Virus record (IMG/VR): IMGVR_UViG_3300034356_002967
Span: 1-34,090 of that record
Length of the DNA: 34,090 nucleotides
Reading direction: 5' to 3' (one strand)
DNA from: a virus
The notes beneath the pieces were generated by a model. The model did no database searches, was not told the DNA's origin, and saw nothing but the letters and a program-made list of their open reading frames with translations. Made by a program: the position numbers and the translations under genes. Every line of letters starts with the position of its first letter. Position 1 is the first letter of the stretch. Below, piece by piece: positions 1-34,090 of this stretch.

Positions 1-3000
1 GCGTGAGTATGGAACTATTGTGCGTGTTGGCGCACCATTTTCCATTGTTACAATATAAATTTCAACCGGTTGGAAAAGTGCCTTTTGAGCAAAGTATAGG
101 TCAACTGAAGTTATAAATGCACCAGTTGGATAGTCTTCTGAACTAATTATAAATGACTGAGCAAGTGGGTCATGATATGTTGTAGTGCTTGTGACTACAG
201 TTCCAGAAACAGTTTCTGAAATTGGGGTTACAGTAAATTGTGGCGTTTTCGTAGACAATATCGTCTCTTGCACAGTCTCAAGTATACCACTTGCAGTATA
301 TTTTGATAGTGCATACGTAGTTTCTGAAGATGCATTTCGCGGATCATCAGTCAACTTAAATGTACGATCACCAGTACGGAATCGAATCGAACTATTATTT
401 GGTATGATAAATGAACCATAGAGTTCTCCAGATGTGTCAGTAGTTAATGTTGCGCCATATGCGCTATAACCAGACTCTGGAGATGGTAATTGGTTTGATA
501 AGATTCCATCAAAACGGCGAGTAGTGTTATCATTTACTGTCGTAGGAATGATAAATTTGGTTGAATCGTTATTTAATATTTGATTTGTGTATGCTGATAT
601 ATCACGATCTTCAAAGAATGGATAGACTCGAGTAGACGCCTTTAATCCAGTTGCATGGAAATATACAATTCGTGAACGTATAAATGGTATAATTGAAGTA
701 TCAACAACACTTTCACCAAGACTTTTTGGCACAAATGAAAAACCAAGAGTAGTATTTGTGCCTGTACGAGTGTCAGTATATGCGCGTTGTGTAGTGGTTG
801 TCGTAGGTATGCCACGACCTCTTATAAATGCTCCGCGTGTAGTAGTTGTACTACTCGCACCCCATTGTCTAGTCCAGTTATTCCAATCCGTGCCAAGTAT
901 GTCAAGCGCTGGATCTTCTGCAATAAACTTGATTGCATCAAATGCGCTGTCATCAGTTACAATAAGATCTGGGCGAGTGATTGTGTCTTTCCAATTATCG
1001 GCAGCAGGAGACAGACGTATATTCCCATTAATCTTTGCATATATGTGCGGGTGAACACTAATGTGTGCAGTCGCTTTTAGGTGCGAAACAAGTTCAACCT
1101 CGTCGTAAGACAGCGTAATTATACTGTCATGTACTCGTATTTTCCCATTGTCTGCAAGCGTAGTGCGTGTAATTGAACCACTCGTAGTATTTGTAACTGT
1201 AGTAGTTGTTAGCGGACTGTCAATTGCAAGGTCAATGTTATGAGTATTGTATCGAGGACGTAACAGTCCAGCGTCACGGTCAACTGCGCATTGATATTGA
1301 GGATCAAAGACGTCGCCAACTCCATGACCAATAAAATTATCAACTAGTATTCCATTTTTAAATCGTTCGCCCGCATCATCAAAAATTGGTTTATCATTAG
1401 CAGAACGTTCTAGTAATGATAGCGAAGTATAATATTCAATATTGCCTATACGTTTTTCAAGGGCACCAATGTCTCGCATTGTATATCGACGATTGTCGAT
1501 ATAATTTTTTACAATTTCAGACACATTTTGCGTGTATGCTGGAACGTTCAATGAATAGAGTGTCATTGAATTTTTTGGCGCTCCAGGCTCAACTGGAGTT
1601 AGAGATGGAATGCCTTGAATAATCGCAAACTCATTTCTAGAATTTACTGTAACCTTATCAATACGTGGTAAATAGAATGTAGCTGCGCAAGTTATAGGGG
1701 TATTTGGATCAATAATGGCTTTTCCAGTATTTGATACTATATTTCCAACAACACCTGAATTTACAGTATAGAGTATGTCTTGTCTAAAGTCTAGCACATC
1801 AGAAAGTTTAATCCCAGAGTATGTTGGTATATTATCATATGGGGTGCCAACGCTGTTGTTATTTGAACTATAAGAGTCAACATTATACATCACGAGATCA
1901 CGACCAGAGACTCCGCCAAGACGGTCATAATATTCATATGTAATATCAATATTAGCATTTAATTGGCCAGAACCAATATATTGGATGCGTCCATTTGTAT
2001 AGATGTTATCGCGTTGGCCGTCATCAATTAGTTTAAATGATGAGGTAATGTCTTTATTATCAGAAACCACACTTACGATGCGGATAATATCGGTATTTTT
2101 AAGAGTGTATATGCGAGACGCACCTCCAGACGCTGGTGTAACGCCACTGTCTGTAGTAGATGCCACACTCTTTGTAACTCGCGCTGCGGTACTGGCATTT
2201 ATAACCTTAACTTTTGCAAGCGCACTATAAACTGCGCCTGATGACCAGTTGCTATTGCTCGGTACTATTGTAATAGTTTTTGCATTCGATGATAGCGTTG
2301 CAGTATATTCACTTTGTGTTTTAGTGGTTCCATTAACTATTAATGTAATATCACTTGTGTCAGTAAATATTTTATTATCACCAACATTAAGAGTTATATT
2401 TGGTGCAGTAGATCCGCTAAAAGTTTGTTGAACATAATATGATATATTTTGAAGAGTCTTTGTTTGTGCATATGGAAGTTCAAACAAGTTTGTACTTGAT
2501 GTTGTTTCTTGTAAATTTCCACCAGTTACATTAAACAAAAAGTTATTTCCATAAATTTGATCAATGTTATCAAATCGACGTGCATTCCAATTAGCAGTTT
2601 GTGCTGTAGAATTAAACTTTACATCATATACATAACATTTAAATTCTGTAGATGACGCGCCAGTTGGTTCAAACGCCTTTATGCGACAAGTGCCAATAAT
2701 GACTACATTTGCACCTTCTACTGGAGGTGTAGTAGTTGATAATGTCGTGTTGTACGCATACAGGTTATATGTATTTGTAATTGTTGAAATCGATGGAAAG
2801 GTAGAATCATTCGCATTGGCACGTTGTACATCACCAATAAAATAGTTGCCTATATTTGCACTCACACTGACATTAAACTCTCCAGTCTCAAGAGCCTTTG
2901 GAGAGGTTAAGTTTAAACTTTTATCAAGTGCTACTCGGTACCCATCAACATAAGCAGTAGATGGATCGAGAGTAACAGTAAATTTACCTCGTGCATCTTC

Positions 3001-4296
3001 AATTGCTGCCTTTTGCTGAGCGACAGTTTCAAATGTATATCCTATTTGATCTAGATCATCTGCCTTGTATGCACCATGTATATATGCAACCTCACTAACG
3101 CGGCCGCCATTGGTTTCATTTACTAATGCAGTGCCTGATGTTCCGTCTCCTGGTGGTAAAACTGCTACAAATTCAGAACCTACAATTGCAGGCGAAGCTG
3201 CGCCGAGAGCAACCCAATCAGTAAGAGGAGCAGTAGTGCTACCAAGATCTTGAATGCGATAGCGCCGCCCAACTACAATACAATTTGCTGGTAAATTATC
3301 GCCATCAAATGTCTCACGTATTTGTATAGAAAATGGATTTACTGTATAGTTACCAGACTCTTCGCTTGTACGCTTTGCAAGTATATCAACAATTTCCGAG
3401 TATTCTGCAGTTTCAACAACTTCTAATGGACGCGAAGAATTTATTACAAGCAGTTTTATATATGAATTTGATACATCTGCTGCATACACAGTTGATGTGA
3501 TCCATTGCAATGTTAAGTCTATTGAATAACGATCGGCGCCTGGAGCACTATAGTTTGGAGTGCCATTTGCATTATCAAGTAATGTATTATCGCTTGAATA
3601 GGTGACAATATTTTCATCAATCTTTAATACTGCATAACCAGAAAGAAGTGTTTCTTCAGACGCCTTATCAATGAAAACCGTTTGACGTGGAACTGCTACA
3701 AATGATCCCTTTGTAAAAAATACACCTTCTTCACAAACAATTCCAGACGCAAACCCAATAGAAATATAAGTTAGATTTGATACTGATGGCAACTCATTTT
3801 CAGTTAAATTTAAATCTGAAGAACGCAATATTAGACTATAACCAGCGAGTGTGTCATCATCAAATTCAGTTTCGCCGGCATTTCCCGTATTGATGTATGT
3901 AAAATAAAACCTATAGATGTTTGCCTCTATTTGTCTATAACCAAGTATTTCACCACGAAGACCTGAAGCATATTCAATAGTTTTTGCAGTCTCGGCAATT
4001 TGAGCGACAGTAAATGCAGTTTCGGCAACAGATGAAACTGCAGTTGATAGGTTTAATGTAAGTGAGCGTACACTGGGCAAAAAAGAAGTCTTGCCGCCAA
4101 TTACTGCAGTATCATTTTTCCAAACACTGCTGCCAAGGCGATTAACTTGATCTTGCAGTGCAGACTGCAACTGATTAAGTTCTCTTACCTGTACACTATA
4201 ACCAGGTTTAAATAATACGCGAAGATAATTTTTATCGCCATTTCCAGACGCATTATAATCATCATGATATGTAGTGTTGTATGTTGTAACAGACAT
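1..4296 (-). CDS. DUF4815-type giant virion structural protein (partial, C-terminus off the left edge)
   Basis: The frame stays open for 1432 codons to the window edge, so the C-terminus is missing. The first ~80 residues (YHDDYNAS, YLRVLFKPGYSVQVRELNQL, then LQDQVNRLGSS, GGKTSFLP) match the N-terminus of the DUF4815 family as I know it from marine T4-like phages. Near the edge there is a DPLAQSF motif followed by GAFITSVDLYF and PVEIYIV, a module also familiar from cyanophage tail proteins. The middle is beta-rich and Thr/Ser/Asn-rich. I see no signal peptide or membrane segment. The start codon overlaps the gp8 stop as TAATG, so translation is probably coupled. Downstream of gp8, T4 has gp9/gp10; this protein may fill part of that outer-wedge or fibre-connecting role, but that is inference from position. 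Confidence 0.8.
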   Translation of the reverse strand, partial: MSVTTYNTTYHDDYNASGNGDKNYLRVLFKPGYSVQVRELNQLQSALQDQVNRLGSSVWKNDTAVIGGKTSFLPSVRSLTLNLSTAVSSVAETAFTVAQIAETAKTIEYASGLRGEILGYRQIEANIYRFYFTYINTGNAGETEFDDDTLAGYSLILRSSDLNLTENELPSVSNLTYISIGFASGIVCEEGVFFTKGSFVAVPRQTVFIDKASEETLLSGYAVLKIDENIVTYSSDNTLLDNANGTPNYSAPGADRYSIDLTLQWITSTVYAADVSNSYIKLLVINSSRPLEVVETAEYSEIVDILAKRTSEESGNYTVNPFSIQIRETFDGDNLPANCIVVGRRYRIQDLGSTTAPLTDWVALGAASPAIVGSEFVAVLPPGDGTSGTALVNETNGGRVSEVAYIHGAYKADDLDQIGYTFETVAQQKAAIEDARGKFTVTLDPSTAYVDGYRVALDKSLNLTSPKALETGEFNVSVSANIGNYFIGDVQRANANDSTFPSISTITNTYNLYAYNTTLSTTTPPVEGANVVIIGTCRIKAFEPTGASSTEFKCYVYDVKFNSTAQTANWNARRFDNIDQIYGNNFLFNVTGGNLQETTSSTNLFELPYAQTKTLQNISYYVQQTFSGSTAPNITLNVGDNKIFTDTSDITLIVNGTTKTQSEYTATLSSNAKTITIVPSNSNWSSGAVYSALAKVKVINASTAARVTKSVASTTDSGVTPASGGASRIYTLKNTDIIRIVSVVSDNKDITSSFKLIDDGQRDNIYTNGRIQYIGSGQLNANIDITYEYYDRLGGVSGRDLVMYNVDSYSSNNNSVGTPYDNIPTYSGIKLSDVLDFRQDILYTVNSGVVGNIVSNTGKAIIDPNTPITCAATFYLPRIDKVTVNSRNEFAIIQGIPSLTPVEPGAPKNSMTLYSLNVPAYTQNVSEIVKNYIDNRRYTMRDIGALEKRIGNIEYYTSLSLLERSANDKPIFDDAGERFKNGILVDNFIGHGVGDVFDPQYQCAVDRDAGLLRPRYNTHNIDLAIDSPLTTTTVTNTTSGSITRTTLADNGKIRVHDSIITLSYDEVELVSHLKATAHISVHPHIYAKINGNIRLSPAADNWKDTITRPDLIVTDDSAFDAIKFIAEDPALDILGTDWNNWTRQWGASSTTTTRGAFIRGRGIPTTTTTQRAYTDTRTGTNTTLGFSFVPKSLGESVVDTSIIPFIRSRIVYFHATGLKASTRVYPFFEDRDISAYTNQILNNDSTKFIIPTTVNDNTTRRFDGILSNQLPSPESGYSAYGATLTTDTSGELYGSFIIPNNSSIRFRTGDRTFKLTDDPRNASSETTYALSKYTASGILETVQETILSTKTPQFTVTPISETVSGTVVTSTTTYHDPLAQSFIISSEDYPTGAFITSVDLYFAQKALFQPVEIYIVTMENGAPTRTIVPYSR

Positions 4297-5675
4297 TAGA
4301 ATTGAATAATAATCTTGATTTCTTCAGTTTGAGCACTTTGACGATTTATTTTTTTGCGATTTTCAGCAAATATAACTTCGCCGCTACGTGGTGTATACTC
4401 ATTGTTATTTACTGTTAAATAATTTATAGTGTTATTATTAGGTGCTGTAAATGAACCAGTTGATGGTACCACGCCATATCCAGTAGTTGAGTTTTGGTGA
4501 AAATAAACACGATGTTGGGTGCTTCCACCAACAGAAACAGTAGAATAGTTATCAAAATACGCCTTTATTCCAGTCGTACCAAAAGTTATTAAACTACCAA
4601 CTGCAGGAGTACTTGTTGGAGCAGACGCTAATGTTAGGTAACGAAGCGCGGCTAGTGTATCAATTGATGAACCTTCAGAATATTCTATATCTTTTAATAC
4701 CGATATTTGACGATATGGTATATACAACCCATCATCCGAAATGTTATCAACTGCGTCTACCGCGATTCCAACATACCACGATGGTAAAGTTGCTGATGGT
4801 TTGTATGCAAATCCACGAGCAGGAGCAATATGTGGAACTATAACTGCTCCAGATCCAGTTTCAGCTGGATCAAAAATAAAATATCCATCAACTATACCTT
4901 TTGAAGACTCCGCGATATAAGAATAGTCAGCAGGCAATAGCACACTTTCAATCGCCCCAGTAGTAGAATTTATATTTACTGGGCATGTTATTGTAATTTC
5001 GGTGTCATTGATTTTTCGCGCAACAAACTGAACAGAATTTGTAGATGTATATCCACTGCCTCCAGAAGTTAATGTAAACCCATATAATAACCCTCCACCA
5101 TCATTTTCAATTGCTGCTGAAATTGAATCAGCAGCAACTCCAGAAGAAATGCTAATAAATTGATCGGTATTGATATTTGCAGTTGCAGTAACTACATTAT
5201 CAACAAGTATCCATATATAACCATCACTGCCATAACTAAGGGCACGATAGTCAGTGGACACTGGAATGTTGGCAACTGCTCCGTCACCGGCCTTTAAGCA
5301 TAGGTAAATTCGTCCACTTATAACTGCATAGCATGGATTAACTTCTCCTCCACCAACAAGTGTACTAGGGTAAAAACAATCAGGATCGGCTGGACTGTAT
5401 GCCTTATAGCGAGCACCAGCTTTCCATTTTATTTGTGGAATTACCAGTCCGCTATTAACCGTATTAATCTTAATTAATGTAGTTAAATTTGATTTTATAT
5501 CGGAATCATCTGAAGGAATTCCAAGAGGAATAGGTATAACTAAACTTGTTGACTCCTCGTCGGTTGCCCATTGTTCAGATTTACCAAGCCCAAGATAATA
5601 TGTACTGTCTGCAATATTGTCTAGAAAAAATTGAGCGTTGTTTCTACGAAAGGAGTCTGTTACGATTGCTGCCAT
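4296..5675 (-). CDS. 8: Baseplate wedge protein gp8
   Basis: 459 residues. The two ends identify it. The N-terminus (AAIVTDSFRRNNAQFFLDN then YLGLGKSEQW) parallels T4 gp8 (RAIVTSKFRTEKM, TFGRSEPW). The C-terminus (SGEVIFAENRKKI then QTEEIKIIIQF) parallels T4 gp8 (GEMIYMENR, QTEEINILFTF). It also has an RIYLCLK segment followed by GYIWILV, like the matching T4 region. T4 gp8 is about 334 residues; the extra length here is a Gly/Ser/Thr-rich central insertion around residues 190-260. In T4, gp8 is a dimeric wedge component bound to gp7 and gp10 in the outer baseplate. A late promoter octamer lies 18 bases upstream. The fibre cassette precedes it, and the DUF4815 gene is fused to its stop codon. 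Confidence 0.88.
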   Translation of the reverse strand: MAAIVTDSFRRNNAQFFLDNIADSTYYLGLGKSEQWATDEESTSLVIPIPLGIPSDDSDIKSNLTTLIKINTVNSGLVIPQIKWKAGARYKAYSPADPDCFYPSTLVGGGEVNPCYAVISGRIYLCLKAGDGAVANIPVSTDYRALSYGSDGYIWILVDNVVTATANINTDQFISISSGVAADSISAAIENDGGGLLYGFTLTSGGSGYTSTNSVQFVARKINDTEITITCPVNINSTTGAIESVLLPADYSYIAESSKGIVDGYFIFDPAETGSGAVIVPHIAPARGFAYKPSATLPSWYVGIAVDAVDNISDDGLYIPYRQISVLKDIEYSEGSSIDTLAALRYLTLASAPTSTPAVGSLITFGTTGIKAYFDNYSTVSVGGSTQHRVYFHQNSTTGYGVVPSTGSFTAPNNNTINYLTVNNNEYTPRSGEVIFAENRKKINRQSAQTEEIKIIIQF

Positions 5676-5693
5676 ATATATTTTTATTTAATG

Positions 5694-5701
5694 TATTTAT
5701 A
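5694..5701 (-). promoter_or_regulatory. T4-type late promoter for gp8
   Basis: A perfect TATAAATA octamer on the minus strand, 18 bases before the gp8 ATG. It lies in the 96-base gap between fibre C and gp8. This is the longest octamer-to-ATG spacing among the promoters found here, so gp8 should have a short AT-rich leader. No Shine-Dalgarno site is visible. Confidence 0.7.
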
Positions 5702-5771
5702 ACAAAATTTTAATTATTTAAAGCGAGTTGTTGGATGTAATTTATTAGTTGCTAGTAGTAAATGAATATTT

Positions 5772-7001
5772 TTATATTTTTACGTAATAGCCTAATAGCC
5801 TAATATTTGTACTATATTCTGGTGTAGATGTTGGAGCGGTTGAAGCTTTATTATCAGTTAAAAAATATTTGAATTGTTGGTTAGTTTCATCTATATACAA
5901 TGGGAATGTCGCACTGCCTTCTGCTTCAAATCCTCCTGTAGATGTACCCATAGAATCTAATGAAATTCTAGTAAATGATGTATTAATAGCGTTGTATTGC
6001 GCTTGTGTAATATTCTGTGCAGTTGTACTCGTAGATGGTACAACTGCACTATTTTGTTCACTCGACTTATAATAGTTTGCGCGTATTTCATTATTTGCAA
6101 ATGTGTTGCAATTTACAATAGCTTGGAGAAGTACACCAACAGTATTTGTTGGGCAATTTGGAACTGTTACTGTCTGTATGCCTGACCACCAAGGATCTGT
6201 ACTTAATGTTCCGTTAGCAGAATAACCTATTAAAAAACTATTACTATTTGAAAGCGTACTATAGTTTGCTGGCACAAATACAGGTGCCGACTGTGATAAC
6301 GCTGATACTTTACCATCAGAGTCTGACACCAATACTCTCGATGCCGTCAAGTTTTCAGTATCAATAGTAGTTGCAGCTCCTGTTATTGTTGCTTGTTTGC
6401 CATTTAGTTGGCTTTGAATACCACTAGTAACACCACTTAGACGTCCTATTTCAGCACTAGTAACAGATCCTATAGAGGTTGTATCAGGTAACACCACGTT
6501 ACCAGAGAAATTTGGGCTTGCAAGGTTTGCCTTAAGGTTTAATGCGGTCTGTGTCGCCGTAGATACCGGTTTATCAGCATCACTCGTATTATTAACATTG
6601 CTGAGCCCAATCATGCTCTTTGTAATGCCACCTACTGTTCCAGTAAAGGTTGGATTTGCAAGGTTTGCCTTAAGATCCAACTGTCCTTGAATACCACTAG
6701 TAACTCCACTTAGACGTCCTATTTCAGCGTTATTAACCGGTCCTATAGAGGTTGTGGTTGGTAGCACCACATTTCCATCAAATGTAGGAGAATTAAGATT
6801 TGCCTTTGTTGATAAGGCAGTTACCATTACAGGTGGCACACTCGAAATCAAATTTGCTAGTTGATTTGCTGCATTAGACGCAGTAATCTTTCTATTTGTC
6901 CCTGCAGGACTCATTGTTAGATCATCAACATCAATGATTTGAATGAGATCATTACTCGTAATAGTCGTTGATGTATCTAGGTCTGTAATTTTAACTGGCA
7001 T
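5772..7001 (-). CDS. Tail fibre C, repeat-containing, baseplate-docking N-terminus
   Basis: 409 residues. The N-terminus (KITDLDTS, then DLIQIIDVDD and AGTNRKITA) is a docking module shared with the two other fibre genes of this cassette. Residues ~65-215 hold repeats of the type LKANLASPTFTGTV, GLSNVNNTSDADKPVST and ATQTALN, interleaved with SIGxVxxAEIGRLSGVTSGIQ repeats. These are typical triple-beta fibre shaft sequences in phages. The last ~170 residues form a distinct tip (FLIGYSANG, then TVPNCPTNTVGVLLQA, ending RLLGYYVKI) with no domain I recognise; this is the likely host-contact end. It has its own near-consensus late promoter. It is probably a trimeric virion fibre that binds cell-surface glycans; the receptor cannot be read from sequence. 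Confidence 0.75.
   Translation of the reverse strand: MPVKITDLDTSTTITSNDLIQIIDVDDLTMSPAGTNRKITASNAANQLANLISSVPPVMVTALSTKANLNSPTFDGNVVLPTTTSIGPVNNAEIGRLSGVTSGIQGQLDLKANLANPTFTGTVGGITKSMIGLSNVNNTSDADKPVSTATQTALNLKANLASPNFSGNVVLPDTTSIGSVTSAEIGRLSGVTSGIQSQLNGKQATITGAATTIDTENLTASRVLVSDSDGKVSALSQSAPVFVPANYSTLSNSNSFLIGYSANGTLSTDPWWSGIQTVTVPNCPTNTVGVLLQAIVNCNTFANNEIRANYYKSSEQNSAVVPSTSTTAQNITQAQYNAINTSFTRISLDSMGTSTGGFEAEGSATFPLYIDETNQQFKYFLTDNKASTAPTSTPEYSTNIRLLGYYVKI
6612..6657. repeat. 46-bp perfect direct repeat, copy 1 (fibre C)
   Basis: Identical base for base to 7692-7737. Both copies encode the NPTFTGTVGGITKSM segment of the fibre shaft repeat. Other repeat units in these genes differ at the DNA level, so these two copies appear to have exchanged sequence recently. 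Confidence 0.9.
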
Positions 7002-7007
7002 ATTTTA

Positions 7008-7015
7008 TATTTATT
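7008..7015 (-). promoter_or_regulatory. Late promoter variant for fibre C
   Basis: AATAAATA on the minus strand, then 6 bases, then the fibre C ATG. It overlaps the stop codon of fibre B. It differs from the T4 consensus only in the first base. The same variant and the same 6-base spacing recur in front of the spike gene. Confidence 0.6.
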
Positions 7016-8420
7016 AGAATTTTATGCAATACAGCATTGCGATGTTTACCGGGCGAGTCTCACTACCTGTAGTACCACTATTTGGCGAGCCTACTGTAAT
7101 AGTGTGACTGTGTGCTCCAGCCGTTCCTGTAGAAACCGCTCCAATTCCAGTAACATATCGTGTTCCACTTAAAAAAGGCCCGTCCGGTGTTGTTCCAGTT
7201 CCAGTTTGTCCAGTCGAATGATTATGATCTCCTGTTGAATTGGATGACGCAGAATGCCCGTGAGTTTGGAACATTTGACTTTGTTTTGCGCCAAATACGC
7301 CAGACACAGTACCATCACCGTTTGTTCCAGATCCACGAACGAAATATCCCCTTAAATCGGGGAGATTGAAGGTCGTACTATTATCTCCTGCACCATATGT
7401 TGTGCCAATAGCTGCAAAAAGTGCTGGATAACCAGAAACCCCTGCTCGGTTAACTGCCTGACCGTTACATACAAGCCAACCAGTTGGTGCAGAGTTCATT
7501 GCAAAAGCCATAACTGCTCCCGCTGGAACAAAGCTAATTGTAGTGCCACCAACAGTAGTTGTGCTTGGTAGTGCTACATTTCCAGAGAATATTGGACTTG
7601 CGAGGTTTGCTTTAAGGTTTAATGCGGTCTGCGTTGCAGTTGATACTGGTTTATTTGCGTCACTTGTGTTATCAACCGCATCAAGTCCAACCATGCTCTT
7701 TGTAATGCCACCTACTGTTCCAGTAAAGGTTGGATTTAAAATATTTGCTTTAAGGTTTAATGCAGTCGCAGTCGCTGTTGATACTGGTTTATTAAGATCA
7801 CTTGTATTATCAACATTACCTAAACCAACTTGTGCTTTTGATACTCCACTTATAACAGAAGAAAATTGAGTAAAATTTATTGGATCAGTGCCAACTACAG
7901 CAACGACACTTGTCACTATCCATGAACTGCCTTTAAGGTCACCGCCATCTACAAGTACATATCCATTATTAATTTCTATTGCCTCATTAAAGTCTGTGGC
8001 ACGAAGTGGGGACCCACTTGCTTGAACTACATAGATTCCATTTTGAGCAGGTGCGCTTTGATCTTTTAGGAGTACACGATTGCCAGATGCAAGGGTTATT
8101 CCACTTATACTAGAACCTGGAATTATATTGGCTATTGTATAATTTTGTGCATTAGATGCAGTGACTACTGGAATTGCAACCTTTATACCAGCACTATTAT
8201 TATTTGCTTTGCTGTCTAATGCATTTTGTATAACTTGTGGTATTGTTGTAGTCAGCCGCGCAAGACCATTTGCGAGGGTACTCGCTTTAATCTTGCGATT
8301 TGTACCAGCTGGATATGTCGACGAAGTCTGCTCAATATTAATTATTTGTAAGAGGTCATTTGACGTTACATCTGTGTCAGCTGTTAGTTCGCTTAACTGT
8401 GAAATTTTTATGGTAGCCAT
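7014..8420 (-). CDS. Tail fibre B with phage tail collar domain
   Basis: 468 residues. The N-terminus (IKISQLSEL, DLLQIINIEQ, AGTNRKIKA) is the same docking module as in fibres A and C. Residues ~195-290 carry the LKANxxxPTFTGTV / GLxxVDNTSDxNKPVST shaft repeats. From ~295 a collar domain (Pfam Collar type) begins: VPAGAVMAFAM, APTGWLVCNGQ, GYPALFAAIG, FNLPDLRGYFVRG. The tip has three His-x-His groups (HGH, HNH, HSH) and ends RPVNIAMLYCIKF. Such HxH groups resemble the metal-binding receptor-binding tip of T4 gp12 (short tail fibre). Here they sit behind a shaft and N-terminus unlike gp12, so I call it a collar-type fibre rather than gp12. It has a consensus late promoter. Confidence 0.85.
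   Translation of the reverse strand: MATIKISQLSELTADTDVTSNDLLQIINIEQTSSTYPAGTNRKIKASTLANGLARLTTTIPQVIQNALDSKANNNSAGIKVAIPVVTASNAQNYTIANIIPGSSISGITLASGNRVLLKDQSAPAQNGIYVVQASGSPLRATDFNEAIEINNGYVLVDGGDLKGSSWIVTSVVAVVGTDPINFTQFSSVISGVSKAQVGLGNVDNTSDLNKPVSTATATALNLKANILNPTFTGTVGGITKSMVGLDAVDNTSDANKPVSTATQTALNLKANLASPIFSGNVALPSTTTVGGTTISFVPAGAVMAFAMNSAPTGWLVCNGQAVNRAGVSGYPALFAAIGTTYGAGDNSTTFNLPDLRGYFVRGSGTNGDGTVSGVFGAKQSQMFQTHGHSASSNSTGDHNHSTGQTGTGTTPDGPFLSGTRYVTGIGAVSTGTAGAHSHTITVGSPNSGTTGSETRPVNIAMLYCIKF
7692..7737. repeat. 46-bp perfect direct repeat, copy 2 (fibre B)
   Basis: Identical to 6612-6657 in fibre C. The amino acid repeat continues beyond this stretch, but the DNA identity stops at both ends, as expected from local gene conversion or recombination. 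Confidence 0.9.
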
Positions 8421-8426
8421 ATACGA

Positions 8427-8434
8427 TATTTATA
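8427..8434 (-). promoter_or_regulatory. T4-type late promoter for fibre B
   Basis: Perfect TATAAATA on the minus strand, 6 bases before the fibre B ATG. It lies in the short gap after the FGE-fold gene. Confidence 0.75.
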
Positions 8435-8439
8435 TAGAA

Positions 8440-9351
8440 TTATATTGTGTTGCGGACAACTCTAAATCCTATGGCAGTATTCGTAACATTGGGACCGCCA
8501 GCCGTACGTACTGCAACACGACTGTAATTAGGACCATCATTAGACGTCCAACCACCGCCACGTAATACACGAATTGTACCTGAAGTAGGTCCACGTGGAT
8601 TGGTCTGACTGCCTGTCGCGTATGCCCCAATCCAATCCCAACACCACTCCGATACATTTCCTGCCATGTCATACAAGCCGTAGCCATTGGCGGCAAAAGC
8701 CCCCACGGGCGAAGTGTAAGGTATCGATCCTGTCGCATAGGTCGGATGGAAATTGTTCACCGAGCCGCTGGAGTCGTAGCTGTAGCCACTAGCTGCGCGG
8801 TAATTCGCTTGGCTGTGGCTGATCGTGTCGCCCCAAGGAAAACGCTTACCACTCAAGCCTCCACGCGCCGCCTTTTCCCACTCCGCCTCCGTCGGCAGGC
8901 GGTAGCCATTGGCGGACCAGTTAACCTGCGCATTGGTCACATCTACATTTCCCGTTTTGTAGATCGTCGTCTGCGCGTCGTTGGTATAATACACGGGCGT
9001 GAGCCCCTCCTTCTCGCTACGGGCATTGCACCATTTCACCATCTGGTACCAAGCAATCGACTGCACAGGATGGTTGTTGGCCTTGCCGCTGCCTGCAGCG
9101 AGATCTGTGTAACCATTGTTCAAGCCCCAAGTGCGCACCTCGTCCCACTCGGCTTTTGTGACTTCATACTTGCCCATATAAAAGGCATCCAAGGTCACGA
9201 CTCGAATAGGAGAAGTGGAGATGTCTGTGTCGGCTGTCATACTATTACCCATAGTGAAGGCTCCTTGTGGAATGAAAGCCCACACATTTGCTCCTCCATT
9301 ACCTCCGTTATTACGTCGACGCCGCTTTCTTTTAATTGCAGAAAATAACAT
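8440..9351 (-). CDS. FGE/sulfatase-modifying-factor fold protein in the fibre cassette (probable adhesin)
   Basis: 303 residues. After a short basic, Gly-rich leader (KRKRRRR at 7-13), the whole protein matches the formylglycine-generating-enzyme/SUMF1 family: FTMGN (~32-36), EVTKAEWDEV, HPVQSIAWYQMVKWCN, YRLPTEAEWEKAARGG, FPWGD, GLYDMAGNVSEWCWDW, RVLRGGGW, and a C-terminal IGFRVVR. The C-terminal stretch where true FGEs carry two catalytic Cys has none, so formylglycine formation is unlikely. Phages often use this C-type-lectin-like fold as a binding domain. It starts 1 base after the fibre A stop and lacks the fibre docking module, so it may cap fibre A. It is clearly richer in GC than its neighbours (39/60 in 8881-8940 against 25/60 in 7561-7620), which suggests transfer from a bacterial gene. 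Confidence 0.88.
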   Translation of the reverse strand: MLFSAIKRKRRRRNNGGNGGANVWAFIPQGAFTMGNSMTADTDISTSPIRVVTLDAFYMGKYEVTKAEWDEVRTWGLNNGYTDLAAGSGKANNHPVQSIAWYQMVKWCNARSEKEGLTPVYYTNDAQTTIYKTGNVDVTNAQVNWSANGYRLPTEAEWEKAARGGLSGKRFPWGDTISHSQANYRAASGYSYDSSGSVNNFHPTYATGSIPYTSPVGAFAANGYGLYDMAGNVSEWCWDWIGAYATGSQTNPRGPTSGTIRVLRGGGWTSNDGPNYSRVAVRTAGGPNVTNTAIGFRVVRNTI

Positions 9352-9352
9352 A

Positions 9353-10387
9353 TCAAATAAAGTCCCAAGTATTGCTGCTTATATTTTTAATCGCACACAC
9401 ATCACCAGCAAGTACAGTTGCGGCATCATTATTATTAACTGTAACACCATTTGCTGCAGTTAGCGTCAATGAACCTGCTCCAGTGTTGCGTCTAAATGTA
9501 ATTGTAGTTCCAATAGGCGCTGATGATAAAACTGGTAATGTAATAGTTATAGCACTCGCATTTGAAAGACGCACATATTTATTATAATGAGTGCTGCTAA
9601 GAGTCAGCGTAGATGTGGATATTTCTAATATGTTGTTATAACTATTAATTATTTCAGATTGCACAAAGGCTGTCGTAGCAATTTGTGTGGTATTTGTGCC
9701 AACGCTCGCCGTCGTTGATAGCGGAGTCCCTGTAAAGGTAGGACTGCTAAACATCGTGCCCTTGCTTTCATTTGTGACAGCGCCCAGTCCTACCATAGTT
9801 GCTGTAATACCAGCTACAGTTCCAGTAAATGTTGGACTTGCGAGGTTCGCCTTTAAGTTTAATGCTGTTTGTGTTGCAGTTGAAACGGGTTTGCTTGCAT
9901 CACTTGTATTGTCAACATTGCTGAGCCCAACCATAGTGGCGGTAATACCAGACACCGTTCCAGTGAATGTAGGAGACTCACGGGGCGCTTTAGAGTTTAA
10001 CTGTGTTTGAACGCTAGACGTTATTCCACTGAGGTAACCTATTTCTGTACTAGTTAGACCACCAAAAGTAAAACCATCAAGTTGAGATTGTATATTATCT
10101 CTCAATCCTGACAAAAAGCTTATTTCAGTACCAGTCACACTGCCAATAGTCGTAGTGGCTGGCAGTGTGACATCGCCAGTAAATGTGGGGTTTGTTTGAA
10201 TCTTGGCACTGCTCAATGCACCATCACTAAGTCCGTCAAACAACGAATCTGCAAGATCACCTATAGATATAATTGCATTACTGCCATTTTCTGACATAAG
10301 TGGGTTAGAGGCGTCAATAATTGGTATTGAATCATTTGCTGCCGCCGCAGTTACAACTTCTAATTGTGAAAATTTAATATCTGGCAT
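9353..10387 (-). CDS. Tail fibre A, repeat-containing
   Basis: 344 residues. The N-terminus (DIKFSQLEVV, DSIPIIDASN, then NAIISIGDLADSL) is a divergent version of the docking module in fibres B and C. Residues ~70-210 contain the shaft repeats (NPTFTGDVTLPATTTIGSV, TEIGYLSGITSSVQTQL, SPTFTGTVSGITATMVGL, ATQTALNLKANLASP). Then comes a TTQIATTAFVQSEI segment, common in phage fibres. The C-terminus is a beta-rich module (TITLPVLSSAPIGTTITFRR, SLTLTAANGVTVNN, ending SSNTWDFI) known from many fibres. It has no lectin-like tip of its own; the FGE-fold protein encoded directly downstream may supply it. A consensus late promoter precedes it. Confidence 0.75.
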   Translation of the reverse strand: MPDIKFSQLEVVTAAAANDSIPIIDASNPLMSENGSNAIISIGDLADSLFDGLSDGALSSAKIQTNPTFTGDVTLPATTTIGSVTGTEISFLSGLRDNIQSQLDGFTFGGLTSTEIGYLSGITSSVQTQLNSKAPRESPTFTGTVSGITATMVGLSNVDNTSDASKPVSTATQTALNLKANLASPTFTGTVAGITATMVGLGAVTNESKGTMFSSPTFTGTPLSTTASVGTNTTQIATTAFVQSEIINSYNNILEISTSTLTLSSTHYNKYVRLSNASAITITLPVLSSAPIGTTITFRRNTGAGSLTLTAANGVTVNNNDAATVLAGDVCAIKNISSNTWDFI

Positions 10388-10393
10388 ATCTAT

Positions 10394-10401
10394 TATTTAT
10401 A
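10394..10401 (-). promoter_or_regulatory. T4-type late promoter for fibre A and the FGE-fold gene
   Basis: Perfect TATAAATA on the minus strand, 6 bases before the fibre A ATG, overlapping the stop codon of the gp7-like gene. The FGE-fold gene has no promoter of its own, so it probably shares this one. Confidence 0.75.
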
Positions 10402-13030
10402 CTGTGTAGTTATGAGAGACTGGTGTTCCGCTAGGGGTAGTTGAGGTTGTTGAATCACCCCAAGATATTTGTATTTGAGAAGGAGATGCACTTGTTACAG
10501 AAAGGCTTGACACCGCACTTGTACGTGGCTCAAACGTCCAAATTATGTATGACACAGATATTGCGTCACTTGTAACAAGTATTGGTCCATCAACTGCGCC
10601 TTTTCGTATTGAAACAGTAAATGTTGGTGTACTAGACGCTCCTAAATTTACAGTTGGCACAAGCCTAAAGAAACCAGAATTATGTTTAACAACAAAGCTA
10701 CCACTGAGTGGGGCAATTGCATCACCAGACGTGCTATAGTATAATATGGTGCCGTCTGGTACAAATGCAGTGTTTATATAGAATCTTGCTGACTGTCCTT
10801 CAAATATACTAGATCTATTTGACGAGACCGTTGCGGTTTGCGAGTTTGTTTGTCCTTCAGTTACAAAATTTGCACTTGAGCTTTCAGTTATAAATGTATC
10901 ATCATCTTGACTTTCAAATGGATATCTATATATCAATGCGTCTTTGTCTTCAAGAGTACTATTCATATAGGCTTCCATAGTTATATCAAAAGATTCGACG
11001 ACTGCTTCATCATATTCTGGGTCCGTGTCTTCATATGTTGGGTCAAGTTGAATTAATTCACTATAAAACCATGGATAGTATGAAAGATCGAGTACTTTAA
11101 ATGTTATAAAACTTGATATATTACTAAACAGTCGATCAGCATTTGGTGTGTATGGCGCACTTGCCTGAGCAATAGTCTTGTGTGAAAAGCCAGAGACTAG
11201 TTCGTTTGGATCAAAGAATTTTATCCAACGTTGATAGTCTTCATAGACTGTTTTGTCTCTGTAATTGGCGTTAATTGCAAATATGCGAAGGGCAAGTTGA
11301 ACCATACGTACTAGAGACTCCGGCGCGTTGCGATCTAGCAGTCTTGTAAGTATAATTGTTAGCAGTCTTTCATTACCTGTTAACCAACCTGGTTGACTAC
11401 GAGGGCTATGATAGCCGAGTACTGGAGGATGATATGCATTTAGCCATGAATAACTTTCCTGTGGTTTGCGAACGACATAGTCAATAATATCGTACCATTC
11501 ACTACGAGCAATAAATTCAAAGATTATAGCACTAAATAGTTTTAACCCAGAAGGGTGTACAAACCGCAAATAATCATCACCCCACTCATCATATGGTAAC
11601 TCACTTTTGATTTCATATGAATAATTTTGCCAATAATAACCGTCATGCAACTTATATAGATTAGAAGCAAATGATTTGTTATCAGAATATGTCCATACAT
11701 CTTCATCACTTGGAATTACACTCCATAGAATTGGATCCAGGTCTTCACAGCGATAAATTGTTGGGGTTGGTGCATCTTCTAATGAATGTATAAGGTCACC
11801 AATTTTAGATGTATATTCTGGGCTTGCCGTTACGCTAAATATATGAGCATACTCGACATTTGAAGTGTCAACTGCATATGTTGAGCCGCCCGCTTCTTCT
11901 GTGACAATACCATTGTCTTCAGGAGGCAGTCCTTTTTGAGTTAATATATAGTCTGCCGTGCCCTCTTCAGTCTCTAAACCAAAAACTGAAATGTTTATAC
12001 TATCATCACCAAGAGTAATTATTTTTTCAGTAATTATTTCGTTGTTTGTAATAGACTCATCAACTAAAACTTTACCAGACTCATCAAGTATTTCTTCTGT
12101 GTCTGTAGATGGAACTATAGGAGTTATAGTTAACCTACTATACTCTATATTTTGAGAGTCTATTATACCATCATCTTCGGCAGATTCAAATAAAACCGGA
12201 AATCCATCTTCATAAAGGTTATATTGTTCATTTTCTAATAGATTAGTTGATGATATAAATTTTGTATATTCAATGTTGCGCGCAAAGACGTCCCAAGTTG
12301 CTTCATCTGGCCAAGGCGTGTCATTTGTGCTGTATAACTCAAATTCATCCTTATAGCGATAGACCCAACGATAAACAGGATCTGCTCCTTCAGTGGCAAC
12401 ATTAACTTTTTGTATATATGGCAGATTAAATGACTTTTCTACTCCGCCATAAGTCCAAAGATCTTCTGAAAAAGCACTTAACGTAACAGTATACGGTCCG
12501 GGATTTGAACTTGGAAATGGTCCAATCCTATAGTCAGAAACTACTAATAGTGTATTTTTATTTGGGTTTGTGCGTGATGTACGTAATGATGGTATGTCAA
12601 TTGGGGCCCAACGACCGCTGCCGCCTGACAAGTCAAATAGGTAATTTTTAGGGTAAAATATGCTTACAATTTTGTCAAAGAAAAGTTTGAAAAATGTGTG
12701 TATGCTGTCTTCCGAACCGCGTGTATGATAATATTGTATAATAACGCGATAGAGAGTGACTTTATCAAGCACACGAGAATTTGGAATATTGCGTGCAATT
12801 AGGCTTTGTATTTGGGTTAGATATTTATCGGATACAATATCAATATCTTTTTCGCGAGTAATGGCAGCAATTTCATTTGACGGCAAACCAGTACGATTTA
12901 GGTGCTCATAATAGCGCTCAATAAAATTGATAAGATTGCTCGCAGACTCTTTTAAAGAATCTGGATACAAACTTTCGGTTTGTATTGATTCTATATTACG
13001 CGGGCGCGAATTTGCTATACTTAAAAGCAT
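10397..13030 (-). CDS. gp7-like baseplate wedge protein with C-terminal FN3-like segment
   Basis: 877 residues. It lies directly after gp6, where T4 has gp7 (about 1030 residues). Residues ~30-150 (NFIERYYEHLNRTG, VSDKYLTQIQSLIARNIPNS, YYHTRGSEDSIHTFFKLFF, ending FYPKNYLFDLSGGSG) match a module I know from marine T4-like structural proteins, and it resembles the C-terminal part of T4 gp7. A later segment (ELPYDEWGDDYLRFVHPSGL, ~480) also recalls gp7. Acidic, low-complexity loops fill ~270-430. The last ~40 residues (SSLSVTSASPSQIQISWG) look like the start of a fibronectin type III domain, but the protein ends before the domain is complete. It has no promoter of its own; it starts 2 bases after the gp6 stop. 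The gp7 assignment is inference from position and weak similarity. Confidence 0.6.
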   Translation of the reverse strand: MLLSIANSRPRNIESIQTESLYPDSLKESASNLINFIERYYEHLNRTGLPSNEIAAITREKDIDIVSDKYLTQIQSLIARNIPNSRVLDKVTLYRVIIQYYHTRGSEDSIHTFFKLFFDKIVSIFYPKNYLFDLSGGSGRWAPIDIPSLRTSRTNPNKNTLLVVSDYRIGPFPSSNPGPYTVTLSAFSEDLWTYGGVEKSFNLPYIQKVNVATEGADPVYRWVYRYKDEFELYSTNDTPWPDEATWDVFARNIEYTKFISSTNLLENEQYNLYEDGFPVLFESAEDDGIIDSQNIEYSRLTITPIVPSTDTEEILDESGKVLVDESITNNEIITEKIITLGDDSINISVFGLETEEGTADYILTQKGLPPEDNGIVTEEAGGSTYAVDTSNVEYAHIFSVTASPEYTSKIGDLIHSLEDAPTPTIYRCEDLDPILWSVIPSDEDVWTYSDNKSFASNLYKLHDGYYWQNYSYEIKSELPYDEWGDDYLRFVHPSGLKLFSAIIFEFIARSEWYDIIDYVVRKPQESYSWLNAYHPPVLGYHSPRSQPGWLTGNERLLTIILTRLLDRNAPESLVRMVQLALRIFAINANYRDKTVYEDYQRWIKFFDPNELVSGFSHKTIAQASAPYTPNADRLFSNISSFITFKVLDLSYYPWFYSELIQLDPTYEDTDPEYDEAVVESFDITMEAYMNSTLEDKDALIYRYPFESQDDDTFITESSSANFVTEGQTNSQTATVSSNRSSIFEGQSARFYINTAFVPDGTILYYSTSGDAIAPLSGSFVVKHNSGFFRLVPTVNLGASSTPTFTVSIRKGAVDGPILVTSDAISVSYIIWTFEPRTSAVSSLSVTSASPSQIQISWGDSTTSTTPSGTPVSHNYTV

Positions 13031-13032
13031 AC

Positions 13033-14901
13033 TTAACGGTCTCTACTAAATGTATTATATTGCACTGAACGATTTGAACCACCAACGGCAATTAGGTCAA
13101 CTTCGCCATAAACATTTAGGCGTGTTGTATCAATGCGCATAAGTTGATTGCGTTTAGGCGCAAGGTCATTTGATAGTGGTATTACGTCTATTATCATTGT
13201 GGTGTCAGTGTCAGCGAGTAGCGGTTCTATTTCCATTACTCCTGTACTCAGTGTAAGCGTACCAACATTTTTATTACGAATAATTGGTTTATCATTGGCA
13301 TCATAATAATAGACATACAGCAAGCGTATGTCAGACAGTGTTGGATGTGCTTCCTCACCAATATAATATGTAACTCCATCATAATCCCAACCAGTAGAAT
13401 TTACAATGGCAATATTATCATCAACTGTTAATGATGTGCCAAATTTTATTGTTATTTTTTGTGGTTGCCCGCTAACTAACGTAAAACTTTTAGAGATAAA
13501 CACTCGTATAAGTGAATTTAATATTGCAGGACTTGTTCCATCAACAGTCTTTGATAAAAATGAATGACGAAACACACCATCAAAAGATTCCAAATATTGA
13601 CTATTAAATGCGCCTATACTTTCTTTAACCTTTGTTTCAAGTTGTGTTTTTGTGTGCGTAGTCAGGTTACGGTTATACTTAAAGAGTACATCAAGCACAA
13701 TATCAACATATTCAGGATCAACTATTTCAGGAAATATTGAGAGTACTTTTTTATCACTTAAATATGTCAGCAATCCTTGTTTTTCATTTGGCATTAAAAC
13801 TGATGAAGAATCCGATTTTTTTGCAGATATAAAAACTTTACCATATTGTGGTGGATCATTATCTTCGCCTCCCCACACAGCTACGGATTTTACATTTGTT
13901 AAATAACTATGCACCAATGTTTTGTAGTCATCAGCAGTCACTGCACGATTTTGTGAAACATATTGAAGTGGCGCGTTATATTTTATACTACTAATAGACT
14001 CACGATCTGACCCGCCAACCGCACGTGCAACTGTATTTAAACTAACTCGAGTTAGTTGAGTTGAATCAAAAAAATCAGAGTATGAAAAAATATTTGAAGA
14101 GTTTGCGCCAGTGCCATCAGTAACCAAATATGTTAACTCTAAAACGTTTAAGTTATCTGGTTTTTTGCCAAATATACCATCACCAAATGATATTACATAG
14201 TTGCCATTATAGTTTTCGTATAAGAAATAAATTGGTGTCGTGTCATCAACACTATTAATATCTGTAAATAAAGAATATACTTCGTTAATTTCTGATCGTC
14301 CAGTCTGATATACCGCTACTTTTAACGTGCTTGTATCAATATTTTTATCGTCTATAATATATTCGTTATTACTTTGTGTAGAATTTATTTGAATTCTCTT
14401 TTTAATGAATGTACCTTGATATATGTCAATGTTATTTGCTACCAAGTCTCCACTAGAATTTTTTGTGCAGACAATATCATTTAAATTTGTAAATTTATAG
14501 GTTTGACTTTTTGAAAGGTCTGTTATATTTGATGAAAAAGTTGAACCCACTGGAAAAACATATTCATTTAATAATGTATTTCTTGGCGTTACAGTTACGT
14601 TTATTTGTGCCTTTGCAGAGGCATAACTGCGTGGGGTATATCCAATTAACTTTGCGGCAGACACCACGTTTTGTCGTAACTGTGCAGTATCAATAAAACT
14701 TTCATTGACTGCCATGTGTGCGAGTAATGCATTGTAATGTGTGTTATGTGAGAGCACATCAAGCAACATATTTAATCCAGACCCAGCATAATCCCAGTCT
14801 TTAAATGGACTGTCTCCAGCCTTGAAATATTCTATTAGATTAGCCTTGATTTGATCAAAATCTAATTCTGTAACATTTACTGATTGTGTAGGAATTTCCA
14901 T
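13033..14901 (-). CDS. 6: Baseplate wedge protein gp6 (baseplate J family)
   Basis: 622 residues, close to T4 gp6 (660). Typical gp6 features are an N-terminal LDFDQIKANLIEYFK, then WDYAGSGLNMLLDVLSHNTHYN, MAVNESFIDTAQLR and NVVSAAKLIGYTPRS (~40-95). A central baseplate-J region includes YVISFGDGIFGKKP (~240) and a RAVTADDYKTLVHSY segment (~325). In T4, gp6 dimers form the inner iris of the baseplate and hold the wedges together during sheath contraction. The start overlaps the gp25 stop as TAATG, so the two wedge genes are translationally coupled and share the late promoter before gp25. Confidence 0.93.
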   Translation of the reverse strand: MEIPTQSVNVTELDFDQIKANLIEYFKAGDSPFKDWDYAGSGLNMLLDVLSHNTHYNALLAHMAVNESFIDTAQLRQNVVSAAKLIGYTPRSYASAKAQINVTVTPRNTLLNEYVFPVGSTFSSNITDLSKSQTYKFTNLNDIVCTKNSSGDLVANNIDIYQGTFIKKRIQINSTQSNNEYIIDDKNIDTSTLKVAVYQTGRSEINEVYSLFTDINSVDDTTPIYFLYENYNGNYVISFGDGIFGKKPDNLNVLELTYLVTDGTGANSSNIFSYSDFFDSTQLTRVSLNTVARAVGGSDRESISSIKYNAPLQYVSQNRAVTADDYKTLVHSYLTNVKSVAVWGGEDNDPPQYGKVFISAKKSDSSSVLMPNEKQGLLTYLSDKKVLSIFPEIVDPEYVDIVLDVLFKYNRNLTTHTKTQLETKVKESIGAFNSQYLESFDGVFRHSFLSKTVDGTSPAILNSLIRVFISKSFTLVSGQPQKITIKFGTSLTVDDNIAIVNSTGWDYDGVTYYIGEEAHPTLSDIRLLYVYYYDANDKPIIRNKNVGTLTLSTGVMEIEPLLADTDTTMIIDVIPLSNDLAPKRNQLMRIDTTRLNVYGEVDLIAVGGSNRSVQYNTFSRDR

Positions 14902-15332
14902 TATCGTACTCGTGTTAAATATATTACAATTTCAGCAGTTGAATTGTATGATGCTTGAAAAGTTATGCCCACCCGATATGCATTTTGATCAGACTCGTCC
15001 ACTACAGTCACTTCATAGTCGCTTATACGTGGTTCATAGAGGTCAATCATCTGTTCTATTTTTGCCTTTAGCTCATATTCTGTAAACATGTTTGCATTTT
15101 CAAACAGCAAAGCACGAATGTCCGAAGCAATTTCTGGTTGAAACAGCCGATCATATTGATTTGTTAACAACAAATTTTTTAAACTTTGACGTATTGAATC
15201 AATATCAAGAATTGGACGTATGTCATTATAAATCGGGTGTATGGCAAAACTATTGTCTATATCGGAATATAAATTTTTTCTAGCCACATTCGATGGCCTA
15301 GAATCATTATAGTCCGATAGCGTTTTACTCAT
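14901..15332 (-). CDS. 25: Baseplate wedge protein gp25 (GPW/gp25 family)
   Basis: 143 residues from the ATG at 15332 (SKTLSDYN). I chose this start rather than the upstream ATG at 15374 because a perfect late promoter octamer lies 5 bases before it, and because the length then fits T4 gp25 (132). Family features are LYSDIDNSFAIHP near residue 25, ALLFENANMFTEYELKAKIE (~75-95) and the conserved YEPRI (~100), equivalent to NYEPRI in T4. Gp25 is the small wedge protein at the sheath-baseplate interface and nucleates sheath polymerisation. Overlap with gp6 is by TAATG. Confidence 0.93.
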   Translation of the reverse strand: MSKTLSDYNDSRPSNVARKNLYSDIDNSFAIHPIYNDIRPILDIDSIRQSLKNLLLTNQYDRLFQPEIASDIRALLFENANMFTEYELKAKIEQMIDLYEPRISDYEVTVVDESDQNAYRVGITFQASYNSTAEIVIYLTRVR

Positions 15333-15337
15333 ATTTC

Positions 15338-15345
15338 TATTTATA
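15338..15345 (-). promoter_or_regulatory. T4-type late promoter for gp25-gp6-gp7-like
   Basis: Perfect TATAAATA on the minus strand with exactly 5 bases to the gp25 ATG. It sits between the 730-residue gene and gp25 and probably drives the wedge operon down to 10397. Confidence 0.78.
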
Positions 15346-15377
15346 TAATTTATAATACGCGGTAAATTATACAAACA

Positions 15378-17570
15378 TTATGATCTAATCAACGAACTGG
15401 CAGATGATATAAGTGATGAAATTCCACCAGTAGAAGAACTAGACGATGATGTGGTTGCTGATCCAGCTGCTGCAGCTTTTGCGTTTGCTGGATTGTTGCG
15501 TATTGCATCTGCGTTATTTTCCATTTCTGATTTTATTCTATTAACCCGATCATTATATTCTTTAATCGTCTCTTTTGACCAAAATGGATTTTTCTTAAGC
15601 ATCTCTTTCGCACCAAAATTAAATTCATTTCTAAGTGCAGTTATGGAGAATCCAGTTTCACCCATTGCAAAACTTGTAATTGAACTTAATCCTGCAGTAA
15701 CTCCGTCAATTGTATTTGCAATTGAACCAAGTCCGGCATTTAATGAGTCTACAGAAAAGCCTGAAGTTTTAGTTGTGCCACTCGTCGTTGCTGTCGTAGA
15801 GGTAGAGTCTGGATAGACACTTGATAATATGCTTGTGGCTTCACCCAATACATTATATACTGAACTTAATGCATCAGAAGTCGATCCGTTTAAAAGACCA
15901 ACCGGTGTTCCTGTTTCAGCAATACGGTCATGATAGTTGTATGCAAGTTCGTGAACTGCGGTGAGCATTGAAACATATTCTTGTACGCCAACTGTATTGC
16001 CCTCATCAGACATTTTTTTAAGTTTATCAGTGTCTTTATTTAGAGCATCACGCAATTGAAATTGAAAAAAGTCATATTTTGCTTTTGCTTCACTTGGCTG
16101 TCGTGATGTAGCAGGAATAAACTTTGTAACTGCAGTTGGAGTTTTTGTGTTGTCTGCCTTTATAAGTGTAGCAATTGGATTTCCACTTATATCAAGATTA
16201 CAAATATCAACAAGTCCGTTTGCGACATCCTTAACAAATTGACCGACATCACCAGTCATGCCTGGAAAACTTTCTTGTATCGCAGCAATTTGCTCATTTG
16301 CTAATTTGCCTAATGCATCATATGCACCGCTAGTTTCAAGTACCATATTTAATGCCGCCCATGGGTTTTCTTTAACAAACTCGATGAGCGCCATTATTTT
16401 TTTCACCATCTCTATCAACTCCATTATTGAAGTTAATAGTTTTATAATGCCTAACCCTGGTATATAACTTAAAACAAATGCTGCTATTTTAGCAGCTGCA
16501 AATATCATTAAACGTTGAGGTAAACTTTGCGCGCACTCTGCAAGCGTTTTTATTGTGCCCAAGCCCTTGATATCAGCTTTGTCAAGTATTGTTAATATTC
16601 CAGTCTCAACAAATTCTTTTTTCGTCATCGCATTTGATGATGACGCATAACTTGAATTTATTAAACTGCTACTACTGCTTATACCGCCCGAAGTATCTGT
16701 TATTACAGATTCACTTGCCCCGCCCGAAGTATTACCGTTTCCAGTATCAGATGTTGCTATTTCAAACAAGTTGGCTTTTTCCTGATAAGCTGCAGCATTT
16801 TCAGCAGCTTCTATATTTGTTAGGTTACGAATCACAAATGATGTAGTTTCGGAACCGACATAATTAAAGTCAAGAGCAGTTGCTGTTACAGTATATGTTC
16901 CAATTTCTGAAGGTGATGCTAGTGGAGCAACTACGTTATCTCCGCTATACATTAATCGTAATGGGATGTTTCCAGGGGCATTTGGATCTGTTGGATCCAA
17001 CAGTTGTGGATTTGTTATATACTCTGGAGATAATGTATTTCCAGTGTATCCTAACTCAGTATCAGTAAAAATAATTTCTACTGGGCAAGGATCTATTATC
17101 AAAAACTTATATGTATTTCGTAGTCCTTGCGGTTTTGCAAATCCACTCTCTGTAGTAAATAAAGAATCGCTGTATATTGTACTATCTGGTGTAGGAGTAC
17201 CACTGGGCACACTTGTAAAATAATTTGTAGTAAAGAAATTACGATATGTACCATTATAGGAATCACCTGATATATTACGAACATATGTCATCGCAATATT
17301 ATAATCATAACGTCCAACATTTTTTGGAATATTTGATAATGTAGGAATTCCACTATCATATGTTAATTCAAAGGTGACATCATCTAAAGATATTTCTAAT
17401 GCCTCCCATTCAATTCGAGTTAAACCACTACCACTGCCTTTTTGTGTAATAATAAAAATACGCGAAACAATATCACGTGCTGATTTAACTGTTGCGTCAT
17501 ATGTGTCTCGTACCGGATCATAACTAGTATTTTCAAGTACAATGTATAAAAATGGATCTACTTGTGCCAT
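15378..17570 (-). CDS. Unknown baseplate-region protein with Ig-like domain and hydrophobic helical core
   Basis: 730 residues; I recognise no named family over the full length. Residues ~1-160 are beta-rich (FLYIVLENTSYDP, NVGRYDYNIAMTYVRN). Residues ~165-255 (IIFTDTELGYTGNTLSP, then GTYTVTATALDFNYVG) look like an MBG/Ig-like repeat of the sort found in bacterial surface proteins. A Ser/Gly/Ala-rich linker (~275-320) leads to a helical part with a strongly hydrophobic stretch at ~365-420 (IAAFVLSYIPGLGIIKLL, LIEMVKKIMALIEFVK), then coiled-coil-like helices and an Ala/Ser-rich tail. It starts 4 bases after the spike gene stop, inside the hub-spike operon. A virion role next to the spike, perhaps membrane-interacting, is inference. 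Confidence 0.55.
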   Translation of the reverse strand: MAQVDPFLYIVLENTSYDPVRDTYDATVKSARDIVSRIFIITQKGSGSGLTRIEWEALEISLDDVTFELTYDSGIPTLSNIPKNVGRYDYNIAMTYVRNISGDSYNGTYRNFFTTNYFTSVPSGTPTPDSTIYSDSLFTTESGFAKPQGLRNTYKFLIIDPCPVEIIFTDTELGYTGNTLSPEYITNPQLLDPTDPNAPGNIPLRLMYSGDNVVAPLASPSEIGTYTVTATALDFNYVGSETTSFVIRNLTNIEAAENAAAYQEKANLFEIATSDTGNGNTSGGASESVITDTSGGISSSSSLINSSYASSSNAMTKKEFVETGILTILDKADIKGLGTIKTLAECAQSLPQRLMIFAAAKIAAFVLSYIPGLGIIKLLTSIMELIEMVKKIMALIEFVKENPWAALNMVLETSGAYDALGKLANEQIAAIQESFPGMTGDVGQFVKDVANGLVDICNLDISGNPIATLIKADNTKTPTAVTKFIPATSRQPSEAKAKYDFFQFQLRDALNKDTDKLKKMSDEGNTVGVQEYVSMLTAVHELAYNYHDRIAETGTPVGLLNGSTSDALSSVYNVLGEATSILSSVYPDSTSTTATTSGTTKTSGFSVDSLNAGLGSIANTIDGVTAGLSSITSFAMGETGFSITALRNEFNFGAKEMLKKNPFWSKETIKEYNDRVNRIKSEMENNADAIRNNPANAKAAAAGSATTSSSSSSTGGISSLISSASSLIRS

Positions 17571-17574
17571 AAAC

Positions 17575-18417
17575 TTATCCTGCTATTGGTGGTGATGTTG
17601 GGGCAGGGGTGCCTGGAGCACCATCACCGAGGTGAATATGTGTGAGCAATCCGCGAGCTCCAGCGAGAGCTCGCACATCTCCAGCTGCAATTAGTGCTCC
17701 ACCTAATATGTTTACAAGTGGTGTTGTCATATTTGTTACAGTTGAATACATCATAGTTGGTCCAAGTGATGTTAGAGTTAACATTGATACACCATCAATT
17801 GCTGCAGTCATGCCGCCAATTGTAGCTGCACCAGCTGGAGCGGTCATGCTTGCTCCAAGCAATGCTGTTGTACTACTTGAACCGGTGTATATTCCAGTAT
17901 ATCCTCCAGCTACAGTCTCTTCAATACTGCCAACTACCATGTTTTTTATACCGCCACCTCGTACTGTATTGTTTACTCCGTTGCCAACTATGCTGTCCTT
18001 TTTACCAACAATATTTTCTGCCTTGTCACCAAGCACTTCATTTTTGTATGCGGCACCAACTTTTAAACGATACTCGCCCTTAACGGTTTGGTTCATATTG
18101 CCATTTACTTCAACATTATAGTTGCCGTTCACAGTTAAATTTGCAGAACCGTTTACTGTAATATTTGCATCACCCATAATTGTTACAAAATCTTCTCCAC
18201 AAATTGTAGTATATCGATTTGAGACAACCATTACAGATAGCTTACCTTCAGCGTCTATAATACGTGATGTTCCAGACTTATGTTTTTCATGTATACGTTC
18301 ATTGCCTAATGTATCATCAATTTCAAAAATATGCCCCGAGCGAGTCTGCGTCACATTATTGTATGGATACACAGATTGATCTGTGGGAAACGGATGATTA
18401 AAGGTGTTGTTTGCCAT
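17575..18417 (-). CDS. Tail spike (gp5 C-terminal beta-helix needle) as a separate gene
   Basis: 280 residues. The start (FPTDQSVYPYNNV, TRSGHIFEIDDTLGNERI, HEKHKSGT) matches the point in T4 gp5 where the spike begins (YPYVHTMETESGHIQEFDDTPGQERYR). Next come short valine/glycine/asparagine repeats (ITVNGSANLTVNGNYNVEVN at ~88-107), the classic triple-stranded beta-helix pattern of gp5C and VgrG. The C-terminus (LLTHIHLGDGAPGTPAP) contains a His-x-His near a Gly/Pro-rich end, as in needles whose tip binds an iron ion (P2 gpV type). It lacks the OB fold and lysozyme fused to it in T4; those roles are taken by the three genes upstream. It has its own late promoter variant. Confidence 0.88.
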   Translation of the reverse strand: MANNTFNHPFPTDQSVYPYNNVTQTRSGHIFEIDDTLGNERIHEKHKSGTSRIIDAEGKLSVMVVSNRYTTICGEDFVTIMGDANITVNGSANLTVNGNYNVEVNGNMNQTVKGEYRLKVGAAYKNEVLGDKAENIVGKKDSIVGNGVNNTVRGGGIKNMVVGSIEETVAGGYTGIYTGSSSTTALLGASMTAPAGAATIGGMTAAIDGVSMLTLTSLGPTMMYSTVTNMTTPLVNILGGALIAAGDVRALAGARGLLTHIHLGDGAPGTPAPTSPPIAG

Positions 18418-18423
18418 ATTTTA

Positions 18424-18431
18424 TATTTATT
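18424..18431 (-). promoter_or_regulatory. Late promoter variant for the spike gene
   Basis: AATAAATA on the minus strand, 6 bases before the spike ATG and overlapping the stop of the CHAP gene. Its sequence and spacing match the fibre C promoter. Confidence 0.6.
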
Positions 18432-19221
18432 TAACAGAGGCGAGTGACTGATTATTAGATTGCGTATTATTTGGATACAATCTAATAGCACATGTAATGT
18501 TTGCTGCGGCAAATGTACGCTTTTTTATATATATTCCACCCACTCCAACCCGTGCATCCCTAACGACTGCAGTACTTCCAATTTTATCCGGACCAGTATT
18601 TCCTTCTATTATGGTCATTGTTTTTTCTTTTTTGTTTATATCAAAAACAAAATCATCGAGTATTATGCCTATATGACTTTTTCTAAAAATTACTATGTCT
18701 CCTCTTTTAAATTCACGCGGATTATCAATTCTAAGCGAATAATTTTTTCCAGTAGTACTTGACCATGTTGGCCAATTAGGACAATATGCTTCTTTTGGAC
18801 GATATTGTTCTGGAATTATATTTGCTTGCTTTACACACCAACACACATATGCTGCGCAATATGGAGGTGCGCCTTCTTTACCATTACGTATTGTAATATA
18901 GTTATATGCATTTGAACCCACTAATGTGGCGCTCCAATATTTTTCTATACCAGGACCTTGATTGTTAATTGTTCCTCGTTCGACTACACCTAACTCTCCT
19001 TTAGCGACTGCTATAAGTTTGCTTATCATAACACTTCTAGAGTCATTTGATAAGTCTTCAAGTTTAACATCCAGTGAAGAAAGGTTTGCCCCATTTGCGA
19101 TTGGCGAGCCGCTCGTGTAGTCTGATTTTAACATATCATTTTGCAACGGGATATTGTTATATGCGCTGCTTGAAGAGAGCGGCACACCATCAGGAAACAA
19201 ATTTGGCATTGTGATTGGCAT
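18427..19221 (-). CDS. CHAP-type peptidoglycan peptidase, tail-associated
   Basis: 264 residues from the ATG at 19221 (PITMPNLFPDG); an upstream TTG at 19236 is possible but overlaps the previous gene. Residues ~55-230 form a CHAP-like domain: MISKLIAVAKGELGV, then PYCAAYVCWCVKQANI with the probable nucleophile Cys, FKRGDIVIFRKSHIGII with the probable catalytic His, and IIEGNTG. The fold cleaves peptide cross-links or the amide bond of peptidoglycan. It lies between the OB-lysin and the spike, replacing the lysozyme part of T4 gp5, so it probably acts in local cell-wall digestion during injection. It has no signal peptide, which argues against a secreted host-type enzyme. It is related to the CHAP domain in the gene just upstream. 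Confidence 0.8.
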   Translation of the reverse strand: MPITMPNLFPDGVPLSSSSAYNNIPLQNDMLKSDYTSGSPIANGANLSSLDVKLEDLSNDSRSVMISKLIAVAKGELGVVERGTINNQGPGIEKYWSATLVGSNAYNYITIRNGKEGAPPYCAAYVCWCVKQANIIPEQYRPKEAYCPNWPTWSSTTGKNYSLRIDNPREFKRGDIVIFRKSHIGIILDDFVFDINKKEKTMTIIEGNTGPDKIGSTAVVRDARVGVGGIYIKKRTFAAANITCAIRLYPNNTQSNNQSLASVK

Positions 19222-19225
19222 AATT

Positions 19226-20572
19226 TTAACTATCAAAAAAGTAAAAACTTACAATATAATTACCATCAACAGCATTTCTATATTTTCCGTCTGATCCTTT
19301 AAGAATTTTAACTCCAATTGCTTCAGCTGTTGCAACTGACATTTCACTTCGGGTTTGTGTTGGACCGCGATCTCCAGCTATTGCCCATGTTGCTTGTTTA
19401 GTTGTATGGTTATAAACATACACTTTACTACCCATTTTAAAATTATTATAATCTTGTCTATTAACTACAACAAATTTTGTAATGTCACCATTTAAATATT
19501 GCCCACCAATTTTATATGCCGTTGCTGGTATATGCGTATCACCTGGCGGATAATAACCAGTACCATCAAAAACTATTGCAGGCGGGCCTGTTCTTTTTCC
19601 TATCCATCCAGCAGGTACACCAGTTGGAGTACTTTCAGGTGATAATGTCATTGGCGTTGCTACGTCAGTACCGCCAAATGCGCCTTTCCATCTCAACACA
19701 TAGTTAAATCCGCCCTTTTTATCCCGCACCATCACTGATCGATTTTTACCAGTGTTGCCTTCAACCGAAGTATAGCCGCCGGTAATTGAACCACCTTTAC
19801 TTACCAATCCTATATGATCTTGTGCAGCGTCCCTAATTAAAATATCGCCAGCATACAACACTTTAGGATTAGCAATTTTAATTACATACTTACCACCTTT
19901 TCCATTTGGCCATTTTAACCATTCGGCAACCGCATTTGGATTAGCCGGTAAATCTGATGTTGGTATTGCTCCTGTTTGTTTTATACACCATGTTAAAAAT
20001 GCTGCGCACCAAGCGTCATTAACGCCATATTTACTACGACCTGCGCTATTGCTTGTGCCATTTTCTCCTACTGCTATTCGTACTAAATTATTGATAAAGG
20101 CGCTTGTACTTGTACTTGTATTATTCTGTTGAGCAGCTATATCATCTCCATTAAGTGCCGAAGTATTTGCTGCTCCTGCAGAAGGTGAACCTTCTGTGTA
20201 TTGTGAGGTGTTTGTCGCGCTCGAATAGGCTGCGCCTACTGAAGAACTGCTAGCGTCTGCTGGTATGCTTGTTCCATTTAATGATTCGACTCCAGGAACA
20301 CTACCAAGTATTACTGGGTCTTGTTGATCAGCATCTCTAAAAAATCCAAAGACCCAACTACCAGCCATTAGTCCAGTTGGACTTGTGCCAGTACCAGCAC
20401 TACTAGCACTTGTAAGTGGCAGCAGTGGAGTTGCCCATGGTAAATTTTCACTAGGCACGCTATTAACATCATCAAGTTCATGATATTCATAGCACCGAAC
20501 TTGCACACGTCCTGCATTTAGCGGGTCTGCAATATTTTCTACTATGCCAATAAACCAATGATCAATTTTCAT
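19226..20572 (-). CDS. Baseplate hub lysin: gp5-type OB fold + CHAP peptidase + GH75-like domain
   Basis: 448 residues, three domains. (1) Residues ~1-95, gp5 N-terminal OB fold: HWFIGIVENIADPLNAGRVQ, SENLPWATPLLPLTSAS, GSWVFGFFRDADQQDPVILG, like T4 gp5. (2) After a Ser/Thr/Asn linker, ~165-295, a CHAP domain: NDAWCAAFLTWCIKQTG (nucleophile Cys), AGDILIRDAAQDHIGLVS (His), SVEGNTG. (3) ~325-448, a region resembling GH75 chitosanases: TAYKIGG, KFVVVNRQDY, MGSKVYVYNHTTKQATWAI, then AGDRGPTQTRSEMSVATAEA, where the Asp and Glu match the family's catalytic pair. T4 gp5 carries a lysozyme between OB fold and spike; this hub enzyme would cut both peptide and glycan. The GH75 call is from motif memory only. 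Confidence 0.78.
   Translation of the reverse strand: MKIDHWFIGIVENIADPLNAGRVQVRCYEYHELDDVNSVPSENLPWATPLLPLTSASSAGTGTSPTGLMAGSWVFGFFRDADQQDPVILGSVPGVESLNGTSIPADASSSSVGAAYSSATNTSQYTEGSPSAGAANTSALNGDDIAAQQNNTSTSTSAFINNLVRIAVGENGTSNSAGRSKYGVNDAWCAAFLTWCIKQTGAIPTSDLPANPNAVAEWLKWPNGKGGKYVIKIANPKVLYAGDILIRDAAQDHIGLVSKGGSITGGYTSVEGNTGKNRSVMVRDKKGGFNYVLRWKGAFGGTDVATPMTLSPESTPTGVPAGWIGKRTGPPAIVFDGTGYYPPGDTHIPATAYKIGGQYLNGDITKFVVVNRQDYNNFKMGSKVYVYNHTTKQATWAIAGDRGPTQTRSEMSVATAEAIGVKILKGSDGKYRNAVDGNYIVSFYFFDS
20402..20457. repeat. 56-bp perfect direct repeat, copy 1 (OB fold of the lysin gene)
   Basis: Identical to 20996-21051. It encodes the SENLPWATPLLPLTSAS part of the gp5-type OB fold. The flanking OB sequence has diverged between the two genes. 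Confidence 0.92.
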
Positions 20573-20581
20573 TTTATAACG

Positions 20582-20589
20582 TATTTATT
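20582..20589 (-). promoter_or_regulatory. Late promoter variant for the OB-CHAP-GH75 lysin
   Basis: AATAAATA on the minus strand, 9 bases before the lysin ATG, in the short gap after the OB-only gene. Confidence 0.5.
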
Positions 20590-20590
20590 A

Positions 20591-21163
20591 CTATAGATCT
20601 AGTGGTGGTAATACATCAATTGCATCGGCTTCTGGAGTTCCTGGCAGCGGTGGTAAAAGACTAGGTTCCTCATCTCCTCCAACTGGACTGCGATTTCCAA
20701 TATTACTGGCATTTGTAGTATTATTAAGAAACTCATCATATTGAACATCTATGCCAGTAGCAGTTTTTGTAGGTGACGGATTTGTACCAGACGGCCCAAT
20801 GGCATTTGCATTGGTTGAGCGTGTTGTTGAACTCACACTATTAGATGATGTGTTTCTGCCGCTAGACACAGAATTTAGTACAATTCCGCCAATACTATTA
20901 ATTATTACTGGATCCTGCAAGTCAGCATCTCTAAAAAAGCCAAACACCCAACTACCAACACGCAGACCCGTTGCGCTTGTGCCTACTCCCCCAAGACTAG
21001 CACTTGTAAGTGGCAGCAGTGGAGTTGCCCATGGTAAATTTTCACTAGGCAATATTATATTGTTTTGTTCATGATATTCAAAACAGCGAATCTGTACACG
21101 ACCTGCATTTAATGGGTCTGCAATATTTTCTACGACTCCAGTAAACCAATGTTCAATCTTCAT
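20591..21163 (-). CDS. gp5-type OB-fold hub protein without enzymatic domain
   Basis: 190 residues. The first ~95 residues are a gp5-type OB fold (HWFTGVVENIADPLNAGRVQ, SENLPWATPLLPLTSAS, GSWVFGFFRDADLQDPVI) almost identical to that of the next gene. The remainder is a low-complexity Ser/Asn/Thr tail ending in an acidic, Pro-rich stretch (EEPSLLPPLPGTPEADAID). There is no lysozyme, CHAP or beta-helix. In T4 the OB fold docks gp5 on the gp27 trimer, and this gene overlaps the gp27-like gene by ATGA, so it may be the structural hub plug while its duplicate carries the enzymes. Alternatively it is a truncated duplicate with no remaining role; tight coupling to gp27 argues against that. Confidence 0.8.
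   Translation of the reverse strand: MKIEHWFTGVVENIADPLNAGRVQIRCFEYHEQNNIILPSENLPWATPLLPLTSASLGGVGTSATGLRVGSWVFGFFRDADLQDPVIINSIGGIVLNSVSSGRNTSSNSVSSTTRSTNANAIGPSGTNPSPTKTATGIDVQYDEFLNNTTNASNIGNRSPVGGDEEPSLLPPLPGTPEADAIDVLPPLDL
20996..21051. repeat. 56-bp perfect direct repeat, copy 2 (OB-only gene)
   Basis: Identical to 20402-20457. The two copies lie 538 bases apart, outermost edge to inner edge, in the same orientation. Recombination between them would delete or duplicate one OB gene. Confidence 0.92.
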
Positions 21164-22770
21164 GCAAAAGTAATAGGAGGATTTGGTTCTGGATTTTGTA
21201 TTGGAGGTGTTGGCGAAGGAAACGGACTTTTTGTTGGCGGTAATGGTATCGGAGTTGGAGTACTCTGAGGTTTATTAAACTCATTTAATAATTTATTTGG
21301 CGAAGCATTAGTTTGTGGCGCAGGTGTGTTGGTTGCAGGGGCAGTTGAGTCAACACTATTTGATGCAACTTCAGATGGAGACACAGTTGAAGGGACATAT
21401 GTGCCGCCACTTAAAATCCCAACTCCTCCAAGACGAACTAACTTTAATTTGTTTGTATAAATACCGTTTGAAAAAACATGGGCAGCAACTGTAATCATAA
21501 ATGTGCCTGACACCACAGGATCTTCTACATATTCAGTTCTATCTCGTAAAGCCTTTGGTACTTCCAAATCTATTTTTACACCTGGGTTTAGTGCACTATC
21601 TCCATATACTACAATTTCATGATTTATTTCATTTAATCGGGCAATAAATGCATTCCCCTTTGATATGTTAGGATATAGCGCAGCAGTAACCGAATTACCT
21701 TTGCCATCTGGGTTTATTGCAGTATTAATTTGAATGCTTGCAATATTTGCAGAAGATATTTCATGCATTGGCTTAGTTTCTTCTACGCCTTCTCGATTTT
21801 TTATTTTATATTTTTGCGGAGTCCAATCTTTAGTTGCTTTAGTTTTAAAATCTAAAGTATAATATGCCTTTGATGCATAGTCAGTTACGTTTAATCGACT
21901 AGCGTATGCTCCAGCATTCGCAGAACCTAGTCTATCAAATTTTATATTTGATGACATACTAAGTATGCGAGACCGTTCTTCTTTTGTGTGTTCTGCAGTA
22001 CCTGGTGTTTTTTCTGATTGTTGACGATATCTAAATGAATTTTTAGGTTTTTTATACAAAACTGGTGCATTATTTAAACTTTTCCAAGAAGACAGGTATA
22101 CTTTGCCTTGCTGCGTTACGTCACTATAAAGAAAAAATGGAGAGCCGTCTTCTTCAAAACAGCGTGAACGTAACCATTCTGCTGCTTTTAATGGTCGTTG
22201 AATGTTTATAATACCTTCAAATTTGGTTGAGACATCTCCGTCAACTGCAAACTCCTTTAGACTCAAATCATCTATAAAAATAGTTTCAATATTTTGAGCA
22301 ACTGTTTTTTCCTTATCAACTGGTCGGCAAATATTCATTAGACTACTACGATACGCAAATTCTGAAATTGCGACGAGTGAGTATATTTGAGTATTTGGAA
22401 AATCAAGGGTTTTTGTATAATTTACATACTCTTTTACATAAAATGTTTGTTTTATTGCCTTTCCAATATTTACAGGATCTATTTCAACTTCAATAATTTC
22501 TTGGCCACATATATCAAATGTATCAATGAAATTTTCATTATCTCGTATAGTTGCTGTAAATGTAACTACCGGTGAAAATAATTCAGTCGTTATAGTAAAT
22601 GAATCAACTAGGTTAAGGGCTTTTAAATCTTTAGTTTTGCCCTTTGAATTTATCATGACCATTTTGACAACTTTAAATGCGCCAGGTGTCTTTACGCCAG
22701 AATTATCTCCAGCATAGCCAGTCTTTGGTGTATTGATCGCCGGATTGTTTGCATTAGACGTAGTTGCCAT
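21160..22770 (-). CDS. Baseplate hub protein, gp27-like
   Basis: 536 residues from the ATG at 22770, just after the gp53 stop (TGATTATG); a TTG two codons upstream is less likely. The core (~35-440) has the two-barrel hub pattern: LVDSFTITTELFSPVVTFTA (~60), QEIIEVEIDPVN, VAISEFAYRSSLMNICRP, IQRPLKAAEWLRSRCFEEDG (~195) followed by PFFLYSDVTQQGKVYLSSW, and VVYGDSALNPGVKIDLEVP (~395). This resembles T4 gp27 and the gpD/VgrG hub fold in order of elements, though T4 gp27 is only 391 residues. The extra part is a Pro/Asn/Ser-rich C-terminal tail (~460-536), probably disordered. Its position between gp53 and two gp5-type OB proteins supports the hub role. Confidence 0.72.
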   Translation of the reverse strand: MATTSNANNPAINTPKTGYAGDNSGVKTPGAFKVVKMVMINSKGKTKDLKALNLVDSFTITTELFSPVVTFTATIRDNENFIDTFDICGQEIIEVEIDPVNIGKAIKQTFYVKEYVNYTKTLDFPNTQIYSLVAISEFAYRSSLMNICRPVDKEKTVAQNIETIFIDDLSLKEFAVDGDVSTKFEGIINIQRPLKAAEWLRSRCFEEDGSPFFLYSDVTQQGKVYLSSWKSLNNAPVLYKKPKNSFRYRQQSEKTPGTAEHTKEERSRILSMSSNIKFDRLGSANAGAYASRLNVTDYASKAYYTLDFKTKATKDWTPQKYKIKNREGVEETKPMHEISSANIASIQINTAINPDGKGNSVTAALYPNISKGNAFIARLNEINHEIVVYGDSALNPGVKIDLEVPKALRDRTEYVEDPVVSGTFMITVAAHVFSNGIYTNKLKLVRLGGVGILSGGTYVPSTVSPSEVASNSVDSTAPATNTPAPQTNASPNKLLNEFNKPQSTPTPIPLPPTKSPFPSPTPPIQNPEPNPPITFA

Positions 22771-22772
22771 AA

Positions 22773-23762
22773 TCAAAGAGTATCATTTAAAACATTAAAA
22801 TATTCGTCTGCAAAATCAGAGATAAAATCTGGACGTATGACTTGTATAACTCGTTTACTTTCGTTTATTTCATTTTCATACTCATAAAATGATTTGTATT
22901 TTGGAATAACTACATTCTCGTCAGTTAAAATATCATATGCAGAACGTATGACGCCAATTGGATCAACATATTCATATGCAGCATTGGCATAGTTGCTCCA
23001 TCGGTATTCTATTGATGCAACTTTTAATGTTTTATTAGAAACATATTGTTCTGGGGGTGTATTTGCTTCAATATGTTCGGCATATCCAACTGGATCATAT
23101 TTTAAAATTTGTGTATAAACTAAATTTATCCATTCTGTCTTTAATTCAGCTGGCATTGTGTCATCACACGCAATTGTATAACTAAGATTGCTATTTTCTA
23201 TAAATGCTTCTCTAGATATTTCTATTCTTGTGCCAGTGATATTAACTTTATGACAATCATATACGACTAATTGTTGGCGACCGTTGTCATACTGCGCTAT
23301 GCTTGAACGATACTCACGATCTTGAGAAACAAATTTTAAGTATGGCAAATATTTTTCATCAAGCGGTATGCATGACATGTCTAGTTTACCTCGGCCATTT
23401 AGATCAACTGCTGGATCAACAACAGGGACAATTGATAATGCAGAATATTTACCATATTCACTCTCAATCATCTTTGTAAAATTTCTATAAGATAGCGGCC
23501 AAGATGACGCGTAACCGTCACGTAAAAAATTATTTATTATAAAAAATGTCCAATAATATTGCACATCATCATATAATTTATGTGATACTATATCGGGTCT
23601 TTCTCCGTCTTCTATTTCATAGTATGTGTAGAGTGCATTATCGTCCTGTATTTTATTTGCGTTTAATACTACAGAACGAGAGATATCAGTTAATTCAAAT
23701 ATAGACCCATCAGAAACCAGGTCATAATTTACTTTTGGATATTTTGCAAAAAAGTTTGGCAT
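22773..23762 (-). CDS. 53: Baseplate wedge protein gp53
   Basis: 329 residues; T4 gp53 is 196. The N-terminal ~110 residues match the family: FFAKYPKVNYDL, LTDISRSVVL, YTYYEIEDGERPDIVSHKLY, then DDVQYYWTFFIINNFLRDGY (T4: YYIKGSPRPEELANAIYGNPQLYWVLLMCND). The second half, including SYTIACDDTMPAELKTEWIN and ASIEYRWSNYANAAYEY, is an extension relative to T4, as in marine relatives. Gp53 clamps the wedge onto the hub and completes wedge assembly. It starts 3 bases after the gp48-like stop and is followed directly by the gp27-like hub gene. Confidence 0.85.
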   Translation of the reverse strand: MPNFFAKYPKVNYDLVSDGSIFELTDISRSVVLNANKIQDDNALYTYYEIEDGERPDIVSHKLYDDVQYYWTFFIINNFLRDGYASSWPLSYRNFTKMIESEYGKYSALSIVPVVDPAVDLNGRGKLDMSCIPLDEKYLPYLKFVSQDREYRSSIAQYDNGRQQLVVYDCHKVNITGTRIEISREAFIENSNLSYTIACDDTMPAELKTEWINLVYTQILKYDPVGYAEHIEANTPPEQYVSNKTLKVASIEYRWSNYANAAYEYVDPIGVIRSAYDILTDENVVIPKYKSFYEYENEINESKRVIQVIRPDFISDFADEYFNVLNDTL

Positions 23763-23765
23763 ATA

Positions 23766-24491
23766 TTATTTAGGTATTGTGTCGTATGTATACGCCTTTG
23801 TTTCCATAAAGGACACTTGTATAGTTGTTTCAAGCGGTGAACCGTCATCTCTCCACATATTTGTAGATCCGTTGTATGTTGTATTTACTTCAGTTAGATA
23901 TGTCTCTCCAATCTTTGGTAAATGGCTGTTTTGTGGAAATCTTATTTTCCATTTTGGCGGATATTTTAATTGAAAACCAATTGATTCTGGATATAGTCCT
24001 TCTCTAAAGGCCTTTACTATATTTTTTATTTTAGTACTTTCACTAGATGTTCGTGGTATGAGTTGAAACTGAAATGAAAATACACGCGTATTTGTAGATG
24101 TAAATTCAGTTGTTATATTTTTATTTACCGTTGTTCCAGTGCCTATACTTATTGCGCTTTGAAGACCTTCATTTGCTCCAGTCATTGTAGTTATTCCTTG
24201 TACTAAAGTACCTATCGATGCTCCACTATATTCAGATTTTTTATTTAAAAATTCATTAGCCAGTGCACTTTTTACTGATTCACCACTAAGGCCCTGAGTA
24301 GATACTGTTGATGCAATATTAGCTAAACTACCCCCTAAAAATCCGAGCTCGGTATTGTTGTATGTAGCACCATCACTAAACTGTAGCGATCCTGGAATCG
24401 GCAGTGCTATAACTTGGCTGTTTCGTGCGGTGCACTGAAAAAACACGTATGGACGTTTTGTGTTTGCGTCTTCTGGAAAATTAAGTGCCAT
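23766..24491 (-). CDS. 48: Baseplate tail-tube cap protein gp48-like
   Basis: 241 residues from the ATG at 24491 (ALNFPEDANTKRP). The upstream ATG at 24548 is rejected because a late promoter with 5-base spacing lies between. A Ser/Gly/Ala-rich region at ~45-115 (GSLANIASTV, GASIGTLVQGITTMTGA) precedes a tube-like domain: RVFSFQFQLIPRTSSESTKI and KNIVKAFREGLYPE (~135-165), like T4 gp48 (KVFTWDLTPRSTEDL). It ends with PLETTIQVSFMETKAYTYDTI. Gp48 sits on the hub and starts the tail tube together with gp54. It is shorter than T4 gp48 (364), as in marine relatives. First gene of the leftward late block. Confidence 0.75.
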   Translation of the reverse strand: MALNFPEDANTKRPYVFFQCTARNSQVIALPIPGSLQFSDGATYNNTELGFLGGSLANIASTVSTQGLSGESVKSALANEFLNKKSEYSGASIGTLVQGITTMTGANEGLQSAISIGTGTTVNKNITTEFTSTNTRVFSFQFQLIPRTSSESTKIKNIVKAFREGLYPESIGFQLKYPPKWKIRFPQNSHLPKIGETYLTEVNTTYNGSTNMWRDDGSPLETTIQVSFMETKAYTYDTIPK

Positions 24492-24498
24492 ATAAGTA
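24491..24498 (+). promoter_or_regulatory. Late promoter variant for gp4 (divergent pair)
   Basis: TATAAGTA on the plus strand, one base off the consensus, exactly 5 bases before the gp4 ATG. It overlaps the oppositely oriented gp48 promoter by two bases. Geometry is the same as for the perfect octamers. Confidence 0.5.
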
Positions 24499-24504
24499 TT
24501 TATA
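24497..24504 (-). promoter_or_regulatory. T4-type late promoter for gp48 (divergent pair)
   Basis: Perfect TATAAATA on the minus strand, exactly 5 bases before the gp48 ATG. Its distal end touches the gp4 start codon, so the whole divergent control region is only 12 bases between the two ATGs. Confidence 0.78.
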
Positions 24505-24959
24505 TGAAACGTGGGCAGTATTATAGTGGTAAGTATCGGCCAATACATCCAGGAAAATATGACGGTGACTATACTGCAATATGTTACCGATCACTTTGGG
24601 AACGTCAAGTATTTAAATGGTGTGATGAGAATATCAACGTTGTGAAATGGAGCAGTGAAGAAACAATTGTGCCCTATCGATGTAAAACTGATAATAAATT
24701 ACATCGATATTTCGTAGACTTAAAAATACAATTTAAAACTGGTCAAACATATCTCATTGAGATAAAGCCAAAGAAGCAAACTCAAGAACCAAAGGTGCGT
24801 ACCCGAAAAACGAAAGCATACATTACTGAAGTGCTTACATATGTAAAAAATCAATCCAAATGGTCAGCCGCAACCGAGTATTGTGCAGATCGTGGTTGGA
24901 TTTTTGCCATCTGGACAGAAGAAACAATCAAGGGACTTGGTATAAAATTATTGACATAA
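24504..24959 (+). CDS. 4: Head completion protein gp4
   Basis: 151 residues from the ATG at 24504 (KRGQYYSGKYRP). The frame is open further upstream, but that would run into the gp48 gene. Family motifs: YRPIHPGKYDGD, ICYRSLWERQVFKWCDEN, VVKWSSEETIVPYRC, then HRYFVDLKIQF and TYLIEIKPKKQT, a nuclease-like core with E (in WER), D (in YFVD), and ExK (EIKPK). T4 gp4 (about 150 residues) completes DNA-filled heads before tail joining; infections lacking it fail at this step. Gp4 is similar in length and motif order. It opens the plus-strand late operon. Its placement beside tail genes rather than head genes is common in marine T4-like phages as far as I recall. Confidence 0.85.
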   Translation: MKRGQYYSGKYRPIHPGKYDGDYTAICYRSLWERQVFKWCDENINVVKWSSEETIVPYRCKTDNKLHRYFVDLKIQFKTGQTYLIEIKPKKQTQEPKVRTRKTKAYITEVLTYVKNQSKWSAATEYCADRGWIFAIWTEETIKGLGIKLLT

Positions 24960-24967
24960 ATCTACAT

Positions 24968-24975
24968 TATAAATA
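24968..24975 (+). promoter_or_regulatory. T4-type late promoter upstream of 24981
   Basis: Perfect TATAAATA with exactly 5 bases to the ATG at 24981, in the 21-base gap after gp4. Confidence 0.78.
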
Positions 24976-24980
24976 GATAT

Positions 24981-25565
24981 ATGCCGTCTCTTTTTTCTAA
25001 AATTCAGTCTGATGCAGAAAAAACTGGATTCTTGCCTCGTACAAAAGAATCCAGAGAATGGTTTTATCGTAAAATACGTACACTTACAAATGTATCTCCA
25101 TCAAAAGTATTAAACGACGACTCATTGGCAGTAAGAAACAGACCTCTTATTGGTCGTATGTTTATGTTTTTATATGATCCAAAATACAAAGAGACGCTGC
25201 CGTATTATGATAGATTTCCACTTATACTCATGGTAGGCCCAGCAAAAAAAGGATTCTATGGATTGAATCTACACTATCTTCCGCCTCGTCAACGCGCAAT
25301 ATTTTTTGATCGCCTGATGGATTATATGAACAACAATAAATTAGATGAAACTACACGGTTTAAACTATCATATGATTTACTAAATGGCACATCAAAATTG
25401 CGTGCATACGCTCCATGTTTTAAACACTATTTGTATGCACACATCACTTCTAAAACTGTTGAGGTGCTTCCAAAGGAATGGGAAACTGCACTTTTTCTAC
25501 CAACTGATTCTTTCGTTGGCCAAAAGAATGCCTCAATCTGGCAAAAAACACGTACACTAATCTAA
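24981..25565 (+). CDS. Conserved marine T4-like phage protein, probable virion or DNA-packaging role
   Basis: 194 residues. I recognise a conserved family of marine T4-like phages but cannot assign a function. Visible features: SREWFYRKIRTL (~23-34), RPLIGRMFMFLYDPKYKETL (~53-72), YYDRFPLILMVGPAKKGFYG (~74-93), LNLHYLPPRQRAIFFDRLMD (~95-115), RFKLSYDLLN, then CFKHYLYAHI and WETALFLPTDSF at the C-terminus. It is rich in aromatic and basic residues, with no membrane segment or signal peptide. It sits between gp4 (head completion) and a tube-like protein and has its own late promoter, so a late virion or completion role is likely. T4 gp2 (DNA end protector) was considered, but I see no convincing similarity. 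Confidence 0.7.
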   Translation: MPSLFSKIQSDAEKTGFLPRTKESREWFYRKIRTLTNVSPSKVLNDDSLAVRNRPLIGRMFMFLYDPKYKETLPYYDRFPLILMVGPAKKGFYGLNLHYLPPRQRAIFFDRLMDYMNNNKLDETTRFKLSYDLLNGTSKLRAYAPCFKHYLYAHITSKTVEVLPKEWETALFLPTDSFVGQKNASIWQKTRTLI

Positions 25566-25568
25566 ACT

Positions 25569-26096
25569 ATGTCATCTTCAATAAATGATTTTAAATCCGC
25601 AATAATGCGAAATGGGGGCTTAGCGCGTCCAAATAGATTTTCAGTAACATTTGCTAGTTTACCTGGTTCATCATCTGTATCAATGGATATTTCATTTTTA
25701 TGTGAGTCTGTTAATATACCTGGAAAACAAATTACAACATTAGACTATGATATAGGCACTCGTCGTCCATTAAAAATACCAACCGGTTATATTGAAGATG
25801 ATGTAACAATGACATTTATTTCAACTAATAATAACGCCATTAAAAAGGCGATAGATGAATGGATGAAAAAAATAATAAACATTGATTCCTATCTACTCGC
25901 TAAAGATCACCAAACTTACAAGACTGATATCACAATAAGACAATTAAATGAAAGCGATAAAGAAATTCAAAACGTTAAATTGCAAAACGCATATCCAATA
26001 ACTTTGAATTCTATTGAGCTAGACAATAATGCTGAATCAGCAATACAAAAAATATCTGTAGTATTCACATATGATAAATTAGATATCATACGTTAA
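25569..26096 (+). CDS. Tail tube-like protein (gp19/gp54 superfamily)
   Basis: 175 residues. It has the tail-tube pattern: LARPNRFSVTFASLPG (~18-33; T4 gp19 FARPNLFQVEISYLG), ISFLCESVNIPGKQITTLDY (~40-60), PLKIPTGYIEDDVTMTFIST (~68-87), AIDEWMKKIINID, TDITIRQLNESDKEIQNVKL, AYPITLNSIELDNNA, and a final strand IQKISVVFTYDKLDII. The size fits gp19 (163) better than gp54 (320), but the neighbours gp48, gp26 and gp51 suggest a tube-initiator role of gp54 type; the main tube gene is normally beside the sheath gene, which is not in this window. It starts 3 bases after the previous stop and has no promoter of its own. Confidence 0.72.
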   Translation: MSSSINDFKSAIMRNGGLARPNRFSVTFASLPGSSSVSMDISFLCESVNIPGKQITTLDYDIGTRRPLKIPTGYIEDDVTMTFISTNNNAIKKAIDEWMKKIINIDSYLLAKDHQTYKTDITIRQLNESDKEIQNVKLQNAYPITLNSIELDNNAESAIQKISVVFTYDKLDIIR

Positions 26097-26102
26097 TTAA
26101 AC

Positions 26103-26110
26103 AATAAATA
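26103..26110 (+). promoter_or_regulatory. Late promoter variant for gp26
   Basis: AATAAATA on the plus strand, 10 bases before the gp26 ATG. Confidence 0.45.
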
Positions 26111-26120
26111 ACATTATATT

Positions 26121-26831
26121 ATGCCATTACCAATCCTAGAATCCCCAAAATATGTATTGACTGTACCATCTACATCACAGTCAATTGAATATCGTCCTTT
26201 TCTTGTAAAGGAAGAAAAAATATTGCTGCTCGCACAGGAGTCAAATAACTCATCTGAAATGATGTCTGCAATTAAAGACATTATACGAGCCTGTACATTC
26301 GGTGTCGTTGACCCAAACGATTTGACTTCGTTTGACTTAGAGTATATTTTCTTAAAGTTACGAGCAAAGAGCGTAGGTGAAGTTAGCAATATCAAATGTA
26401 AGTGCGATCATTGTGAAACTTACAACGAGGTGTCTGTTAATATTGATGATATTGAAGTAACGTGGCCAGTTAAAGAAATTAGCAACAAAATTATGTTAAC
26501 TGATAAAATTGGTGTGGTTCTAAGACATATACGTGTAAATGATATGTCAACGATTATAAGCACATCTGAAGTTGATATGGACACAATAACAAATATGCTT
26601 ATTGCTTCAATTGATTCAATCTTTGATGACAGTGGAGTGTATCCCTCAGCACAGTCGTCTCGCGAAGAGTTGCTAACATTTGTTAACAGCTTAAGCCGAG
26701 CTCAACTTAATAAAATTGAAGAGTATATATCAAACTCTCCTAAACTACAACATAGTGTAAAATTTAATTGTACTGGTTGTAAGACTGACAATGATATTAC
26801 ACTTGTAGGCACACAAGCTTTTTTCGAATAG
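26121..26831 (+). CDS. 26: Baseplate hub assembly protein gp26 (T4 baseplate family)
   Basis: 236 residues. It matches the T4 baseplate protein family (Pfam T4_baseplate type): an N-terminal LPILESPKYVLTVPST, EYRPFLVKEEKILLLAQES (~24-42), IKDIIRACTFG (~51-61), and FDLEYIFLKLRAKSVGE (~70-86). A zinc-ribbon-like set of Cys follows: CKCDHC at ~93-98 and CTGC near 217-220. In T4, gp26 works with gp51 in assembling the central hub. The frame ends AFFE-stop in a T-rich run that forms a -1 slippery heptamer; see the frameshift entry. A fused product would have 293 residues. It lies directly upstream of gp51 and the tape-measure-like gene. Confidence 0.83.
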   Translation: MPLPILESPKYVLTVPSTSQSIEYRPFLVKEEKILLLAQESNNSSEMMSAIKDIIRACTFGVVDPNDLTSFDLEYIFLKLRAKSVGEVSNIKCKCDHCETYNEVSVNIDDIEVTWPVKEISNKIMLTDKIGVVLRHIRVNDMSTIISTSEVDMDTITNMLIASIDSIFDDSGVYPSAQSSREELLTFVNSLSRAQLNKIEEYISNSPKLQHSVKFNCTGCKTDNDITLVGTQAFFE

Positions 26832-26939
26832 CCCTCTCGCATGAATCGTTGACTAATTACTATCAAACAAACTTTGCACTCATGCAACATCACAAATATA
26901 GTTTAACTGAATTAGACACGATGATACCATGGGAGAGGG
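26819..26939 (+). promoter_or_regulatory. Candidate -1 programmed ribosomal frameshift signal (gp26 to gp51)
   Basis: The heptamer T TTT TTC at 26819-26825 is in the correct frame of gp26 for a -1 slip (codons GCT TTT TTC). Six bases later, after the gp26 stop codon, an 11-of-12 pairing is possible: 26832-26843 (CCCTCTC, mismatch, CATG) with 26928-26939 (CATG, mismatch, GAGAGGG). The spacer length and the slippery motif are as in known -1 frameshift sites; the loop of 84 bases is unusually long. Slipping places the ribosome in the gp51 frame at CGA 26825. Confidence 0.62.
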
Positions 26940-27001
26940 AAATTTATATTGCAATGCTAATAAAACACATAAGAGAAGAAGAAGAAAAACGTAAAAAATG
27001 A
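26825..27001 (+). CDS. 51: Baseplate hub assembly protein gp51 (frame without its own proper start)
   Basis: 58 codons in the -1 frame relative to gp26, ending TGA inside the ATGA overlap with the next gene. Translation gives RIALSHESLTNYYQTNF, ALMQHHKYSLTELDTMI, PWEREIYIAMLI and then a charged EEEEKRKK tail. This is the small gp51-type protein that follows gp26 in marine T4-like phages (NYYxTNFAxMQHHKYSL, WEREIY). There is no ATG before the conserved part; the first in-frame ATG (26882) lies inside it and the only near-start is a TTG at 26849. The frame is blocked upstream by a stop codon ending at 26793, so the intact conserved region is best explained by frameshifting from gp26. T4 gp51 is a catalytic hub-assembly factor absent from the virion. 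Confidence 0.75.
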   Translation, partial: RIALSHESLTNYYQTNFALMQHHKYSLTELDTMIPWEREIYIAMLIKHIREEEEKRKK

Positions 27002-28713
27002 CCGCAGAATCAACACTAGCACAAGTTGTAAAGGAATTACAAAGCTCAAACTTGTCTCAAGATCTTATTCTTGATACAATCGATAACTATGACTTTACAC
27101 TTGCGTCAAATGCTGCTCGTGAAAACACTACAGAGGTTCCTACGTTTTTAGATAAATTAGTAGGCATAGCAGGCGATTTAAAAGGCAAATTTGATGTATT
27201 AATACGATCTAATGTAGTGTTGGCAAAACGTCTTGAAGGCAATAAACTTCAAGAACGTGAAAATCGTGACGAATTACTTGATGCTCTTAGAGGTTTAAAA
27301 CCAGATAAAACACGTTCAGCACCAGCTAAAAATTCTAAGATTGAAATGCCAGGCGGAATATTTGGGGGATTGCTGTCTGTGGCTGCGTTAATGGGTGGAT
27401 TTGTAACAGGATTTATATCTCAGCTCACGTCTCCAATATTTGCTGCACTAAAAAATACAAAACTATTTCAAAAAATATCTAGTATTTTTTCTACAGTTAG
27501 CAAATTTTTTACTGGCATTGTACTAAGTTTAAAAAATTCTCCTTTATTTAAAGGAACATTTACTGTAATAGAAAAGATTGGCGGTCTCTTAAATAAATTT
27601 AAATCAAGTAAAATTTTTACGCTACTTGGTAAAATCTTTTCAATATTTGGAAATTCACCAGTATTAAAGACTATAACAGCTACATCTGGAATAATAGGAA
27701 GCGCCTTTTCTGCTCTTACGGATATATTTGGCGGGATGTTTAGGTTTTTTAAAATTGGTTTGACGCTTGGAAGCAAATTTGCTGGTTTATTTAAATTTTT
27801 AGGCGGTCCATTTACCTTAGCACTCACTGGAATAATAAGTGGTATTATGGGTGCAATTGACGGCTTTAAGAAAGATGGATTAATCGGTGGATTAAAGGGG
27901 TTTTTAGTTGGTGCATTTGATGGATTAATCGGAGGTCTGCTAGATCTTGTAAAAGATGGAATATCTTGGGTATCTGAAAAACTTGGATTTTCAGAATTTT
28001 CTAAATTTTTAGATAGTTTTTCCTTTACTGGTTTATATTCAAAGTATATAATTGATCCACTGTTTGGAATGTATGCTGAAATTGGTAAATTTATAGGTGA
28101 AATACCTATGATGGTTACTGATTTCTTTACATCACTACCTGATAAAATTAGTGTATTTTTTACTTCGGCAATGGATTCATTAACAACTATTTCAGATGAT
28201 ATGAGTGAAGTTGTAAATAATTTTAATAAGGCTGTATTACGAGCAGTATTACCAGATCCAAAGGCAAAAGGAGGAATGTCTTATTATTTAAAATTAGCAA
28301 TACCAGATTCTTTATATGAGTATGCATACAGTAGTTCTCCAAAAGAAAAAGAATCAACTAATTCTACATCAGAAAAATTAGCAACCGCTGCAACGTCTTC
28401 TGAAAAAATATTAAAGGCTACATCTACAAATAATTTTACCGAACTAAGCAAAACTGAAAAGGCAATGGCTGCAGGTTATGGTTCATGGGATGAGTATGCT
28501 GCTTCAGACTTTAAGTGGAAAGCAAACATCAAAGCAACACCATTAACAACTGGCAACACCCTAGCGACTGCCGGCAACGTTGCAAATATTTCGCCAACGA
28601 TAGTTGTTAATAACAATAATGGTGGCAATACTAATAATATTAGTAGCAGCAATGTAAATAATAATATGCCACAAATGATGCCAATACTAACTGGCAGTGC
28701 AATGGGTTATTAA
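26998..28713 (+). CDS. Putative tail tape-measure / hub protein (gp29-like)
   Basis: 571 residues, almost the size of T4 gp29 (590). Residues ~1-110 are charged and helical (LAQVVKELQSSNLSQDLIL, ERENRDELLDALRGLKPD). Residues ~118-145 are a Gly-rich hydrophobic segment (GGIFGGLLSVAALMGGFVTG). Residues ~150-400 are a long run of amphipathic and hydrophobic helices (FQKISSIFSTVSKFF, GPFTLALTGIISGIMGAIDG, GLIGGLLDLVKDG) typical of tape-measure proteins. The C-terminus is Asn/Ser/Thr-rich (NNNNGGNTNNISSSN). Similarity to gp29 itself is not evident; the call rests on composition, length and position after gp26-gp51, as in T4. Its ATG overlaps the gp51 stop. The 3' end overlaps the convergent thioredoxin-like gene by 4 bases. 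Confidence 0.62.
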   Translation: MTAESTLAQVVKELQSSNLSQDLILDTIDNYDFTLASNAARENTTEVPTFLDKLVGIAGDLKGKFDVLIRSNVVLAKRLEGNKLQERENRDELLDALRGLKPDKTRSAPAKNSKIEMPGGIFGGLLSVAALMGGFVTGFISQLTSPIFAALKNTKLFQKISSIFSTVSKFFTGIVLSLKNSPLFKGTFTVIEKIGGLLNKFKSSKIFTLLGKIFSIFGNSPVLKTITATSGIIGSAFSALTDIFGGMFRFFKIGLTLGSKFAGLFKFLGGPFTLALTGIISGIMGAIDGFKKDGLIGGLKGFLVGAFDGLIGGLLDLVKDGISWVSEKLGFSEFSKFLDSFSFTGLYSKYIIDPLFGMYAEIGKFIGEIPMMVTDFFTSLPDKISVFFTSAMDSLTTISDDMSEVVNNFNKAVLRAVLPDPKAKGGMSYYLKLAIPDSLYEYAYSSSPKEKESTNSTSEKLATAATSSEKILKATSTNNFTELSKTEKAMAAGYGSWDEYAASDFKWKANIKATPLTTGNTLATAGNVANISPTIVVNNNNGGNTNNISSSNVNNNMPQMMPILTGSAMGY

Positions 28714-28985
28714 TCTGCAGTTCGATAATATACAATATTGTCAAACTCTTCAGGAGTTTTTACTCCTGGAAAACTATGCATAATTTCACCACGTATATTA
28801 TAGCATATTGTGTGCGGTATGCCATCTATTTTATATTCAAATATAAGCGGTATATTTTCTTCCTTGTCAATATCAATTATTTGCAAACTTGTAGGAGTGC
28901 GTTCACAATAGTCACGTAGTGTTTTTAGATGACGTAAACAATCAGTACAATTTAAGTATGTAAATACCTTTATTAGAAAGATCAT
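28710..28985 (-). CDS. Thioredoxin/glutaredoxin-like protein
   Basis: 91 residues. IKVFTYLNCTDCLRHLKTLR (~5-24) gives a first beta strand followed by a CxxC active site (Cys-Thr-Asp-Cys). IIDIDKEENIPLIFEYKIDG leads to the cis-Pro signature IPHTICY (~56-62), and FPGVKTPEEF closes the fold. Phage thioredoxin-fold proteins usually donate electrons to ribonucleotide reductase or adjust host redox enzymes; which applies here is unknown. It follows gp32 behind a hairpin terminator, so expression may depend on read-through. No clear promoter is visible in front of it, though an AT-rich TATATATA tract lies 11 bases upstream. Confidence 0.78.
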   Translation of the reverse strand: MIFLIKVFTYLNCTDCLRHLKTLRDYCERTPTSLQIIDIDKEENIPLIFEYKIDGIPHTICYNIRGEIMHSFPGVKTPEEFDNIVYYRTAD

Positions 28986-29003
28986 ATTTAGTAGTATATA
29001 TAC

Positions 29004-29040
29004 AAACAGGGGGTAGAATAGATCTACCCCCCTGTTTTTT
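29004..29040. terminator. Strong bidirectional hairpin terminator between gp32 and the thioredoxin-like gene
   Basis: Arms 29004-29016 (AAACAGGGGGTAG) and 29024-29037 (CTACCCCCCTGTTT) pair over 13 bases with one bulged C and a 7-base loop. On the plus strand a run of six T follows (29035-29040); on the minus strand the tail is TTTGTATATATA, which is weaker. It ends gp32 transcripts from the right and can stop the tape-measure operon from the left. Confidence 0.85.
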
Positions 29041-29054
29041 CTAATCTTTAAACA

Positions 29055-29978
29055 TTAACCACCTTGAGCAAGCTTTGCAAAGTAGCTAAGCGACTCATCG
29101 TCATCATCGTCATCTGTGCTTGATGCAGAGAATGTCGATTCAGTACTTTTATAACTTGGAGTCTGTTCAACTGTTTTTCCAACTGCAGCAGCAGCGACAT
29201 TCACGCTTTCTGGTTCAGTAGAAGAACCGGCAAGTGCCTCTGCTCCAAGTACTTCAACAAGTTTACGTTTAAGGTCTGCATACGACTTATAGTTTGCAGG
29301 ATCAATAAAGTCCTTTAATGAGTACAACGAATTGTAAGTCTTCTCAAGCTTGGCTTCGTCTCCGCTAAAGAGTTCAGAAGCTCCTTCAAATTCAGACTTG
29401 TCATAGTTACGATAACCTTCAAAGTTGCGAATTTTCAACTTAAAGTTTGCACCTGCCCAAAAATCAAATGGGTTGATTGGAGTCTCATCTTGAAACTGTG
29501 GTTGCATAATATCCATAATCTTGTCAAAGATTTTCTTGCCATATTTGTACAAGAAAACTTTACCTTCATTGTCTGGATTTGCTGGGTCACTAAGCACAAG
29601 AATATTAGAGACATAATGCAAACGACGCTTGCGCTCGCGAGCAATCTCTTTGTCTTTTTCATTGCCGCTGTTCCAAAGTACGCTATTGATCTCGCTTACC
29701 GGGTCAGGTTGACCGATACTGGTAAGTGAATTTTCAATGTACCAACGACCAGTTGGTCCCTTAAAACCATGATCCCAAAAGCGAACCCATGGCAGATCTT
29801 CACCTTCAAGAGCTGGCAAAAAGCGAATCACGGCATAACCGTTTCCAGCTTTATCAACTACTGGGCTCCAAATACGATCGTCTCCGTATGAAGCTTTTGG
29901 TGTACTCAATTTTTCTGCAGCTTCAACAAGTTTATTGATGCTTGCTGCCCGATTTTGTTTTAGTTTGTCAAATGACAT
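29055..29978 (-). CDS. 32: Single-stranded DNA-binding protein gp32
   Basis: 307 residues (T4: 301). It has the gp32 layout: basic N-terminus (SFDKLKQNRAASINKL), core with NGYAVIRFLPALEGEDLPWV (~47-66), DHGFKGPTGRWYIENSLTS (~69-87), VSNILVLSDPANPDNEGKVF, YKYGKKIFDKIMDIM, FWAGANFKLKIRNFEGYRNY and DKSEFEGASELF, then a linker and a very acidic C-terminal tail (TDDDDDDES). The T4 zinc-finger segment (HGDYDSCPVCQY) is replaced by IGQPDPVSEINSVLWN with no Cys, as in marine relatives. Gp32 coats ssDNA in replication, recombination and repair and recruits gp59 through its acidic tail. It follows gp59, with a sigma70-like promoter between the two. Confidence 0.94.
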   Translation of the reverse strand: MSFDKLKQNRAASINKLVEAAEKLSTPKASYGDDRIWSPVVDKAGNGYAVIRFLPALEGEDLPWVRFWDHGFKGPTGRWYIENSLTSIGQPDPVSEINSVLWNSGNEKDKEIARERKRRLHYVSNILVLSDPANPDNEGKVFLYKYGKKIFDKIMDIMQPQFQDETPINPFDFWAGANFKLKIRNFEGYRNYDKSEFEGASELFSGDEAKLEKTYNSLYSLKDFIDPANYKSYADLKRKLVEVLGAEALAGSSTEPESVNVAAAAVGKTVEQTPSYKSTESTFSASSTDDDDDDESLSYFAKLAQGG

Positions 29979-30035
29979 ATGTTTATTTGTATTGCAGTGT
30001 ATTGTTATTATGTGATGTTATATAACCACTTGGCT

Positions 30036-30063
30036 ATTATAACATATTTCAAGGCTTTGTAAA
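30036..30063 (-). promoter_or_regulatory. Sigma70-like early promoter for gp32
   Basis: On the minus strand, TTTACA (30058-30063), 16 bases, then TATAAT (30036-30041). It overlaps the end of gp59. Predicted transcription start is near 30029, leaving a leader of about 50 bases with a palindrome GTTATATAAC and an A-rich stretch; T4 gp32 regulates its own leader, so this may be its operator. Confidence 0.65.
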
Positions 30064-30666
30064 TGTTTTTATTACAATTTCTTGAAAAGCTTTTTGTTGT
30101 AATGGTAAGTTACGAATAAATGGCTTGTAGCTATTTATCTTTAGAGTCATGGCGGCGTAAAGCCCCATCGGGTCAGACACTCCTGCAACGATACGACATG
30201 AATAGTTGCATAAGACATCAAGTATGCATAGCGTCTCTACAGAGACTCGACCACTCGCAGCAAAATCATAGAGTGGTATTTGCGAGCCGCGCGGTCGTAA
30301 CAGTTCATCAAAGTTGTCAGTAATCGACTTGCATGCAGTGAGCTCTTCTTTAAAGCTGTATTGTAATCGCTGTATTTTAGAAGTCCAAAGTGTATAGGCC
30401 TCTTCAGACATATTTCCAATCCATTCATTTCCAGCAAGTAGATTGGCTAAAAAATATTCAATTACTGTTTTCTTTTTAACATAACGACGAGCCAATTTTT
30501 CAAAAAAATACCGATCACGACGAGACTGAAATGTACTCTCCTTTAAACGTGGTCCCTTAAAGTTAAATTTAAATGCATCATAGTTGCCTTCACTAAAATG
30601 CAATTTCATGGCCATATAAATTGACCACGTCTCAAAACCAGAGACTCGTACGTCTTGAACTGTCAT
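30049..30666 (-). CDS. 59: DNA helicase loader gp59
   Basis: 205 residues (T4: 217). Family features: GFETWSIYMAMKLHF (~10-24), YDAFKFNFKGPRLKESTFQS then RRDRYFFEKLARRYVKKK (~29-67; T4 YDVIKYNWCMRVSDAAYQKRRDKYFFQKLSEKY), EYFLANLLAGNEWIGNMSEE (~71-90) and a helical C-terminal domain (SVETLCILDVLCNYS). Gp59 loads the gp41 helicase on gp32-coated forks. It lies between gp33 and gp32, with its ATG overlapping the gp33 stop (ATGA), so this is a replication and late-switch operon. It has no promoter of its own. Confidence 0.9.
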   Translation of the reverse strand: MTVQDVRVSGFETWSIYMAMKLHFSEGNYDAFKFNFKGPRLKESTFQSRRDRYFFEKLARRYVKKKTVIEYFLANLLAGNEWIGNMSEEAYTLWTSKIQRLQYSFKEELTACKSITDNFDELLRPRGSQIPLYDFAASGRVSVETLCILDVLCNYSCRIVAGVSDPMGLYAAMTLKINSYKPFIRNLPLQQKAFQEIVIKTFTKP

Positions 30667-30899
30667 GCAAATAGTGATGCGCTCCTAGGCAATAAGTTAT
30701 TGCGCTGTGCCTCAGCTTCAAGTTTTTCTTTTAGACTGCCGACAACAAGTTTTGAAATGTCGTCAGGATCTATTGTATGGTCATCGCAATAGTCAATGAT
30801 TGCTTCAAGATATCCTATAGATTTGAGACGAACCCGGCGCTCAATTTCAAGAGCAAACTCCTGTTTTGTTAAAATTTTTATTGGTAATTCTTCAGACAT
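30663..30899 (-). CDS. 33: Late transcription co-activator gp33
   Basis: 78 residues from the ATG at 30899 (SEELPIKILTK). The upstream ATG at 30917 lies within the previous gene and is less likely. The pattern EFALEIERRVRLKSIGYLEA (~15-34), DYCDDHTIDPDDISKLV (~37-53), LKEKLEAEAQRNNLLPRS matches gp33 (T4: MSYLEATTAFLEENSIPETQFAKFI, KIQSEAIDENLLRPS). Gp33 bridges the host RNA polymerase beta flap to the gp45 sliding clamp and permits late transcription from TATAAATA promoters together with gp55. Those promoters are plentiful in this window. No gp55 gene is present here; it should lie elsewhere in the genome. Confidence 0.85.
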   Translation of the reverse strand: MSEELPIKILTKQEFALEIERRVRLKSIGYLEAIIDYCDDHTIDPDDISKLVVGSLKEKLEAEAQRNNLLPRSASLFA

Positions 30900-30900
30900 A

Positions 30901-32118
30901 TTATATTTTGTGTTCAACTACTTTTAAGATTATTGTTTGTTCATTTATACGGCCATTTGCTGGTTTTTTCTTAACTGTTAAGTTTACAAACAATTTGTCA
31001 AGTTGTTTTGGTGTAGAACTTAAAATGTTATTTAGAGTCTCTTTGGGTTTACGAAGAGTTGCAATAAAGCTGCTTGACGTGTCATAGCCTTTTAATGAAG
31101 TTCCTTTTACTTCAAAGCCAGCCGCTCCAGATGCAACATAGACACTCAGCGCCCGCGTTTTTGTATTAAAGAGGTAGAGTCTCTGAGAAGTTGGAATGCG
31201 AGTCGGAGAAACAGAGTCTAGGCTCCAGTCTGATGAATGTTGTTGATACTTTAATTTTGAAACCTGTTTGCTAGCATCCTTAACCTTTTTCTTACGAGGC
31301 TTGCGAGTAGAATTTTTAATTTTTGCATGGTTACGAACGTCACCAATCATGCTTTCAAGCGACTTTACAATCTTACGAAGTTCTGCCTTTGGTAAGTGCG
31401 AATAACCTTCAACAAGTTGTTCATCCTCACGCTGAAGCGCTCCGTTATACTCAGTATGGTTCTTTTCTAACCAATCAAGTATAGTCTTACAGCCTTGTGC
31501 AGGAATCTTAGAGTCTCGTAAAGCGGCAGACATATTAAAAGAAGCATTTCCAGAACGTGTGGTTGCCCATTGATCGGTGCAATCCTCAAGTTGCACAACA
31601 ATCTCCTTGTGCACTCTCTCGCGTATACGATCAAGTGGACTTGGAGTTGCAACTTTAACCTTTGTATCGTCATTATTATCTGACGATGAGTTTGCTCGTA
31701 AAAGTGTAATTGCTCGTTTTAACTCATGATGCACAACTGATGCATCATCCTTTGGAACCGGCGGTTCATCGTGAAATGGTAGAGTTGCAAAATATTCTGT
31801 TGCTTGTGGGTGTATACTTGGCATTCCGCGCGTCAAGCATCGCACAAGTTTACCAACAGTGCTTGGTAAAACGTTTGGGTTTGCCTCTTTGATTGCAGAG
31901 ACATCATCCTTGTTATACCCGTTGATCTTCATCCAATCAAGCACGAGTGGCTTCATCGCTGCAGTATCCAAGTAGTAATTATAAAACCCTAAAGCACGTG
32001 CTCGTGTCTTATAAAACTTTTCAATTGGCCAAGTTTCCCAACCATTCCATTCTGGCTCGTCGCCTGTCCACTTTGCGTCTGGCGCGATAACGCGACCTGC
32101 TTTAAATGCATTACTCAT
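30901..32118 (-). CDS. Unknown T4-like phage protein upstream of gp33
   Basis: 405 residues from the ATG at 32118 (SNAFKAGRV); the TTG at 32127 is less likely. I know similar proteins only as uncharacterised neighbours of gp33 and gp59 in marine T4-like phages. Visible parts: a Trp-rich N-terminus (EPEWNGWETWPIEKFYKTRA, ~24-43), NVLPSTVGKLVRCLTRGMPS (~82-101), an acidic/Ser/Asn linker (~145-155), a charged helical middle (LRKIVKSLESMIGDVRNHAK), a strongly basic patch TRKPRKKKVKDASKQVSKLK (~270-290), and a beta-rich C-terminus (RIPTSQRLYLFNTKTRALSV). The basic patch suggests nucleic-acid contact. There is no enzyme motif I can name. It overlaps the WYL_2 gene by 8 bases. Confidence 0.7.
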   Translation of the reverse strand: MSNAFKAGRVIAPDAKWTGDEPEWNGWETWPIEKFYKTRARALGFYNYYLDTAAMKPLVLDWMKINGYNKDDVSAIKEANPNVLPSTVGKLVRCLTRGMPSIHPQATEYFATLPFHDEPPVPKDDASVVHHELKRAITLLRANSSSDNNDDTKVKVATPSPLDRIRERVHKEIVVQLEDCTDQWATTRSGNASFNMSAALRDSKIPAQGCKTILDWLEKNHTEYNGALQREDEQLVEGYSHLPKAELRKIVKSLESMIGDVRNHAKIKNSTRKPRKKKVKDASKQVSKLKYQQHSSDWSLDSVSPTRIPTSQRLYLFNTKTRALSVYVASGAAGFEVKGTSLKGYDTSSSFIATLRKPKETLNNILSSTPKQLDKLFVNLTVKKKPANGRINEQTIILKVVEHKI

Positions 32119-32380
32119 ATGTGTCAAAAATTGAAATTACGCTGTCAACATTAAAGCTGCGCCACCCTTGTTTTTCAAGGTCATAGACCTTAACGAGATT
32201 ATCATTTTCGGCGATAACTCGAGGAGCTGAGCCTTTAACTTCAACCTGAGGAGTCAACGATTCAGCGAGCGTGCACTTCATGCCGCGAACTGTGCCATCT
32301 TTTTTGGTAAAAGTGACGAGTGCAACTCCATCTTGAAGTCTTTGCAATATTGATGACTTATCTAAACTTATGCTTTTCAT
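32111..32380 (-). CDS. WYL_2-type Sm-like SH3-fold protein (DUF2693)
   Basis: 89 residues from the ATG at 32380 (KSISLDKSSIL). An upstream ATG at 32395 would lie inside the promoter, so I reject it. The core matches a small family of phage proteins: LQDGVALVTFTKKDGTVRGM (~15-34), KCTLAESLTP, then VKVYDLEKQGWRSFNVDSVI (~63-82). These proteins have an Sm-like SH3 barrel; the function is unknown, with nucleic-acid binding inferred for related WYL folds. It is the first gene after a near-consensus sigma70 promoter and probably the head of the 405-residue protein-gp33-gp59 operon, so it is probably an early gene. Confidence 0.82.
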   Translation of the reverse strand: MKSISLDKSSILQRLQDGVALVTFTKKDGTVRGMKCTLAESLTPQVEVKGSAPRVIAENDNLVKVYDLEKQGWRSFNVDSVISIFDTYE

Positions 32381-32386
32381 AAAGTT

Positions 32387-32415
32387 ATTATACACTAATT
32401 TACTAGAAATGTAAA
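32387..32415 (-). promoter_or_regulatory. Sigma70-like early promoter, apparently leaderless
   Basis: On the minus strand, TTTACA (32410-32415), 17 bases, TATAAT (32387-32392), then 6 bases to the ATG at 32380. The expected start of transcription falls on the A of that ATG. Confidence 0.75.
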
Positions 32416-32424
32416 TAAGAAACT

Positions 32425-32820
32425 TTAGTATGTTTTAACACGATGGTTATCTACTTGCATTTCAAGTTCACGAATTTTACAAAGAGCGTCTTCATGCGAC
32501 TTTTTTAAATTATCGAGTTCTGATTTGTTGTGAACATTTATAATCCAGAAAAGATCTTCTGGAGTTTTGATCTTCTTCATATCGCTACCATAACCAGCTT
32601 CATATTCCTTAGCTCCATATTCATTCTCTAAAATATGCCACATGATCCATCCTTCTGGATCAAAGAAGCTAATAACTCTCTCTATTGAGGACCAAATAGC
32701 ATTTTGCAGTCGTCCTTCGATTTCAAGGCACCCCGCCGCTCTTGCCGCGTCACATGCATCGCTAAGTTCTTTATACTCTTCTAGGAGCTTTGTTAGTTGT
32801 TCAAGTGTTAGTGTATACAT
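32425..32820 (-). CDS. Hypothetical protein, small phage family
   Basis: 131 residues. N-terminal helix TLEQLTKLLEEYKELSDACD (~4-23), then IERVISFFDPEGWIMWHILENEYGAKE (split across ~46-72 as a Trp/Phe-rich segment), a GYGSDMKKIKTPEDLFWIIN loop (~76-95) and a C-terminal coiled-coil-like helix (LDNLKKSHEDALCKIREL). I have seen similar ENEYG...GYG...KPIKTxEDL proteins in T4-like phages but know no function. It follows ThyX by 4 bases in one operon. A short AT-rich gap with the next gene's promoter follows. Confidence 0.65.
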   Translation of the reverse strand: MYTLTLEQLTKLLEEYKELSDACDAARAAGCLEIEGRLQNAIWSSIERVISFFDPEGWIMWHILENEYGAKEYEAGYGSDMKKIKTPEDLFWIINVHNKSELDNLKKSHEDALCKIRELEMQVDNHRVKTY

Positions 32821-32824
32821 AATG

Positions 32825-33475
32825 TTAGATATTCCAGGCTGCTAATGTGTGTTTAAATGGCTCTCCTTCAATTTCTGATACAAGTCGGAGCATCTCTTGT
32901 GCAATCTCACGAATTTCTAGCTGTGCATGCTCAGAGTTACGTAGCTTCAAAAAGTTTGCAAAGCTGCGCATATTAAATTGAACATCAGCCTGTATTTGAG
33001 AGTTGTAAGTCTTAAAGAAACGTGCGCTTTCCTTCGCTCGTTTACGACCAAGAACTGGTTCTAAATCTTTTAAGACGGAATGATACATTTTATTGCCTAA
33101 CTGAGTGTACCATTCTAAAGCTTCGTCCCAATTCTCAAAATTACCAAATTTTTCAACACATTTAATACCTTGCCAATCTTTAGGCAGATAATACTTGTCA
33201 TTGTTTAGTTCTTTATATCGGGCTGATTCAGCATTAATGCTAGCAATACGATGCTTGAGCAGATGAATATGAGAGGCAATGTCAGTATCAACAAGAAAAT
33301 GCACGCTGCCTTTTTCAAACGGTGTTTCGTGACCATTAGACCACAGCATATTGATGAGTCCAGGAATGCGCGATTTCTTTTCATCAGTTAATTCTCGTGA
33401 TGTGCTTGTCCATGCACTACAAGCGATAGTTTCATCACACCCATAATGCCCAATTAGTTCTACTTTATTTATCAT
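32825..33475 (-). CDS. thyX: FAD-dependent thymidylate synthase ThyX
   Basis: 216 residues from the ATG at 33475 (INKVELIGHYG); a TTG four codons upstream overlaps the previous gene. ThyX makes dTMP from dUMP with methylene-tetrahydrofolate and FAD/NADPH. Visible motifs: HETPFEKGSVHFLVDTDI (~50-67), then the signature HLLKHRIASINAESARY (~70-86). The family signature is RHRxxSxNExSxRY; here the first Arg is Lys and the Glu is Ala, while the S-x-R-Y end, which carries the substrate-binding Ser and Arg, is intact. DVQFNMRSFANFLKLRN (~165-181) is the dUMP-binding C-terminal helix region. Typical of phages that must feed dNTP pools. Operon with the downstream 131-residue gene. Confidence 0.92.
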   Translation of the reverse strand: MINKVELIGHYGCDETIACSAWTSTSRELTDEKKSRIPGLINMLWSNGHETPFEKGSVHFLVDTDIASHIHLLKHRIASINAESARYKELNNDKYYLPKDWQGIKCVEKFGNFENWDEALEWYTQLGNKMYHSVLKDLEPVLGRKRAKESARFFKTYNSQIQADVQFNMRSFANFLKLRNSEHAQLEIREIAQEMLRLVSEIEGEPFKHTLAAWNI

Positions 33476-33480
33476 AAATT

Positions 33481-33960
33481 TTACCAAGAAGATTGATAGA
33501 AGAGGCGTTCGTTATCCCAATCTGTATAGTCAATCAAACCCGAAATTGTTTGAATACTGCTCTCTACTTTATCCCAATAGTAGTCGTCTACTTCAGTCGA
33601 TCCCCAAAAAAATCCTTGGGTGGGAGGCAGCTTACTAGGATTCTTAAGATGGTAAACATCCTCAAGAATCTCTAACAGTTCAAAAAGAATATCTTTATCT
33701 AGTTCATAAAGATCGCATTTATCAATACCTAGCTGAACATGCGTAACGAACCATTGATGCAGTGCATTAAACTTACGCCAGTATGCAACCTCTTGGAAGA
33801 TTGTGTAATGATCAGGACTCGTATCTTCATACGGGCGCTGCAATGGCTCAAACTCCGCAACTTCTGGCTGTCCAGGTTCCGGATTGCGATCAAGATCGCT
33901 CAGCTCTTTGATAGAGTGAGCAGTCTTCTTAACTTTAAATATATACATGTCAAGTCCCAT
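33481..33960 (-). CDS. Conserved phage hypothetical protein (MGLDMY...FYQSSW family)
   Basis: 159 residues. It belongs to a widespread phage and bacterial family of unknown function, recognised by the N-terminal MGLDMYIFKVKK, the central FQEVAYWRKFNALHQWFV (~56-72), GFFWGSTEVDDYYW (~116-130) and the C-terminal DWDNERLFYQSSW. Trp, Tyr and Phe are frequent and the fold is probably compact alpha/beta. No catalytic motif is evident. It precedes thyX and likely shares its transcript: the stop lies 5 bases before the thyX ATG. A TATAAT box sits 6 bases upstream. Confidence 0.8.
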   Translation of the reverse strand: MGLDMYIFKVKKTAHSIKELSDLDRNPEPGQPEVAEFEPLQRPYEDTSPDHYTIFQEVAYWRKFNALHQWFVTHVQLGIDKCDLYELDKDILFELLEILEDVYHLKNPSKLPPTQGFFWGSTEVDDYYWDKVESSIQTISGLIDYTDWDNERLFYQSSW

Positions 33961-33966
33961 ACGTTT

Positions 33967-33972
33967 ATTATA
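33967..33972 (-). promoter_or_regulatory. TATAAT box upstream of the MGLDMY gene
   Basis: TATAAT on the minus strand followed by 6 bases and the ATG at 33960, the same geometry as at 32387. The -35 region is poor, so this may be an activator-dependent or weak promoter. Confidence 0.45.
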
Positions 33973-33982
33973 TTAGAGTTCC

Positions 33983-34090
33983 TTACTTCAGCTGCATTGT
34001 ACTTTCCACAAGTTCTGTCACATACAGAGATGGATTCTTGCCTGTTTCTAGTTTCGTTTCATACCAATCTTCAGCAACTTCTCGATCATC
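33983..34090 (-). CDS. Partial CDS, C-terminal 35 residues of an unknown protein
   Basis: The frame is open from the right window edge to a TAA at 33983-33985. The translation has EVAEDWYETKLETGKNP and ends YVTELVESTMQLK. It is acidic and helical; too short to assign. It ends 22 bases before the next gene, in the same direction. Confidence 0.55.
   Translation of the reverse strand, partial: DDREVAEDWYETKLETGKNPSLYVTELVESTMQLK

Follow-up and report, generated by a model that had tools for sequence, protein, structure and literature searches.

The -1 frameshift signal of phage lambda is built on the heptamer G GGA AAG, and signals of the dnaX type combine a Shine-Dalgarno-like stretch, a heptamer, and a downstream hairpin. 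In lambda, a short form (gpG) and a -1 extended long form (gpGT) are encoded adjoining and upstream of the tape measure gene (PMC5009743). Chaperone frameshifting is also described for the Vandenendeviridae and Andersonviridae, which are other phage families with a different heptamer (PMC12846349). For T4-like phages, two papers cite Vladimirov, Gautam, and Davidson 2022 (Virology 566:9-15): PMC10885494, on PRFect, for T4-like phages in which a short gene occurs alongside a long fusion gene, and PMC12846349, on phage Adele, for poly-T -1 signals in TAC-N genes. The chaperones in these citations belong to the same family as those considered here (PF12322, phrog_150), and poly-T slippery sites are reported for them, such that the original prediction, which knew of no description for T4-like phages, does not hold as to novelty. 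T4 gp26 and gp51 are themselves classed as hub assembly chaperones (PMC3004832), and Sullivan et al. 2010 (PMC3037559) noted that gp51 of cyanophages and marine vibriophages is without its first ~200 residues, a feature left unexplained there.

The window analyzed here is the whole of the metagenomic virus record IMGVR_UViG_3300034356_002967 (34,090 nt), and the features of its gp26–gp51 region are as follows.

26121–26831, + strand: gp26 reading frame, the predicted short form (TAC-N-like), 236 aa; matches phrog_150 (1.9e-60) and PF12322 (9.6e-57)
26806–26813, + strand: Shine-Dalgarno-like stretch upstream of the heptamer, weak and doubtful here; many relatives have a strong one
26819–26825, + strand: slippery heptamer T TTT TTC, in phase; an in-phase TTTTTTN is shared by the 80 IMG/VR relatives fetched
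26825–27001, + strand: gp51 part read after a -1 shift, 58 aa; matches phrog_634 (8e-28)
26829–26831, + strand: gp26 stop codon TAG, within the spacer
26832–26843, + strand: 5′ arm of the long-range stem, CCCTCTCGCATG
26928–26939, + strand: 3′ arm of the long-range stem, CATGGGAGAGGG, which codes for the P-W-E-R-E region of gp51
26998–28713, + strand: next gene, tape-measure-like; matches phrog_1535, tail length tape measure (3.4e-10)
26999–27001, + strand: TGA stop of the gp51 frame

The final codons of gp26 read GCT TTT TTC GAA TAG, which sets the heptamer in the phase X XXY YYZ, and from 26822 no stop codon interrupts the -1 frame until 26999–27001. Translation from 26822 matches the gp51 family phrog_634 (8e-28) and also the C-terminal end of phrog_150 (1.8e-6), the latter being a first hint that both parts may lie in one chain in some family members. 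The coordinates originally proposed for the in-phase heptamer and the -1 position of gp51 hold, as does the assertion that no ATG precedes the intact conserved region of gp51: TTG 26849 is the sole ATG, GTG, or TTG codon ahead of the conserved core in that frame. The gp26/gp51 pair lies directly upstream of the tape-measure-like gene, whose ATG overlaps the gp51 stop (ATGA).

We conclude that -1 slippage very probably yields two chaperone forms from one gene in this T4-like virus of marine bacteria. A fraction of the ribosomes on gp26 would slip back one base at T TTT TTC before reaching the gp26 stop and would continue in the gp51 frame, such that one mRNA would give gp26 itself (236 aa) as the short chaperone and, as the long one, a gp26–gp51 protein of 293 aa (235 residues of gp26 plus 58 of gp51), the two being predicted to share an N-terminus in the manner of a TAC-N/TAC-NC pair. 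The hairpin closed by 26832–26843 and 26928–26939, which begins 6 bases past the heptamer, probably makes the ribosome stall, and by homology both forms would be tail assembly chaperones that prepare the product of the adjoining gene, the tape measure protein. We infer the slippage in the cell and its rate, the hairpin as its driver, and the protein binding partners. The ~200 residues absent from gp51 would come from gp26, which would account for the remark in PMC3037559. The proposed lambda-like fusion of gp51 to gp26 upstream of the tape-measure-like gene is strongly supported by the sequence comparisons below, and we are highly confident in a -1 programmed ribosomal frameshift at T TTT TTC that joins the two, with the hairpin probably stalling the ribosome and a tail-assembly chaperone pair as the predicted product.

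Although the locus has the short form, the -1 extended long form, and the gene position of lambda gpG/gpGT, it differs in belonging to another sequence family and in carrying T TTT TTC together with a strong downstream stem. The two forms, along with a possibly chaperone-like gp26 N-terminus, imply that the pair would work like lambda G/GT. An AF2 model of gp26 (pLDDT 88.5) gave no match at E 0.001 or better in a Foldseek search of the PDB. The solved structures nearest its N-terminal part were 3fgx, 2ob9, and 3klu (Z 7.9, 7.3, and 6.7, followed by 4.9), values below 8 that can reflect a common arrangement; we take 3fgx and 3klu to be chaperone-like phage proteins. Against HK97 gp13 (2ob9), residues 1–85 of the gp26 model gave Z 7.3 and an rmsd of 4.2 over 84 residues with 8% identity, whereas gp26 is about twice as long as HK97 gp13. 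These model comparisons are suggestive of a resemblance between the gp26 N-terminus and a tail assembly chaperone. A T4-like gp51 was modeled as well (L106; pLDDT 83.7, from eight sequences); its elements follow largely the order seen in gp26, and further helices are added at the C-terminus.

The heptamer by itself means little, because TTTTTTC occurs 23 times on both strands of the window versus 13.4 expected. Its conservation was assessed in the best 80 of at least 599 IMG/VR stretches fetched as relatives. In all 80, gp51 lies in the -1 frame and its match opens at an in-phase TTTTTTN, with C (54), T (25), or A (1) as the last base. Loci without a gp51 start codon are included, and the prediction thereby passed its own refuting condition, loss of the heptamer where gp51 lacks a start. 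In the same best 80 of at least 599, the gp26 stop lies 10 (58), 7 (11), 31 (8), or 16 (3) bases from the heptamer start. Named phages were picked by hand from the hit lists, and 17 of the 19 one-locus phages examined keep an in-phase T TTT TTN. The first named set carries it in 10 of 10 (S-PM2, Mosig, S-CAM1, S-MbCM25, S-PRM1, P-SSM2, Vibrio ValKK3, Sinorhizobium phiN3, Caulobacter Cr30, and Rhizobium RHph_I1_9). The second, of 11 records, comprises seven with the heptamer (pf16, phiM9, Marzo, LPCS28, V05, LG08, and S-CRM01), two lacking it (Se_EM1, a member of the Ackermannviridae, and KFM-TASP06, a similar Klebsiella phage with no family given in its record), and two with separate short and long genes (Va1 and AB1I1M-1). 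The 17 named heptamer-bearing records annotate gp51 as its own gene in 13 cases and nothing in its place in four (S-CAM1, S-MbCM25, S-PRM1, and LPCS28); none lists a joined gene, and therefore the long form of the hub assembly chaperone is missing from their annotations.

Removal of redundancy from 98 heptamer-bearing loci left 84, all kept because they bear the heptamer; the heptamer-less Se_EM1 and KFM-TASP06 and the split-gene phages T4, Aes508, TNG87, Va1, and AB1I1M-1 stand outside this set. Loci scoring below 40 bits against a profile of the predicted fusion were left out, and no locus that passed this filter was without the heptamer. Its variants among the 84 are TTTTTTC (56), TTTTTTT (25), TTTTTTG (2), and TTTTTTA (1). 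The preceding codon specifies S (44), D (23), N (11), or A (6) and ends in T in every locus, and the first phenylalanine codon of the heptamer is TTT in 84 of 84 although TTT makes up 67% of gp26 F codons; under pooled codon usage, with related loci counted as independent, the probabilities of these two patterns are 10^-22.8 and 10^-14.8. Of the 145 other F-[F/L] pairs in gp26, 17 form slippery sequences.

The alternative that survives best, while still very improbable, is that gp51 is an independent short gene whose translation begins at TTG 26849 or at an ATG within it, or re-initiates once the gp26 stop has been reached. That TTG is in frame, an ATG overlaps the gp26 stop in ValKK3, Cr30, RHph_I1_9, and phiN3, and annotators list gp51 as a gene of its own in the 13 of 17 named records given above. 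When the 84 loci were searched from the upstream -1 stop to codon 16, an ATG was found ahead of or early in gp51 in 28, where re-initiation is possible, and GTG or TTG only in 17. Nevertheless, 39 of the 84 have none of the three codons in this stretch, and residues ahead of any start are conserved in a manner expected of protein. This selection test, like the stem tests below, used 74 of the 84 loci in a gapless alignment of 74 sequences, from which eight loci had been excluded for other spacing, no recognized motif, or too little sequence, and L090 and L105 as divergent despite the same spacing. Over codons 4–18 of the -1 frame, 28 independent pairs showed 33, 31, and 111 differences at codon positions 1, 2, and 3, and the nonsynonymous/synonymous measure was 0.15 for these pairs and 0.11 for 14 pairs of start-less loci. 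By this measure purifying selection acts on the -1 frame of the gp51 stretch, and the stretch behaves as though translated without any standard start. Independent initiation also leaves the fixed heptamer unexplained.

The T4 genes bear on the same question. T4 gp26 and gp51 are separate genes that both match PF12322 and phrog_150. In a five-sequence search, the predicted-fusion profile aligned with T4 gp26 over positions 10–235, ending at the shift point (E 1.7e-24), and with T4 gp51 over positions 75–278, crossing it (E 2.4e-12), such that by profile T4 gp26 matches the short form and T4 gp51 the long form. T4 gp51 has a gp26-like domain ahead of its tail, which speaks against an independent gp51 and indicates that the long form is the ancestral or the needed product. 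Whereas T4 makes its short and long forms from two genes, the window would make them from one by frameshifting. The suggestion that T4-like hub genes share the device was therefore only partly borne out: it is strongly supported for the window and its heptamer-bearing relatives, but does not hold for T4 itself. In Vibrio phage Va1 (L101, 1348–2690), a short and a long chaperone gene, each recognized by the fusion profile, lie in tandem on the same strand, a layout that possibly stands midway between frameshifting and the divergent gene order of T4. No heptamer was found at the end of the short gene in any of the five split-gene phages (T4, Aes508, TNG87, AB1I1M-1, and Va1), and because these split genes do without it, the short/long pair appears to be kept by either device, frameshift or separate genes.

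An unannotated gp51-like stretch follows gp26 in the -1 frame of Se_EM1 (L099, 2301–2480) and KFM-TASP06 (L100, 2298–2480). It scores 13.8 and 14.6 bits versus at most 4.2 in 50 shuffled peptides. Both phages are without a TTTTTT heptamer, their zero frame ends ATT TTC ATT TAA, and an ATG lies about 14 codons in; we count this occurrence of the stretch in the absence of the heptamer against frameshifting.

Returning to the frameshift, we confirmed the predicted pairing of CCCTCTCGCATG (26832–26843) with CATGGGAGAGGG (26928–26939) at 11 of 12 positions, with the gp26 TAG (26829–26831) inside a six-base spacer that falls within the 5–9 bases expected for a stimulatory structure. The arms enclose an 84-base interval inside the -1 coding frame. 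The 120 bases after the heptamer (26826–26945) fold at -34.6 kcal/mol (z -6.55, with 0 of 200 shuffles as good). The mean downstream folding z was -2.66 over 83 loci (36 below -3) versus -0.57 over 168 control windows (8 below -3).

When the outer helix of the window was imposed on the 74 sequences, it exceeded shuffled alignments in paired cells (77.4% versus 73.2), doubly changed cells (73 versus 40.6), and covariation (0.221 versus 0.168), with 0 of 500 shuffles reaching any of these values, and it beat slid versions of itself on the same three measures. Two further counts over the 74 sequences, pairs showing a double change and pair types, were not above shuffles (reached in 420 and 342 of 500, respectively), and certain slid versions equal or exceed the outer helix in both. 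Parsimony covered nine of the 15 pairs and placed double changes on nine branches at columns 8/113, five at 11/110, five at 17/104, two at 7/114, and two at 15/106; the totals were 23 double changes, any of which on one branch may represent two successive single changes, 18 one-sided kept changes, 54 pair losses, and 36 pair gains. Loci paired better with their own arms than with swapped arms (9.39 versus 8.79 of 14 pairs; 0 of 5000 permutations, related loci counted as independent), and the result was similar with L090 and L105, each with 7 of 14 pairs, restored to make 76 loci (9.33 versus 8.72; 0 of 5000). At least 11 of 14 stem pairs form in 37 of the 74 loci, a subset picked after the fact, so that permutation inside it is not independent evidence.

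RNAalifold returned no consensus structure for all 74 sequences, perhaps because clades use different downstream structures, and therefore the count of the named structure and the arm-swap test were used instead. In some of the remaining loci, the first 50 bases form a local hairpin (z -6.6 in S-PM2, -4.3 in P-SSM2, -3.9 in Cr30, and -3.5 in S-PRM1); in others, such as L052, neither the long-range stem nor a local hairpin is clear. By eye, a CCTCT-type 5′ arm faces an AGAGG ~15–20 bases on, within the first 40 bases past the heptamer, in L050, L069, L073, L078, and L080, which may possibly have switched partner away from the distant 3′ arm. The alignment check on the relatives bore out both elements, with the heptamer conserved and the stem, by these comparisons, real and covarying. 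Because heptamer, phase, and stem are conserved in relatives, the signal as a whole is far beyond chance.

A Shine-Dalgarno-like stretch 4–12 bases upstream of the heptamer averages -5.8 kcal/mol over the 84 loci versus -1.3 for controls and is weak in the window (-2.4 kcal/mol); conserved glutamate-glycine codons may explain part of this signal. No trade-off was found between its strength and fold strength (Spearman -0.01, p 0.95). S-PM2 and P-SSM2 are most like the dnaX-type signal, from which the window differs in its weak Shine-Dalgarno-like part and in a stem that closes an 84-base interval. In S-PM2 (L082, 3712–3760), the heptamer is followed by a strong local hairpin (z -6.6 over 50 bases) and preceded by GGAGGG, a dnaX-like layout unlike that of the window.

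Even less probable than separate initiation is transcriptional slippage, in which RNA polymerase would slip on the T run and an altered number of U residues would join the frames. The run comprises six T, lengthened to seven in 25 of the relatives fetched (80, the best of at least 599 stretches), but six-base runs are short for polymerase slippage, and the covarying stem at a spacing typical of ribosomal signals, together with the upstream Shine-Dalgarno-like stretches, points to the ribosome. A sequencing or assembly error that split one gene, conceivable in a metagenomic record given that homopolymers are error-prone, has a negligible probability because an identical break recurs at this codon throughout the 80 metagenomic relatives (the best of at least 599 stretches) and in 17 named isolates.

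Ribosomal frameshifting, very probable at this site, is ordinary in kind as a mechanism, and the new piece is likely the conserved long-range stem with the exchange of devices across lineages. On balance we favor a scheme in which the frameshift of the marine group is set by the conserved, covarying long-range stem with arms 84 bases apart, and other lineages keep the pair by a local hairpin with a strong Shine-Dalgarno-like stretch (S-PM2 and P-SSM2), by separate genes (T4 and the Va1 tandem), or by a heptamer-less route (Se_EM1 and KFM-TASP06). The literature searched, which left most subscription journals outside, yielded no account of a covarying long-range stem. Control of the chaperone ratio becomes testable through the stem and through the exchange of devices among lineages.

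Two further observations concern other parts of the window. On the - strand, three frames within 17575–21163 match the hub/tail-lysozyme family phrog_430: 19226–20572 and 20591–21163 both match its N-terminal ~100 positions, and 17575–18417 matches its middle, with an endolysin-like frame (18427–19236) sitting between them, such that the hub gene looks split and partly duplicated. Also on the - strand, a frame at 8440–9351, amid tail fiber genes, matches a family called kinase (phrog_18508, 3.5e-40).
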